Of a stretch of 64,000 nt of DNA, positions 1-64,000 are shown piece by piece. Positions within the stretch are counted from its first letter, which is position 1. Each line of letters opens with the position of its first letter. Below the pieces are notes generated by a model that did no database searches, was not told where the DNA came from, and was given only the letters and a program-made list of their open reading frames with translations. Where the stretch lies: positions 1 through 64,000 of the forward strand of contig MNXJ01000038.1 in the NCBI GenBank assembly GCA_001872455.1, read 5' to 3'. Source of the stretch: Anaerolineae bacterium CG2_30_57_67 (GTDB taxonomy: Bacteria > Chloroflexota > Anaerolineae > Anaerolineales > Villigracilaceae). The position numbers and the translations under genes were made by a program.

Positions 1-391
1 CTTTTGTTTTTGTCAATCGAAAAGCAAGATAATGGTTGTTACAGCTGACCTTTCGCTGAAATTGAAACGACTTTCGCGAATTTCTGCCCCAAAAGCCACT
101 TTTTCCGCAAATTTCGCCAAGCCGTGCCAAAAATCGTCACAAGATTCCGCGTTCTCGCCTGGCAACTTGGCGCATCGAAAAAGCGCCCCCCCCTAAATAT
201 GGGAGTGTCAACAATATCAACCCCATATATAGCGGTTTGGAAATTCGCGATTTTGCCAAAAATTTCAGCGAATGGACAGATGTTGGATTACGAAAAACCG
301 AATAAATTTCTGGTGGATAGAATTGTGGTAGAAAAGGAACAGTAGTTTTTTTGCCACGCAAGATGACTCTCGTATTTTTACAAAGGAGACC

Positions 392-1270
392 ATGATGCAA
401 CCTGATTTGACCGAAAAAATTTTGGAACTCATTCGCCGCACGGCCACCAACCTGCCCGCAGACGTGGAAGAACGCTTACGCGCTTCGGTGGAAAAGGAAG
501 CGCCTGGCTCGGCGGCGCGCGGCGCACTGGAAACCGTGCTCAAAAACATCGAACTGGCGCGCGCCGAATCGACGCCGATTTGCCAGGATACCGGCACGCC
601 CATCTTCTACGTTCACTACCCCGAAGGCTGGATCACGCGCAAACTGAAGGAACAAATCCGCGCGGCGCTGGCCGAAGCCACTCAATGCTCGTACATGCGC
701 CCCAACGCGGTGGATGCCGTTTATGACAAAAACAGCGGCAATAACCTCGGCGGCGAAGATTTCCCCTCCGTCCATTTTGACGAGGTGGAAGGCGAAACGC
801 TGACGATTGAACTGATGTTGAAGGGCGGCGGCTGCGAAAATGTTGGGGCGCAGTATTCGCTGCCCGATAACCGTCTCGGCGCCGGGCGCGACCTGGCCGG
901 GGTGCGCAAAGTCGTCCTCGACGCGGTGCAACGCGCTCAGGGGCAGGGCTGCGCTCCCGGAATTTTGGGCGTCGCCATCGGCGGCGACCGGGGTTCCTCC
1001 TATTACGGCTCGAAAGAAGTTCTTTTCGACAAACTCGGCACACGCAACGCTGACCCAAAGTTGGCCGCGCTGGAAGAACGCCTGACCAGCGAAGCCAATA
1101 CGCTGGGAATTGGGCCGATGGGCTTTGGCGGCAGTACCACCGTGATTGACACCAAAATCAAAGGCATGCACCGCCTGCCGGCCTCGTTCTTCGTCTCGGT
1201 TTCCTACATGTGCTGGGCCTACCGCCGCCGCAAGATGACGGTGAACGGTGAAACCGTGGCGTACGATTAG
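392..1270 (+). CDS. class I Fe-S fumarate hydratase (or tartrate dehydratase-type) alpha subunit
   Basis: 292 aa; N-terminal Fe-S hydro-lyase features such as TPICQDTGTPIFYVHYPEG and GGGCENVGAQYSLP; followed directly by the beta-subunit ORF. Confidence 0.9.
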   Translation: MMQPDLTEKILELIRRTATNLPADVEERLRASVEKEAPGSAARGALETVLKNIELARAESTPICQDTGTPIFYVHYPEGWITRKLKEQIRAALAEATQCSYMRPNAVDAVYDKNSGNNLGGEDFPSVHFDEVEGETLTIELMLKGGGCENVGAQYSLPDNRLGAGRDLAGVRKVVLDAVQRAQGQGCAPGILGVAIGGDRGSSYYGSKEVLFDKLGTRNADPKLAALEERLTSEANTLGIGPMGFGGSTTVIDTKIKGMHRLPASFFVSVSYMCWAYRRRKMTVNGETVAYD

Positions 1271-1286
1271 AAATCAGGAGAACAAG

Positions 1287-1913
1287 ATGAAAGAAATTAC
1301 TCTTCCCGTCAGTGACGAAACCATCCGCGCGCTGGTCGTGGGTGAACCGGTCTTACTCAGCGGAATCATGATTACCGGACGCGATGCCGCCCACAAGTGG
1401 ATGATTGACACCTTCATCCGCAAGACGCGCGCGCCGCAGGGCGATGATGAACAGGTGTACGCGGAATTGAAAAAACTGCTCAATGGCGCGCTCATCTATC
1501 ATTGCGGCCCCGTCGTCAGCGGGCTGGATACGAAGCAGTATAAATTTGTCGCTGCCGGGCCGACGACCTCCATTCGCGAGGAGCCATATCAGGCTGAGGT
1601 GATGAAACATTTCAACCTGAAGGGCGTCATCGGCAAGGGCGGCATGGGGCCGAAAACGCTCAAAGGCTGCCAGGAAACGCCCGCCGTCTATTTTCACGCC
1701 ATCGGCGGCGCGGCTTCCTACATCGCGCAAAGCGTCAAAAAAGTGCTCGGCGTTTACAAACTGGAGTTTGGCGTGCCGGAAGCGATGTGGGTGATTGAAG
1801 TCAAGAATTTCCCCGTGGTGGTGACGATGGATAGTCACGGCAACAGCCAGCACAAAGCCATCAACGACAATTCGCAAACGGTGTTGAACGACCTGCTGGC
1901 GCAGCCGTATTAA
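1287..1913 (+). CDS. class I Fe-S fumarate hydratase beta subunit
   Basis: ATG at 1287 after an AGGAG-like site; GPTTSIREEPY, GKGGMGPKTL and MDSHGNSQH are typical of the C-terminal hydro-lyase domain. ORF-track start 1248 is upstream of the likely start. Confidence 0.9.
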   Translation: MKEITLPVSDETIRALVVGEPVLLSGIMITGRDAAHKWMIDTFIRKTRAPQGDDEQVYAELKKLLNGALIYHCGPVVSGLDTKQYKFVAAGPTTSIREEPYQAEVMKHFNLKGVIGKGGMGPKTLKGCQETPAVYFHAIGGAASYIAQSVKKVLGVYKLEFGVPEAMWVIEVKNFPVVVTMDSHGNSQHKAINDNSQTVLNDLLAQPY

Positions 1914-1923
1914 TCTATGAGAC

Positions 1924-1964
1924 AAATCGTCCCGTAGGGCTGAAGGCCTTCGGGACGATTTTTT
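1924..1964. terminator. bidirectional intrinsic terminator between convergent genes
   Basis: AAATCGTCCCG ... CGGGACGATTTTTT inverted repeat. Confidence 0.8.
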
Positions 1965-3045
1965 AGGGCTGGTAACTGCAAAGGTTATCCAAAAGGGTTT
2001 GGCGCAACGCGACCAGTTCGGGGTACTGCTTGAAGAAGGCCACTTTTTGGCGCGCCAGATCGTCGTGGGACGAGCCTGAAAATAACACAAACGATGTCCA
2101 CGATTCTGCCATGTCTTCCACCGGGTCGGAGGCGGCATATTCTGAAACAAAGCGCGTTTGATATTTGTCGTAGAAATCTTTTAGCAGGGCGTCATGTGTG
2201 TCGGGATCAGATTCTTCCTCAATTTTTGCCCATTCCGGGTAAATATCTTTCCAAAATTGGCGATAAAAAGCGTCTATGTATGATTTTGGGCGTGTGCAAC
2301 CGTCCCCGGTAAGCAGGCTCTGGCAGTTCGTCTCTTCGGCATCCACCTGTGTATCGTTGAGCGTAATCAGATGACCGTATTCGTGCACCAGCACTACGGT
2401 CATGTCATACGAATCGCTGGCGTCAAGCAGATTGACGTTCATTTCCCATTGGCTAGAGGTGTCGTTGGTGGCGGTGACGTAGGCGGCGTATTTGTAGCCG
2501 CCGCCGCGCATCGAAACCAGATACTTGACCAGCATGGTACGGTTTTCTGCCGGGACGAGATAGGCAAAATAGTTCCAGATACGCTCGTGCGCCAACGTGT
2601 TTTGCTGGTAGGGAATGAAATCTTTTGGCACCCAGAGCGTATCCGGCTCAACAATCTGGTTGCCGTCAATGCGATAGCGCACCAGTTTCATGGTCGCATC
2701 GCTTTCGCCGTAAATGCCTGGCAGGGGCGGAACGTCTTCTTTGGGCAAGACCAATGCCAGCCGGTCGAAGCAGGCGTAGATGCAGTTTAAATCATTCGGC
2801 TGACAGGCCGCGCCAACCGGCTGCTGCGGAACGGGTGTGCGCGTGATAGTGGGCGAAGGCGTTGGCGATGGACCCTCCGTTGGAACGGGAGAGTTGGTTG
2901 GGCTGGGGGCGATAGTCGCCGTTGGAACAGGCATCGGCTCGCCGAAGACGATTCGCTCGGCGAAGCGGCAGGCCAAAGACGAAAAAAGCAACGCCAGGCT
3001 GGTAAAAATGACGCGGTAACGGTTCATTTTCCTCCGTAGGAACAA
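1963..3045 (-). CDS. putative lipoprotein with HExxH metallopeptidase-like motif
   Basis: Lipobox-like LLFSSLAC, Pro/Thr-rich linker, VLVHEYGHLITL; paralogous to the neighbouring ORF. Confidence 0.7.
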   Translation of the reverse strand: MFLRRKMNRYRVIFTSLALLFSSLACRFAERIVFGEPMPVPTATIAPSPTNSPVPTEGPSPTPSPTITRTPVPQQPVGAACQPNDLNCIYACFDRLALVLPKEDVPPLPGIYGESDATMKLVRYRIDGNQIVEPDTLWVPKDFIPYQQNTLAHERIWNYFAYLVPAENRTMLVKYLVSMRGGGYKYAAYVTATNDTSSQWEMNVNLLDASDSYDMTVVLVHEYGHLITLNDTQVDAEETNCQSLLTGDGCTRPKSYIDAFYRQFWKDIYPEWAKIEEESDPDTHDALLKDFYDKYQTRFVSEYAASDPVEDMAESWTSFVLFSGSSHDDLARQKVAFFKQYPELVALRQTLLDNLCSYQP

Positions 3046-4091
3046 ATTCCTTCAATCGCTTTTAGCCGCAGGTCAGCCAGTTCGGGATACTGGTAGAAGA
3101 AGAGCAGTTTTTTCTCGGCGATGGTATTTCCTGCCGGGCGTGGCGAAAGCACAAAAAAGGAAAACGATTCGGCGATGTCTTCCGCTGGGTCGGTGGGGGC
3201 GTAGTCGCTGACGAATTGGTCTTGATATTTTTTGTAAAAGGCGTCAAGAGCGTCGTAGTAGTCTTGCTCGTCGCCGACGGAGTCGAGCTGCGCCCATTCG
3301 TCGTAAATATCGTTCCAGTAAGTGTTCACAAACTGGTTGATGTAGGAATCTGGATCGCTGCAGCCTTCGCCGGGGAAGTAGGTATCGCATTTGGCGGCTT
3401 CCTGCTCGTAGACGCTGCCGTTTTCGGGGTGGTTGAAGATGGGCATGCTGGGCGGCACTTGTTTGGGATTGAGCGTCAGCAAGTGGGCGTATTCGTGGAC
3501 GAGGGTGTAGGTCAATTCCTTGGGGTCGGCGGCGTCCACAATATCCACGCGCAAAACCCACAGGTTGGGGTCGTTGTCGGATTGCGCCACCGAGGCCAAA
3601 ATGTTGGCTTCGCCATCGCTGAAAATGATGTACTGGGTTAGAAGCGGGCGATATTCGGGCGGAATGACGTTGGCGAAATAGTCCCACACTCGGCGCTGAC
3701 TGGCTTCATCCTGCTGGTAGGGTTTGAGCGCACTGGAAACGGGCTGCTTGACCGGGTTGAGAATCTCATCGCCAGAGATGGTGTAGGTTACCAGGTCATA
3801 TTCCGAATTATTGAAACCGCCGTGCTCCTCGCTGGGCGCAATTTTAGAAAGCGCTCCCACATTTGCCAGGCAGGCTTCGATGCAATTTCCATCCGGGCAG
3901 GTATCGTTGAAGGTCGGCTGGGGCGTGGCGGTGGGCGTGGCAGTCGGTGGAATGGGCGTCGCGGTTGGGACGGGCGTAACGGTTGGGACGGGTGTGGCGG
4001 TCGGGTCGTACAAAATTTGCTCGGCAAAGCGACAGGCCAGAGACGAAAATACCAATAAAAGCGCGGCGAAAAAGAGGGGCTTGAACTTCAT
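3024..4091 (-). CDS. putative lipoprotein with HExxH metallopeptidase-like motif (tandem paralogue)
   Basis: LVFSSLACRFAEQ lipobox-like, TLVHEYAHLLTLN; same domain layout as 1963..3045. Confidence 0.7.
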   Translation of the reverse strand: MKFKPLFFAALLLVFSSLACRFAEQILYDPTATPVPTVTPVPTATPIPPTATPTATPQPTFNDTCPDGNCIEACLANVGALSKIAPSEEHGGFNNSEYDLVTYTISGDEILNPVKQPVSSALKPYQQDEASQRRVWDYFANVIPPEYRPLLTQYIIFSDGEANILASVAQSDNDPNLWVLRVDIVDAADPKELTYTLVHEYAHLLTLNPKQVPPSMPIFNHPENGSVYEQEAAKCDTYFPGEGCSDPDSYINQFVNTYWNDIYDEWAQLDSVGDEQDYYDALDAFYKKYQDQFVSDYAPTDPAEDIAESFSFFVLSPRPAGNTIAEKKLLFFYQYPELADLRLKAIEGICSYGGK

Positions 4092-4154
4092 GTAGTCTCC
4101 AATAAAAAACGTGTTCCGGTTGGGCGGTCTTTGCAGGAAAAGATGACTGGCATT

Positions 4155-4499
4155 TTAGCGTTGGCTGTTGTGACAGGCCGGGCAGGGGCAGAGCGCGCGC
4201 AAGTAATGCCAGTTGTAAATGCCGTAGTCGTGAAAGTCTTCCCAAACAAGGGTAATCCCGTACGCGCCGGTGGCGACGATGTTGGTCAGGCGCGTGGCGG
4301 GCGAGTCTTCCAAAGCAACCGAAAAGATATCTGCGTCGGGTTCGGGTTTCATGTTTTCGTGGCCGCCGCGGCACTGGGCGCACGGACAGGCGGCGCGTAA
4401 CAGCGAGAACGGATATATACTGACGTGGCCGTCATCCCAGGTGATGGTCATTTGCAGCCCGGGGCGGTCGGCAGTGATGTTAACAGGTTTCTCAGACAT
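4155..4499 (-). CDS. DUF971 / GBBH-like N-terminal domain protein
   Basis: ITWDDGHVSIYPFSLLRAACPCAQCRGG and WHYLRALCPCPAC pattern. Confidence 0.75.
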   Translation of the reverse strand: MSEKPVNITADRPGLQMTITWDDGHVSIYPFSLLRAACPCAQCRGGHENMKPEPDADIFSVALEDSPATRLTNIVATGAYGITLVWEDFHDYGIYNWHYLRALCPCPACHNSQR

Positions 4500-4511
4500 G
4501 TTTTTCCTTTT

Positions 4512-4991
4512 TTATTGTGGCGCAGCGATGGCGGTTAAAAAATCAGCGGCGGCCCAACCTGCGCGGGTTTCGTCGTAATTGGAGACGATTTGCCACCAGA
4601 TATGGCCGTCTTTCTCTTGTGGGCCGTCTTGCACGCGGAAAATTTCAGTGTCATAGGCCAAAAAGAGAAATTCGCCCGCTAGCCCCGGCGCGGCGCGGAT
4701 TTTTAATCCCTGGCCTTCGGTGCCGCTGATTTGAACATAGCCGCTGACAGAGACTTGCCCCGGCACAGGCGTTGGAAGTTGCGCACTGGCGGGAGTAGCG
4801 GTCGCCAGCGTGCGGGGCATGCCGGTCGGCGCGGGAAGCACCGTTAAAACGGAGATAAACTCTGCCGGTTGGGGTGGTTTGGGCGCAGCAAACAATATCC
4901 AACCGAAGGTAAGCAGCAGCAGGAAAGCGGCTAGTCCAAGCGCGCCCAACATGACGCGCGGAGAAAGCAGTTGCTGAAGGTCAAATTTCAT
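4512..4991 (-). CDS. membrane-anchored protein with SH3-like domain
   Basis: MKFDLQQLL start at 4991; one TM segment; GLKIRAAPGLAGEFLFLAYDTEIFRV...WWQI...GWAAADFL is SH3b-like. Confidence 0.55.
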   Translation of the reverse strand: MKFDLQQLLSPRVMLGALGLAAFLLLLTFGWILFAAPKPPQPAEFISVLTVLPAPTGMPRTLATATPASAQLPTPVPGQVSVSGYVQISGTEGQGLKIRAAPGLAGEFLFLAYDTEIFRVQDGPQEKDGHIWWQIVSNYDETRAGWAAADFLTAIAAPQ

Positions 4992-5101
4992 GAGGCAAAT
5001 TATACCCGTGTGAGGGATTGAATTTGCACTGGCTATTGCCAAGTACACTATTCGCCTTTATAATTCACTCTTAATTCCTTTCGTACTGGAGCAATTTCGT
5101 T

Positions 5102-6346
5102 ATGACGGACCAACAAAACGCCCAAATGGGCACAGGGGACAGTGAAGAACTGGCTCAAGATGGTAATAACCTGGAAAGCATGGAAAGCCTGATGCAATCG
5201 GATGCCGGGCTGGAGTTTCCCAGTCAGGGCGAAATCCGCAAGGGTGTTATCGCCAGTATTTCTTCTTCCCAGATTCTCGTTAGTGTCGGCGCAAAAAGCG
5301 AAGGCGTCATTGCGGGCCGTGAGCTGGATCAAATTCCTGCTACGGACCGTGCTGAGTTTCAGATGGGCATGGAGATTCCGGTCTATGTCATCAATCCGGA
5401 AGATGACAACGGTAACGTTGTCCTCTCCTACGTCCGCGCCCGCGAGGCGATGGGCTGGGAAGTGGTTGAAAAGATGCAGGAAACCGGTGAGCCCTTTGAC
5501 GGCATCGTAGATGGCTACAACAAAGGTGGCCTGATTGTGCTGGTGCATGGGTTACGTGGCTTCGTTCCCGCTTCGCAAATCAGCCTTTCGCGTCGCAATC
5601 TGGTACAGGGCGACACACCCGACCGCTGGGCCAAGCAAATTGGCGAAACAATCAGCGTGCGCATCATTGAAGTTGACCGTGAGCGCCGTCGCCTGATTCT
5701 TTCGGAGCGCGCCGCCAACCCTGAAACCCGCCAGTCTATCAAAGAGCGCGTCATTGACGAGCTCGTAGAAGGCAGCGTTCACACCGGGCGCGTCACCAGC
5801 GTGGCTGATTTTGGCGCATTCGTCAACATCAACGGCGCCGATGGCCTCGTTCATCTGTCTGAAGTTTCGTGGGAGCGCGTTCAGCACCCCAGCGAAGTTC
5901 TCAAGGTCGGAGACGAAGTCAAGGTCAAGGTGATTAATATAGACCGCGAAAAGCGCCGCATCGGTCTGTCAATCAAAGCCCTGTTGGAAGACCCCTGGCA
6001 AGACAAGGTCAGCCACTTTAAGGTTGGACAACTGCTCGAAGGCACAATCACCCGCCTGACGAAGTTCGGCGCGTTTGCTCGCCTGGAAGGCGATATCGAA
6101 GGTCTGATTCACATCTCCGAACTCTCCGAAAACCGCATCAATCATCCCAAGGAAGCGGTTAAAGAAGGTGATGTGCTGACCTTGCGCGTCATTCGTATTG
6201 ACGCTGACCAGCGCCGCATCGGTCTGAGTCTGCGCAAAGTTGATTCGGCTTCCTACTCGGATATGGATTTAAAAGCCTTGACCGCCGAACTCAATGAAGA
6301 CGAAGCCAATAGCGAACCCAAAAACGAACCCGATACCAAAGAGTAG
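5102..6346 (+). CDS. rpsA: 30S ribosomal protein S1
   Basis: 414 aa with four S1 repeats (e.g. GRVTSVADFGAFVNINGADGLVHLSEVSW). Confidence 0.93.
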   Translation: MTDQQNAQMGTGDSEELAQDGNNLESMESLMQSDAGLEFPSQGEIRKGVIASISSSQILVSVGAKSEGVIAGRELDQIPATDRAEFQMGMEIPVYVINPEDDNGNVVLSYVRAREAMGWEVVEKMQETGEPFDGIVDGYNKGGLIVLVHGLRGFVPASQISLSRRNLVQGDTPDRWAKQIGETISVRIIEVDRERRRLILSERAANPETRQSIKERVIDELVEGSVHTGRVTSVADFGAFVNINGADGLVHLSEVSWERVQHPSEVLKVGDEVKVKVINIDREKRRIGLSIKALLEDPWQDKVSHFKVGQLLEGTITRLTKFGAFARLEGDIEGLIHISELSENRINHPKEAVKEGDVLTLRVIRIDADQRRIGLSLRKVDSASYSDMDLKALTAELNEDEANSEPKNEPDTKE

Positions 6347-6364
6347 AATAGCCAGATAAATCTC

Positions 6365-6396
6365 AAAAGGCGCACCTTCAGGTGCGCCTTTTTTTG
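6365..6396 (+). terminator. intrinsic terminator after rpsA
   Basis: AAAAGGCGCACCTTCAGGTGCGCCTTTTTTT. Confidence 0.9.
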
Positions 6397-6451
6397 CAAA
6401 ATTTTATCAACTCAAGGTGGTTACTCACATCTTTGCTCCACCCTGCAAAGC

Positions 6452-6580
6452 GACAACGTCACATTGACCATTGTGCATTTGCCAGATAAAACCATCCGCC
6501 ACATTACGCCCTTGCAGATCTGCATTCTGGAATTGTTTGGGCTATCCGCCGCCGTCTATACCCGGCTGACCAAAAATTGA
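6452..6580 (+). pseudogene. possible C-terminal remnant of a transposase-like ORF
   Basis: In-frame DNVTLTIVHLPDKTIRHITPLQICILELFGLSAAVYTRLTKN-stop with no upstream gene body; preceded by a dispersed-repeat end also found at 45421-45463. Confidence 0.3.
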
Positions 6581-6883
6581 GAAAAGTCAAAACCATTTCA
6601 GCAAATGGACAGTTTAAATCGTGACATTCTGCGTGATGTGGCAGATTTTCGGCGTAGTATAATCACGAGCGTGTTTACTTTGTCTGACGCTTTGATTGTC
6701 GGCGAGGCCGCTGGCAGTGTGGTGGTGGAATTTTGAGCGCACCCGCAATGGGTCAGGGAATTTTCCCTGGCTTTTTTTGTTCCTGCCGACCGGAAACGGG
6801 ATATTTGGCTATTGCCTGGGCCAGTGAAAAAGATGTAAGACATTATATATAATATCTAATCTAGCAAGCGTGAAGGAGAATCC

Positions 6884-8101
6884 ATGAAACTAAGTAAACT
6901 TGCCAGTGAAATTGCCGAATCGCCGACTTTGGCGCTTAATGAGCAGGCGCGGTTATTGCGCGAACGCGGCGAGGCCGTCATTCATTTGGGGATTGGCGAA
7001 CCGAAGAACAAAACCCCCATCAACGCCATTCTGGCTTCGGCGGCTAAACTGTCCAGCGGCGAGGTGAAATATACGCCTGCTGATGGCACGCCCGCGCTCA
7101 AGAAGGCGATCATCCGTTACACCGAAGAAAATTACAATCGCCTGGTTGCCCCCGAAAATGTGATTGTCACCAACGGGGCAAAGCAGTCGCTTTTTAATAT
7201 TTTTTATAGCATTCTCAACCCGCAGGATGAAGTTATTGTGCTGGCGCCTTATTGGGTTTCCTACCCGGAAATCATCAAAATGTGCCTGGGACGCCCGGTT
7301 ATCGTCACGCCACAGGATGGAACCTTCGTTCCCACGTTTGATGAAATTGAACGCGCGGTCACGTCGTATACGCGCGCAATCATCGTCAATAGCCCGAATA
7401 ACCCCTCCGGCGCTGTGTATCCGCCTGAATTGATTGAAAAATTGGTGGAGTTCTGCGAGCGCAAGGGAATTTTTATGGTTTGTGATGATATTTATCACAA
7501 ATTGGTATTTGATGGCAAAGAAGCCGCGCCCGCGTATCGCTTTACCAAGCGGGACGTGGAAAATTCGTATGTGATCGTTGTCAATGGCGTTGCCAAAGTC
7601 TACGGCATGACCGGTTTCCGGGTGGGTTGGGTGGTGGCGCCCCGGCAACTCGTCAGGGTGATGACCAATGTTACCGCGCAAACAACCTCCGGCGTGTCGC
7701 CAGTCAGTCAGGCGGCGGCGGAAGGCGCGTTAAACGGGATGCAAAATGTGGTCGAGGCCATTCGTCTGCAAATCCAAAACAACCGCGAAGTGCTTTTGCA
7801 GGAAATGCGAACTTTTAACGGCGCGCGTCTGATCAAGCCGGAAGGAACTTTTTACGCGCTGCCCGACCTGCGCGCCTTCAATAGCAATTCGGTTGAAATT
7901 TCCAGCTTTCTGCTCAAAAAGGCGATGGTTGTGACCGTGCCTGGCAAGGAATTTGGCATGGAAGGCCACATCCGCCTTTCGATTTCTGGCAGTGTTAAAG
8001 ACGTGACCGAGGGAATTGCCCGCATCAAGTGGGCGCTCGACCCCACTAGCCCGAATGAAATTTACATCGGCGATAAAAAAATGGTGCGCGACTGGCTGTA
8101 A
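6884..8101 (+). CDS. class I/II pyridoxal-phosphate aminotransferase (aspartate aminotransferase-like)
   Basis: VIHLGIGEPKNKTP, NSPNNPSG, CDDIYHKLVFDG, FRVGWVVAP. Confidence 0.9.
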   Translation: MKLSKLASEIAESPTLALNEQARLLRERGEAVIHLGIGEPKNKTPINAILASAAKLSSGEVKYTPADGTPALKKAIIRYTEENYNRLVAPENVIVTNGAKQSLFNIFYSILNPQDEVIVLAPYWVSYPEIIKMCLGRPVIVTPQDGTFVPTFDEIERAVTSYTRAIIVNSPNNPSGAVYPPELIEKLVEFCERKGIFMVCDDIYHKLVFDGKEAAPAYRFTKRDVENSYVIVVNGVAKVYGMTGFRVGWVVAPRQLVRVMTNVTAQTTSGVSPVSQAAAEGALNGMQNVVEAIRLQIQNNREVLLQEMRTFNGARLIKPEGTFYALPDLRAFNSNSVEISSFLLKKAMVVTVPGKEFGMEGHIRLSISGSVKDVTEGIARIKWALDPTSPNEIYIGDKKMVRDWL

Positions 8102-8120
8102 AACAGGTAAACTGAACCGA

Positions 8121-8168
8121 ACAACCGGACAACCGGACAACCGAACAACCGGACAACCGAACAACTGG
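8121..8168. repeat. 8-bp tandem repeat (ACAACCGG/A, 6 units)
   Basis: Units read ACAACCGG ACAACCGG ACAACCGA ACAACCGG ACAACCGA ACAACTGG, directly 5' of the pckA start. Confidence 0.95.
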
Positions 8169-8177
8169 AAAACCGCG

Positions 8178-9824
8178 ATGAATAACCTTCTTAACATCAA
8201 AACCCCGGCAGAATCTATCGCTCAGATTCGCAAAGCCGATTACAACCTATCCAATCAGGGCGTGGGTAATTTGCGTCTGGCGTACTGGAACCTCGTCACC
8301 GAGTCGCTCTACGAAGAAGCCGTTTTTCGCGGCGAGGGCGCAACCGCGCGCGGCGGCGCTTTTGTGGTCAACACCGGCAAACACACTGCCCGCGCCGCCA
8401 ACGATAAATCCATTGTGCGCGAAACCGATTCGGAAGGCAATGTCTGGTGGGGCGTTTACAATCGTCCCATCGAAGCCGGAAAATTTGACCAACTTTACGC
8501 ACGCATGTTGGGTTTTTTGCAGGGACGCGAGGTCTTCGTGCAGGATGTCTACGCCGGGGCCGACGAAGCCTACCGTTTGCCGGTACGCATCGTCACCGAA
8601 TGGGCCTGGCACAGCATGTTTGTTCGCAATATGTTCGTTTTGCCGCAATCGTTGGAAGAGTACAAGCGCTTCGTGCCAGAGTTCACCATTTTGGCGTTGC
8701 CCAGTTTCAAAGCCGCCCCAGCCGCCGATAATACCAACAGCGAAACCTTCATTTCGCTGTCTTTCGAAAAAAAACTGGCAATTATCGGTAACACTGGCTA
8801 CGCGGGCGAAATCAAAAAATCTGTTTTCACCATTCTTAATTATCTACTCCCGCTTGAAGGCGTGCTTTCGATGCACTGCTCGGCCAACGTCAGCCCGTCG
8901 AACCCGAACGATGTTGCCCTGTTTTTTGGCCTTTCCGGCACCGGTAAAACCACCCTTTCCGCCGACCCGACCCGCAGCCTGATCGGTGACGATGAGCATG
9001 GCTGGAGCGATGAGGGCGTCTTCAACATCGAAGGCGGCTGCTACGCCAAGGTGATTGGCCTGTCTGAATCTGCCGAGCCGGAGATTTACGCCACGACCCG
9101 GCGCTTTGGCACCTTGCTGGAAAATGTTGTCTTCGACCCGATTACGCGCTCGATTGACCTGGACGATGACTCGCTGACGGAGAACACCCGCGCCTCGTAT
9201 CCGCTGGAGTTCATCGGCAACGCCGTGCCAGAGAAAAAGGCTGGACACCCCAAGAACATCATTCTGCTCACTTGCGATGCCAGCGGTGTCATGCCGCCTA
9301 TTGCCCGCCTCACGCCGGAGCAGACGCTCTATCAGTTCATCTCTGGCTACACATCCAAGATTGGCGGCACCGAAATTGGCTTGCGTGACGAACCCGAAAT
9401 CACGTTTTCGGCTTGTTTTGGCGGGCCGTTTATGGTGCATCACCCCTACAAGTACGCTGAATTGCTCAAACGCAAGATTGAGCGCTACGGCGTCACCTGC
9501 TGGCTGGTCAATACCGGCTGGGTGGGCGGGCCGTACGGCGTGGGAAAGCGCATCAGCATTCGTCACACGCGCAACCTGCTCAATGCCGCCCTGACGGGAA
9601 AACTTGAAAATGTGGAATACTACGCTGACCCGGTTTTTGGTTTCCGTGTGCCAAAAACCTGCCCAGACGTGCCGGAAAACGTCCTCGAACCCTGGTCAAG
9701 CTGGCCCAGCCGCACCGAATATGACCGCCGCTACAAGGATTTGGCGATGCGCTTTATTGAAAACTTCAAGAAATTTGAAGACCAGACCCCGCGCGAAGTG
9801 ACCGAGGCCGGGCCGAAGGCGTAA
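8178..9824 (+). CDS. pckA: phosphoenolpyruvate carboxykinase (ATP)
   Basis: GLSGTGKTTLSADPTRSLIGDDEHGW; MNNLLNIKTPAES start at 8178 preferred over the repeat-encoded extension from 8016. Confidence 0.95.
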   Translation: MNNLLNIKTPAESIAQIRKADYNLSNQGVGNLRLAYWNLVTESLYEEAVFRGEGATARGGAFVVNTGKHTARAANDKSIVRETDSEGNVWWGVYNRPIEAGKFDQLYARMLGFLQGREVFVQDVYAGADEAYRLPVRIVTEWAWHSMFVRNMFVLPQSLEEYKRFVPEFTILALPSFKAAPAADNTNSETFISLSFEKKLAIIGNTGYAGEIKKSVFTILNYLLPLEGVLSMHCSANVSPSNPNDVALFFGLSGTGKTTLSADPTRSLIGDDEHGWSDEGVFNIEGGCYAKVIGLSESAEPEIYATTRRFGTLLENVVFDPITRSIDLDDDSLTENTRASYPLEFIGNAVPEKKAGHPKNIILLTCDASGVMPPIARLTPEQTLYQFISGYTSKIGGTEIGLRDEPEITFSACFGGPFMVHHPYKYAELLKRKIERYGVTCWLVNTGWVGGPYGVGKRISIRHTRNLLNAALTGKLENVEYYADPVFGFRVPKTCPDVPENVLEPWSSWPSRTEYDRRYKDLAMRFIENFKKFEDQTPREVTEAGPKA

Positions 9825-9840
9825 TTTTGACATAGCCAAG

Positions 9841-9870
9841 AAAAATCCCCGCATGACGCGGGGATTTTTT
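9841..9870. terminator. bidirectional intrinsic terminator
   Basis: AAAAATCCCCGCATGACGCGGGGATTTTTT between convergent pckA and the MFS gene. Confidence 0.88.
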
Positions 9871-9903
9871 GTTTCCATGAGCGGCCAGCCCGGAGAGCCG
9901 AAA

Positions 9904-11115
9904 TCATTTGTCGTACGTCCGCAGTTCCGGCCACTTCCACACAATCAGCGCGGCGGCCAGAATGGTGCCAATTCCGCCGCTGATGATGGCAAACGGCACG
10001 CCGAAAGCGGTTGCCACCAGGCCAGATTCCACCTCGCCCAGCTGCGGCCCGCCTTGAAAGAAAATCTGATTGACGCTGGTCATGCGCCCGCGAATATGGT
10101 CGGGCGTTTGTAGTTGGCGGATGGTGTTGCGGATGATGGTGCTGACGGTGTCCGCCGCGCCAACAATCAGCAGCGCCACAAACGCCAGCGCGAAACTGGT
10201 CGTCAGCCCGAAAGCCACCGTCGCCACGCCGAAAATCACCACCGCCGTCAGAAAAATGGGCCCCTGGCGGCGCAGCCCCGGCAACTGGCTGATGACGACC
10301 CCGGCGGTTACCAAACCGATGCTTTGCGCTGAAACCAGCCAACCGTAGCCGACTTCGCCCACTTGCAAAATATCCTTGGCAATAATCGGCATCATGGTGT
10401 TGGCTGAGGCAAAGAAGGTGGCGAAGAAATCCATCACCATCGTCGAGAGGATGATTTTGCGCGAGAAAATAAAGCGCACGCCCTCGCCAATCGCCGCCAG
10501 GCTGATTCCGCTGCCTTTTTGCAAATCTTGCGGAATGCTGCCAATCATCAGCAGCGCGGCGATGACCGCCAGAAACGAAGGCGCGTTGAAAAAGTAGGTG
10601 TAACTCTGCCCCAGCGTGGCGATGACCACCCCGCTCAGCACCGGGCCGATGACGGCGCCCGCGTTGAAGGCAATCGAGTTCAGGCTGAAAGCGCTCGGCA
10701 GGTGTTCGGCGGGGACGAGGTTGGGGACAATCGCCTGGCGCGCCGGGCCGTCGAAGGCGACGGCGGCGGCCTGCAGCGCTGTCAGCGCGTAAATTTGCCA
10801 GATTTGAATGCTCCCGCTGAAAGTCAGCCAGGCCAGCCCGGCGGCGGTCAGCGCCATCAGGGTTTGAGTCACCAGAATAATCGTGCGGCGGTTAAACGTA
10901 TCCGCAAAGGCGCCGCCGAAGAGCGAGAAAACAATCACCGGCAGAATGCGCGCCAGCCCAATCAGGCCGAGCGCCAGCGGGTCGGGTTTGCCGCTCAATT
11001 CGCGGATGTGCCAGTGAATGGCGGCCAATTGCATTTGTGAACCGGCAATGGAAATTAACAGCCCGGCCCAGAGCAGAGTGAATTTGGGATGTTTGAAGGC
11101 GGGCGGCAGGCGCAT
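9904..11115 (-). CDS. MFS transporter
   Basis: 403 aa, about 12 hydrophobic segments; FGGAFADTFNRRTIIL between TM2 and TM3. Confidence 0.85.
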   Translation of the reverse strand: MRLPPAFKHPKFTLLWAGLLISIAGSQMQLAAIHWHIRELSGKPDPLALGLIGLARILPVIVFSLFGGAFADTFNRRTIILVTQTLMALTAAGLAWLTFSGSIQIWQIYALTALQAAAVAFDGPARQAIVPNLVPAEHLPSAFSLNSIAFNAGAVIGPVLSGVVIATLGQSYTYFFNAPSFLAVIAALLMIGSIPQDLQKGSGISLAAIGEGVRFIFSRKIILSTMVMDFFATFFASANTMMPIIAKDILQVGEVGYGWLVSAQSIGLVTAGVVISQLPGLRRQGPIFLTAVVIFGVATVAFGLTTSFALAFVALLIVGAADTVSTIIRNTIRQLQTPDHIRGRMTSVNQIFFQGGPQLGEVESGLVATAFGVPFAIISGGIGTILAAALIVWKWPELRTYDK

Positions 11116-11118
11116 TTG

Positions 11119-11943
11119 CTAGGTTCCCCAATCGCGCAGGTATAAAAAATCATAACCCACGGTGCGGGTGGTGATTTTGGCGATGACCGGCATGACGCGC
11201 TTGAAGTGGTTGCGGCGGATGCGGCGGGTGACGGTTTGCACGAATTCGGGCGCGAATCCGGCCTCGACGCATTCTTCCGGGCTGAAGCGTTGGTCCACCA
11301 GCAGGTAGAGCAGTTTATCGGCTTCTTCGTAGGTGAAGCCCAATTCCTGCTCGTCGGTTTGTCCGGCCCACAGGTCGGCGGAGGGCGCTTTGTCGAGGAT
11401 GGGCTGCGTCACGCTCAGCGCGCGCGAAAGTTGGCGCACCTGCGCCTTGTACAGGTCGCCGATGGGGTTGATGGCGTGGGCGCTGTCGCCGAACAAGGTG
11501 GAATAGCCCAGCAAAATTTCGGTTTTGTTGCCGGTGCCAATCACCAGGCCGTGAAAATCTTCTGATTGGTCGTAGAGCGTCACCATGCGGCAGCGCGCCA
11601 TGATGTTGCCTTGGCGCAGTGGCGACATGGCCGGGAATTGTTCAATCAGCGCATCGGCCATGCCGGTGATGGGGATGGTTTTGTGCGGGATGCCGAGCGC
11701 TTCGATGACCAGCAGGGCGTGGTCGAGCGATTCTTGCGAGGAGGTGCGGTAGGGCAGGCGCACGCCGAGCACATTTTCCGCGCCGAGCGCTTCGACGGCG
11801 AGAAAAGCCACCAGCGCCGAGTCGATGCCGCCGGAGAGGCCAATCACGGCGCGGCTGAGGCCGGTGCGGGTGATTTCGGCGCGGATGAAGCGCGTCAGCA
11901 GGTTGCGTACCAGGTCGGGGTTGATGGTCAGGTCAATGTTCAT
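11119..11943 (-). CDS. nadE: NAD(+) synthase, ammonia-dependent type (synthetase domain only)
   Basis: AVIGLSGGIDSALVAFLAVEALG; GTGNKTEILLGYSTLFGD; MNIDL start at 11943. Confidence 0.92.
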   Translation of the reverse strand: MNIDLTINPDLVRNLLTRFIRAEITRTGLSRAVIGLSGGIDSALVAFLAVEALGAENVLGVRLPYRTSSQESLDHALLVIEALGIPHKTIPITGMADALIEQFPAMSPLRQGNIMARCRMVTLYDQSEDFHGLVIGTGNKTEILLGYSTLFGDSAHAINPIGDLYKAQVRQLSRALSVTQPILDKAPSADLWAGQTDEQELGFTYEEADKLLYLLVDQRFSPEECVEAGFAPEFVQTVTRRIRRNHFKRVMPVIAKITTRTVGYDFLYLRDWGT

Positions 11944-11944
11944 T

Positions 11945-12349
11945 TTATTTGTAGGGCAAAATTTCCATGTCAATTTTGCCGGTCAAGGCTTCCATTTCCG
12001 GGTCTTTATGGACGAGAATAGCTGATTCTTGTTCTGCAATGGCGGCAATCCAGGAATCGGCCACGGAAAGCGGGTAGGCGGCTTTGATGTGCGCTGCTGC
12101 CAGGAGCGTTTCTTCGTTTTCCTGCCAGACAATTTTCAGCGGCAGTTGACGCAGGTTGGCGTAGCGTTGTTTCGCCTCCACTTCGCCCGCTGTGCGCAAG
12201 GTGAGGTAGTAAATTTCGTATAAAACCATCCAGGGCAAAATAACGTTTCCTTCGGCGGAGCGAATCAGGTCTCTTACCCGTTCTGCGCCAGATTCCAGGC
12301 GCAGCATGGCAACAACCGCCGAGGTATCGAGTACGTATTTATTGGCCAC
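11945..12349 (-). CDS. vapC: PIN-domain toxin, VapC family
   Basis: GTG start VANKYVLDTSAVVAMLRLESG, overlapping the antitoxin stop by 11 bp; conserved Asp/Glu pattern and C-terminal VADSWIAAIA. Confidence 0.85.
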   Translation of the reverse strand: MANKYVLDTSAVVAMLRLESGAERVRDLIRSAEGNVILPWMVLYEIYYLTLRTAGEVEAKQRYANLRQLPLKIVWQENEETLLAAAHIKAAYPLSVADSWIAAIAEQESAILVHKDPEMEALTGKIDMEILPYK

Positions 12350-12578
12350 GGCTGCGCTCTTCCTTGCGATATTCGGCCAGCGCCAGGTCGAGCGCTTCGT
12401 CTTTGGCGCAACCATACAGGGCTTCCAGCGGGTCTTGAGGCAGGGGAATGACGGTAATGGTTTGACCGTTATCCAGCCAGGCCAGCCGGGTGCCTTTTGC
12501 CATTTTGTAGCGTTTGCGAATTTCGGCAGGCACCACCGTTTGTCCGCGCTCTGTGATGATTGTCTTCATTTTATTCAC
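12339..12578 (-). CDS. vapB: AbrB/SpoVT-type antitoxin, VapB family
   Basis: MKTIITERGQTVVPAEIRKRYKMAKGTRLAW swapped-hairpin fold signature; immediately upstream of the PIN ORF. Confidence 0.85.
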   Translation of the reverse strand: MNKMKTIITERGQTVVPAEIRKRYKMAKGTRLAWLDNGQTITVIPLPQDPLEALYGCAKDEALDLALAEYRKEERSRGQ

Positions 12579-12623
12579 CTCGCCTTATTCTACAATGCAA
12601 AACAAAGAAAAACAAGTCACTTC

Positions 12624-13469
12624 TTATTTTTGCATTGTTTTTTCGAGCGTTTTCAGCACGACTTCGAGGCGTTCATCGCGCAGTAGCGGCAGGCGCTGAC
12701 GGGTGCGGCGTAACTGCGCCAGGTCGAGTTCCGTCAGGGTGACGCCCTGCTCGTCGTAGGGCGCTTGCGCCACCAGCCGCCCATCTGGGTCGAAGACGGT
12801 GGAGCCGCCCCAGAAGTTGAGCCCGTCTTCAAAGCCGACGCGGTTGGCGTGGCTGAAAAAGGCGGTGAACAGACCAGAGTAGGCGCGGTTGATGTTTTCC
12901 ACCCACAGCGCCGAGCCGATAATTTCTTCGGTAACGCCGCGCGCCGGGGAGGCCGATGTCAGCCAGAACAGGTCGGCGCCGTCCATCCACAGGCTGTAGG
13001 GCGAGGAAACGTGCCAGAAATCTTCGCAGATGAGAATTCCGGCCCGGCCAAAACGGGTGTCGAAGGCGGAGAACGAATCTCCGGCGGCGAAATAGCGCTT
13101 TTCGTCAAAAATGCCGTAGGTCGGCAGGTACACTTTGCGGTGGATGTGGACGACTTCGCCGCGCGAGAGATAGGCGGCTGAAATGTAGTAGCGGTAACGC
13201 GCGTCTTCCTCGACGAAGCCGACTACCAGGTCAATGTCGCGCGAGGCCTCCAGCAGGCGGGCGAAGGTCGGGTCGCCCGCATTTGGGCGGCAGGCGATGG
13301 TGGCGGCGATGTCCTGCAAAACGTAACCGGTCAGCGAGAGTTCGGGGAAAAGCACCAGTTCCGCGCCTTGTTGGCGCGCCGATTCAATCAGCGCCAGGTG
13401 CGTTTCCAGGTTGGCGGGCAAGTCGCCAAGTTTGGTATTGATTTGGGCCAGAGCCAGCGGTAGTTTCAT
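12624..13469 (-). CDS. nitrilase-superfamily carbon-nitrogen hydrolase, similar to the glutaminase domain of NAD synthetase
   Basis: MKLPLALAQINTKLGDLPANLETHLALI...LVLFPELSLTGY...ICEDFWH; the ORF-track extension to 13880 is repeat sequence. Confidence 0.85.
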   Translation of the reverse strand: MKLPLALAQINTKLGDLPANLETHLALIESARQQGAELVLFPELSLTGYVLQDIAATIACRPNAGDPTFARLLEASRDIDLVVGFVEEDARYRYYISAAYLSRGEVVHIHRKVYLPTYGIFDEKRYFAAGDSFSAFDTRFGRAGILICEDFWHVSSPYSLWMDGADLFWLTSASPARGVTEEIIGSALWVENINRAYSGLFTAFFSHANRVGFEDGLNFWGGSTVFDPDGRLVAQAPYDEQGVTLTELDLAQLRRTRQRLPLLRDERLEVVLKTLEKTMQK

Positions 13470-13634
13470 GCCGGCAATCTTACCATAGCGCCGCGCGTTG
13501 ATTGTCGGCGGCGGCGAAGGCGGCTCGTTTATTTCACCGCGCCGCTTTCGCCCTGTCAGAATTTTTCCGCCGCGAGCTGTACGGCGAGTCATGTCATGCG
13601 GCGCAAGTCTGCAGATTGCGCGGTGAAACGGAGT

Positions 13635-14082
13635 CGAAAGTCTCCCGACTTTCGCACGCGACAGAAATTCCGCTACGCGCGGCGCGGACTGAAGTCCGGC
13701 CTGATTGCGCCGTAAAAGTCCGCTTAAGCGGACTTGGTTGGGCTGATGCCGGGCTTCCAGCCCGCCGAAAAAAGAAACTGACACCGTAACGCGAGATTTA
13801 TCTCGCGCCTGGATCTGAAAAGCTCCGAGAGATTCCGTTAACTCCGCGTCCCAAACCCCGCGATATGAATGTCGCGCCACGCGGCGCGGACTGAAGTCCG
13901 GCCTGATTGCGCCGTAAAAGTCCGCTTAAGCGGACTTGGCGGGGTTGAGGCCGGGCTTCCAGCCCGCCGAAAAAAGAAACTGACACCGTAACGCGAGATT
14001 TATCTCGCGCCTGGATCTGAAAAACTCCGAGAGATTCCGTTAACTCCGCGTCCCGAACCCTGCGATATGAATGTCGCGCCAC
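13635..14082. repeat. hairpin-array region containing two copies of a 202-bp tandem repeat
   Basis: GGCGCGGACTGAAGTCCGGCC... begins at 13681 and again at 13883 (period 202); contains AAGTCCGCTTAAGCGGACTT, GGGCTTCCAGCCC, GCGAGATTTATCTCGC and CGAAAGTCTCCCGACTTTCG. Confidence 0.93.
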
Positions 14083-14233
14083 GGGTGATTACACATTAAG
14101 TTATTCCTTAATTATTGTCTGACAATGATGGCGATGCTATCATTCTCCTATCACAACGGATACACAGTCCGTTGCGCGTGTGGTTGTTTTTTGCCCACTT
14201 TTACTTACAAACATCATTTTCAGGAGGCTCGTT

Positions 14234-16060
14234 ATGACGCTCGGTGGTTATGCCAATCGTTTGGCCTGGGTGGATTTAACCGCAGGTAAAGTGGAATTTA
14301 AGCCCGTTCCAGAAGACCTGGCACGCAAATATATCGGTGGACGTGGTCTGGGCGTTAAATTCGTTTTTGATAATGGCCCCAAAGTGGACCCGCTCTCGCC
14401 CGAAAATTTGCTCTGCTTCATGAACGGCCCGTTGACCGGCTCCGAAGCCAACATGAGCGGGCGCATGGCCGTCGTCACCAAATCGCCGCTGACGGGAACC
14501 GTCACCGACAGCCATCACGGCGGCTGGAGCGCGGCGCGCCTGCGCTGGTCGGGCTACGATGGACTCATCTTCAAGGGGAAATCTCCCAAACCGGTTTACG
14601 TTTACATCCACGACGATAAATTTGAAATTTTGGACGCCGCCGAAGTGTGGGGCAAGGGCGTGCATGACACCGTCAAACACTTCAAAGAAAAATATGGCGA
14701 AAAGGACCTGACGGTCATCACCATTGGCCCGGCGGGTGAAAAACTGGTCAAATTTGCCTGCTGGATGAACGAGAATGACCGCGCCAGCGGACGCGGCGGA
14801 ACCGGCTGTGTCGGCGGCTCCAAAAATCTCAAGGCCATCGTCATCAAGGCCGAGAAGAAAATCACCAAGGCTGGCAACCGCGAGGCCTGGAAAGCCGCCG
14901 GTCAGCGCGCCCTGCAGTGCATCATGGCCCCCGAAAACATCACCAGCCCGCGCAAGGGCGGCCTTTCGGTTTATGGCACCAACGTGCTGATGAACATTAC
15001 CAGCAGCATCGGCGCTTTGCCTACCAAAAACAGTATGCTCACTTCCTATGGCGAAGACGCCGAAAAAATCAGCGGCGAATACGTCAAGGAAAATTTGTTG
15101 GTCAACGACCCGACCTGCCACGCCTGCCCGGTGGCCTGTAAGAAGGAAGTGGAAGTCAAGGATGGCCCCTACAAAGGCCTGCGCATGGAATCTGTGGAGT
15201 ACGAACCGGCCTGGTCAGTTGGCGCGAACTGCGGCAACAATGACGCCCGCCTGGTCGCCAAGATGATTGACCTGGCCAACGACTACGGCTTTGACGCCAT
15301 TGAAATCGGCCACCCGCTTTCGATTTGGATGGAAGCCAGCGAAAAGGGCTACACCAAAGGCGAAGGTAAACTGGCCTGGGGCGACCCGGATGGCATGACC
15401 CACGCCGCCGAAATGGTTGGCAAGCGCGAAGGTTTTGGTAACCTCATGGCCGAGGGCGCAAATGCCACTGCCGCCTATTTTGGTCATCCCGAACTGGCGA
15501 TGACCTGCAAGGGCCAGGGCATTCCCGCCTACGACCCGCGCGGACTTAAGGGCGAAGGCCTCGGCTACGCCACCAGCAACCGCGGCGCCTGCCACCTGCG
15601 CGCCTACACCCCTGCCGCTGAATTGGGCGTGATGCCCTTTGGCTCGCTCAAGGTGGACCCGATTGCCTGGAAGGGCAAAGGCGGGCTGGTCAAAATCTTC
15701 CAGGAAGTACACGCCTTCTCCGACAGCATGGACATCTGCAAATTCAGCGCCTTTGCCCAGGGCGCGGATGAATACGCCGCGCAATATTCTGCCATGGTCG
15801 GCGTGCCCTTTACTGCGGCGGATGTGCTCAAGACCGGTGAGCGCATCTACAACCTGGAGCGCTACTTCAACAACCTGGCCGGGTTCGGCGCTGGCAGTGA
15901 TGTTTTGCCCAAACGCTTCACCACTGAACCGTCCACCATGCCCGGTTCGCTCGGCAACGTCTGCGAGTTGGACGATATGCTGGCCGAATATTACGCCGCG
16001 CGCGGCTGGGAAAACGGCGTCGTGCCGCAAGCCAAACTGAAAGAGTTGGAGATTATCTAA
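14234..16060 (+). CDS. aldehyde:ferredoxin oxidoreductase (tungsten-dependent family)
   Basis: AGGAGG then ATG at 14234; YIGGRGLGVKFVFDN, HHGGWSAARLRWSGYDG, CHACPVACKKEVEV, NRGACHLRAYTPA. Confidence 0.93.
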   Translation: MTLGGYANRLAWVDLTAGKVEFKPVPEDLARKYIGGRGLGVKFVFDNGPKVDPLSPENLLCFMNGPLTGSEANMSGRMAVVTKSPLTGTVTDSHHGGWSAARLRWSGYDGLIFKGKSPKPVYVYIHDDKFEILDAAEVWGKGVHDTVKHFKEKYGEKDLTVITIGPAGEKLVKFACWMNENDRASGRGGTGCVGGSKNLKAIVIKAEKKITKAGNREAWKAAGQRALQCIMAPENITSPRKGGLSVYGTNVLMNITSSIGALPTKNSMLTSYGEDAEKISGEYVKENLLVNDPTCHACPVACKKEVEVKDGPYKGLRMESVEYEPAWSVGANCGNNDARLVAKMIDLANDYGFDAIEIGHPLSIWMEASEKGYTKGEGKLAWGDPDGMTHAAEMVGKREGFGNLMAEGANATAAYFGHPELAMTCKGQGIPAYDPRGLKGEGLGYATSNRGACHLRAYTPAAELGVMPFGSLKVDPIAWKGKGGLVKIFQEVHAFSDSMDICKFSAFAQGADEYAAQYSAMVGVPFTAADVLKTGERIYNLERYFNNLAGFGAGSDVLPKRFTTEPSTMPGSLGNVCELDDMLAEYYAARGWENGVVPQAKLKELEII

Positions 16061-16095
16061 CGCCAATTGGCAGTGGTCAGTAAACAGTAATTAGC

Positions 16096-16140
16096 ACACA
16101 AAAAAGATGGCGCTCCTTTGGGGCGTCATCTTTTTTGTGT
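16096..16140. terminator. bidirectional intrinsic terminator
   Basis: ACACAAAAAAGATGGCGCTCC ... GGGGCGTCATCTTTTTTGTGT. Confidence 0.88.
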
Positions 16141-16168
16141 GAATTTTCATTCTGCATTCATCATTTCT

Positions 16169-16426
16169 TCACGCCCCCGCGCGCAGGGTCTTGAGCGCAA
16201 AACGCGCCATGAAATCGTCAAAAATCTCCTCACGAATCTCCATCGTCAGCCGGGTTTGGCCGACTTCGAGCGAGCCCAGCCGAAAGGGAGTCATGCGCTC
16301 CAGGCGCACGCGCCAGCCCTCGCCAGCGATCAGATTCTCTGCCAGCGCTGTTCCGCCCAATTCCTGCAGGTATTCCTTCAGCAAAAAATAGGGAATTCCG
16401 CGCATTTCGCGCACGATGGTTTTCAT
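16169..16426 (-). CDS. small conserved hypothetical protein (85 aa)
   Basis: 4-bp overlap with the MoaD-like gene suggests translational coupling. Confidence 0.65.
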   Translation of the reverse strand: MKTIVREMRGIPYFLLKEYLQELGGTALAENLIAGEGWRVRLERMTPFRLGSLEVGQTRLTMEIREEIFDDFMARFALKTLRAGA

Positions 16427-16701
16427 CCGCCGCCGACCGCCGGAAAAACGTCGAGCTTGTCGGCGCGGGAGACGCGGGTTTCCAGCGTGTCTGCCAGGTA
16501 GGGCACGTCGCGGCCATTGACAAAAAAGTGGACGTGCCCGTGCAATTGATTGTCGGCGGTCATCAATTCGGCGCGCAGGGCGGGGAACAGGCCGAAGCAG
16601 GTTTCCAGCGTTTCGCGCACGGTAACGCCGTCCGGCAGGTCGAGCATCAGCGTTTTTTTACCGGTAATCTGGCGCAGGGTGGCGTAAAAATTTACGTTCA
16701 T
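16423..16701 (-). CDS. MoaD/ThiS ubiquitin-like sulfur carrier protein
   Basis: MNVNFYATLRQITGKKTLMLDLPDGVTVRETL...KLDVFPAVGGG with C-terminal GG. Confidence 0.85.
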   Translation of the reverse strand: MNVNFYATLRQITGKKTLMLDLPDGVTVRETLETCFGLFPALRAELMTADNQLHGHVHFFVNGRDVPYLADTLETRVSRADKLDVFPAVGGG

Positions 16702-16717
16702 GGCGGCTCCAATAAAA

Positions 16718-17386
16718 TTATTTGCGAATGGCTTCCAGTAAATGTTTTCCGGCGGCTTCGATGTGCTGGCGCATGGCCTTTTCGGCGGCGGGAGCGTCAT
16801 GCGCTTCGAGCGCGGCCAAAATGGCGTGATGTTCGTCCGGGTCGGCGGCGGTGCGCGAGTCGAGCGGACGTTTGGCGGTGGAGGCGAAATTGGCCCACAG
16901 CATACTCGGCGAGAGCGCCCACAGTTGGTTGAGCGAGCGCACCAGGTAGGGGCGGCGGCTGGCGTTGTAGATGCTCTGATGAAAGCGCAGGTTGATCGCT
17001 CGGTAATGCTGAATGTCTTCCGGCGCGAGATGGTTGTTTAGTTCGGCCTCCAGCGCGCGCAGGTCGGTCAATTCTTGCGCAGAAATTTTCTGCGCGGCCT
17101 CGCCCGCCGCCCGGCTTTCGAGGTAGGCGCGCACGGCGTAAATATCTTCAATGTCTTGCGCCGAAAATTGAATGACGCGCACGCCGCGGTAGGGCAGATG
17201 TTCCAAAATTCCTTCGGCCACCAGCGCTTTAATTGCCTCGCGGAAGGGCGTTGGGCTGACGCCGACCGCCTGCGCCAGATGTTCCTGCCGCAGCCATTCA
17301 CCCGGCTTGATTTTTCCGTCGTGAATCAGTTCGCGCAGTTTATCGGCGACCTGTTCGTTGAGTTGTTTGTACGGTTGTTCGAGCAT
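16718..17386 (-). CDS. GntR-family transcriptional regulator, FCD domain
   Basis: ADKLRELIHDGKIKPGEWLRQEHLAQAVGVSPTPFREAIKALVAEGILEHLPYRGVRV. Confidence 0.9.
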   Translation of the reverse strand: MLEQPYKQLNEQVADKLRELIHDGKIKPGEWLRQEHLAQAVGVSPTPFREAIKALVAEGILEHLPYRGVRVIQFSAQDIEDIYAVRAYLESRAAGEAAQKISAQELTDLRALEAELNNHLAPEDIQHYRAINLRFHQSIYNASRRPYLVRSLNQLWALSPSMLWANFASTAKRPLDSRTAADPDEHHAILAALEAHDAPAAEKAMRQHIEAAGKHLLEAIRK

Positions 17387-17390
17387 GATT

Positions 17391-19514
17391 TTATTTTAAC
17401 ACGATTGCGCGCGCGTCCAGCGCCAACGCGCCGTGTTCCATCACGCGCAGCGGGTTGATTTCGATTTCGCTGAGCGGCGGCAGGCGATAGGCCAGCCACG
17501 AGAGCCGCACCAGCGCCTCGATGACGGCTTCTTTGTCGGCGGGGGCGATGGCGCGGAAGCCAGAAAGTTTGCGCCCGGCCCAGGTTTTTTCCACCATTGC
17601 CAGCGCCTCGCGCCGGCTGAGCGGCGCCAGCCCGAAGGCGATATCTTTCAGCCCCTCGACTTCCACGCCGCCCGAGCCGAACATCATCAGCGCGTCGAAC
17701 TGCGGGTCGCGCACCGCGCCCAGGATGACTTCCTGCCCGGCTTGCGCCTGGCGCTGAAGGGTTACTCCTACGATGCGCGCCTGCGGGCGATTCTTACGCG
17801 CGACTGCCAGGATTTGCGCGTAGCCGCTTGAGACCGCTTCCGGCGAGTTCAAATTCAACAGCACGCCGCCGATGTCGGATTTGTGTAAAATATCGGGGCT
17901 GGCAATTTTCATCACCAGCGGAAAACCCAATTCGGCGGCGAGGGATGCGGCTTGTTCGGGCGATTCGGCCAGGCGCGGCGCGGCGACCGGAATGCCGATT
18001 GCCTCCAGTAAGCGGAAAACGGCCTCGGCGGGGAGATTTTCGCTGGGGGCGGGAATTTGCTCTGGTAACGGGTGCGCGGCGGCAGCGGGGGAAAATCCCA
18101 TCCGCGCCGCGAGCGCTGCGGCGGCTGGAAAAGCTTCTGGCGCTGATTCAGCCTCCATTTCTTCCAAAAATTGACTGCGCCGCCGCAAAGAACTCAGCGC
18201 GGCGACGGCGCGCTCTGGAAAGGTGAAGGTTGGCACGCCCGCCGCGCGGAAGGCGGCGCGGGTGGCTGTCACCAGCCCTGCGCCCATCACAACCGGCAGG
18301 ATGGGTTTTTGGCTTTCGGTGATGATCGGCAGCAGCGCGGCGGCGATTTGTTCGGTGGGGTAAACCGGCGAGGGCGGCAGAATGACGATGACCGCGTCGC
18401 TGTGTGGGTCGGCCAGGCTGGTTTTCAGGCAGTCGGCGTAGAGCGCGGGCGAGGCGGCGGCCAGCATGTCGACCGGGTTGTGGGCGCTGGCGGCGGCGGG
18501 TAGCAGGCCGCGCAGGGTGTCGAGCGTGGCGGGCGTCAGGTCGGCCAGGCTCAGGCCGTGCGCTTCGAGCGCGTCGGCGGCCAAAACGCCCGGTCCGCCG
18601 GCGTTGGTGAGGATGGTGACGCGCCCGCCCGCTGGTAACGGAAAAGCGGCCAGCGCCAGCGCCGAGTCGAACATTTCTTCCAGGGTGTCGAAGCGCAGCA
18701 CCCCGGCTTTGGAGAAGGCGGCCTGAAAGGCGTTTTCGCTGCTGGCGAGGGCGCCGGTGTGACTGGCCGCCGCGCGCGCTCCGGCCTGCGAGCGCCCGGT
18801 TTTGAGCGCCAGAATGGGCTTGCGCTGCGCGATGGCGCGCGCGGTTTGGATGAATTTTGCCCCGTCGCCCAGGCTTTCCAGGTAGAGGCAGATGACGCGC
18901 GTGTGCGGGTCGTCTGCGCAGGTGGGCAGCAGGTCGGTTTCGGTTACGTCGGCCTGGTTGCCGAGCGAGACGATGCGCGAAAAGCCGAAGCCCTGCCCGC
19001 GCGCCCAGTCGATGACGGCGGCGGCTAACGCGCCAGAATGGGAAAGCAGGGCCAGGTCGCCTTTTTCGGGCGGCGGCGGGGCCAGGAAGGTTGTGTCGAG
19101 CGGCAGATGGGTGTCAATCACGCCGATGCAGTTGGGGCCAATCAGCCGCAGACCGTTTTGCCGGGCGATTTGCAGGCACTCGGCTTCCAGCGCCGCGCCC
19201 GCCGCGTCCGTTTCGCGGAATCCGCCGGAGGGGATGATGGCGGCGCGCACGCTTTTGGCGGCGCATTCGCGCAGGGCTTGCGGAGTCGCTGCGGCGGGGA
19301 CAATCAGCACGGCCAAATCAATTTCGCCGGGGATTTCGCTTAGGCGCGTGAAGATTGGCCGCCCGAACAAAAATCCGCCGCGCGGGTTGACGAGATGCAC
19401 CTCGCCAGGGAATCCGCCTTCAATCAAATTGCGGGCGACGGCGTAGCCCAACTTTTCCGGGCTGGTGGATGCGCCGAGAACGGCGATGGCGCGAGGGGTA
19501 AAAAAAGCGTCCAT
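17391..19514 (-). CDS. acetate/acyl-CoA ligase (ADP-forming), fused alpha-beta
   Basis: CoA-binding N-terminus (FFTPRAIAVLGASTSPEKLGY), LLSHSGALAAAVIDWA, C-terminal ATP-grasp EINPLRV. Confidence 0.9.
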   Translation of the reverse strand: MDAFFTPRAIAVLGASTSPEKLGYAVARNLIEGGFPGEVHLVNPRGGFLFGRPIFTRLSEIPGEIDLAVLIVPAAATPQALRECAAKSVRAAIIPSGGFRETDAAGAALEAECLQIARQNGLRLIGPNCIGVIDTHLPLDTTFLAPPPPEKGDLALLSHSGALAAAVIDWARGQGFGFSRIVSLGNQADVTETDLLPTCADDPHTRVICLYLESLGDGAKFIQTARAIAQRKPILALKTGRSQAGARAAASHTGALASSENAFQAAFSKAGVLRFDTLEEMFDSALALAAFPLPAGGRVTILTNAGGPGVLAADALEAHGLSLADLTPATLDTLRGLLPAAASAHNPVDMLAAASPALYADCLKTSLADPHSDAVIVILPPSPVYPTEQIAAALLPIITESQKPILPVVMGAGLVTATRAAFRAAGVPTFTFPERAVAALSSLRRRSQFLEEMEAESAPEAFPAAAALAARMGFSPAAAAHPLPEQIPAPSENLPAEAVFRLLEAIGIPVAAPRLAESPEQAASLAAELGFPLVMKIASPDILHKSDIGGVLLNLNSPEAVSSGYAQILAVARKNRPQARIVGVTLQRQAQAGQEVILGAVRDPQFDALMMFGSGGVEVEGLKDIAFGLAPLSRREALAMVEKTWAGRKLSGFRAIAPADKEAVIEALVRLSWLAYRLPPLSEIEINPLRVMEHGALALDARAIVLK

Positions 19515-19616
19515 GACAATCTCCTGAAAATATGGTTCGGACTTGGGCCGATGAAAACAGGCTCATATGGCCGCTGCCTTGTGTTTGATAGCATAAAAAG
19601 GTACTTGTTTGAGTGT

Positions 19617-19665
19617 GCTGGCGATTACCCACACGGCGCCAATTTTCGTCCTGCGGACAAAAGAG
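19617..19665. repeat. partial copy of a TIR-bearing element end (family A)
   Basis: TGGCGATTACCCACACGGCGCCAATTTTCGTCCTGCGGACAAAA matches TGGTGATTACCCACAAGTCGCCAATTTTCGTCCTGCGGACTGCAAAA at 45307. Confidence 0.8.
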
Positions 19666-19702
19666 ACATGAATGTGGCGTTACGTTGAGCGCCGGGTACC
19701 AA

Positions 19703-20935
19703 CTACTCCGACTTTCCAGTTTTCTGATTATTCACACCGCTTTTCAGCGTGCTAAAAAATGCCAACAATCGCTTGCGCCATTGCCGCATCTGCTTGCGCA
19801 AGGGTAGCGGTTGTACCCTTTCTTCCAATCCATCCCAGGGGTCGAGGTCAAATAATTTTCGCACCACATAACGCCCCAGCAGCTGCAAAGTTGCCAGCAT
19901 GGGCGCGGCGATGATAATGCCCAGCACGCCCAACAACGTGGCCGCAATTAACGCGGCCACCATCACCGCCGCCGGGTGAACTTTGAGGGCGTCGGCCATG
20001 ATGCGCGGTGAGACAAGGTTATCGAGGATGCCGTCAATTAGCCAGGCAATCACCAGCACCGTCAGCGTATACGCCAGCGGCGTCCAGCCATCGGGTTTGT
20101 AAACCTGAAAATACGAAACCAGCGCCAACACTGTCCATGAAATGGCTGGGCCAACATAAGGCAGAAAACGCGCCAGACCCGCCATTAGCGCCAGGCCAAA
20201 GGCGTAACGCACGCCCAGCAGGCTGAGCACCAGCGTGTAAATCAGCGTTGCTAGCGCAACCAGGATAATCTGCCCGCGTAAAAAGGCGTTCCAGATTTGC
20301 CCAAGTTTTTCGCCCATGCGGCTCAAGTCAGGACCATAGCCAGGCAGTTCGATGTGGAGGATATCTTTGCGCAGGCCGCCGCTTTCATTCAACATGAAAT
20401 AAGAAATCAGCACAACAAACGCGCTCCAGCCGAGGATGCCAAATGCGCTCCCAGCCAGTGCGCCGAAAAATTCGCCGGTACGCCCTAGCAGGGTGCGGGC
20501 AGTGTCAATGGCCTGGGCGCTGATTTGGGCCAAGTCGAGGCTGGCAAAATCCAACGTAAACGGGCCAAACTGCCAGCGCCAGTCGGCTACGCGTGCCATC
20601 AGCGCGGGTAACTCCGTCAGGCTATTTTGTACAATCGTCACCAGGCTTTGCGCCTGATAAATCAGTTCCAGCCCTCCGAGTGCGATCAACCCAACCAAAA
20701 TAATCAGCAGGAACAAATAGACCAGCGCCACCGACCCGCCCCAGTTCAGCCGTACTTTGCGGCTGACGAAGGCTACCGCCGGCTGAAGCAGGTACACCAA
20801 CAGAAAGGCTAAAATCAGCGGCGGGAGGATATTTTGGAACTTGATAACCAGCCCGACAGCTAACGCCACCAATGTAAAGCCAATCACCAATTTTGTGGAG
20901 GCATTCCAGCGGGGAGAAACGTTTTTTTCATTCAT
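19703..20935 (-). CDS. AI-2E family transporter (PerM-like)
   Basis: 410 aa multi-TM; typical layout with central VVLISYFMLNE and ARFLPYVGPAISW. Confidence 0.85.
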   Translation of the reverse strand: MNEKNVSPRWNASTKLVIGFTLVALAVGLVIKFQNILPPLILAFLLVYLLQPAVAFVSRKVRLNWGGSVALVYLFLLIILVGLIALGGLELIYQAQSLVTIVQNSLTELPALMARVADWRWQFGPFTLDFASLDLAQISAQAIDTARTLLGRTGEFFGALAGSAFGILGWSAFVVLISYFMLNESGGLRKDILHIELPGYGPDLSRMGEKLGQIWNAFLRGQIILVALATLIYTLVLSLLGVRYAFGLALMAGLARFLPYVGPAISWTVLALVSYFQVYKPDGWTPLAYTLTVLVIAWLIDGILDNLVSPRIMADALKVHPAAVMVAALIAATLLGVLGIIIAAPMLATLQLLGRYVVRKLFDLDPWDGLEERVQPLPLRKQMRQWRKRLLAFFSTLKSGVNNQKTGKSE

Positions 20936-20981
20936 GGTTGGGTTTCCTTACGAAGATGTATTCCAATTCCCCTATGTTAAT

Positions 20982-21014
20982 CCAAAACAGGGAGCGTGGC
21001 GCTCCCTGTTTTGG
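20982..21014 (-). terminator. likely terminator hairpin of the DEAD-box gene
   Basis: CCAAAACAGGGAGC-GTGGC-GCTCCCTGTTTTGG, 14-bp perfect stem. Confidence 0.75.
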
Positions 21015-21028
21015 GCAAAAATCATTAA

Positions 21029-22723
21029 CTATGCGCGTTCGACCGTAAACGGTTGGCGGCGAATGCTATATTTTCCAGCCTGCGCCAGCACTTGCGGCAC
21101 CAGGTTTTCGGGGATGTCCAGGAAGGTTTCGCTCTCTTGCACAAAAATTTTACCAATTACCGTGCCGGGGATGTCGGCGTGGTAGGCAATCGCGCCGACC
21201 ACGTCGCCGGGGCGAATGCCATGTTGCTTGCCGATGTTCATGGTCATGCGCACCATGCCGATTTCGTGCGAGGCCTTTTCGGGGGCGGAGAAGGGCGGGC
21301 GGGCGCCGCGCCGGGGTATTTCACCCTCGCCAGAGCGGAAGCGGCGTTCCGGGCGCGAGTCGCGGAATCTTCCAGCCTGGGGCCGAGTTTGCGGGGCGTC
21401 GAAGACTTCGCTCACCTGGGCGATGGGGCGCTGTTTTTCGTCGCCGCGGGCGACTTTCAGGGCGGCGGCGGCCAGTTCGAGCGGGTCAATGCCTTCGGCC
21501 ACCATCGCGTCTACGATGGCGCGTTCCTGTTTGCAGCGTCCACGCTGTAACCAGGTGTTGACTTTGGCAACCAGTTCGTTCAAGCGCTGGGCGTAAACTT
21601 GTTCCACCGTGGGCAATTCAGCGCGGGCAATAGTTTGACGGGTAAGGTGTTCCACGTCGCGCAGGCGGCGCTTTTCGGCAGGGCTGACCAAAGAAATGGC
21701 GATGCCCGTATTGCCCGCGCGCCCGGTGCGTCCGATGCGGTGAATATAAATTTCAGCGTCATCCGGCAAATCGTAGTTGAAAACATGGCTGATGCCTTCG
21801 ATGTCGAGTCCGCGCGCGGCGACATCCGTCGCCACGAGTACCTTGACAGTTCCAGCGCGGAAGCGATTAAGGGTACGCTCGCGGGCGTCCTGGCTCAAAT
21901 CGCCGTTGAGGGCTTCGGAGGGAAAGCCGCGCGTGCTAAGTTCGTTGGCAAGGTCGCCGGTGCCGAGGCGGGTGCGCACAAAAATCAGCGCGGAAGTAAT
22001 GTTTTCAACTTCAAACAGGCGAGTTAAGGCGGCGGTTTTATCGCGCTCGTTGACCTGGTAGTAGCGTTGTTCAATGGCGGCTACGGTCATTTGCTCACGG
22101 GCAATCGTCACCGACTGCGGCGTGCGCATATATTTTTCGGCCAGGCGGCGAATGGGCGCTGGCAGCGTCGCCGAAAAGAGGGCGGTCTGGCGCTCGGCAG
22201 GGGTGGCGGCCAGGATGGTTTCGATGTCTTCGATGAAGCCCATCGAGAGCATTTCATCGGCCTCGTCTAGTACGACGGTGTGGATTTCGCTCAAATCCAA
22301 CGCGCCACGGTTAATCAGGTCAAGCAAACGGCCCGGTGTGCCGACGACAACATCCACGCCACGGCGCAGTTGATTCATTTGCAGGCTGTAGGACGAGCCG
22401 CCATAAATGGCGACAACGCGGGCGTGGCAAAATTGTCCCATGGCGGTAACCGCATCAGAGACCTGCAAGGCCAGTTCGCGGGTAGGGGCCATGACCAACG
22501 CCTGCGGGGCGCGGTGATGTGGTTCTAATTTTTGTAAAATGGGGAGGGCAAAAGCGGCGGTTTTGCCGGTACCGGTCTGAGCCTGGCCGATGACATCGGC
22601 GCCGGTCAGCATGAGCGGAATCATACCCGCCTGAATGGGAGTCGGCTCGGTGTAACCAAGCGAAACGATGGCCTGCTCCAGCTCGGGGCGCAGGTTAAGT
22701 GCAGAAAATTCAGTTGTCATCAA
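21029..22723 (-). CDS. DEAD-box ATP-dependent RNA helicase with C-terminal DbpA-type RNA-binding domain
   Basis: AQTGTGKTAAFALPI, DEADEMLSMGF, SAT, HRIGRTGRAG; C-terminal RMTMNIGKQHGIRPGDVVGAIA. Confidence 0.95.
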   Translation of the reverse strand: MMTTEFSALNLRPELEQAIVSLGYTEPTPIQAGMIPLMLTGADVIGQAQTGTGKTAAFALPILQKLEPHHRAPQALVMAPTRELALQVSDAVTAMGQFCHARVVAIYGGSSYSLQMNQLRRGVDVVVGTPGRLLDLINRGALDLSEIHTVVLDEADEMLSMGFIEDIETILAATPAERQTALFSATLPAPIRRLAEKYMRTPQSVTIAREQMTVAAIEQRYYQVNERDKTAALTRLFEVENITSALIFVRTRLGTGDLANELSTRGFPSEALNGDLSQDARERTLNRFRAGTVKVLVATDVAARGLDIEGISHVFNYDLPDDAEIYIHRIGRTGRAGNTGIAISLVSPAEKRRLRDVEHLTRQTIARAELPTVEQVYAQRLNELVAKVNTWLQRGRCKQERAIVDAMVAEGIDPLELAAAALKVARGDEKQRPIAQVSEVFDAPQTRPQAGRFRDSRPERRFRSGEGEIPRRGARPPFSAPEKASHEIGMVRMTMNIGKQHGIRPGDVVGAIAYHADIPGTVIGKIFVQESETFLDIPENLVPQVLAQAGKYSIRRQPFTVERA

Positions 22724-22854
22724 AACTCCAAAAAGATTGCCGCAATGAGATTACGCTCACTACGACGAAATATGGGGATGTTTTGATGACTCCGCTGAGA
22801 TTCTTCCTGCACCGGCTGGCCCTCACGGGCGAGCCGTCCCAAAGGTGATGCAAC

Positions 22855-22879
22855 AAAAATGCCCGGGGTGGCCTCGGGC
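22855..22879 (-). promoter_or_regulatory. attenuator-like hairpin plus T-run in the DEAD-box leader
   Basis: Minus strand GCCCGAGG-CCA-CCCCGGGC-ATTTTTG, about 130 nt upstream of the helicase start codon. Confidence 0.45.
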
Positions 22880-23380
22880 AATGCTGCGGATTTCTCAAAA
22901 CAACGTCCCAATGCTTGCTCTTTTGTTTCCAGAGCGGCGTGAGTATACCACAAAATTAATTTTGCAAAGGTTTTTTTGGCGTGCACATTTTTGGGTTTTA
23001 CCATGAAGATTCAAAAAGGATCGGTTTTTGCAGTAGACTCGCCTTGCTATGGGAACCACCCCTCAAAAAACACATTCCAAAAAGCCTGCGCACAGTCTGG
23101 GCTGTTTTTGTCGTTGCAGTCGTCATTGCTGTTATTTTTGCCAACCTGAAAAGACTTGGCCTTCGTTACGATTCACTGGATTATCCATTCTACGCACAAT
23201 TCTCGGCCCGATTTTTAGCATCCTGCTGTCGCCGTTTTTCGTTCTATCCACGTTATCCATCATTTACCACCGGCCGTCAGGCGAAATCCGTTTTACAATT
23301 GTAGATAAAAACGAGCAGTACAGCATATTTAAAATTATCCATTGAACGCCAGAGAAAGACCATCAACAGGGTGAACACTT

Positions 23381-25090
23381 ATGACAAACTCAAAAATTGG
23401 CTACATCATTGGCGGTGGACTGAAAGACTCTTTTTCCGCCCGGCTGACGGTTGATCCGCTTTCGGTGCAGGAAGGTGGATTTGTGGTGATTGACAGCGGC
23501 TACACGCGTTTTTACGGGCTGGTAACCGATTTACAGTTGGGCGCAACCGACCCGCGCTTTGCCGATGAACAATCTGAAACGCGCCTGCCACCCGCCATCG
23601 CCAAAGCCCTGCACGGGCAAACGCTCTACACCAACCTGGAGATTCTGCCCGCGCTAATGTTGGAGCGCGGCCCCGACCCCAAATCGCCAGAATACGCCGC
23701 CTGGCGCAGTGAACACGCCGAAGATGCGCGCCCGATGCCGGTCAAAACCGTTCCTCTGCATCACGCCAACGTTTCGCTGGCCGACGCCACCGATATCGCC
23801 GCCATCTTTGGCGACCCGCAAAAAGACGGAAACTTCGTCATCGGCTACACGCGCGAGCAGGGGCATCCCGTCTGCATCAATCTTGATAAATTTATACAAC
23901 GTTCGGCAGGCGTTTTTGGTGCAACCGGCACGGGAAAATCATTTTTAACGCGCATCATCCTGGCCGGGTTAATGAACCACAACAAAGCCTCGGTGCTGGT
24001 GCTGGACATGCACAATGAATACGGCTTCGATGATGTGGCTTCCGACACCAAACAAAACGTAATCGGGCTAAAAACCAAGTTTGGCAACCAGGTACAAATT
24101 ATCGGGGTCGGGGCCGGCGCCACCATTCGTGGGCGAGCTCCCAGTTTCAACCTGGAGATCCCGATGAGCGAAATCAGCACCAGCGATGTGGAAACCCTCA
24201 GCCGCGAGTTAAATCTGAAAGAAACTACGCCGACCACACTCAACGCTCTCTTCACCTCCTTCCGCACCGATTGGTTCGCCCGCTTCCGCGCCATGAATCG
24301 CGAAGAAGTGGAAGAGATAGATGAAAAAGGGCGCGTCAGGCGCGTTCCGCACCCCGACAGCGTCGCCTTTTGGGCGCAGGCCAGCGGTGTAAACGTCATG
24401 GCCGCCGAAGCCCTGCATGACAAACTGCGCCGCCTGTTCGACAAGCCCTACATCGTCGCCGCCCCCGCCGCCGACAGCGTGGCGCAAGTCATTCAGACGC
24501 TGGAAAGTGGCAAACACGTCATCCTTTCCTTTGGCAGCCACGAAAGCGACCTGGATTACCTGTTCGTCTCCAACCTGCTGACGCGCAAAATTCGCGCGGC
24601 GTGGGAAGCCAAAACCAACCAATTCCGCTCCCGAGGCGCGAAACTCGTTAATGAACCCCGCCCGCTGATTATTGTGGTGGAGGAAGCCCACAAACTACTC
24701 AACCGCGAAATGGCCGCGCAGACAACCTTTGCCACCATTGCCCGCGAATTGCGCAAATATTACGTCACACTGCTGATTGTAGACCAGCGCCCCTCACAAA
24801 TTTATGATGAGGTCATGTCGCAGCTCGGCACGCGCATTTGCGGCTGGCTGGGCGATGACCTGGATATTCAAGCGGCGCTCTCCGGTCTGGCGGGGCGCGA
24901 TGCGCTGCGCGGAATGCTGGCGCGGCTTCAGCCCAAGGAAGAGGTCCTGCTGTTAGGCTGGGGCGTTCCCATGCCACTGCCGGTGCACTCGCGCCGTTAC
25001 GATGCCGTTTTCTGGCAGGATTTGCTGAAAAACAGCCATTTCAAAGACAAAACCATCGCCGAGAAAACCAATCTGCTTTTTGACTCGTAG
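23381..25090 (+). CDS. HerA-like helicase / DUF87 ATPase with HAS-barrel-like N-terminus
   Basis: GVFGATGTGKSFLTRIILAGLM (Walker A), RPLIIVVEEAHKLL (Walker B), RPSQIYDEVMSQLGTRI. Confidence 0.85.
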   Translation: MTNSKIGYIIGGGLKDSFSARLTVDPLSVQEGGFVVIDSGYTRFYGLVTDLQLGATDPRFADEQSETRLPPAIAKALHGQTLYTNLEILPALMLERGPDPKSPEYAAWRSEHAEDARPMPVKTVPLHHANVSLADATDIAAIFGDPQKDGNFVIGYTREQGHPVCINLDKFIQRSAGVFGATGTGKSFLTRIILAGLMNHNKASVLVLDMHNEYGFDDVASDTKQNVIGLKTKFGNQVQIIGVGAGATIRGRAPSFNLEIPMSEISTSDVETLSRELNLKETTPTTLNALFTSFRTDWFARFRAMNREEVEEIDEKGRVRRVPHPDSVAFWAQASGVNVMAAEALHDKLRRLFDKPYIVAAPAADSVAQVIQTLESGKHVILSFGSHESDLDYLFVSNLLTRKIRAAWEAKTNQFRSRGAKLVNEPRPLIIVVEEAHKLLNREMAAQTTFATIARELRKYYVTLLIVDQRPSQIYDEVMSQLGTRICGWLGDDLDIQAALSGLAGRDALRGMLARLQPKEEVLLLGWGVPMPLPVHSRRYDAVFWQDLLKNSHFKDKTIAEKTNLLFDS

Positions 25091-25126
25091 CGCAAGCCTT
25101 TGGCTTCTGGTAATTGCCCACATCAC

Positions 25127-25161
25127 AAAATCCCCCAAAGGTCATCCTGTGGGGGATTTTT
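25127..25161 (+). terminator. intrinsic terminator
   Basis: AAAATCCCCC ... GGGGGATTTTT. Confidence 0.8.
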
Positions 25162-25256
25162 CATCCACAAATCTGAAAATCAGCGCACGCTACGTGTAAG
25201 GCGCATGTAAGGTTCAGAGGGGTAAAATTTAGTTACACGATATTTAGGAGCGTTTT

Positions 25257-25904
25257 ATGAGCCGAAAACCTTTGGAGTTTATCAGCGGGCTGGCAGTTTT
25301 TGCCGTTTTGACCGTCATTTTTTACACCATGATTCGCCTGCAGCTTGTCCCGCGAAGTGTGCTGGCCTGGTTGGTGCAAAGCCGTAACCCGCCCGTTGCC
25401 ATTATTTTCTTTAGCGCCCTGCTTTCCAGCCTGATTGTGCTCGCCATGCGCATTGGCGTCGCCTTCCCGTGGCTGGATAAAATTATCGTCTCTGAGCGAT
25501 TACGCACTTACCTGACTGGTTTACCGTTATGGGCAATTTTCATCCTGGGCGTAATTTCCGCTATTGGGCTGTATCGTGTCTTCCCGGCCTGCCGCCCGCC
25601 AGAAAGCGTCACCTTCAGCGTAGCCGGACGCCCCAACCCCCTGCTGCCATCCGACACGCTGACAGTGCGCCCAAACGAGGTAATTGTAGTCACAGCCACC
25701 ACCAGTGAAAAGGATGCCCTGCTTTCATGTCAGTGGCAATACGCCGGAAGCGTCTTCCGACGGTTGGGGAACAGTAACGCCTGTGAAATCAACCTGGAAA
25801 TTGCCGAAGAACCCGGCGATGGCTACCTGACCCTGCAAACCTCGCAGGATTTTTGCGCCCAAAGCGCCATTTTCTCTTTGCGCGTCATCACCGAAATTCC
25901 TTGA
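25257..25904 (+). CDS. hypothetical membrane protein
   Basis: Several hydrophobic segments followed by an extracytoplasmic domain; co-directional with the next lipoprotein. Confidence 0.6.
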   Translation: MSRKPLEFISGLAVFAVLTVIFYTMIRLQLVPRSVLAWLVQSRNPPVAIIFFSALLSSLIVLAMRIGVAFPWLDKIIVSERLRTYLTGLPLWAIFILGVISAIGLYRVFPACRPPESVTFSVAGRPNPLLPSDTLTVRPNEVIVVTATTSEKDALLSCQWQYAGSVFRRLGNSNACEINLEIAEEPGDGYLTLQTSQDFCAQSAIFSLRVITEIP

Positions 25905-25910
25905 GACCTG

Positions 25911-26936
25911 ATGAAAACCCCGCTCTGTTTTCTTTTCTCGCTTTTGCTGGCACTTCTCGCCGCCTGTGCGCCTATCCAACCAGGCGCAAACCTGTCCATT
26001 TTGCCGAAATCGTGTCAGGCGCAAACCGGCCAGCAGGTTAATTTGACGCTCAACGGCACGCTGCCACCCAACGTCAGCGTACGCTGGGAAGCCAGCGCGG
26101 GTAGCATCGTCTCTACACCACAAGGGCTAAACGCAACCTTCACCGCGCCCGACCAGCCCGGAAGCGCCACCATCTACGTCTACATTTCTTCCGGCACCCC
26201 AGGCAGCGAGATTCCACTTACCATCACCTGCCAGGTGACAGATTCCACCTCCCCGCCCGAAGACAGCACGCCTACGCAACAACCTCCGGTCACCACCATC
26301 CCTGCCAACACCGTCATCATCAGCGAAGTGATGGGCAACATTTGCGGTGGCGACGAATTCAAAAAGTGGAATCAGTATGTAGAGTTGTATAACTACGGCG
26401 ACCAACCGGTGGATGTTGGCGGCTGGTGGCTGGCAGATTCACTCTCGCTTCAACCAGATGAAGTGGTTGCCTGGGCGACTCGCAACCCGGACGAACTACT
26501 TCCCGCCGGGCTTGTCACCGTCTCGACGGTAATACCGCCCGGCGGGGTGGCCCTGATACTCTCGCCCACCTACGCGCATGGTGAAAACCCATACAACATG
26601 CCCTACACCATCCCTGCCGGAACTGTCATCCTGACTGCCGCCGCATCTGACCGGCTGGGAGATAATGCCGAAGGCCTGCAAGTTTACAACAGCGGAAGCG
26701 ATATTGTCGTCCTCTACCGCGGCGGCGAAAAAATTGCTAATGAAATTCTGTCCACCTACGGCTCACCGTTTCTGACAAATTACCCGCAAGACTGGCGCGA
26801 TAACCGCAAAGACCAGCTGCCGCTTGATCTGGACGAATGTTCCTCCGCCGAACGCCTGGACCCGCGCGGCGGCGATATTTTTGGCAACTGGCGCAGTGTC
26901 ACCTACGGCTCGCCCGGCGAAGTGCCATTCCGTTAG
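25911..26936 (+). CDS. lipoprotein with lamin-tail-like domain
   Basis: LLALLAACAPIQ lipobox; VIISEVMGN...QYVELYNYGDQPVDVGGWWLADS...IPPGGVALI. Confidence 0.7.
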   Translation: MKTPLCFLFSLLLALLAACAPIQPGANLSILPKSCQAQTGQQVNLTLNGTLPPNVSVRWEASAGSIVSTPQGLNATFTAPDQPGSATIYVYISSGTPGSEIPLTITCQVTDSTSPPEDSTPTQQPPVTTIPANTVIISEVMGNICGGDEFKKWNQYVELYNYGDQPVDVGGWWLADSLSLQPDEVVAWATRNPDELLPAGLVTVSTVIPPGGVALILSPTYAHGENPYNMPYTIPAGTVILTAAASDRLGDNAEGLQVYNSGSDIVVLYRGGEKIANEILSTYGSPFLTNYPQDWRDNRKDQLPLDLDECSSAERLDPRGGDIFGNWRSVTYGSPGEVPFR

Positions 26937-27008
26937 CGCCGGTATCAACAATCCGCAATGAGATGGAAACAGACGCCAAAAAGGGGGCTGTGGTAGAATC
27001 GGGTTACC

Positions 27009-27983
27009 ATGCAGACGCCTACATCCGAACTTCCTCCACCTCTGCCCGGAGTTATTCCGGCGCTGACAGCCGGATTTAACGCCGTCGCGGCACAGGTAGG
27101 GGTTATTTTATTGCCCATCGGTTTTGATATTTTTCTGTGGCTTGGCCCGCGCGTCACCATCACACGGCTGATGGCGCCCGTGCTGAAAGACATGCAAACG
27201 CTTTCCACAGATGCCGGTCAAGCCATCGTTGACCCGCAAATCCTGGCAGATTTCTGGCAAAATTTCAACTTGTTCAACCTGGCGCGCACTTTTCCGCTGG
27301 GAGTTTTCAGCCTGATGAGCAACAACCTTGCCTCCCAATCTCCGTTAGGCATGCGCACAAGCTGGGAGGCGTCGAGCCCGCTGATAGCGATTGGCATTTG
27401 GCTGGCATTGACGCTGTTAGGCTGGTTACTGGGCAGTCTCTACTTCGCTTCCGTGGCGCATGTCGCCGTGCCAGGCAACGCCCCGGTAACCTTCTCGCGT
27501 GCCGCCTTGCACGGCATGTTATTTTCAAGCCTGTGGGCGGCGATGGCATTGATAGTAGGCATCCCGTTTATTTTCTTTCTTGGGGTGCTGACGCTCATCA
27601 ACCCGACAGTTACCTTGCTCGTAATTCTGTTTTTCTTGTTTATCGCCGCCTCGCTCTTCCCGCCAATTTATTTCTCCTCGTATGGCATTTTCAGCGACGG
27701 CCAAAATGTTTTGCGCTCCCTGTGGAGTGGCGTGCGGCTGACGCGCTACGGAATGCCAGCCATCACCCTGTTTACCCTGGTAACGCTGGTAATTTCGCAG
27801 GGGCTGGATTTTCTTTGGCGCATTCCCCCGGCCAACTCGGGGCTGACGCTGGTCGGGATTTTCGGCCACGCCTTCATCAGTACCGGGCTTTTGGCCGCCA
27901 GTTTCATTTACTATCATGAGATGAATGCTTGGATTGAGTCGGCCACGCGCTGGTTCAACAATAAACGCGTGGTCACCAACTAA
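27009..27983 (+). CDS. hypothetical multi-TM membrane protein
   Basis: 324 aa with several hydrophobic helices. Confidence 0.65.
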
Positions 27984-28012
27984 TTCGAAATTATTTTTTC
28001 AAGGAGTTCTCA

Positions 28013-29926
28013 GTGGTTCAACCTGCCAGCTACGATGCAAACAGCATTCAAGTTCTCGAAGGACTTGAAGCCGTCCGCCGCCGCCCCGGAATGTATGTGG
28101 GCGGTACTGACTTAAAAGCGCTTCATCACCTGGTGTATGAAGTAGTGGATAACTCCATTGACGAAGCTCTTGCCGGGGCTTGTGACCAGATCGAAATCAG
28201 CATCAACGCTGATTCGTCCGTTACCGTTGAAGATAACGGGCGTGGTATCCCGGTAGATATTCACCCTGAAAAGAAAATTTCAGCGCTGACGGTAGTCATG
28301 ACCGTTCTGCACGCGGGCGGAAAATTTGGCGGCGGCGGCTACAAAGTCTCCGGCGGGTTGCATGGCGTGGGCGTATCGGCAGTTAACGCGCTTTCGGAGT
28401 GGATGGAAGTGGAGGTGCGCCGCGATGGCAACGTATATTTTCAACGCTTCGAACGCGGCCACCCCATTGGCGTGGTAAAAATTATCGGCGCAGCCAAAGG
28501 CGCTGTCACCGGAACAAAGACCACGTTCAAATACGACCCGACCATTTTCAAAGAAGAGACGGATTTTCGCTTTGACACGTTGATGCAACGCTTCCGTGAG
28601 ATGGCTTTTGTCACCCGGGGCGTGACCATTCACTTTGCAGATGAACGCTCCGGGCGCGAAATGACTTTTCATTTTGAGGGCGGCATCACCTCGTTTGTGC
28701 GCTACCTCAACCGCAATCGGGAGAATCTCCATCCGGTCGTTTTCATGGAAAAGATAGTAGATGGCATCGGCGTCGAGGCGGCGGTGCAATATACTGACGC
28801 TTTCACCGAATCGGTTTACTCGTTTGCCAACACCATCAACACCGTTGACGGCGGCACGCACATGACCGGCCTGCGCTCGGCGCTGACACGCGTGATTAAC
28901 GATTATGCTCGCAAAAGCGGCCTGCTGAAGGATGCTGACCCCAACTTCAGCGGTGATGACACCCGTGAGGGCCTGACCGCTATCGTCAGCATCAAGCACC
29001 CCGACCCGCAATTTGAGTCGCAAACCAAAGTAAAGCTGATGAACCCGGAAGTGCAAACCTACGTCACCCAAGTTGTTGGTGAGGCGTTTACCACCTTTCT
29101 GGAAGAAAACCCCGGCGCGGCCAAAGGCATCATCGCCAAATGTCTCACGTCATCGCGCGCGCGTGATGCCGCCCGCAAGGCGCGTGATTTGGTTATTCGC
29201 AAATCGGCGCTGGAAAGCCTGACTCTGCCCGGCAAACTGGCCGATTGCTCGGAAAAAGACTCGTCCAAGACCGAGCTGTACATCGTCGAGGGAGACTCGG
29301 CAGGCGGTTCGGCCAAACAGGGACGCGACCGTCACTTTCAAGCCATTTTGCCCCTGCGTGGCAAAATTCTCAACACCGAACGCGCCCGGTTGGATAAGAT
29401 TTTGGGCAACAATGAGGTCAAGGCGCTGATTTCGGCGCTGGGAATGGGCATTGGCGACTCGTTTGACATCACCGGCCTGCGCTACGGACGCATCATTATT
29501 ATGACCGATGCCGATGTAGACGGCAGCCACATTCGCACCTTGTTGCTGACGTTTTTCTTCCGCTACATGCCCAGCCTGATTGAAGACGGGCATCTCTACA
29601 TTGCCCAACCGCCGCTCTACCGTATCGAACATAAAAAACAAGCGCGTTACGTTTACGCTGATGCCGATAAAGATGCCTATATCAAAGAATTGGGCAAAGA
29701 TAGTGAAAAGGCCAGCATTCAACGCTATAAAGGCTTGGGCGAAATGAACCCCGAACAATTGTGGGAAACCACCATGGACCCGCAAAACCGCACCCTATTA
29801 CTGGTGGGCGTGGAGGATGTTGCCGAAGCCGACCGCACGTTTGATATGCTGATGGGCGACGCAGTAGACCCTCGCCGAAAATTTATTCAGACACACGCCA
29901 AAAAAGTCCGCAACCTGGATATTTAG
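28013..29926 (+). CDS. gyrB: DNA gyrase subunit B
   Basis: [77 protein letters not shown]. Confidence 0.95.
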
Positions 29927-29942
29927 TACCCCGCGAGGCCTT

Positions 29943-32900
29943 ATGAAAGAGTCGCCATCACTTATCCAACAAATACAATCTACGCTTACCGGGCTGGCCT
30001 TTGTTTACCAAACCCTTGTGGCTGTGGCCTATATTTTTGTGTTGATTGCGGCTTACCAGTTTTACACCACACCGTTCATGGGCGCTTTTTTTGAGCATAC
30101 GATGCTCATCAATGATATTATCCCGCCCCAACGCGACTGGCAGTTGTATCAAAAGGGCGCCGAATTTGGCGACCAACTGATTGCCATCAACGGAGAGCGG
30201 GTACAGAATGCCGCTTTGATGCGCGAAATTCTGCACCGCTATTACCCGGGCGAAAGCGTTACCGTCACCTTACGCGCCCAAAATGGCGCCATCAAAGAAC
30301 TCGTCGTGGAGTTGAAACAATTCTCCTCCAACGACCTGCTTGCCTACTTCATTATTCCGCTGTTCGTCAGTATCGTCTTCATTGGCGTTAGCCTGTGGAT
30401 TTACAGCCTGCGGCGCACAGAAACATCCGGGCGGGCCTTCACGGTACTGGGCGCAGCGGTGGCCGCTGTGACCGCGGGCCTATTCGACCTGTACACGACT
30501 CATTACCTGACGGCGCTGTGGACTTTTTCGGTGCCGATGGTCGGTGCGGCGATGATTCATTTGGCGCTGGTTTTTCCGCAGGAAGCGCGCATCGTTAACC
30601 GTTATCCGCTTTTGCGCTGGGTCGGATACTTGATTGCCGTTGTAATGAGCGTTGCCTCTTTTACCACCCTATACAATTTCAATCAGCCCTATGCTTATCT
30701 CAAAGCCTGGCAAAACACCTATCTTTTCACCGCGCTAGGACTTTTGTTTTTCATCTTTGTCATGCTCTATCGTTTACTGCCGAGCGAATCGCCGGTAGTA
30801 CGCCAACAGGCGCGCACCGTGCTATTTGGGGCGCTCATCGCTTTTGGGCCAATCATCTGGTTTTTGCTCCGCGCGGCATTTACCGTTGTTCTATTTGATA
30901 CCCGCTATTTCTTGCCAGTGATCACCTTTCCAATCGTCACCGGCTATACGGTTTTGCGCTTCCGCCTGATACGCACAGATTATATTCTGGGGCGCAGCGT
31001 GCTATATGCAATTCTAACCATGCTGGCGCTAAGCGGCTACGTTTTACTCTCAATAGGGTTGAGTATGGTTTTTGGTATCACAGTACGACCGGATAACCCG
31101 TTGTTGATTGGCCTGATGGTTTTTCTGGTAGTGCTTTTGCTAAACCCGGTACGGGCGCGGTTACAGGAAGTGATTGACAGCATCTTCTTCCGTGGAGAAC
31201 GAGCCCATCAGGAACGCCTGAAAGCCTTTACCCGCGCGCTGACGTCCGCTGTGGACGCCCCCGACATCTTGCGCATTTTGCGCGAACAAGTGAGTCTAAG
31301 TTTGTTGCCGGGAACCTTACACATCTATACCTACGATGTGGTCGGTGACCAGTACATTGCCGCAAGAGATGAAACTGGAAACGCCACCAGCGATATTCGC
31401 TTCGTGCCCACCAGCCCATTGGCACAGGAACTGCGCAAAGAACGTCTGCCGCTGTTTGTGGATGAATTACATATGCCTACCAATCTCCAATCAGAACGGG
31501 GACGCATGGCATTACTGGGCGCGCAGGTTTTTGCGCCCCTGCCTGGCCGCGACCGGCTGATTGGTTGGCTGGCTATCGGCGAACGTCTTTCGGGTGAATC
31601 CTACGCCAACCACGATATCGCTTTTCTAGAATCGCTGGGTAGTCAATCTGCCGTAGCGCTGGAACGCTCACAGGTGGTTTCCAACCTGGAGCGGCGCGTA
31701 AGTGAAATGAACGCGCTGGCGCGCATTGCCCAGGGCATCAACATCACACTAAACTTTGACGACATTTTGGAACTGATTTACGCCCAGACTACCCAAATTA
31801 TTCCAGGCTCTGATTTTCACTTGACGCTGTATAACAAAACCGGGCAAAACTTCTATTACTCGTTTTACCTTGAAAATGATGAGCGCATTCCTGAGCGCGA
31901 AAACATTCCGCTCCTGCCCAAAAGCACGCTCGACCAGGAAATTATTTACTCGCGGCGCGCTATTTTGACGCAGGATTTTGCCGGGCAGTGCCAGGTGATG
32001 GGCGTAACGCCGCATGTGCGCGGGCTGTACGCTTCCCTCGGCGTCCCCCTCAATACTGGCACTGAGACGCTGGGCGCGTTAAGTATTGCCTCGCGCAACC
32101 CAACCACGGCCTATACCGCCGCGCAAATGGAATTACTCCAATCCATCGCCGATCAGGCTTCTGGCGCCATCGTCAAATCGCGCCTGTTGCAAGAGACTGA
32201 GCGCCGCGCTCAGCAACTGTCCACATTAAACATCATCACCCGGCAATTAACCTCAACACTGGAATTGCAGCCGCTTTTGAAAAACATCTTGGAAAGCGCC
32301 GTCAATATTTTGAACAGTGAAGCCGGTACGCTTTTCCTGGTAGACCAGCAAACCGACGAACTCGTTTTTCAGGTCACGGTTGGTCCGGCAGCGCCCAATC
32401 TGGTAGGGCAACGTTTGCCGCCGGGAACGGGCGTCGTCGGCAAAGCAGTTACCACCCGTCAGCCCGTCATCGTCAACGACGTACAGGCAACGGCCACCTG
32501 GAACGCGGATACTGATAAACAAACTGGCTTCATCACCCGCGCCATTCTGGTTGTCCCAATGGAAGTGAAAGAACGAGTTATCGGTGTAATCGAAATTATC
32601 AACAAAAAAGATGGCCTGCCGTTTGGCGTGGAAGACCAAAATTTGCTATCGGCTTTTGCGGGTCAGGCGGCAGTGGCAATTGAGAACGCCCGCCTGTATA
32701 CAATGACCGATCAGGAATTGACTGCCCGCGTGGAAGAGCTCTCGGTGATGCAGCGCATTGACCGGGAATTGAATGCCAGCCTGGAAGTGGAGCGCACCAT
32801 GCGCATTACGTTGGAATGGGCCATGCGCCAATCACAGGCTGAAGCCGGGTTTATCGGCTTTGTGCAGGCCAAAGGCGTTCACATCATGGCGCATCAGGGC

Positions 32901-33938
32901 TTTTCCAAGGAAATGGAACCTTATCAGGATGATTTTCTTTCGCTGGAACACCCCGCTATCAGCGAGGTGATTACCAGTGGGCAGCCCCGCCGCATTGTCA
33001 TGGACGATGCCAAAGCTATGGGCGCTTTCCTTAACGGATCCAACAGTCAGCTGGTCATCCCTATTCGACGCGAAGCGACCGTTATCGGCTTGTTCCTGCT
33101 CGAAAGCCCGGCGCCAGACCGTTTTCAACAAGATACGCTCGCCTTTCTCAGTCGCCTTTCCGACCATGCCGCCATCGCCATCGCCAACGGGCAGCTGTAC
33201 GCTGAAGTGCAGGCCGCCAACATCGCCAAAAGCGAATTTGTTTCGTTTGTGGCGCATGAATTAAAAAACCCAATGACTTCCATCAAAGGCTATGCCGAAC
33301 TGCTGGCTTCGGGCGCAGTTGGACCTATCAGTGAAATGCAGTCGAATTTTCTCAACACCATTCGCTCGAACACCGAGCGCATGAAAACCATCGTGGAAGA
33401 TTTGAACGATAATTCCAAAATTGAAGCCGGGCGTATGCGCCTCGACTATCGCGCGGTGGATGTGGCCGAACTGGTGGAAGATGCGGTGCGCTCGATTTCC
33501 AAGCAAATTGATGAAAAGAAACAAACGGCGGTGGTTAACATTCCAGCCAGCCTGCCAAAAATTTGGGCTGACCGAACACGCATCAGCCAGGTGCTGGTCA
33601 ACCTGGTGAGCAATGCGTATAAATACACACCTGAGAGCGGCGAATTACTGATCAACGCGGAACGTTCGGACAATATTTGGGATCCACAAGGCTCGCCGCA
33701 AGTAGTGCATATCTGGGTTAAGGATAATGGCATCGGCATCAGCCCCGAAGACCAGAAGAAAATCTTCCAGAAGTTCTTCCGCTCGGAAGATGATCAGGCG
33801 CGCAAATCACCTGGCACCGGATTAGGGTTAAACATCACCCGTAGCCTGGTGGAAATGCAGGGCGGACGTATCTGGTTTGAGAGCGAGTTCCGCCAAGGAA
33901 CAACCTTCCACTTTACCGTGCCAATTTCGGAAAGCTAA
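29943..33938 (+). CDS. large membrane sensor histidine kinase: PDZ-like segment, TM bundle, multiple GAF domains, HisKA/HATPase
   Basis: FGDQLIAINGERVQNAALMREILHRYYPGESV; GAF-like repeats; FVAHELKNPMTSIKGYAELL; GTGLGLNITRSLVEMQGGRIWFES. Confidence 0.9.
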   Translation: MKESPSLIQQIQSTLTGLAFVYQTLVAVAYIFVLIAAYQFYTTPFMGAFFEHTMLINDIIPPQRDWQLYQKGAEFGDQLIAINGERVQNAALMREILHRYYPGESVTVTLRAQNGAIKELVVELKQFSSNDLLAYFIIPLFVSIVFIGVSLWIYSLRRTETSGRAFTVLGAAVAAVTAGLFDLYTTHYLTALWTFSVPMVGAAMIHLALVFPQEARIVNRYPLLRWVGYLIAVVMSVASFTTLYNFNQPYAYLKAWQNTYLFTALGLLFFIFVMLYRLLPSESPVVRQQARTVLFGALIAFGPIIWFLLRAAFTVVLFDTRYFLPVITFPIVTGYTVLRFRLIRTDYILGRSVLYAILTMLALSGYVLLSIGLSMVFGITVRPDNPLLIGLMVFLVVLLLNPVRARLQEVIDSIFFRGERAHQERLKAFTRALTSAVDAPDILRILREQVSLSLLPGTLHIYTYDVVGDQYIAARDETGNATSDIRFVPTSPLAQELRKERLPLFVDELHMPTNLQSERGRMALLGAQVFAPLPGRDRLIGWLAIGERLSGESYANHDIAFLESLGSQSAVALERSQVVSNLERRVSEMNALARIAQGINITLNFDDILELIYAQTTQIIPGSDFHLTLYNKTGQNFYYSFYLENDERIPERENIPLLPKSTLDQEIIYSRRAILTQDFAGQCQVMGVTPHVRGLYASLGVPLNTGTETLGALSIASRNPTTAYTAAQMELLQSIADQASGAIVKSRLLQETERRAQQLSTLNIITRQLTSTLELQPLLKNILESAVNILNSEAGTLFLVDQQTDELVFQVTVGPAAPNLVGQRLPPGTGVVGKAVTTRQPVIVNDVQATATWNADTDKQTGFITRAILVVPMEVKERVIGVIEIINKKDGLPFGVEDQNLLSAFAGQAAVAIENARLYTMTDQELTARVEELSVMQRIDRELNASLEVERTMRITLEWAMRQSQAEAGFIGFVQAKGVHIMAHQGFSKEMEPYQDDFLSLEHPAISEVITSGQPRRIVMDDAKAMGAFLNGSNSQLVIPIRREATVIGLFLLESPAPDRFQQDTLAFLSRLSDHAAIAIANGQLYAEVQAANIAKSEFVSFVAHELKNPMTSIKGYAELLASGAVGPISEMQSNFLNTIRSNTERMKTIVEDLNDNSKIEAGRMRLDYRAVDVAELVEDAVRSISKQIDEKKQTAVVNIPASLPKIWADRTRISQVLVNLVSNAYKYTPESGELLINAERSDNIWDPQGSPQVVHIWVKDNGIGISPEDQKKIFQKFFRSEDDQARKSPGTGLGLNITRSLVEMQGGRIWFESEFRQGTTFHFTVPISES

Positions 33939-33949
33939 ACGAGGCGGAT

Positions 33950-35119
33950 ATGTCTTTGACCGTTGGTATTGGAATAGCCCATGCGCTGGACGCCCGCGAA
34001 GCTGGAATGCAGGCCACACACCAGGCGCTTAACCGCATGGAAAATGTTTCGCCGGGGCTGGCAATCATCATCAGCCCGCACCGCTTCGACGCCCAGATGG
34101 TAGTAGGCGGCGTTGCCAGTTTGCTTTCCAACGTGCCGTTGATTGGTTTCAGCACATCGGCCACACTTACCGGCCAGGGGCAAAAGTCACATGCGGTGGT
34201 GGTGGCGTTACTGGGCGGCGACGATTTTCAGGCGGAAACGCATTGGTTTTCCAGTTACAGTCAGGCCAGTGTAGAAACGGCGGCACGCGTGCGCCAATTG
34301 CTGAGCTACGAACACCGTCCCACCCAAAGCATTTTGACTTTTGCGGATGGCCTGAACGGTAACGCCGAAGAGTTTTGTCAGGAACTGACAGCAGAAATTC
34401 CACTTTTGGGCGCACTGTCTGCGGGCGACCCACAAAACAACTCCAGCTACCAAATTGCTGGAGCGCAAACCGGTTCGGGGGGCATGGCAACCGCCTTTTT
34501 GCGTGGAAATTTCAAGGTTGGCGTAGGCTACCGTCACGGCTGGAATCCGGTCGGCAACCATTTTCGCGTCACACGCTCGCGCGGGTTTTGGTTGCGCACG
34601 TTGGATGGTCACCCAGCCTCCGAAGCCTACGCCAGCCTGTTCGGCCACCCGCCACGCGAATGGGCTTTTCCACCACTTAACTACATGACGCGCATCTACC
34701 CATTGGGGTACGAGCAAGCCGACTCGACCGAACTGGTTGTGCGCTCGCCCCTGCGCGTGGAAGCCGATGGTAGTTTTCGCCTGAATGCGCCCCTGCGCGA
34801 CGGGGCTGATGTCTACCTGATGCTGGCTTCGCCCAGCGCCTGCGAGGCCGCCGCCCGCGAAGCCGCGCAGCAAGCCGTGCTGGCGCTGGAAGGCGCGAAG
34901 CCTATCTTTGGTCTGGTGTTGGTAGATTCAGCCTGGCAGATGATTTTGCAGGCCCGCCCAGGCGCAGAAATCCGCGCCTTGCAAGAAATTCTGGGTACAG
35001 AACTTCCCCTGGCGGGCGGCTACACCCTCGGACAGATTGTTCCACCGCGCCCCGGTCAAAACGAGTCATCACGTTTTCTCAACCAGCACATGCTGGTCAT
35101 CTTATTTGGCGAGCCGTAG
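33950..35119 (+). CDS. FIST N/C domain sensory protein
   Basis: ILTFADGLNGNAEEFCQELTAEIPLLGALSAGDPQ; FGLVLVDSAWQM; LPLAGGYTLGQI. Confidence 0.8.
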   Translation: MSLTVGIGIAHALDAREAGMQATHQALNRMENVSPGLAIIISPHRFDAQMVVGGVASLLSNVPLIGFSTSATLTGQGQKSHAVVVALLGGDDFQAETHWFSSYSQASVETAARVRQLLSYEHRPTQSILTFADGLNGNAEEFCQELTAEIPLLGALSAGDPQNNSSYQIAGAQTGSGGMATAFLRGNFKVGVGYRHGWNPVGNHFRVTRSRGFWLRTLDGHPASEAYASLFGHPPREWAFPPLNYMTRIYPLGYEQADSTELVVRSPLRVEADGSFRLNAPLRDGADVYLMLASPSACEAAAREAAQQAVLALEGAKPIFGLVLVDSAWQMILQARPGAEIRALQEILGTELPLAGGYTLGQIVPPRPGQNESSRFLNQHMLVILFGEP

Positions 35120-35162
35120 CCAGAATAACCTTGCGCCCAAAAATCAACGCAAAACACACGCC

Positions 35163-35194
35163 GGGCGGGAGAATATCCCGCCCCGTTTTTTTTT
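35163..35194 (+). terminator. intrinsic terminator
   Basis: GGGCGGGAGAATATCCCGCCCCGTTTTTTTTT. Confidence 0.85.
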
Positions 35195-35221
35195 ACAAAT
35201 CTACCAATTTAGGAGTTGCCC

Positions 35222-36634
35222 ATGCCGCGCCGCGAAATCTACCTGCTCTCCTCACGGCAACTTGCGCCTGAAACCATCGCCGTCGCCTTTGCCAAAACAT
35301 CCCGTTCCCCCGATTCCTTCCGCCAAATCGCCGCTGATCTGACCGACGAAAAAAGCGCCCAATTTCACGAAAAATGGGTCGTCGGCTACGGGCACGCCTC
35401 GGTGGCTGAACATGCCGTGCTGCACATCGCGCTTGAAAACGTCTCGCGCGTTGCCGTTGAAGTGATTGAGTCCAACCGGCTGGCCTCCTACACCGAAAAA
35501 TCCACCCGCTACCAGAAGTGGGACGCTGACAGTTTTGCCACCCCGCCAGAACTGGAAAATTCGCCGCTACGGGCGGCCTTCAGCGCCGCCGCGCAGCGGC
35601 TGTTTGACACCTACCTGCGTTCACTCACGCCGGTCAAGGCGCTAGTCATGCGCCAATCGCCGCGCCGCGAAGGTGAAAACGACGAGGCCTACGACCGCCG
35701 CATTCGCTCGCAATACGTTGATGTGTGCCGCTTTCTCCTGCCAGCCGCCTCACTCGCCAATTTGGGCATGACCGCCAACGGGCGCATCATCGAAAGCGCC
35801 CTGCGCAAACTGCTCTCCCATCCGCTGACCGAAGTGCGTCAGATTGGCGCAGAAATCAAACAGGCCGCCCTGGCCGAAATTCCGACCCTGGTCAAATACG
35901 CCGAGCCGGTGCCTTACCTGCGCGAAACCAGCGCCGAATTGACCCGCATCGCCGCCAGCGCCCCGCCAGACGAAACCAAATCGGAAACCTGCCAGCTGGT
36001 GGATTACACGCGCGACGGCGAGCAGCGCATTTTAGCTGCGGCGCTGTATCGCTTCGGCAGCATGAGCTACACCCAGGCGCTGGAGGCGGTCGAAACTGCG
36101 CCAGAGCCGCTGCGCCGTCAATGGGCCGCCTCGCTGCTCGGGCGGCTGGGGCGATTTGACATTCCCTTGCGCGAGTTGGAATACGCCGCCTACACCTTTG
36201 ACCTGGTGATGGATCAGGGCGCCTACGCTGAGTTCAAACGTCACCGCATGATGACGCAAACCCCGCAAACGCTGACCTGCCGCCTGGGCTACGCCGTGCC
36301 GCGCCGCCTGGTGGAAGCCGGTTTCGAGTCCGACTACCGCGCCGCAATGGAAGCGGCGGGCGCAACCTACGAAAAACTGGTCGCCGAAAATCCGCTGGTG
36401 GCGCAATACATCGTGCCAAACGGCTTCAACCGGCGCGTGCTGGCGCGATTTAACCTGCGCGAGGCCTTTGCTTTTTGCCAGTTGCGCGCCGCGCCCAACG
36501 CCCACTTCTCCATTCGGCGCGTGGCGCAAAAAATGGCGGATGAAATCCGCCGTGTGCACCCGCTGCTTGCAATGTTTATGTGCATCCCAGACGAAAAAGA
36601 TGTAGAAACAAAATATTTTTCGCAAACCGCCTGA
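35222..36634 (+). CDS. thyX: FAD-dependent thymidylate synthase-like protein with two ThyX-like halves
   Basis: VIESNRLASYTEKSTRYQKW in the N-half and FKRHRMMTQTPQTLTCRLGY in the C-half; AGGAG before ATG 35222. Confidence 0.8.
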   Translation: MPRREIYLLSSRQLAPETIAVAFAKTSRSPDSFRQIAADLTDEKSAQFHEKWVVGYGHASVAEHAVLHIALENVSRVAVEVIESNRLASYTEKSTRYQKWDADSFATPPELENSPLRAAFSAAAQRLFDTYLRSLTPVKALVMRQSPRREGENDEAYDRRIRSQYVDVCRFLLPAASLANLGMTANGRIIESALRKLLSHPLTEVRQIGAEIKQAALAEIPTLVKYAEPVPYLRETSAELTRIAASAPPDETKSETCQLVDYTRDGEQRILAAALYRFGSMSYTQALEAVETAPEPLRRQWAASLLGRLGRFDIPLRELEYAAYTFDLVMDQGAYAEFKRHRMMTQTPQTLTCRLGYAVPRRLVEAGFESDYRAAMEAAGATYEKLVAENPLVAQYIVPNGFNRRVLARFNLREAFAFCQLRAAPNAHFSIRRVAQKMADEIRRVHPLLAMFMCIPDEKDVETKYFSQTA

Positions 36635-36701
36635 CAGCGCAGAAAACCCATCTCATCACGCCAAAATATCTACACCCAATCACTGATAAAATCATTCCAC
36701 T

Positions 36702-38372
<1,671 letters not shown>

Positions 38373-38396
38373 GGATAGGACGTAATTCGCTACCAT

Positions 38397-38900
38397 CTAA
38401 TGTCCCCGTTCTGCATCAGGATGGCCTGTCAACAAGCGAATGGCATGTTCCAGCACCGGAGCAACCGCCGCAAAATTCTCCAATGCCGCTTTTGGGCTGC
38501 CGGGCAGGTTGATAATCAGCGTTGTGCCGCGAATGCCAGAGATGGCGCGCGAAAGCATGGCGTGCGGGGTGACGCGCAAGCTGGCGGCGCGCATGGCTTC
38601 GTCGAGGCCGGGTGTCAAGCGTTCAACTACGAGGCGGGTTGCTTCGGGAGTAACGTCGCGTGGGGAAAAGCCTGTGCCGCCGGTTGTCAAAATTACATCA
38701 AAAGCGCCTGAATCAGCCCATTCGCTTAACTCGGCATGAAGAATACCCGGCTCATCGGGAAGGACGTTGGTCTGAATCACCTGCCAGCCGCGCGTCTTTA
38801 CCGCATCTGCCAGCACTGGGCCAGAGACGTCGGGACGCTCACCGCGCGCGGAGCGGTCTGAAAGGGTAAGGATTCCGAACCGAAGCGTGAAATCACTCAT
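38397..38900 (-). CDS. MogA/MoaB-family molybdenum cofactor biosynthesis protein
   Basis: FGILTLSDRSARGERPDVSGPVL; ILTTGGTGFSPRDVTPEAT; INLPGSPKA. Confidence 0.9.
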   Translation of the reverse strand: MSDFTLRFGILTLSDRSARGERPDVSGPVLADAVKTRGWQVIQTNVLPDEPGILHAELSEWADSGAFDVILTTGGTGFSPRDVTPEATRLVVERLTPGLDEAMRAASLRVTPHAMLSRAISGIRGTTLIINLPGSPKAALENFAAVAPVLEHAIRLLTGHPDAERGH

Positions 38901-39247
38901 AGTTGAGCGCGAATAGCTTGAATCAGGTCATCGGGCATGAAAGGTTTGAGGAGGAAGATATTTGCGCCGGCGGTCAGGCACTCTTCGCGCAAATCCATAC
39001 CCGACGCCATGATGACGACCAGACGAGTGAAGCGCGAGTCGGCTCGTAACCGGCGCAGGAAATCAATGCCGTTGCCCTGCGTCAGATGAATATCCAACAT
39101 AAGCACATCGGGGGATTCGCGCTCCAAAGCCGCAAGCAAATCATCATTTTCAAAAAGGGTGACAGTCTGAAAGCCTTCCAGCGCCAGTAAAGTTTTCAGC
39201 AAGGAAACCATCATGGCATCATCTTCAGCCAGCATGATTTTAGACAT
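38897..39247 (-). CDS. single-domain response regulator (CheY-like)
   Basis: [40 protein letters not shown]. Confidence 0.88.
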
Positions 39248-41849
39248 CGGCAATTTCCTTCTTTTTGCGGGGTTTGGCTGGTCGTTTGGGCGCGTGGGGT
39301 GTTTCGGGAGCGGCAGGAGCCGGCTCCAGCGCGGCATTCAAGACATCTTCAACGGTATCCGCCAGAATGAAAGTCATTGCTTTTTTGATTTCTTCCGGCA
39401 CATCTTCCAGATCAAGTTCATTGCGGCGCGGCAGGATGATGGTGTTGAGACCGTTGCGGTGCGCGGCCAGCATCTTCTCTTTAATGCCGCCGACTGGCAT
39501 GACCTGTCCGCGCAAGGTAATCTCGCCAGTCATGCCCAGGCCTTTTTTGACCATGCGTCCCGAAAGTAGTGAAACGAGGGCGGTTGCCATCGTCACGCCT
39601 GCCGATGGGCCATCCTTGGGTTGCGCTCCGGCAGGAACATGCATGTGAATATCGGTCTTATCGAAGAAGTGTGCATCCAGCCCCAGGCTGACGGCGCGCG
39701 AGCGCACAAACGAGAGCGCGGCGCGGGCAGATTCTTGCATCACGTTGCCAATCGAGCCTGTGATTTGAAAGCCTTTGCCGCCGGGCATGCGCGTGGCCTC
39801 GATAAAAAGCACATCGCCGCCGTAGGGCGTCCAGGCTAGGCCAGCAGCCACACCCGGCTGAGAAATTCGCAAACTCATCTCTTCGTCGCCGCGGAAAATG
39901 GGATGTCCCAGCAGCTCGCGCACCAGTTCGGGCGTGGCGGAGAAAATATCGCCTTTGCCTTCAGCGATGCGCGTCCCAATTTTGCGGCAAACCGAGCCAA
40001 TATTGCGCTCCAGATTGCGCACTCCGGCCTCGCGGGTGTACTCGTGCACGATGGTTTTCAGCGCGTCTTCGGAAAATTCAACTTCACCGGTCTTCAGGCT
40101 GTTTTCCCGAATCTGGCGCGGGATGAGGTAGCCGCGCGCGATGGAAATTTTCTCACCCTCGGTGTAGCCAGAAAGCGGGATAATTTCCATTCGGTCGCGC
40201 AATGGGCTGGGGATGGTCTCAAGTGTATTGGCGGTGGTGATGAACATCACCTGCGAGAGGTCGTAGGCCACCTCCAGATAGTTATCGCGGAACTCGCCGT
40301 TTTGTTCGGGGTCAAGCACTTCGAGCAGGGCTGAAGACGGGTCGCCATGAAAATCGTTGGTGAGCTTATCCACTTCGTCGAGCATAAAAACCGGATTGCG
40401 GCTTTCAATACGCCGCAGCGATTGTAAAATACGTCCCGGCATGGCGCCGATGTAGGTACGGCGATGTCCGCGAATTTCGGCTTCGTCGCGCACGCCGCCA
40501 AGGGAGATGCGTAAAAATTTGCGCCCCATGGCGCGGGCAATGGATTGCCCCAGCGATGTTTTTCCCACGCCGGGCGGGCCGACAAAGCATAGGATGACAC
40601 CTTCGCGGTCACGTCGAATCAAATCATCCGACTCGGTAGTTAGTTCGTCACGGCGTTCCAGACGCAATTTGCGGATGGCAAGAAATTCCAGAATGCGTTC
40701 TTTGATGTCTTCCAGCCCGTAGTGGTCTTTATCCAGCACCTGACGCGCGTGAGCGATGTCAAGGTTGTCTTCGGTGAATTTCGACCAGGGCAGAGTGGTC
40801 AGCCAATCGAGGTAGGTGCGAATCACGCCATATTCAGCGGCGGCAGTTGGCAGGTGCGAAAGACGTTCCAACTCGTGACGCGCCTGTTTTTCGGCTTCTT
40901 CCGGCATCTTGGCGTCGTCAATTTTTTTGTGAAACTCATCCACTTCAACTGCTTGCTCGTCTTTTTCGCCAAGTTCTTTTTGGATGGCCTTTAACTGCTC
41001 ACGCAAAAAGTATTCACGCTGCACTTTGTCAATTTCGGAACGCGCTTCGTTTTGAATTTTTTGTCCCAATTGCAAGACTTCGGCTTCGCGCACCAAAATT
41101 CCAATCAGCTTGCGCAGCTTATCCGTCGTCGAATCAAGCTCAAGCAAGGTTTGAGCATCTTGCAACTCAATGCGCTGAAAATTGGCGATGGCATAGGCCG
41201 ATTGCAGCGGGTCTTCCAGCGCGGCAATGGTGCCAACCAGCTCGCGGGGAAAGGATGGAATCAATTCGGCAATTTGAGCAAACTGGTCACGAGCGTTACG
41301 CGCCAGGGCATCCACTTCCAGCCCCGCTTCTATGCTTTCCGGCAGGCGCTGAATTTTCGCCATGAGATACGGCTCAGTCTGAACGTATTCCAAAATACGG
41401 ATGCGCTCCACGCCCTGCACGAGCAGGCGAATGGTGTCATCCGGCGCGCGAAGCAAGCGATGAATGGTGGCGAGTGTGCCGGTCTGATAGAGGTCACCCG
41501 GGCCAGGCATATCCAACTCCGGGTTTTTAGCGGCCACCAGGCCGACAAAGCGGTCGCCGCCGACAACGTCATCCACCAATTTGACGGAGCGCGGCTGACC
41601 AATCGTCAGCGGGACGGCAGTTTGGGGATAAACGACCAGCCCGCGCAGGGGCAAAATGGGAATCACCTCAGGGGCAGGCATTTCCGGGGAAACAGAGTCA
41701 GGTTCAGGCGTCGTCACTGCGGCGACATCCTTGCGGGGCGCGGGGCGTGCAACAACCGATGGCATGAACATATCCAGCAGTTCGGCGTCATCATCATTCA
41801 TCCACTTGAACAAATCTACAGGGTTGGAATTCCAACGAGAAGCAGGCAT
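39240..41849 (-). CDS. lon: ATP-dependent protease Lon
   Basis: [41 protein letters not shown]; 869 aa. Confidence 0.95.
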
Positions 41850-41884
41850 GGAGGCAGGTATTCCTTTATCCGTCCCTAAATAAA

Positions 41885-42265
41885 TCAGGCTTTGGGCAGG
41901 GTGATGGTGAGAAAGCCGTCGTAGTATTCAGCAATGGCGCTTTCGGGGTTCACCACGCCCGGCAAAGCGGTGATGACGTTGAACTCGCCCGAGCGAATTT
42001 CCATCTGATGGTAGGCACGGCGCTCCGGGGCGTCAGGGCGGATTCCGCGAATGGTGAGCAGGTCATTTTGCAGGCTGACGGAGAAATCCTGCTGGCGCAT
42101 TCCAGCTACTTCAACGCGGACGATATAGGCGTCTTCGACTTCGTACAGGTCAGCCGGCGGGCTCCAAACCTGAGGATATAAACGCGCCTGAAAACCGATA
42201 GATTGGACGATTGTACGGCGTTTTTCGGGCAGAGAATTGCGCGAGCGAAGGATGACAGTTGTCAT
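41885..42265 (-). CDS. Hsp20/alpha-crystallin small heat shock protein
   Basis: [75 protein letters not shown]. Confidence 0.9.
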
Positions 42266-42310
42266 GGCATTCCACCAACGCGCCCTGGTGGAAACTCTCC
42301 GCCAGGGCGC
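42266..42310 (-). promoter_or_regulatory. candidate RNA thermometer / competing hairpins in the hsp20 leader
   Basis: Minus strand GCGCCCTGG...CCAGGGCGC (9 bp) and TTCCACCA...TGGTGGAA (8 bp), the latter pairing the SD-like GGTGGA located 6 nt before ATG. Confidence 0.5.
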
Positions 42311-42315
42311 AATTT

Positions 42316-42843
42316 TTACTTACCCAGCGCTTTTTTTGCAGCAGCGAGGACCTCTTCGTAGGCAGGTTCATCGCCATTGACCGGCATGTAGGCGGCATAA
42401 ACAACCATGCCTTTTTTATCTACCACGAAGACAGCGCGGCGCAAAAGGCGGACTTCCTTCATCAGGACGCCGTATTTTTTACCAAAATCGGCTTTGACCA
42501 CGTCAGAGAAGGTTTGCACCTGGGTAACGCCCGCGGCGCCGCACCAGCGCTTTTGGGCAACGGGCAAATCCATGCTGAGGGTGAGAATGGCAACGTCTTT
42601 GCCCAGTTGGGCGGCGGCCTCGTTGAAGCGGCGGGTTTCGCGGTCGCAGACCGGGGTGTCAAGCGAGGGAACAGCGGCCAGAATGCGAACTTTTCCGCGC
42701 GTTTCTTTGAGGCCTTTGGCTAGCGACCAGTCATTTTTCTGAATGGTAAATTCAGGCGCTTTCTGCCCAACCTGAATATCGTCGCCGATAACAGTTTGTT
42801 CCTTACCGGCAAATTTAATCATGCCAAAACGTTCAGTAGTCAT
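42316..42843 (-). CDS. tpx: thiol peroxidase (Tpx-type peroxiredoxin)
   Basis: VPSLDTPVCDRETRRFNE; ILTLSMDLPVAQKRWC. Confidence 0.92.
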   Translation of the reverse strand: MTTERFGMIKFAGKEQTVIGDDIQVGQKAPEFTIQKNDWSLAKGLKETRGKVRILAAVPSLDTPVCDRETRRFNEAAAQLGKDVAILTLSMDLPVAQKRWCGAAGVTQVQTFSDVVKADFGKKYGVLMKEVRLLRRAVFVVDKKGMVVYAAYMPVNGDEPAYEEVLAAAKKALGK

Positions 42844-42880
42844 ATTTCTCCTTATGAAAACCGTTAATCTGATCGTACAG

Positions 42881-42953
42881 TGCCCCTGGCGGGATTCGAA
42901 CCCACAACCAACAGCTTAGAAGGCTGCTGCTCTGTCCATTGAGCTACAGGAGC
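42881..42953 (-). tRNA. tRNA-Arg (anticodon TCT)
   Basis: GCTCCTG acceptor pairs CAGGGGC; D-arm GCTC/GAGC; anticodon arm GCAGC-CTTCTAA-GCTGT; T-arm GTGGG-TTCGAAT-CCCGC; CCA not encoded. Confidence 0.95.
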
Positions 42954-42961
42954 CGAAGCGT

Positions 42962-43375
42962 TTACTCGCGCGCCGGGCGCAAGCCGCGATAAACGCGCGG
43001 GCCAGCGAGCGTGGTAAGAATGGTGTTGGCCGGGCGATTGAGCCGTTCAGCAAGTTCAACGGGTGAGAGCGGGCTGTTGCCATTGGCAAGAAAGGTGCGA
43101 AAAACCGCTTCCACCAGCTGCGTCTGGGCGGTGACAAAACCAGGTTGGCGGGCGCAATGCACCAGAATGGTATGTTGCAAGCCATCCATCGGATGAACTT
43201 CGGCGGTTTCGGGGTCAACGAAGTCCATCAGTTCAACTCCCTGCCCCGAAAAAGCGCCCTCATGTTCGGGACAAAGCAAACTGCGCAAATGCACATGCCA
43301 ATCATTTTCGTTTTGGCGCCACCAGTCAAAGTCAATATGAAAACGAGTTTGGAGGCTAGGTTTGACAATGCTCAT
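42962..43375 (-). CDS. conserved hypothetical protein
   Basis: 137 aa; probable winged-helix-like C-terminus (SPLSPVELAERLNRPANTILTTL); coupled to the next ORF. Confidence 0.65.
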   Translation of the reverse strand: MSIVKPSLQTRFHIDFDWWRQNENDWHVHLRSLLCPEHEGAFSGQGVELMDFVDPETAEVHPMDGLQHTILVHCARQPGFVTAQTQLVEAVFRTFLANGNSPLSPVELAERLNRPANTILTTLAGPRVYRGLRPARE

Positions 43376-43378
43376 GGG

Positions 43379-44965
43379 TTATTCCTCCGAAGCAGAAGCG
43401 CTCAGACGAAAATACAAATCGCCAACGTGGGTAATATCAGGGCTGTTTGCCAGCGCAACCAGCAAAGGGGCGGGCGGTACGCGGCGCAAAATATTGACAG
43501 CAGAGTACAGTTCCTCAGCATGAACATGCCCCTGCGGCGTTAGTTTGGAAAGTTCCTGCAAGACGTTGTGGATAGTCTGTTCGAGCGTGCGCCGCCCGCG
43601 CGCTAGTTGAGCAACGGCCTGGTCAATTCCAGCCACATCAGGAACAACCGTCACCATGCGGGCGTGAAAATCACAGGCTAATTCTTGTTTCAGCAGGGCA
43701 AACACCACGCCGCCATCTGATCCGGTCAAAACGGTGCGGACGTAGTCACGGGTGGAACGATGGGTGCGCGGGTCGAGAATGACTTCGCCAGGCGTCTTGG
43801 ATCGCCGCACAATCACTTGCGCGCCCGGAATGAGTTTGTTCTTCTCAAACCAGGCCTTAAGACCGTAAACGTAGCCTTGCTCGCGCACCACCCAGGCTGG
43901 AATTTTTTCGCCGGTACGGGCGTCCACCAAAATAAAACGCACGCGCGCCGACTCATAGGCGGTGGGGAAGAAATTGCGCACGCGCGCCGAAACCGGCAGA
44001 GTACCAGCGCGCCAATGCGGGTAAGAGAGAGTCAAGGTCACTTCGTCGGACTTGAGCGGTTTTTGCTCGTTATCGCTCAATTCATCGTCCAATTGAGCTT
44101 CCAGCGCCAGCATTTGTGGTGTAAGCGTAGCGCGGTCGTATTCTATCGGCGTGTACTTCAATGGCGCGGGAACGTTTTGAACTTCTTCCGGTTCGAGGCG
44201 CTTGAGACACCACAGAACCTGCCCGCGTGGGCCAACTTCATCGAAACGGCCATCTTCCTGTAAGGCGTAGTTGATCGAAAATTCAGTCAGTTTGGCGTTG
44301 ACGCCACCGGGCAAATCAACTTGTTCCATCAGCGCCGCCACCGAAAGCGGTGCGCCAGCGGCCATTTCCAGCACGGCTTCAGCCAGATTTAAATGTCCCT
44401 GCCCAATATCCACCAGCAAGGCGCGCGGAAACCACAACCCGGCTACTTTGACCAGCGTATCATCAGCCTGCAAGACCATTTCCAGATTTTTCGACAAGTT
44501 TTCGCCATATTCCAAGCCGATTTGAACCGGGTCGACATGTGGGTCGGGCGTTTCTTCAGGTGGATTATTAAGGGCATGTTCTACCAGACCGGCGGCGAAC
44601 AAACGGGTGGAACCGTCATCGAAAACCATTTCCAGCACATCAAAAGCGCCAATCTGATGGTTGGCTCCCGCCCGAACAGATTTGACTTCACCTTTACGCC
44701 AATTCAGCGCCGGGAAACTTAGTTTTTGTCCGATTGAGTAAGATTCTTTCGGAATATAAATAGCCGCGCCCTCACTTTTTTGCTGTTTCAGCAATGATTC
44801 GCGTTCCTGACGAATGCGCTCAACCACCAAAAGGCTGGCCAATTCGCTTTCGTCGAGCGGAATTTCGCTCTCAAAAAGGTAGTTTTGCAGAAATTCAATG
44901 TCGCGCTTGCTGATTGAAAAATTAAGCCAGTAATCAGCAGGGAGTTTCAAGGGGACGTTTGTCAT
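43379..44965 (-). CDS. conserved hypothetical protein (528 aa)
   Basis: Long ORF with good codon structure, adjacent to 42962..43375; no family recognised. Confidence 0.7.
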   Translation of the reverse strand: MTNVPLKLPADYWLNFSISKRDIEFLQNYLFESEIPLDESELASLLVVERIRQERESLLKQQKSEGAAIYIPKESYSIGQKLSFPALNWRKGEVKSVRAGANHQIGAFDVLEMVFDDGSTRLFAAGLVEHALNNPPEETPDPHVDPVQIGLEYGENLSKNLEMVLQADDTLVKVAGLWFPRALLVDIGQGHLNLAEAVLEMAAGAPLSVAALMEQVDLPGGVNAKLTEFSINYALQEDGRFDEVGPRGQVLWCLKRLEPEEVQNVPAPLKYTPIEYDRATLTPQMLALEAQLDDELSDNEQKPLKSDEVTLTLSYPHWRAGTLPVSARVRNFFPTAYESARVRFILVDARTGEKIPAWVVREQGYVYGLKAWFEKNKLIPGAQVIVRRSKTPGEVILDPRTHRSTRDYVRTVLTGSDGGVVFALLKQELACDFHARMVTVVPDVAGIDQAVAQLARGRRTLEQTIHNVLQELSKLTPQGHVHAEELYSAVNILRRVPPAPLLVALANSPDITHVGDLYFRLSASASEE

Positions 44966-45049
44966 AGGCTTGGCATCCAGAGAAAAAAGATTGCGAGTTT
45001 CAGGAAAATCGCTTTTTTATTATACCTTAAGGTAACTTTCACGGCTTTG

Positions 45050-45302
45050 TTAACTGGTGATTACCCACATTTTTTGCATAGCACGATTCGTCGGACTGAA
45101 GTTCTGCCTCAGGGCACGAAAAGTCCGCTGGAAACGGACTTTCATGTATTGAGCAGACGGCTTTAGCCCCAACACTGTTTATCTAGCGGTTTCGGAGTCC
45201 AACGTCTTCCGACGTTGGTGCCAACGTCGGGAGACGTTGGACTCCTTATCTAAACAGTATTGGCTTTAGCTCCGCGATGCGAGATGGGTAATCACCAGTT
45301 AA
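45050..45302. mobile_element. MITE-like element, family A, copy 1
   Basis: Perfect 18-bp TIRs TTAACTGGTGATTACCCA / TGGGTAATCACCAGTTAA; interior of hairpins including GGAGTCCAACGTCTTCCGACGTTGG-TG-CCAACGTCGGGAGACGTTGGACTCC; no ORF of its own. Confidence 0.75.
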
Positions 45303-45305
45303 TGA

Positions 45306-45463
45306 CTGGTGATTACCCACAAGTCGCCAATTTTCGTCCTGCGGACTGCAAAATCTCCCGATTTTGCTCGAAAGGCGGGAGATTTTCGCCTCCATCTCTG
45401 ACACGCTTTGCGTGCACACTGTGTCGCTTTGCAGGGTGGAGCAAAGATGTGGGTAATCACCAG
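45306..45463. mobile_element. MITE-like element, family A, copy 2
   Basis: Perfect 16-bp TIRs CTGGTGATTACCCACA / TGTGGGTAATCACCAG; 158 bp, adjacent to copy 1. Confidence 0.78.
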
Positions 45464-45557
45464 CTAATGAGAGTTGCTGGCTGGCGGCTTCTTTGCCTGA
45501 CTTCCCCGTGATATAATTCACTTTCCAATTAGAATAGATTAGAAGGAGCAGCATTTT

Positions 45558-46316
45558 ATGTCTGGACATAGCCATTGGGCAACCATTCGCCGTAAAAAAG
45601 GCGCAACAGATGCAAAAAAAGGCGCAATTTTCACCCGCCTGGCGAAAGAAGTCGTCATGGCCGCACGCAACGGTGGGGGCGACCCCGGCACCAACGTTCG
45701 GCTTTTGATGGCGATTGAAAAAGCGCGCGCGGGCAATATGCCCAAAGATAACATCGAACGCGCCATTCGCCGCGGCGCGGGTGAAGATAAAGATGCCGCC
45801 GTCTACGAAGAGTTTACGCTGGAAGGCTACGGCCCGCACGGCTCTGCCATTATGGTGGATTGTGTCACGGAAAACCGCAATCGCACGGTTGCAGATGTGC
45901 GTCATGCCTTTAGCAAAAACGGCGGTAACATGGCCGAAGCGGGCGCAGTCGGCTGGCAGTTTGAGCGTAAAGCCTATTTTGTTTGCCCCACCAGCCAGAT
46001 TTCATTCGACAAAGCCTTTGAACTTGGTATTGAAGCCGGGGCCGATGACGTGCAGGAAGACGATGAAAGCATCGAAATCATCGCGCCGGTGGATGCCTTC
46101 AAAACCATTGGCGACGCGCTTGCCGCGGCCAAAGTTCACCCCGAAGAAGGCGGCCTGCGTTTGATTGCCAAGCAGGAACTGGAGCTGGACGTGGAACAAA
46201 CCCTGCAAGTTTTGAGGGTGGTTGACACCATTGAAGAGTTGGATGATGTGCAGGGTGTCTATCACAACCTGGTGATGTCAGATGAAGTCCTGGCGGCGCT
46301 CGAAGAAGAAGAATAA
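45558..46316 (+). CDS. yebC: YebC/PmpR family protein
   Basis: MSGHSHWATIRRKKGATDAKKGAIFTRLAKEV. Confidence 0.95.
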   Translation: MSGHSHWATIRRKKGATDAKKGAIFTRLAKEVVMAARNGGGDPGTNVRLLMAIEKARAGNMPKDNIERAIRRGAGEDKDAAVYEEFTLEGYGPHGSAIMVDCVTENRNRTVADVRHAFSKNGGNMAEAGAVGWQFERKAYFVCPTSQISFDKAFELGIEAGADDVQEDDESIEIIAPVDAFKTIGDALAAAKVHPEEGGLRLIAKQELELDVEQTLQVLRVVDTIEELDDVQGVYHNLVMSDEVLAALEEEE

Positions 46317-46318
46317 AC

Positions 46319-46351
46319 CAAAATGGGACGGGCAACCGCCCCATTTTTTTT
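46319..46351 (+). terminator. intrinsic terminator after yebC
   Basis: AAAATGGGACGGGCAACCGCCCCATTTTTTTT. Confidence 0.75.
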
Positions 46352-46360
46352 ACCAATCTG

Positions 46361-46864
46361 ATGACTCTCGCTCTCGGCATTGACCCTGGAACTGCCACGA
46401 CCGGTTTTGGCCTGGTGCGCGAACTGCGCGACGGCTCATTTGAAGCCGTTGAGTTTGGCGTGATTCTGACTCCCAAAGAACTGCCCGACGCCGAGCGGCT
46501 CGATTTGCTCTACCAGCGTCTGAATGAGATTTTGCGTAATCATCATCCCGTCACCTGCGGCGTGGAAAAACTTTTTTTTCAAAAAAATATTTCCACCGCC
46601 ATCACCGTCGGCCAGGCGCGCGGAGTCATTTTGCTGGCGTTGGCGCAAGCCGGGTTGGACGTGGGCGAGTACACCCCCAATGAAATCAAGCAGGCCGTCG
46701 CTGGCTATGGCTCGGCAGACAAAAAACAAATGCAAGAGATGGTGCGAGTTTTGCTCAACCTGCCGCAAATTCCCAAACCCGACGACGCCGCCGATGCCCT
46801 GGCGATTGCCATTTGCCACCTGCTGTTCTACAAGTATCGCGCCCATACTGCCGAACAAAGTTAA
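46361..46864 (+). CDS. ruvC: Holliday junction endodeoxyribonuclease RuvC
   Basis: LALGIDPGTATTGFGLV; VEKLFFQKNISTAITVGQARGVI; DDAADALAIAICH. Confidence 0.93.
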   Translation: MTLALGIDPGTATTGFGLVRELRDGSFEAVEFGVILTPKELPDAERLDLLYQRLNEILRNHHPVTCGVEKLFFQKNISTAITVGQARGVILLALAQAGLDVGEYTPNEIKQAVAGYGSADKKQMQEMVRVLLNLPQIPKPDDAADALAIAICHLLFYKYRAHTAEQS

Positions 46865-46866
46865 AC

Positions 46867-47041
46867 GTAACTGTTCAGACATTTGCCTTGCATCCATGTA
46901 CCGGCGGGATAAATCCCTGCCTCAGTTCATGGAAGTCGGCTTCAGCCGACTCGGTCTTGTAGCCCGAAGGGCTTTTTTGTACTGAGGAAGGGCTTCCAGC
47001 CCGCCGAAAGATGGCGGAAGAATATATGCCTGAGCAGTTAC
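46867..47041. mobile_element. MITE-like element, family B, copy 1 (between ruvC and ruvA)
   Basis: GTAACTGTTCAGACAT ... ATGCCTGAGCAGTTAC near-perfect 16-bp TIRs; internal AAGTCGGCTTCAGCCGACTT and GGGATAAATCCC hairpins. Confidence 0.75.
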
Positions 47042-47065
47042 AGTTAAACTTGGTACAATCACGCC

Positions 47066-47641
47066 ATGATAGCCACCTTACGCGGTGAAATTACCCAAGT
47101 TGAAGAAAATGCCCTCGTGCTGGAAGTTGGCGGCGTGGGGTTGCGCGTGTTTACGCCCAAACCGCTGCTGACTCAATTCCAGCCCGGCGAAATTGTACTT
47201 TTGCATACGCATCTCGTCGTGCGCGAAAATGACCTGGCGCTCTACGGCTTTGAAAGCGCCTCTGAACGTCAACTTTTCACCACCCTGCTCGGCGCGGATG
47301 GCGTCGGGCCGAAAATGGCGCTTTCCGTGCTTTCCACGCTCGACCAGGAATCGCTGCAGCGGGCCGTTTTCAGCGAGGAGCCCGATCTGCTCTCGCGCGT
47401 GCCCGGCGTCGGCAAAAAAACCGCCCAAAAATTGATGTTTTACCTCAAGGACCGCCTCAAACCAATCAGCGGGTTGGAGCGCATCGCGGCGCTCTCCGAT
47501 GCAGACGGTGAAGTGTTGGCCGCGCTGACCGCGCTGGGGTACTCCGTCATCGAGGCCCAAACCGCGCTCCAATCCCTGCCCAAAGATGCTCCGCAAGAGG
47601 TGGAGACGCGCCTGCGCCTGGCGCTCGGATATTTTCGGTGA
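47066..47641 (+). CDS. ruvA: Holliday junction branch migration protein RuvA
   Basis: MIATLRGEITQVEENALVLEVGGVGLRV; GVGPKMALSVLS; PGVGKKTAQKLM. Confidence 0.93.
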   Translation: MIATLRGEITQVEENALVLEVGGVGLRVFTPKPLLTQFQPGEIVLLHTHLVVRENDLALYGFESASERQLFTTLLGADGVGPKMALSVLSTLDQESLQRAVFSEEPDLLSRVPGVGKKTAQKLMFYLKDRLKPISGLERIAALSDADGEVLAALTALGYSVIEAQTALQSLPKDAPQEVETRLRLALGYFR

Positions 47642-49188
47642 TTGGTAGAAAAGATCTCTCAGCTGTGTTGACCCTTGCTCTTTTGGCGGGCTGTGGCGGC
47701 GGCTTGTGGGGAAATTTGCCGACACCCACGCCGCAGGCAAACGTCACCGCCCCGATCTATGCTCTCGTTCCCACCGCAAGTTCCACGCCGGGAAAAAACC
47801 CCCTTGTCGTTTTACCCCAGTTGGGTACAGCCACTCCCGGCTCGCTTCCCACGCCCACCCTCCCGCCGATTAATGTCTCCGGACCGATGCTGGTGCTTCT
47901 CGCCAGCGGCGGTGACACCCTCGAAATCATCGCCCGCCGCGCCGGAGTTTCTCCCGCCGAAATCATCTCGGATGTCGTTCTGCCGCCCAGCGGCGAATTG
48001 ATTCCGCCTGGCACGTTACTGCTGATGCCCGACCGCCTGCCCGCCGAGCGCACTTCGGATACCCCGATTTTGCCAGACAGCGAGTTTGTTTATTCGCCCA
48101 CCGCCATCGGCTTCAATACGCTGCAATATGTTGGTCAAACCAATGGGTATTTGAGCCAGTACCGCGAGTATTTGATGAGTACAGAGTGGACGAGCGGCGC
48201 CGAAGCGGTGCAAGCCATTGCCGACGAAAATTCGCTCAGCCCACGCCTGTTATTGGCTGTCATCGAATATCAGAGCCAATGGGTGCGCGGCACCCCTGAA
48301 AATTTTGCCCAGAGCGATTACCCGCTCGGTTATGTGGATTATCACAATCGCGGTTTGTTCCGTCAGATGATGTGGGCCGCCGGTCAACTTTCGCTGGGCT
48401 ACTACGGCTGGCGCGCCGGAACGCTGACGGAAATCACCTTTCCCGATGGCTCCAGCCTGCCGCTTTCGCCCAAACTCAATGCCGCCACCGCCGGATTGAT
48501 ATATTTTTTTGCGCAATTACATAACCGTCCGCTCTGGCAACAGGATTTGCAACAATTTTCTGCCGTTTATCAGGAGATGTTTGGCGATCCGTGGGCGCGC
48601 GCCACTGCTTTTGGCCCGCTGTTGCCCCGAGGCCTGACACAGCCAGTGCTGGATTTACCGTTTGAGCCGGGCGCTGTGTGGAGTTTTTCGGGCGGCCCGC
48701 ACTCTGCCTGGGAACATGAAGGTGCGTCCGCCGCGCTCGATCTCGCCCCGGCCTCGATGGAGCCCGGTTGTGTCAAATCGGATGCCTGGCTGGTGGCTCC
48801 GGCGGCAGGCCTCGTTGTTCGCGTCAATACAGGCATTGTCGTTCTTGACCTGGATGGCGACGGACAGGAACAGACTGGCTGGAATATTCTTTTTTTGCAT
48901 GTCAGAAGCGATGGCAAAGTGGCGCTTGGCACGCGCCTGCAAAAAGATGACCGTATCGGCCATCCCTCCTGCGAGGGCGGTGTTGCCACCGGTACGCACG
49001 TTCATCTTGTGCGCAAATTCAACGGGGAATTTATGCTGGCCGACGGCCCGCTGGCCTTCAACCTGGGCGGCTGGATTTCGCAAAGCGGCGCCGAACCCTA
49101 CAAAGGCTTTCTGCGCAACGGCGAAAAAACCATCGAAGCCTGCGCCTGCGGTTCCTTTGAAACCCGCATATCCCGCCCCAAAAAATAG
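47638..49188 (+). CDS. secreted LysM-type protein with C-terminal M23-like domain
   Basis: LLASGGDTLEIIARRAGVSPAEIISDV LysM-like; GHPSCEGGVATGTHVHLVRKFNGE M23-like; lipobox-like LLAGCGG. Confidence 0.65.
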   Translation: MIGRKDLSAVLTLALLAGCGGGLWGNLPTPTPQANVTAPIYALVPTASSTPGKNPLVVLPQLGTATPGSLPTPTLPPINVSGPMLVLLASGGDTLEIIARRAGVSPAEIISDVVLPPSGELIPPGTLLLMPDRLPAERTSDTPILPDSEFVYSPTAIGFNTLQYVGQTNGYLSQYREYLMSTEWTSGAEAVQAIADENSLSPRLLLAVIEYQSQWVRGTPENFAQSDYPLGYVDYHNRGLFRQMMWAAGQLSLGYYGWRAGTLTEITFPDGSSLPLSPKLNAATAGLIYFFAQLHNRPLWQQDLQQFSAVYQEMFGDPWARATAFGPLLPRGLTQPVLDLPFEPGAVWSFSGGPHSAWEHEGASAALDLAPASMEPGCVKSDAWLVAPAAGLVVRVNTGIVVLDLDGDGQEQTGWNILFLHVRSDGKVALGTRLQKDDRIGHPSCEGGVATGTHVHLVRKFNGEFMLADGPLAFNLGGWISQSGAEPYKGFLRNGEKTIEACACGSFETRISRPKK

Positions 49189-50646
49189 ATGAAAAATACC
49201 CTGACCCGCAGGATTTTTCTGCTCCTGCTGATGATTCTCCCCGCCTGCGCGCCCGCCGCGCAACCCCTCCCGCTGACAGCGGTTTCCGCTGATTCGGCCA
49301 CATTCACGCCGACCGTCACCGCCACCCCACCGGCGACCCGCCCACCCTACGCCCCCGGTGAACTGGTGGACTACCTCGCCCAGACCGGTGACACCCTGCC
49401 CGCCCTGGCCGCGCATTTCAACACCAGCGAAGCCAAAATCCGCGCCGCCAACCCGGTCATTCCGCAAGACGCCACCACCATGCCGCCCGGCTTTCCGATG
49501 AAAATTCCCATCTACTACCTGGCGCTGTGGGGCACGCCCTACCAAATGATTCCCGACGCGCTTTTCATCAATGGCCCGGCGCAAAGCGGTTTCGATTTGG
49601 CCGCCTTCATCAACAGTCAACCCGGCTGGCTAAAAAATTACAGCGAAGGCCTGCAGGACGGGCGCAAAAGCGCCGCGCAGGTGATTGACCTGGTGGCGCA
49701 AAACTTCAGCATCAGCCCGCGCCTGCTGCTGGCGCTGCTCGAATTTCAGGCGGGGGCGCTCTCCGCGCCGACAGCGCCTGCGGATGGCTACTTTCTTCAG
49801 TACCGCAATGCCGGTTATCGCGGCTTGTATTTACAACTCGTCTGGGCGGCGAACACGCTCAACAACGGCTACTACGGCTGGCGGCGCGGCGCACTCACCG
49901 AATGGAAACACCCCGACGGCAGCCTGGAACGCCCCGATCCCTGGCAAAACGCTGCCAGCGTGGCCCTGCAATTTTATTTTTCCCGCCAATTCTCCGACGT
50001 GGACTACGCTGGCAAGGTCAACGCGGATGGCTTTGCCAAAACCTACCTCACCTTGTTTGGCGACCCCTGGCAAACGCCGCCGCACATCTCGGGCAGCCTG
50101 AACCAACCGGCGCTGATGCTGCCCTTCGAGCCGGGCAAATCCTGGAATTTCACCGGCGGCCCGCATACCGGCTGGGGCAAGGGTGACCCCTACGCGGCGA
50201 TTGATTTCGCCCCAACCGGAGTCTCGGCCTGCAGCGCCACCGGCGAATGGGTGGTGGCGATGGCTGACGGTCTGGTCACCCGCTCGGTGGAAGACGGCCT
50301 GACGGTGGATTTGGACGGCGACGGCGATGAGCGTACCGGCTGGGTGCTGTTTTACCTGCATCTCGCGCTGGACAGCCGCCCCAAAGTGGGCGAAACCGTC
50401 CGCGCCGGTCAAAAAATCGGCCACCCCTCTTGCGAGGGGGGCGAATCAACTGGCACGCACGTTCACATTGCGCGAAAATATAATGGGGAATGGGTTTTGG
50501 CCGATGGCCCGCTGGGATTTAATCTGGCGGGCTGGCAGGTTCACAACGGCGCACGCGCCTATGATGGCACGCTGACGCGCTTCTCGCGCACGGTGATTGC
50601 CTCAACCTCCGCCGAGGGCAAAAGCGCCATCCGCGCCGACGAGTAG
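49189..50646 (+). CDS. secreted LysM-type protein with C-terminal M23-like domain (tandem paralogue)
   Basis: YLAQTGDTLPALAAHFNTSEAKIRAANP; GHPSCEGGESTGTHVHIARKYNGEWVLADGPLGFNL shared with the preceding ORF. Confidence 0.65.
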   Translation: MKNTLTRRIFLLLLMILPACAPAAQPLPLTAVSADSATFTPTVTATPPATRPPYAPGELVDYLAQTGDTLPALAAHFNTSEAKIRAANPVIPQDATTMPPGFPMKIPIYYLALWGTPYQMIPDALFINGPAQSGFDLAAFINSQPGWLKNYSEGLQDGRKSAAQVIDLVAQNFSISPRLLLALLEFQAGALSAPTAPADGYFLQYRNAGYRGLYLQLVWAANTLNNGYYGWRRGALTEWKHPDGSLERPDPWQNAASVALQFYFSRQFSDVDYAGKVNADGFAKTYLTLFGDPWQTPPHISGSLNQPALMLPFEPGKSWNFTGGPHTGWGKGDPYAAIDFAPTGVSACSATGEWVVAMADGLVTRSVEDGLTVDLDGDGDERTGWVLFYLHLALDSRPKVGETVRAGQKIGHPSCEGGESTGTHVHIARKYNGEWVLADGPLGFNLAGWQVHNGARAYDGTLTRFSRTVIASTSAEGKSAIRADE

Positions 50647-50651
50647 CGCGT

Positions 50652-51107
50652 CTACTGGGGCTGCCAGACGCCTTGTTTTTCCAGCCGCCCATCGGCGGCG
50701 TAGATGAAATAAGTCAATTCCATCGGCACGACTTTGCCGAGCATGGCTTGCGCCGGGCAATATTTCAGCGCTGAAAGTTCAATCGCGCGCCGTACCGCCG
50801 CCTCGTCCAGCGCCTCGCCGCCGAGGTGATATTCGATGACGATATGCGTAAAAATGTGCGGATGTTGGTCGGGCTGGTCGGCGTGAACTTTGACTTCAAA
50901 CTTCTGCACCGCCTGCTGTTTCTTGCGCAAAATGGAAATCACATCCATCGCCGTGCAACCGGCCAGGCTGACGGCCATCAATTCCAGCGGGCGAAAACCG
51001 TCGTTGGCGCCACCCACTGCCGGGTCCGCGCCGAGCGGCACGCTGAAGCCCGTCTCGGCGCTGCCGCTGAAAGTCATGCCCTCGCTCCAGGTTACTTTTG
51101 CGTCCAT
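50652..51107 (-). CDS. OsmC family protein
   Basis: MDAKVTWSEGMTFSGSAETGFSVPLGAD; PLELMAVSLAGCTAMDVISILRKKQQ; KYCPAQAML. Confidence 0.9.
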   Translation of the reverse strand: MDAKVTWSEGMTFSGSAETGFSVPLGADPAVGGANDGFRPLELMAVSLAGCTAMDVISILRKKQQAVQKFEVKVHADQPDQHPHIFTHIVIEYHLGGEALDEAAVRRAIELSALKYCPAQAMLGKVVPMELTYFIYAADGRLEKQGVWQPQ

Positions 51108-51118
51108 AAAAAACTCCT

Positions 51119-51721
51119 CTACCGTTGCAGCATGGGGGTGACGTATTTTTCCAGCATTTCGCGGCTGATTGCGCCGGTCCACGTCAGGCGCACCGTTCCG
51201 GCGCGGTCAATCACAAACGAGGTCGGCAGCGAATCGGTGCGAAAAGCCGTCGTCGCCACCCACTTCGGGTCGGGCCAGACCGGGAACGTCAGCCCGTACT
51301 CGGTCACAAATTTGGCAACTTCGTTCACTGGCTCGCCGTCTTCGATGGCGACAATCACAAACCCCTGTTCGCGGTGGGCTTCGTAGTAAGCCTGCAGAGT
51401 CGGCATTTCCTGTTTGCAGGGCGGGCACCAGGTGGCCCAGGCGTTGTACAGGATGACCTGACCGGAGAAATCGCTCAGCGCGACGGGCTTGCCCTGCAAG
51501 TCCGAAATTTCCACCGCCGGGGCAGGGAAATTCACCTCAGACGGGATGGCCGAGGCCGCCGAAAGGTCGTTGGCCGCTCCGGCAGCGCTCTGCTTCGGCA
51601 GGGAGAGAAACGCCGCCAGCGCCACCAAAATCAGCCCGGCGCCAATCACCAGCAAAATGATGTTTTGGGATGAAACACTGCGCGCCCGCTGACGGGCTTC
51701 TGCGCGTTTGGAAGGATTCAT
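51119..51721 (-). CDS. TlpA-like thioredoxin-family protein, membrane-anchored
   Basis: VILYNAWATWCPPCKQEMPTLQAYY; N-terminal TM; start MNPSKRAEARQRARS. Confidence 0.9.
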   Translation of the reverse strand: MNPSKRAEARQRARSVSSQNIILLVIGAGLILVALAAFLSLPKQSAAGAANDLSAASAIPSEVNFPAPAVEISDLQGKPVALSDFSGQVILYNAWATWCPPCKQEMPTLQAYYEAHREQGFVIVAIEDGEPVNEVAKFVTEYGLTFPVWPDPKWVATTAFRTDSLPTSFVIDRAGTVRLTWTGAISREMLEKYVTPMLQR

Positions 51722-51734
51722 GGCGAATTCCTTT

Positions 51735-51772
51735 AAAAAATGGGGGCGGCCAGTTGGCCGCCCCCATTCTAA
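51735..51772 (-). terminator. intrinsic terminator downstream of the PDO gene
   Basis: Minus strand ATGGGGGCGGCC-AACT-GGCCGCCCCCATTTTTT. Confidence 0.88.
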
Positions 51773-51773
51773 T

Positions 51774-52445
51774 TTATTTTTCCACGGCCCGGCGAACTTC
51801 TGCCAGTAACTGGGCTTCGGGAACGGCGCCCAGCGCGCGCCCGGCGTCGTTGTTGATGACGGTATCTGGCACGCCACTGATGGCGTATTGGTTGGCAAGC
51901 GCAGAAAACTCGGTGGCTTCCACGCCTTCGGCCAAAATCATGGCCGGGTTCTCCATGGCAAACTGGTGAGCGAGCAACACGGCTCGCGGGCAATACGGTC
52001 AGGTAGGGGTGACAAAAACCTGCAGGTGCAGCGGTTTTTCCAGCGATTTGAGATACTCGCGGGTGGCCGCCGTCAGGCCCGAATCGCGCCCGGAAATCAT
52101 GAGGATGTCTTGGACGAGGGTGCCAAATTCGTGGCCGGAGGGCAGGCCGAGGAAGCGGATGCCCAGGTCGGTAATCTGACCACCGTCTTTGGCGGCCAGG
52201 ATGATGGCCGGGGCTTTGCCGGTCACATTGTAGTGAGCGGCCAGGTCGGCTTCGGCTTCGATGTCGTGAACACTCATCTCGATCAACGGAGAGAGTTCGG
52301 CAACTTCGCTGAGCAATTGTTGTGTTTCGGCGCAATAGTCACAGTTTTGCTGTGAGGCAAACAGCAGCGCCGCCACCGGGTGCTGGAGTTGACCGAACAC
52401 CTGGCGAACTTGCTCAACGATTTCTTGCGGGAGCAATTTATCCAT
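51774..52445 (-). CDS. probable selenoprotein: glutaredoxin-like protein disulfide oxidoreductase with in-frame TGA (Sec) at the second active site
   Basis: Reading through TGA (51999-52001) joins two ORF-track entries: ...LHLQVFVTPT-[TGA]-PYCPRAVLLAHQFAMENP...VEK. The first thioredoxin fold carries CDYC; the TGA replaces the first Cys of the expected second CPYC motif. Confidence 0.8.
51970..51987 (-). promoter_or_regulatory. candidate bacterial SECIS hairpin
   Basis: Minus strand GCGAGC-CGTGTT-GCTCGC; apical loop begins 17 nt after the TGA and has G at its second position. Confidence 0.65.
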
Positions 52446-52498
52446 GGGAAATCCTTTGGGGTGAATTTCCGCCCACACGGGGCGGGTCTTGCGGGTTA

Positions 52499-52672
52499 TC
52501 AGGTGCAGCCGGCGCCTGCGCTGGTACTAAATCCGCAGCGCGGGCATTCCAGTTCCAACATGCCGTTGTAGTCGAGAATGCCCTGCCCGCATTGGGGGCA
52601 AACCGCGCCACGTTGAACGGGAGTCGTTTTCGGCGGCGTCTGGGGCGGTTGGGCTGCTTCTTTTGGATGCAT
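52499..52672 (-). CDS. 57-aa zinc-ribbon protein (not in ORF track), ends ...GCT-TGA-TAA
   Basis: MHPKEAAQPPQTPPKTTPVQRGAVCPQCGQGILDYNGMLELECPRCGFSTSAGAGCT; two CxxC knuckles. Confidence 0.75.
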   Translation of the reverse strand: MHPKEAAQPPQTPPKTTPVQRGAVCPQCGQGILDYNGMLELECPRCGFSTSAGAGCT

Positions 52673-52694
52673 TTTTCCCCAAAAAAGTGACAGG

Positions 52695-52949
52695 CTACTT
52701 GAAAAATTCGCTCAGGTCGAGCGCGCTCATCAGGCGTTCCTGCACTTCGCCGGGCAGGGCAATTTTTTCAGCAGATTGGCGGTACAGGTAGAGCGTTTTG
52801 GTGGTGGTATCCAGCACGACGCGGCAATTTTCACAGCCGCGAATGTGGCGTTCGATTTCCTGGCAAAGTTCTGGGCTGAGGCTGCCGTCCACATAATCAG
52901 AAATGGAGGCGAGCAATTCCTGGCAAGTGAGAGAGTAGGTGTGAGTCAT
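52695..52949 (-). CDS. zinc-binding anti-sigma factor (ZAS-like, zf-HC2)
   Basis: HIRGCENC fits HxxxCxxC; immediately downstream of the ECF sigma gene. Confidence 0.85.
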   Translation of the reverse strand: MTHTYSLTCQELLASISDYVDGSLSPELCQEIERHIRGCENCRVVLDTTTKTLYLYRQSAEKIALPGEVQERLMSALDLSEFFK

Positions 52950-52950
52950 A

Positions 52951-53547
52951 TTAAGATACCTCGCGGACACGCTCACCAAAATAGCTGGAGAGTTTTTCGC
53001 GCAGTCGAAGCCGCGCGCGCAAGAGACGGGTTTTAACGGCAGTTTCGCTCAAGTTGAGCGCCTCGACAGTTTCTTTGATGGAGAGGCCTTCGATGTCTCG
53101 CAGCAAAAAGACGACACGCAGGCTGTCGGGCAGGTGCTGGATGGCCTGGTCGAGCTGCTTTTTGGCTTCAGCCGAGACAAATTCACTTTCGGGCAGGCAG
53201 CACCAGTCGGTGAATTGCATGGGCGCCAACTCTTCGTCGCTGTCGTCGGGGTTTTCATCCACCGGAATTTGCGATTTGCGGCGGCGCAGGGTCATCAGGG
53301 CTTCGTTGGCAGCAATGCGATACATCCAGGTGGAAAGCGAGGAGCGTTCTTCAAAACCGTGAATGTGCTGGAGCGCTTTGAGAAAGGTGTTTTGCAAAAC
53401 ATCTTCCGCGTCCGATGGGTCACCGGTCATTTTGAGGGCGAGCCGGTAAATGGGGGTGCTGAAGCTGGCAGCCAGCCGGGCAAATTCGGCGCGGTCGCCC
53501 GCTTTGAGGGCGGCGATGGAAATTTCCGGAAATATGGTTTCAGTCAT
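52951..53547 (-). CDS. ECF RNA polymerase sigma factor (sigma-70 family)
   Basis: GDPSDAEDVLQNTFLKALQHIHGFEERSSLSTWMYRIAANEALMTLRRRK; LPDSLRVVFLLRDIEGLSIKETVEALNLSETAVKTRLLRAR. Confidence 0.92.
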   Translation of the reverse strand: MTETIFPEISIAALKAGDRAEFARLAASFSTPIYRLALKMTGDPSDAEDVLQNTFLKALQHIHGFEERSSLSTWMYRIAANEALMTLRRRKSQIPVDENPDDSDEELAPMQFTDWCCLPESEFVSAEAKKQLDQAIQHLPDSLRVVFLLRDIEGLSIKETVEALNLSETAVKTRLLRARLRLREKLSSYFGERVREVS

Positions 53548-54031
53548 TGGATGTTTCCTGAGGCAAAAGGTTGCAAATGTCACCCAAAGTATACCCGAAA
53601 TGGTGAATTCACCCACCGCCGGCAGGTTGGGGAAGTTAACGACTTTAATATCTTATCAGTGAAATTCTTGCACAAAAAGCAAGGAAATTAACCACAAAGG
53701 GTCACAAAGAGTCACGAAATTTTTTGGTTTTCCTTTGTGTTGTTTCGTGGCCTTCGTGGTCAAATCTCTTTCGGCTTGTCCGAGTTAGAAAAGGCATGGT
53801 TTTTTGGCACTATCTTTGCGCGGATCTGTGACCTGGCGCTAAAATGTGTTTCAATCGCTTCCAAGGGCTTTTTCGGCATGGCTACATCCTACGGCATAGT
53901 CAGTTTTGCCTCAATTTAAATGTGATTGCCGCGGGAGAATTTGTAAAGTAAAGATGGAAGTTGGCCGGTTGGATGTATAATGACCGAAATGAATTTACCA
54001 AATAAGTTTTCACAATAAAGGATGTGTCCCC

Positions 54032-54172
54032 TTGGTCAAAGTAAACTACAAACATGAGAAACGTCAAAAAGAGTTGGATAAGAAAAAGAAGAAGGAACAA
54101 AAAATAAAGGAAAAACAACTCAAAAAAGAGATTCGCCCGACAGAAACTCCCGTTAAAACGTCACAAGAGTAG
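54032..54172 (+). CDS. small Lys-rich conserved-type protein (46 aa, not in ORF track)
   Basis: TTG start after AAAGGATG: (M)VKVNYKHEKRQKELDKKKKKEQKIKEKQLKKEIRPTETPVKTSQE; followed by an imperfect terminator hairpin. Confidence 0.65.
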   Translation: MVKVNYKHEKRQKELDKKKKKEQKIKEKQLKKEIRPTETPVKTSQE

Positions 54173-54189
54173 CCGCAAGCGATTTGCGA

Positions 54190-54226
54190 TAAAAAAGCCC
54201 GCCTTGTAAAGGGCAGGCTTTTTTAA
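54190..54226 (+). terminator. imperfect intrinsic terminator
   Basis: AAAAAAGCCCGCCTTGTAAAGGGCAGGCTTTTTT. Confidence 0.65.
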
Positions 54227-54470
54227 AATCCATGTGTCCAGGTTCAATTTTGTTGATGCCATATTCGGCTAACAAATCGTGGCTCATGTGTAAAAAGTGT
54301 GCAGGCTACAAGACTTGGTCGCTCAAAGAGCAAAAATCTTAACGCGAATTTTCCGAATGAAGCGAATAACGCGAATTGTTTTTTGCGTTATTCGCCCAAT
54401 TTGCGTTGAAAGGGTTTGGCTTATTGCACAGGGTCTACCCATGAGCCCAAATCGTTACGCGCAGCGTTAG

Positions 54471-55094
54471 TTACCGAATTTCCACCACGTCAGGGTCTTT
54501 TAGCAGGCTTTCCACCAGGTGATTGTGCTGTTGGAGTGAACCGCGCACCTCCCACTCGCCGCTCAACAGCCCGTTGGTTTTCTTTTTGCGGGTGCGAATA
54601 ATTTTCAGGCCATGCGCCGGAAAAGCTGCGTCAATTGTATCTAATTTGCCAGGCTTTTCCAGCGAAGTGATTTCGTACATGCGCGTATCGCGCCCCAGTA
54701 CATCCACCAGCCGGTCGAGACGGGTGAAAAGCCATAGCACAACCAGAACCAGCCCAGCAGAAAAAATTGCCAGACGAAACTCGTCCAGGCCAATTGCCAT
54801 TCCCAGCGCAGCCGCCACCCAGATGGAGGATGCCGTTGTCAGCCCCTTGACTTTTCCTTCTGAGAGCAGAATCGCTCCCGCGCCGAGAAAGCCCACACCG
54901 GTGACGATGTTCGCCACCACGCGGTCATCCACAAAACGGACGGAGAGCATGGTGAACAACGTTGCCCCCAGCGTAATCAGGGTGATGGTGCGCAAACCGG
55001 CGGCTTTGGAGTGAATCTCGCGCTCAAAGCCAATCAACCCGCCAATCAACACCGCTAATAACAATTTGTTTAACTCTTCAGGGGAAATAAGCAT
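54471..55094 (-). CDS. MgtC/SapB family membrane protein
   Basis: [52 protein letters not shown]. Confidence 0.92.
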
Positions 55095-55166
55095 GGCAAC
55101 CTCCATTCGGAACGGATATCATACATCAAAAAACCAGTGATGGGATACGGTATAATCCGCGTAGCC

Positions 55167-55382
55167 ATGCTCCCAGACCTGCTCCCCGATGACCTTGTGC
55201 GTATGCGGAAACCACATCCCTGTGGCGGCGATGAGTGGATTGTTACCCGTATTGGCGCAGATATTGGCCTGGAATGTCGAACCTGCAGGCATCGCGTTTT
55301 GCTGACCCGGCGCGACCTGGCGCGGCGCGCAAAAAGCATCCGTCACACGCAAACTTCCCCCCACTCTTCGGAAACCCCATGA
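55167..55382 (+). CDS. DUF951 family protein
   Basis: [50 protein letters not shown] at 55151 just upstream; 4-bp overlap with the next gene. Confidence 0.75.
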
Positions 55383-56515
55383 GCCAAAAACCCCATATTC
55401 TCTTTCTCTTTTCTGATACCGGCGGCGGGCATCGCTCGGCGGCGGAAGCCATCATCGAGGCGGTTCACCTGCAATTTGGTGATGCGGTCACCACCGAAAT
55501 GGTGGACGTGTTCAAGGAATACGCTCCGCGTCCGCTCAACCGTATGCCCGATTGGTATCCGTACATGGTGAAGGCGCCGCATTTATGGGGCGCTAGTTTT
55601 CGCATCACCGATGGCCGCGCCCGCGCCCGCGCCATCACCGCCACCATCTGGCCGATGGCCGCCCGCGCCGCGCGCCGCATTATTGACAATCACCCCTGTG
55701 ATTTGGTGGTGACTGTTCATCCGTTTGCCAACTCGTTCATTCTCAAGGCGCTTGGCCCCAAACACCCGCCATTTATTACCGTCGTGACGGATATGGTGAC
55801 AACCCACGCGCTGTGGTTTGACCAGCGCGCCGATGTGATTTGTGTTCCCACCGAAACCGCCCGTCAAAAAGCCATCGAATACCACATGCCACCCGAAAAA
55901 GTGCATGTCGTCGGTCAGCCGATTGCCGCGCGCTACTGCGTGCCGAGCGGCAGTAAAGCCGAATTGCGCGCCCGCCTGGGCTGGCCGCAGGATAAATTCA
56001 TCGTGCTGGCTGTCGGCGGCGGCGAGGGTATGGGGCCGCTGGCGCAAACCTCCCGCGCCATTGCCGAAGCGGGGCTGGATGTGGCGCTGGTGGTGGTCGC
56101 CGGGCGCAATGAACGCCTCAAGCAAAGTTTGGAAGAATTCGCCTGGCAAATTCCCGCCTTCATTTACGGCTTCACCCGCGAAATGCCCGACTTTATGCGC
56201 GCCGCGGATGTCATCGTCACCAAAGCCGGGCCGGGGACGATTGCCGAAGCCGTCACCGCCGGGCTGCCCGTCATTCTCTACGCCCGCCTGCCCGGGCAGG
56301 AAGATGGCAACGTTACCTTTGTGCGCGAAACCGGCACGGGGGTTTGGGCGCCGACTCCGCAGCGCGTCGTTTCCACCCTCACCAATTGGGTCAAACACCC
56401 GGCAGAACGCCAGAAAATCGTCGCCGCCTGCCAGCGCGCCGCCTGCCCCGACGCCTCCAACGCCATCGCCCGGCTGATTGGCGAACAACTTCACCTGACT
56501 CAGCCCGCCGCCTAG
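55379..56515 (+). CDS. MGDG synthase-like glycosyltransferase (GT28-type)
   Basis: HILFLFSDTGGGHRSAAEAIIEAV; VVTDMVTTHALWF; VTKAGPGTIAEAVTAGLPVILY. Confidence 0.88.
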   Translation: MSQKPHILFLFSDTGGGHRSAAEAIIEAVHLQFGDAVTTEMVDVFKEYAPRPLNRMPDWYPYMVKAPHLWGASFRITDGRARARAITATIWPMAARAARRIIDNHPCDLVVTVHPFANSFILKALGPKHPPFITVVTDMVTTHALWFDQRADVICVPTETARQKAIEYHMPPEKVHVVGQPIAARYCVPSGSKAELRARLGWPQDKFIVLAVGGGEGMGPLAQTSRAIAEAGLDVALVVVAGRNERLKQSLEEFAWQIPAFIYGFTREMPDFMRAADVIVTKAGPGTIAEAVTAGLPVILYARLPGQEDGNVTFVRETGTGVWAPTPQRVVSTLTNWVKHPAERQKIVAACQRAACPDASNAIARLIGEQLHLTQPAA

Positions 56516-56516
56516 C

Positions 56517-56939
56517 GTGAAAACCTCCTTCGTCAGCCACTCCCCCGCCGAAACGCGCGAATTTGGCCGTAAACTGGGCGCGTTGCTGCGTCCCGGTAGT
56601 CTGCTCTGCCTGCAAGGCGACCTGGGCGCGGGCAAAACCACCCTGACGCAAGGCGTCGCCGCCGGTTGGGGCAGCGCCGACCCCGTCTCCAGCCCGACCT
56701 TCGTCATGGTCAATCTCTACCGCGCCGCCGACGGCACGCCGCTTTATCACATGGACGCCTACCGCATCGAAAATCTGCGCGAAGCCGCCGAACTCGGCTT
56801 GGACGAAATGCTGGCCGAAGGCGCGCTCATCGTCGAATGGCCGGAGCGCATCGCCGCGCTTTTGCCCGCTAGCCGCCTGTGGCTGACGATGGAACACCTC
56901 GGCGAAACCGAACGCAAAATCACCGTAAATGCTGAATGA
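56517..56939 (+). CDS. tsaE: tRNA threonylcarbamoyladenosine biosynthesis ATPase TsaE
   Basis: CLQGDLGAGKTTLTQGVAAGWG; SPTFVMVNLY; HMDAYR. Confidence 0.92.
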   Translation: MKTSFVSHSPAETREFGRKLGALLRPGSLLCLQGDLGAGKTTLTQGVAAGWGSADPVSSPTFVMVNLYRAADGTPLYHMDAYRIENLREAAELGLDEMLAEGALIVEWPERIAALLPASRLWLTMEHLGETERKITVNAE

Positions 56940-56961
56940 AGAATTCATTTATCATTCAGCA

Positions 56962-57135
56962 TAACTGCTCAGGCATATATTCTTCCGCCACCTTGCGGCG
57001 GGCTGGAAGCCCTGCCTCAGTACAAAAAAGCCCTTCGGGTTATAAGACCGAGTCGGCTTCAGCCGACTTCCATGAACGGAGGCAGGGATTTATCCCGCCG
57101 GTGCATGGATGCAAGGCAAATGTCTGAGTAGTTAC
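56962..57135. mobile_element. MITE-like element, family B, copy 2 (between tsaE and tsaB, inverted relative to copy 1)
   Basis: TAACTGCTCAGGCATATATTCTTCCGCCA ... CAAATGTCTGAGTAGTTAC; reverse complement of nearly the whole 46867..47041 element. Confidence 0.75.
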
Positions 57136-57163
57136 CATTCTTCATTCTGCATTTATCACGCCC

Positions 57164-57835
57164 ATGCTGCTCGCCCTCGACACCTCCACCTCCCAACTTG
57201 GCCTCGCGCTCTACGACGGCGAGCGCCTGCTGGCTGAGCGCCTGTGGGTCAGCAAGGTGCGCCACACCGTGGAACTCGCCCCGGCAGTTGAGCAAATTCT
57301 TCAGCAAAGCGGCCTCGCCCTCAGCGCGCTAACCGCTCTGGGCGTGGCGCTCGGCCCCGGTTCCTTCACCAGTTTGCGGGTCGGGCTGGCTTTTGCGAAG
57401 GGATTGGCCTTCAGCCTGACTCTGCCGCTGATTGGAATTTCCACGCTGGCAATTCTCGCCGCCCCACTGACGCCGACCAAAGACTCCGCCCTGGCCTGCC
57501 TCCTGTCTGCCGGGCGCGGACGCCTGGCTGTCGGCTGGTACGAGGCTTCCGCAGGCGGCTGGCAGGCTTCAGCGGCGAATCCGCTGGTGACGACCGCCGA
57601 GGCGCTGGCCGCCGAAATCACCTCCCCAACTTTTTTAACCGGCGAACTGACCGGCGCCGAACGTCAGATTCTTACCAAAAACGAGAAAATCAGCCTGGCC
57701 TCCCCGGCGGCTGCTGCCCGTCGCCCTGGAATGCTGGCCGAACTGGCCTGGCGGCGCTGGCAGGCTGGCGAAAGTGACCCGCTTGCCGCCCTCGCGCCGA
57801 TTTATTTGCACGTCGGCCCGGCTATCCCCGGGTAA
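57164..57835 (+). CDS. tsaB: tRNA threonylcarbamoyladenosine biosynthesis protein TsaB
   Basis: MLLALDTSTSQLGLALYDG; LGVALGPGSFTSLRVGLAFAKGLAF. Confidence 0.92.
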   Translation: MLLALDTSTSQLGLALYDGERLLAERLWVSKVRHTVELAPAVEQILQQSGLALSALTALGVALGPGSFTSLRVGLAFAKGLAFSLTLPLIGISTLAILAAPLTPTKDSALACLLSAGRGRLAVGWYEASAGGWQASAANPLVTTAEALAAEITSPTFLTGELTGAERQILTKNEKISLASPAAAARRPGMLAELAWRRWQAGESDPLAALAPIYLHVGPAIPG

Positions 57836-57926
57836 CAACTTATCCGAAAATTCATCGAAGCGCGCACGCTCATCTAAAAAAAAATTCCGCGCAAGCCTTG
57901 ATTGGTAAAATATGCAACCAGACGTG

Positions 57927-57968
57927 GCGCAAATCTGTGATTTGCGCGGACAAGTCGGAGACTTGTCC
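57927..57968. repeat. two back-to-back hairpins of the modular family
   Basis: GCGCAAATC-TGT-GATTTGCGC followed directly by GGACAAGTC-GGA-GACTTGTCC. Confidence 0.85.
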
Positions 57969-58005
57969 CACCTGCCATATTTTTCGGATAGACCCTAAGG
58001 TTGGT

Positions 58006-58464
58006 ATGAAAATTCGCCCGATGCTCCCCACCGATATTGTTGCCGTGATAGCGATTGACACCGCCGCCGGAATTTTACTGCCCTGGACGCCCAACCAGTA
58101 TGCGCGTGAGTTGCTCAAGCGCGAAACGACATTTTGCTGGGTGGCCGAAGTGGACGAGCGTTTGGCGGGTTCGCTCACTTTTTGGAACGTGGCTGGGGAA
58201 GGCGAAATCGCCAACCTGGCGGTTCACCCCGATTTCTGGCGGCAGGGTATTGGCCGGGCGCTGATGAAAACTGCGCTGGCGAAGGCCGTTGAATTGGGTT
58301 TTCCTTGTGTGCTGCTGGAAGTACGCGCCTGCAATCAACCTGCTCAGCAGTTGTATCGTAGCTTTAGCTTTGCGGAAGATGGCCGCCGGGTTCGTTATTA
58401 TTCCAACGGTGAGGCGGCGGTCTTGATGTCGCTGAAAATTGGGAAAGAAGAAAATTATGTCTGA
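58006..58464 (+). CDS. rimI: ribosomal-protein-alanine N-acetyltransferase, RimI type GNAT
   Basis: MKIRPMLPTDIVAVIAIDT; IANLAVHPDFWRQGIGRALM; EVRACNQPAQQLYRSFSF. Confidence 0.88.
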   Translation: MKIRPMLPTDIVAVIAIDTAAGILLPWTPNQYARELLKRETTFCWVAEVDERLAGSLTFWNVAGEGEIANLAVHPDFWRQGIGRALMKTALAKAVELGFPCVLLEVRACNQPAQQLYRSFSFAEDGRRVRYYSNGEAAVLMSLKIGKEENYV

Positions 58465-59092
58465 CCTGGAAAAAATCGCCGTCGAAGTTTCGGTTTGCAC
58501 AAACTGCGCCCTGCATCAGACCCGCAAAAAATCGGTGCCGGGCGTTGGCCCGGCCGATGCCGAAATCATGCTGATTGGCGAAGGCCCCGGCTTCAACGAA
58601 GATGAACAGGGCCTGCCTTTCGTTGGTCAGTCGGGGCAGTTTTTGAGCGAACTGCTGGCGCAGGCCGGGCTGAAGCGCGAAGATGTCTGGATTGGCAACG
58701 TGGTCAAATGCCGCCCACCCGGCAACCGCGACCCGCTGCCGGATGAATTATCGGCCTGTGACCGCTACCTGGAGCGGCAGATTGCCGCCATCAACCCGAA
58801 AATCATCATCACGTTGGGGCGTTTTTCGATGGCGAAATTTCTGCCGGGTGTAAAAATTTCGCAGATTCACGGGCAAATGAGTCGGATTGGCGAGCGGTTT
58901 GTGATTGCCATGTTCCACCCGGCGGCGGCGCTCCATCAGCCGCCGCTCAAACCCGCCATTCTGGCCGATTTCGCCCGTCTGCCCGCTTTGCTGGACGAGG
59001 CGCGCGCCAAACTCTCGCCGCCCGCTGCCGCCGAAAAATCGGCGTATACTTCGCCGGTAACGGATGAACCCAAGCAAATGAGTTTGTTTTAA
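58457..59092 (+). CDS. uracil-DNA glycosylase, family 4
   Basis: VCTNCALHQTRKKSVPGVGPADAEIMLIGEGPGFNEDEQGLPFVGQSGQFL; GNVVKCRPPGNRDP; FHPAAAL. Confidence 0.93.
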   Translation: MSDLEKIAVEVSVCTNCALHQTRKKSVPGVGPADAEIMLIGEGPGFNEDEQGLPFVGQSGQFLSELLAQAGLKREDVWIGNVVKCRPPGNRDPLPDELSACDRYLERQIAAINPKIIITLGRFSMAKFLPGVKISQIHGQMSRIGERFVIAMFHPAAALHQPPLKPAILADFARLPALLDEARAKLSPPAAAEKSAYTSPVTDEPKQMSLF

Positions 59093-59146
59093 CCGAAGTC
59101 CAGCGTTTGGAGACGTTGGCGCGCTTTTCTCAACAAAAAGGAAACT

Positions 59147-60475
59147 ATGACTACCAAAGACACGCTCATCAAAAAACTGCAAGACAAAACCGCCAAAATC
59201 GGCATTCTCGGTATGGGCTACGTTGGCCTGCCGCTGGCAGTCGTTTTTGCCGAAAAAGGCTTTAACGTGCTCGGCGTTGACCCCGACCAGCGCAAGGTGG
59301 ACACCTTCGCCAAGGGCATTTCCTACATTCAGGATGTCCCCTCCGAAACGGTGGTCCGCCTGAACGCCGCTGGTCGCTTGAACATGAGCGCCGATTTCGC
59401 CTCGCTGGCCGAATTGGACGCCGTTTCGATTTGCGTTCCCACCCCGCTGCGTAAAACCGGCGACCCCGATATGTCTTACATCGTCTCGGCGGTCGAACAA
59501 CTGGCGAAATACGTCCACAAAGGCATGGTGATTGTGCTGGAATCAACCACCTACCCCGGCACGACCCGCGAACTGATGGCGCCCATGCTGACCGAAAAAT
59601 CCGGGCTGAAGGTTGGCGAGGACCTCTTCATCTGCTTCTCGCCCGAGCGGGTCGACCCGGGCCGCGAGGACTGGACGACCTACAACACGCCCAAAGTGCT
59701 GGGCGGCATGACGCCCGCCTGCGCCGAAGTCGCCACCGCCTGGTACAGCGGCGCGCTCGAAACGGTGGTACCCGTCTCCAGCGTGGAAGCCGCCGAAATG
59801 GCGAAACTGCTCGAAAACACCTTCCGCATGATTAATATCGCCATGGTCAACGAACTGGCGCTGATGTGTGAACGCCTGGGCGTGGACGTGTGGGAAGTGA
59901 TTGACGCCGCCGCCACCAAACCTTTTGGTTTTATGAAGTTCACTCCCGGCCCCGGTCTGGGCGGGCACTGTATTCCGATTGACCCGCTCTATCTCTCCTG
60001 GAAAATGAAGGAGATGAACTACAACGCCAAGTTCATCGAACTTGCCAGCGAAATTAATACCAACATGCCGCGGTACGTCGTCAGCCGGGTGATGGAAGCG
60101 CTCAACGAGCGCAGCAAAGCCCTCAAGGGCAGCCACGTGCTGGTGCTGGGCGTCGCCTATAAACCCGATATTGACGATGTGCGCGAATCGCCCGCTTTTG
60201 ATGTGATTGCCTTGATGAAGAAAAAGGGTGCGCTGGTCGAATATCACGACCCGCACATTGCGCACATTCATCACGAACATGAAGGCTGGCAGATGAACAG
60301 CGTCCGCGATGCTGATTTGCTGCAAAAAGTGGCCGAAGCCGACGCAGTGGTGATCATCACCAATCACACTTCCTACGATTACAAGGCCATTCTCGCCAAA
60401 GCCCAATTCATTTTTGACAGCCGCAACGCGCTGGGCAAAATGGGCAAGGCCAGCGAGAAAGTGGTGCGGTTGTAG
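59147..60475 (+). CDS. nucleotide-sugar dehydrogenase (UDP-ManNAc/UDP-GlcNAc dehydrogenase-like)
   Basis: KIGILGMGYVGLPLAVVFAEKGFNVLGVD; STTYPGTTREL; PGPGLGGHCIPIDPLYLSWK; GVAYKPDIDDVRESPA. Confidence 0.92.
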   Translation: MTTKDTLIKKLQDKTAKIGILGMGYVGLPLAVVFAEKGFNVLGVDPDQRKVDTFAKGISYIQDVPSETVVRLNAAGRLNMSADFASLAELDAVSICVPTPLRKTGDPDMSYIVSAVEQLAKYVHKGMVIVLESTTYPGTTRELMAPMLTEKSGLKVGEDLFICFSPERVDPGREDWTTYNTPKVLGGMTPACAEVATAWYSGALETVVPVSSVEAAEMAKLLENTFRMINIAMVNELALMCERLGVDVWEVIDAAATKPFGFMKFTPGPGLGGHCIPIDPLYLSWKMKEMNYNAKFIELASEINTNMPRYVVSRVMEALNERSKALKGSHVLVLGVAYKPDIDDVRESPAFDVIALMKKKGALVEYHDPHIAHIHHEHEGWQMNSVRDADLLQKVAEADAVVIITNHTSYDYKAILAKAQFIFDSRNALGKMGKASEKVVRL

Positions 60476-60477
60476 CC

Positions 60478-61455
60478 ATGTCTCATTATCTCATTACCGG
60501 CGCCGCGGGCTTCATCGGCGCACGAACCAGTGAAATTCTCATTGGGCAGGGGCATACTGTCGTCGGCATTGACAACCTCAACGACGCCTACGACCCGCGC
60601 ATGAAGGATTATCGCCTGAAAAAGTTACAGGCCATGCCCGGTTTTGCCTTTGTAAAGGCCGATATTTCTGAGCGCGTCATTCTTGACCACCCAACCCTGA
60701 ACTTGCAACCCTTCGACGGCGTGATTAACCTGGCCGCGCGCGCCGGGGTGCGCTACAGCGTGGAAGACCCCTGGATTTTTCTGCAATCCAACGTCACCGG
60801 TACGCTGAATATGCTCGAAGTCGCCCGGCAGAGCAACAGCTGTAAATTCATTCTGGCTTCCACCTCCAGCATTTACGGCGCGAACCCGGCCTATCCGACG
60901 CCGGAAACTGAATCGAGCAGTGAGCCGCTTCAGCCGTATGCCGCCAGCAAAAAAGGCGCCGAGGTGCTGACACACAGTTACCACCACCTCTACAACATTG
61001 ACACCACCATTCTGCGCTTTTTCACCGTCTACGGCCCGGCAGGCCGCCCCGATTTGGCGCTCTTCCGCTTTGTGCAGTGGATTTTGGAGGGCCGCCCCGT
61101 CCGCATCAACGGAGACGGCGAACAGTCGCGCGGCTTTACCTACATTGACGACATCGCCCGCGGCATCATCGCCGCGCTCAAACCCGTCGGCTACGAAGTC
61201 ATCAACCTCGGCGGGCACGAAGTCATCACCATCAACAACCTGGTGACGCTGATTGAAGACATCACCGGCAAAAAAGCCATCGTGCAGCACGGCCCGCCCA
61301 ACCCGGCAGATATGTTCACCAACTGGGCCGATGTCAGCAAGGCCCGCCGTATGCTCGGCTGGTCGCCCGAATATGACATGCGCCGCGGCACGCAAAAACT
61401 GGTCGAATGGTACCTGGCAGAACGCAGCTGGGCGAAGGATGTTCTGACTCCGTGA
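60478..61455 (+). CDS. NAD-dependent epimerase (UDP-glucuronate 4-epimerase-like)
   Basis: YLITGAAGFIGARTSEIL; LAARAGVRYSVEDPW; YAASKKGAE; RFFTVYGPAGRPDLALFRF. Confidence 0.9.
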   Translation: MSHYLITGAAGFIGARTSEILIGQGHTVVGIDNLNDAYDPRMKDYRLKKLQAMPGFAFVKADISERVILDHPTLNLQPFDGVINLAARAGVRYSVEDPWIFLQSNVTGTLNMLEVARQSNSCKFILASTSSIYGANPAYPTPETESSSEPLQPYAASKKGAEVLTHSYHHLYNIDTTILRFFTVYGPAGRPDLALFRFVQWILEGRPVRINGDGEQSRGFTYIDDIARGIIAALKPVGYEVINLGGHEVITINNLVTLIEDITGKKAIVQHGPPNPADMFTNWADVSKARRMLGWSPEYDMRRGTQKLVEWYLAERSWAKDVLTP

Positions 61456-62804
61456 TTCAAAAACTACTTGCCACCTGGCGCAGCGATTCGTTGCTGCGTC
61501 AGGTGGCAAAAAACAGTGGCTATCTATTTTCCAGCAGTTCGCTGGGAATTATTTTTAATTTAATCGCCAGCATTTACGCCACGCGCGCGGTTGGCGTCAC
61601 CGGTTTTGCCATCCTCGGGGCCATCACCACGTTTGCCGCCGTGGCCGACAAACTGCTTTCCTTCCGCATCGGCGAACTGGTCATCAAATACGCGGGCGGC
61701 GCCCTAGCGAAAAACGAAACCCGGCGCGCCGCCGCCGTTTTCAAAACCGCCGCGCTGACCGAATTGGCTGTTTCGCTGCTTTCCTACCTGCTGATTGTGG
61801 CGCTCGCCCCGCTGGCCGCGCTGTACTTTGCCAAAGATGCTGCCCTCGCGCCCTACTTCATTTTCTACGGGCTGATTGTGCCCGCCGGATTTATCTATGA
61901 AAGCGCCAGCGCCCTGCTCCAAATCAGCGGACATTTCCGCTCGCAGGCCGCGCTCAATCTTGCGCAAAGCGTGGTCACCGCGCTGATTGTCGTCTACGCC
62001 TACCTGAGCGGCGCAGGGCTGGGCATGGTGCTGGTGGCCTACCTGACGGGAAAAATCATCATCGGATTCGGCTACGCCGCCCTAGCGCTGTGGCGCGCCG
62101 GACAGGTTTTCGGCCCCGGCTGGTGGCGCGTCCCGTTTCGAGAACTGCCTCCCGCCCGCGAGTTTTGGGGCTTCGCCCTCTCCAGCAACTTCTCCGGCAC
62201 GGTCAATTTATTTGTGCGCGACAGCGATATTTTGTGGATTAACGCCCTGGCCGGGCTGGAGCAGGGCGGCTACTACAAACTCGCCATGTCACTGATTGGC
62301 TACATGCTCATTCCGGTTGACCCGTTCATCAAAACCAGTTTCCCGGAAATTGCCAAAGCCGTGGCTGAGGGCGCCTGGCTGCGTCTGAAAAATTTACTGC
62401 GCCGCCTGACCTTCATCTCCGGCGCAACCACGCTGGCGTTTGGCCTGGCGCTGGTACTTTTTGCCAAACCGCTCATTTTCAACATCATTTATGAGCCGAA
62501 ATTTCTCCCTGCCCTGCTGCCCGCGCTGATTCTCTTCCTCGGCTACGGGCTGGCCAATACCCTCTTTTGGAATCGCCCGCTCATTTTGGCGCTCGGCCAT
62601 CCGCTTTTTCCACTGGTGGTCACAAGCCTGGTCGGTTTGGGTAAAATAGCGCTCAGCCTGGCGCTTGTGCCGCGCTTTGGCATGACCGCCCAGGCCGCGC
62701 TCATGTCGGCATATCTCATCCTTTCCGTTGGCATTGTCGCCGCGCGCGGCGTGGCCGAAGTGCAGCAATCCAGTTTTCCAACCCCCAATCGCTCACCCCT
62801 ATGA
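61452..62804 (+). CDS. polysaccharide flippase, Wzx/MATE-like
   Basis: About 450 aa, many TM segments; GTG start overlapping the epimerase stop. Confidence 0.85.
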   Translation: MIQKLLATWRSDSLLRQVAKNSGYLFSSSSLGIIFNLIASIYATRAVGVTGFAILGAITTFAAVADKLLSFRIGELVIKYAGGALAKNETRRAAAVFKTAALTELAVSLLSYLLIVALAPLAALYFAKDAALAPYFIFYGLIVPAGFIYESASALLQISGHFRSQAALNLAQSVVTALIVVYAYLSGAGLGMVLVAYLTGKIIIGFGYAALALWRAGQVFGPGWWRVPFRELPPAREFWGFALSSNFSGTVNLFVRDSDILWINALAGLEQGGYYKLAMSLIGYMLIPVDPFIKTSFPEIAKAVAEGAWLRLKNLLRRLTFISGATTLAFGLALVLFAKPLIFNIIYEPKFLPALLPALILFLGYGLANTLFWNRPLILALGHPLFPLVVTSLVGLGKIALSLALVPRFGMTAQAALMSAYLILSVGIVAARGVAEVQQSSFPTPNRSPL

Positions 62805-63940
62805 AAATCATTTCCATTTCCGGCTCGGTCGTTCCGTCCAATGTCGCCAACAGCATTCAGGCCATGAAAGCCTGTCACGCGCTGGCGCAGGTAGGGCATG
62901 AAGTCACCCTGATTGTTCCCGCCGACCTTTCGGGCGCGCCTGCCGGGCGCACCTGGGAGATGCTGCGCGCGCAATATGGCCTCGAAACGCGCTTCACCAT
63001 CGAATGGCTGCCCGCCGCCTCGCGCCGTCTGTTTTTTCTGGCCGCCGTGCGCCGCGCCAAACGTTTGAAGCCCGATTTGCTGTACGCCTGGCCGCTACAG
63101 TCGGCGGTGCTGGGATTGCTGCTCGGCTTGCCGGTCATTCTCGAGATGCACGACCTGCCTTCCGGGCGGGTTGGCCCGCTTTGGTATCGCTATTTCCGCG
63201 ATTCAAAGGGCAAAAAGCGCATCACCGTTATCACCAAAGCCTTGCGCGAGGCGTTGAATGAGCGCTTTGGGGCCTTTTTGCGCCCGGCGGATGTGGTGCT
63301 CGCGCCGAACGGCGTGGAATTGGAGCGATTTGCCAACCTGCCCTCGCCGGAAGATGCGCGACGTTTACTCGGCCTGGCCCCAACGCTGACGGTTGCCTGC
63401 GCCGGTCACTTGTACGCGGGCCGGGGTGTGGAAACCTTCTTCGAGCTGGCGGCGCGCCTGAGCGGGGCGCATTTCCTGTGGGCGGGTGGCAAACCCGAAG
63501 ATGTGGAGCGCTGGCGGGGCGAATCTTCCGCACGTGGGCTGTCCAATGTGACCTTTACCGGCTTTATCAACAATTCACAATTGCCGCTCTATCTGGCCGC
63601 CGCTGATGTTTTGCTGATGCCTTACGCCCGTCAGATTGCGGTTTCCAGCGGCGAGGGCCATTCGGCGCAAATTTCCAGCCCGATGAAGATGTTTGAATAT
63701 TTGGCGGCGGGGCGGGCGATTCTCGCCAGCGATTTGCCGGTTTTCCGCGAAGTGCTGAACGAGGAAAACGCGGTTTTTTGCCCGCCGGAAAATCTCAACA
63801 TGTGGCAGGGCGCGCTGCAATCGCTGCTCGATTCCCCGGTGCGGCGCGGCGCGTTGGCTCAGCAGGCGCGCCAGGACGCGCAAAACTATTCATGGACGGC
63901 GCGCGCCCGGCGTATTTTGGATGGATTTTTGGACGATTGA
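62801..63940 (+). CDS. glycosyltransferase family 4
   Basis: NSIQAMKACHALAQVGHEVTLI; VVLAPNGVELERF; MKMFEYLAAGRAILASDLPVFREVL. Confidence 0.9.
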   Translation: MKIISISGSVVPSNVANSIQAMKACHALAQVGHEVTLIVPADLSGAPAGRTWEMLRAQYGLETRFTIEWLPAASRRLFFLAAVRRAKRLKPDLLYAWPLQSAVLGLLLGLPVILEMHDLPSGRVGPLWYRYFRDSKGKKRITVITKALREALNERFGAFLRPADVVLAPNGVELERFANLPSPEDARRLLGLAPTLTVACAGHLYAGRGVETFFELAARLSGAHFLWAGGKPEDVERWRGESSARGLSNVTFTGFINNSQLPLYLAAADVLLMPYARQIAVSSGEGHSAQISSPMKMFEYLAAGRAILASDLPVFREVLNEENAVFCPPENLNMWQGALQSLLDSPVRRGALAQQARQDAQNYSWTARARRILDGFLDD

Positions 63941-63948
63941 TGTTTGGA

Positions 63949-64000
63949 TCAGCATTTCTCCAGCGCGGCGCGCAGGCGTTCCACTTCGTCCAGCGTGTTG
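63949..64000 (-). CDS. 3' end of a truncated CDS running off the window
   Basis: Minus strand ...NTLDEVERLRAALEKC-stop; too short for family assignment. Confidence 0.4.
   Translation of the reverse strand, partial: NTLDEVERLRAALEKC

Follow-up and report, generated by a model that had tools for sequence, protein, structure and literature searches.

A predicted selenocysteine-containing protein disulfide oxidoreductase with a UPYC active site in a Chloroflexota genome

Does a TGA codon in the middle of a gene for a protein disulfide oxidoreductase (PDO) end the protein, or is it read as selenocysteine (Sec)? The question was raised by two neighboring open reading frames (ORFs) on the minus strand of the 64,000-nt stretch of DNA analyzed here (the window), which the original prediction had joined into a single selenoprotein gene. 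The host genome is a draft of 87 contigs with a completeness of 98%, and it was examined together with other genomes of the phylum.

The reading frame and its protein family

The DNA sequence, the ORFs, and the translation agreed that the two minus-strand ORFs are one frame, interrupted by a single TGA at 51999-52001. With this TGA read as Sec, the PDO gene (51774-52445, minus strand) starts with an ATG at 52445, closes with a TAA ending at 51774, and encodes 223 amino acids. The protein matched the NCBIfam model TIGR02187 (PDO_seleno_TRX) with 255.5 bits, above the curated cut-off of 185, and the alignment of residues 8-219 to positions 3-208 of 209 spanned the full model. The closest PDB sequence was 1a8l, the protein disulfide oxidoreductase of Pyrococcus furiosus. 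It aligned with residues 15-217 (E 6e-38) across both thioredoxin folds, and in this sequence alignment each fold of the window PDO carried a redox pair.

In the first thioredoxin fold, residues 35-38 form the CDYC motif (52332-52343), and in the second, residues 149-152 form the UPYC active site (51990-52001), both on the minus strand. The TGA is codon 149, in the context LQVFVTPT-U149-PYCPRA, and is a predicted Sec codon on the basis of the sequence and the codons of the homologues. Its placement on the first Cys of a second CPYC motif, with CDYC in the first fold, had been part of the original prediction and was seen again in both the translation and the homologue alignment, where C35, C38, C/U149, and C152 were invariant (alignment A3). 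The P. furiosus PDO shares the two thioredoxin folds, the CxxC in each, and the second-site context VFVTPTCPYCP, but has CPYC, that is, Cys where the window PDO has Sec. The host was assigned to the Chloroflexota from named relatives, of which the nearest came from Chloroflexi bacterium HGW-Chloroflexi-6, at 66% and with TGA as the codon in question, and from an Anaerolinea sp. MAG, at 65% and with TGC.

The codon at the Sec/Cys column in homologues

Matches to TIGR02187 above the cut-off were obtained in 98 of the 399 genomes of the phylum, many of them with exactly one internal stop, which was always TGA. Among 90 aligned Chloroflexota homologues, the codon at column 149 was TGA in 53, TGC in 25, and TGT in 12, and nothing else occurred. 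The column was therefore Cys or Sec in 90/90 sequences, conserved as the original prediction had expected, and the window gene has an in-frame UGA where homologues have Cys. Since some relatives at about 60% identity carry Cys at this column, Sec is dispensable for the PDO family.

It is very improbable that the TGA is a real stop, leaving a pseudogene or a truncated one-domain protein. Although TGA is an ordinary stop in the host genome and the ORF caller ends the PDO there, just as had been foreseen for standard gene callers, in 53 homologues it occupies the codon of a catalytic Cys, and no in-frame TAA or TAG was present in the full-length homologues. The stretch 3′ of the TGA was conserved as much as the 5′ stretch or more in the homologue comparison, with third-position changes well above second-position changes, and this protein constraint after the codon likewise speaks against a stop.

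The same codon pattern bears on a sequencing or assembly error that turned TGC or TGT into TGA. A draft of 87 contigs, and the TGC or TGT of several relatives at about 60% identity, would be compatible with such an error, but many independent genomes share a TGA at this codon, and this recurrence excludes the error in practice. The restriction to TGA, TGC, and TGT in 90 homologues is a strong argument against an error and against a decayed gene alike. We consider the error extremely unlikely; the original prediction had named a true TGC or TGT as the finding that would overturn it, and this is disfavored by the recurrence.

Sec machinery and the use of TGA as a stop codon

A selenoprotein reading presupposes the Sec machinery, and all of its components were found in the host genome: selA (421 bits), selB (357 bits, full length), selD (346 bits), and a tRNA-Sec whose anticodon is UCA (65.1 bits). 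SelA, SelB, SelD, and tRNA-Sec thus occur together in one genome, as the original prediction called for. The selD gene has an in-frame TGA of its own in the context SSCAG-U-ASK. This gene, at G000:C25:9356-10291 (L020), thus belongs to the selenoprotein genes as well, and its one TGA is followed by a 7-bp hairpin within the permitted spacing.

Other genes of the window end in TGA in the usual way. It terminates the RuvA-like ORF at 47066-47641 and the TsaE-like ORF at 56517-56939, in keeping with what had been claimed for both genes. It was the stop of 10 of the 47 long non-overlapping ORFs of the window, the truncated PDO being one of them. Since TGA is a normal stop elsewhere in the window, the genetic code shows no global change, and the earlier view that global recoding is unlikely was supported. 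The frame does stay open beyond the TGA, as it would if the UGA were read through in another way, by recoding to Trp or Gly or by a near-cognate tRNA, with an ordinary residue inserted. We assign this possibility a negligible probability, however, in view of the normal TGA stops elsewhere, the alternation of the TGA with Cys codons only, and the presence of tRNA-Sec with its UCA anticodon and a full Sec pathway.

A selA match was found in 49 of 51 genomes with a TGA-form PDO (hand tally). The two without one, G029 and G212 (loci L047 and L090), are 88% and 76% complete. Because selA is so widespread in the phylum (322 of 399 genomes, whether the PDO had TGA or not; P of co-occurrence about 0.1), its co-occurrence with the TGA-form PDO is weak evidence, and it was dropped as a discriminator of TGA forms.

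The SECIS hairpin of the window gene

Downstream of the TGA and within the coding sequence lies a predicted bacterial SECIS hairpin, GCGAGC-CGUGUU-GCUCGC (51970-51987, minus strand), identified by folding and by its conserved stem. It was as originally described: a perfect stem of 6 bp, a 6-nt loop with G at position 2, and 17 nt from the UGA to the loop. Folding of the 54 nt that follow the TGA gave this hairpin as the minimum free energy (MFE) structure, at −13.6 kcal/mol. The bSECIS model asks for a loop of 3-9 nt, a stem of 4-16 bp, G in the first two loop bases, a spacing of 16-37 nt, and an MFE of −7.5 kcal/mol or lower (PMC13188914). The window hairpin lies within every one of these numeric limits, so that the claimed fit to the published bacterial pattern held.

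On the single sequence, the significance of the window hairpin is weak. It was no more stable than dinucleotide-shuffled sequence (z = −0.64), and synonymous-codon shuffles of the window PDO produced a hairpin of this strength within the permitted spacing with P = 0.026; the case needs comparative data. These were provided by relatives with TGA at the same codon and the same hairpin (L052, L053, L055, L059, L068, and L132). The stem is kept in five TGA relatives, and L132 has the same stem. Among six sequences, those of the window gene and of five relatives with TGA, 5 of 6 third codon positions within the hairpin were invariant, and the change at the sixth, A to G, still pairs with U. Outside the hairpin, by comparison, only 1 of 12 third positions was invariant and 11 varied (Fisher P 0.004). 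Almost no covariation of its own was seen in the hairpin class of the window. The Cys relatives lacked the window-type hairpin, and both this absence and the presence of TGA with the same hairpin in the six named loci count further against a sequencing error. A window-like hairpin loop, GCCGUG, was also observed in the TGA-form PDO genes L148 and L153, from MAGs labeled Bacillota and Acidobacteria.

Global folding measures were less informative. Mean folding energies downstream of the codon did not tell TGA homologues apart from Cys homologues (−16.8 vs. −17.5 kcal/mol, P 0.37), and a generic hairpin search with synonymous shuffles reached P < 0.05 in 7 of 54 TGA sequences and 0 of 37 Cys sequences. 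Since this signal was weak, column-specific pairing was used instead.

A second hairpin type in other homologues

In 37 other TGA homologues, among them L056, L057, L058, L063, and L066, a second hairpin, GGCCA-GNN-UGGCC, was found with 22 nt before the loop (alignment A1). Its loop (AGG or AGU) is reminiscent of that of the Escherichia coli fdhF SECIS. The outermost pair of this hairpin links two silent third positions of Ala codons and was paired in 36 of the 37 sequences (GC 19, CG 8, GU 5, AU 3, UG 1, one mismatch), while the same third-position columns pair in 21 of 37 Cys homologues. None of 500 shuffles reached the covariation score of this pair, although the shuffle control leaves room for an effect of relatedness, and the signal was lost when the partner columns were slid. 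The changes in the second hairpin are compensatory at silent third positions and have no counterpart in the Cys homologues.

The best explanation for the gene

Together, the Sec machinery, the Cys/Sec column, and the conserved hairpin supported the reading as a selenoprotein with UPYC. Judging from the sequence, the gene almost certainly encodes a Sec-containing protein disulfide oxidoreductase of the TIGR02187 family, with Sec insertion predicted at codon 149. A ribosome arriving at the UGA at 51999-52001 would encounter SelB with its Sec-tRNA-Sec, anchored by the SECIS hairpin that lies 17 nt further on. The UGA would then be read as Sec and not as a stop, yielding one protein of 223 residues with CxxC in fold 1 and UPYC in fold 2. 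In the C-terminal active site, the Sec would probably be the attacking residue, and a thioredoxin reductase would be the likely electron donor that keeps it reduced; the candidate is the one TrxB-family gene that exceeded its cut-off in the host genome.

Exchange of Cys and Sec

An unrooted maximum-likelihood tree, built from 91 sequences, required 10 changes among Cys and both types of Sec, and its well-supported branches forced at least 7 Cys/Sec changes. Because the tree is unrooted, these counts take the switches in either direction. One sister pair belongs to a single genus, with L059 (G381) having Sec and the hairpin, and L044 (G297) having Cys and no hairpin. By its sequences, this pair shows a recent Cys/Sec switch inside one genus, which makes the PDO family a usable case of Cys/Sec exchange. 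The best tblastn alignments of the Micrarchaeota homologues L173, L174, and L175 had Glu (GAG) at the Sec/Cys column, which may reflect a loss of the second active site.

The gene neighborhood

All the neighbors described here are on the minus strand. Downstream of the PDO, a membrane-anchored TlpA/AhpC-TSA-like thioredoxin with a WCPPC motif is encoded at 51119-51721 (Pfam AhpC-TSA, 85 bits), and it adjoins the PDO in 7 of 12 inspected relatives. The cluster ends with an OsmC-like protein at 50652-51107 (Pfam OsmC, 63.5 bits), which was also found in L118, L120, and L121. A zf-HC2 anti-sigma-like protein with an HxxxCxxC motif is encoded at 52695-52979 (Pfam zf-HC2, 44 bits; likely start at the internal ATG 52949), and its motif is kept in 8 relatives. 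An ECF-type sigma factor follows at 52951-53616 (Pfam Sigma70_r2 and Sigma70_r4_2; likely start at the internal ATG 53547), and a gene of this kind was beside the PDO in 8 of 12 inspected relatives. Directly upstream of the PDO, a Zn-ribbon-like ORF of 57 aa with CPQCG...CPRCG was noticed by eye at 52499-52672.

The order sigma factor, zf-HC2 anti-sigma factor, PDO, TlpA-like thioredoxin, and OsmC was partly or fully kept in most of the inspected relatives of the same family and order, with Cys-form and Sec-form PDO alike. L112, L113, and L114 have a sigma/anti-sigma pair that is oriented divergently to the PDO. RsrA-type ZAS anti-sigma factors have an HxxxCxxC zinc site and release an ECF sigma factor on oxidation, and the window protein, with its conserved HxxxCxxC motif, is a candidate for this type. 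The sigma/anti-sigma pair at 52695-53616 may belong to a thiol-stress regulon, and the TlpA-like thioredoxin, the OsmC-like protein, the ECF sigma factor, and the Cys/His anti-sigma factor next to the PDO suggest a thiol or peroxide stress unit. The PDO would serve in such a redox-stress unit as a cytoplasmic thiol-disulfide exchanger.

Relation to known selenoproteins and significance

TIGR02187 with UxxC is on lists of predicted selenoprotein families, with the label "Homolog of AhpF N-terminal domain (Grx-like domain protein)" and the reference ABB15282.1 (PMC9312934, PMC13188914). In a 2006 survey, Carboxydothermus and Symbiobacterium were the hosts given for the homolog of the AhpF N-terminal domain, and three unnamed selenoprotein families were counted in Chloroflexi (PMC1794560). 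Since the family is already known as a predicted UxxC selenoprotein family, the window PDO is no new type of selenoprotein, and the word "unannotated" in the original prediction would apply to this locus alone. It shares with that family the full-length match, the UxxC motif, the in-frame UGA, and a downstream bacterial SECIS; it differs in its host, a member of the Chloroflexota (Anaerolineae-like), a phylum unmentioned for the family in PMC9312934, PMC13188914, and PMC1794560. Glutaredoxin and thioredoxin selenoproteins (UxxC; PMC9312934) likewise carry Sec in place of the leading Cys of a CxxC active site within a thioredoxin fold, but they have a single fold and belong to other families. 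The literature searched, whose coverage was partial, contained no description of the TIGR02187 family in Chloroflexota. The present analysis adds the frequency of the Sec form in the phylum, the repeated switching between Sec and Cys, the occurrence of SECIS elements of two shapes at a single site, and the conserved neighborhood of ECF sigma factor, zf-HC2 anti-sigma factor, PDO, TlpA, and OsmC.

There is a practical consequence for annotation. Ordinary gene callers end the PDO at residue 148 and drop the second active site, and the same loss would hit a large share of the full-length PDO homologues of the phylum, with TGA in 53 of the 90 aligned here.

A wider reading is plausible but tentative, and we hold it with somewhat less than even confidence. 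Within one gene family of one phylum, a single codon may have changed several times between Cys and Sec. In every Sec lineage, the codon would be followed at one location by either of two distinct SECIS hairpins, one with a CGUG-type loop 17 nt after the UGA and the other, GGCCA-GNN-UGGCC, 22 nt after it, and a thiol-stress sigma factor would control the expression. If this is true, the pattern of Cys/Sec exchange and two hairpins would be a natural experiment on the origin and decay of SECIS elements inside a protein-constrained stretch.
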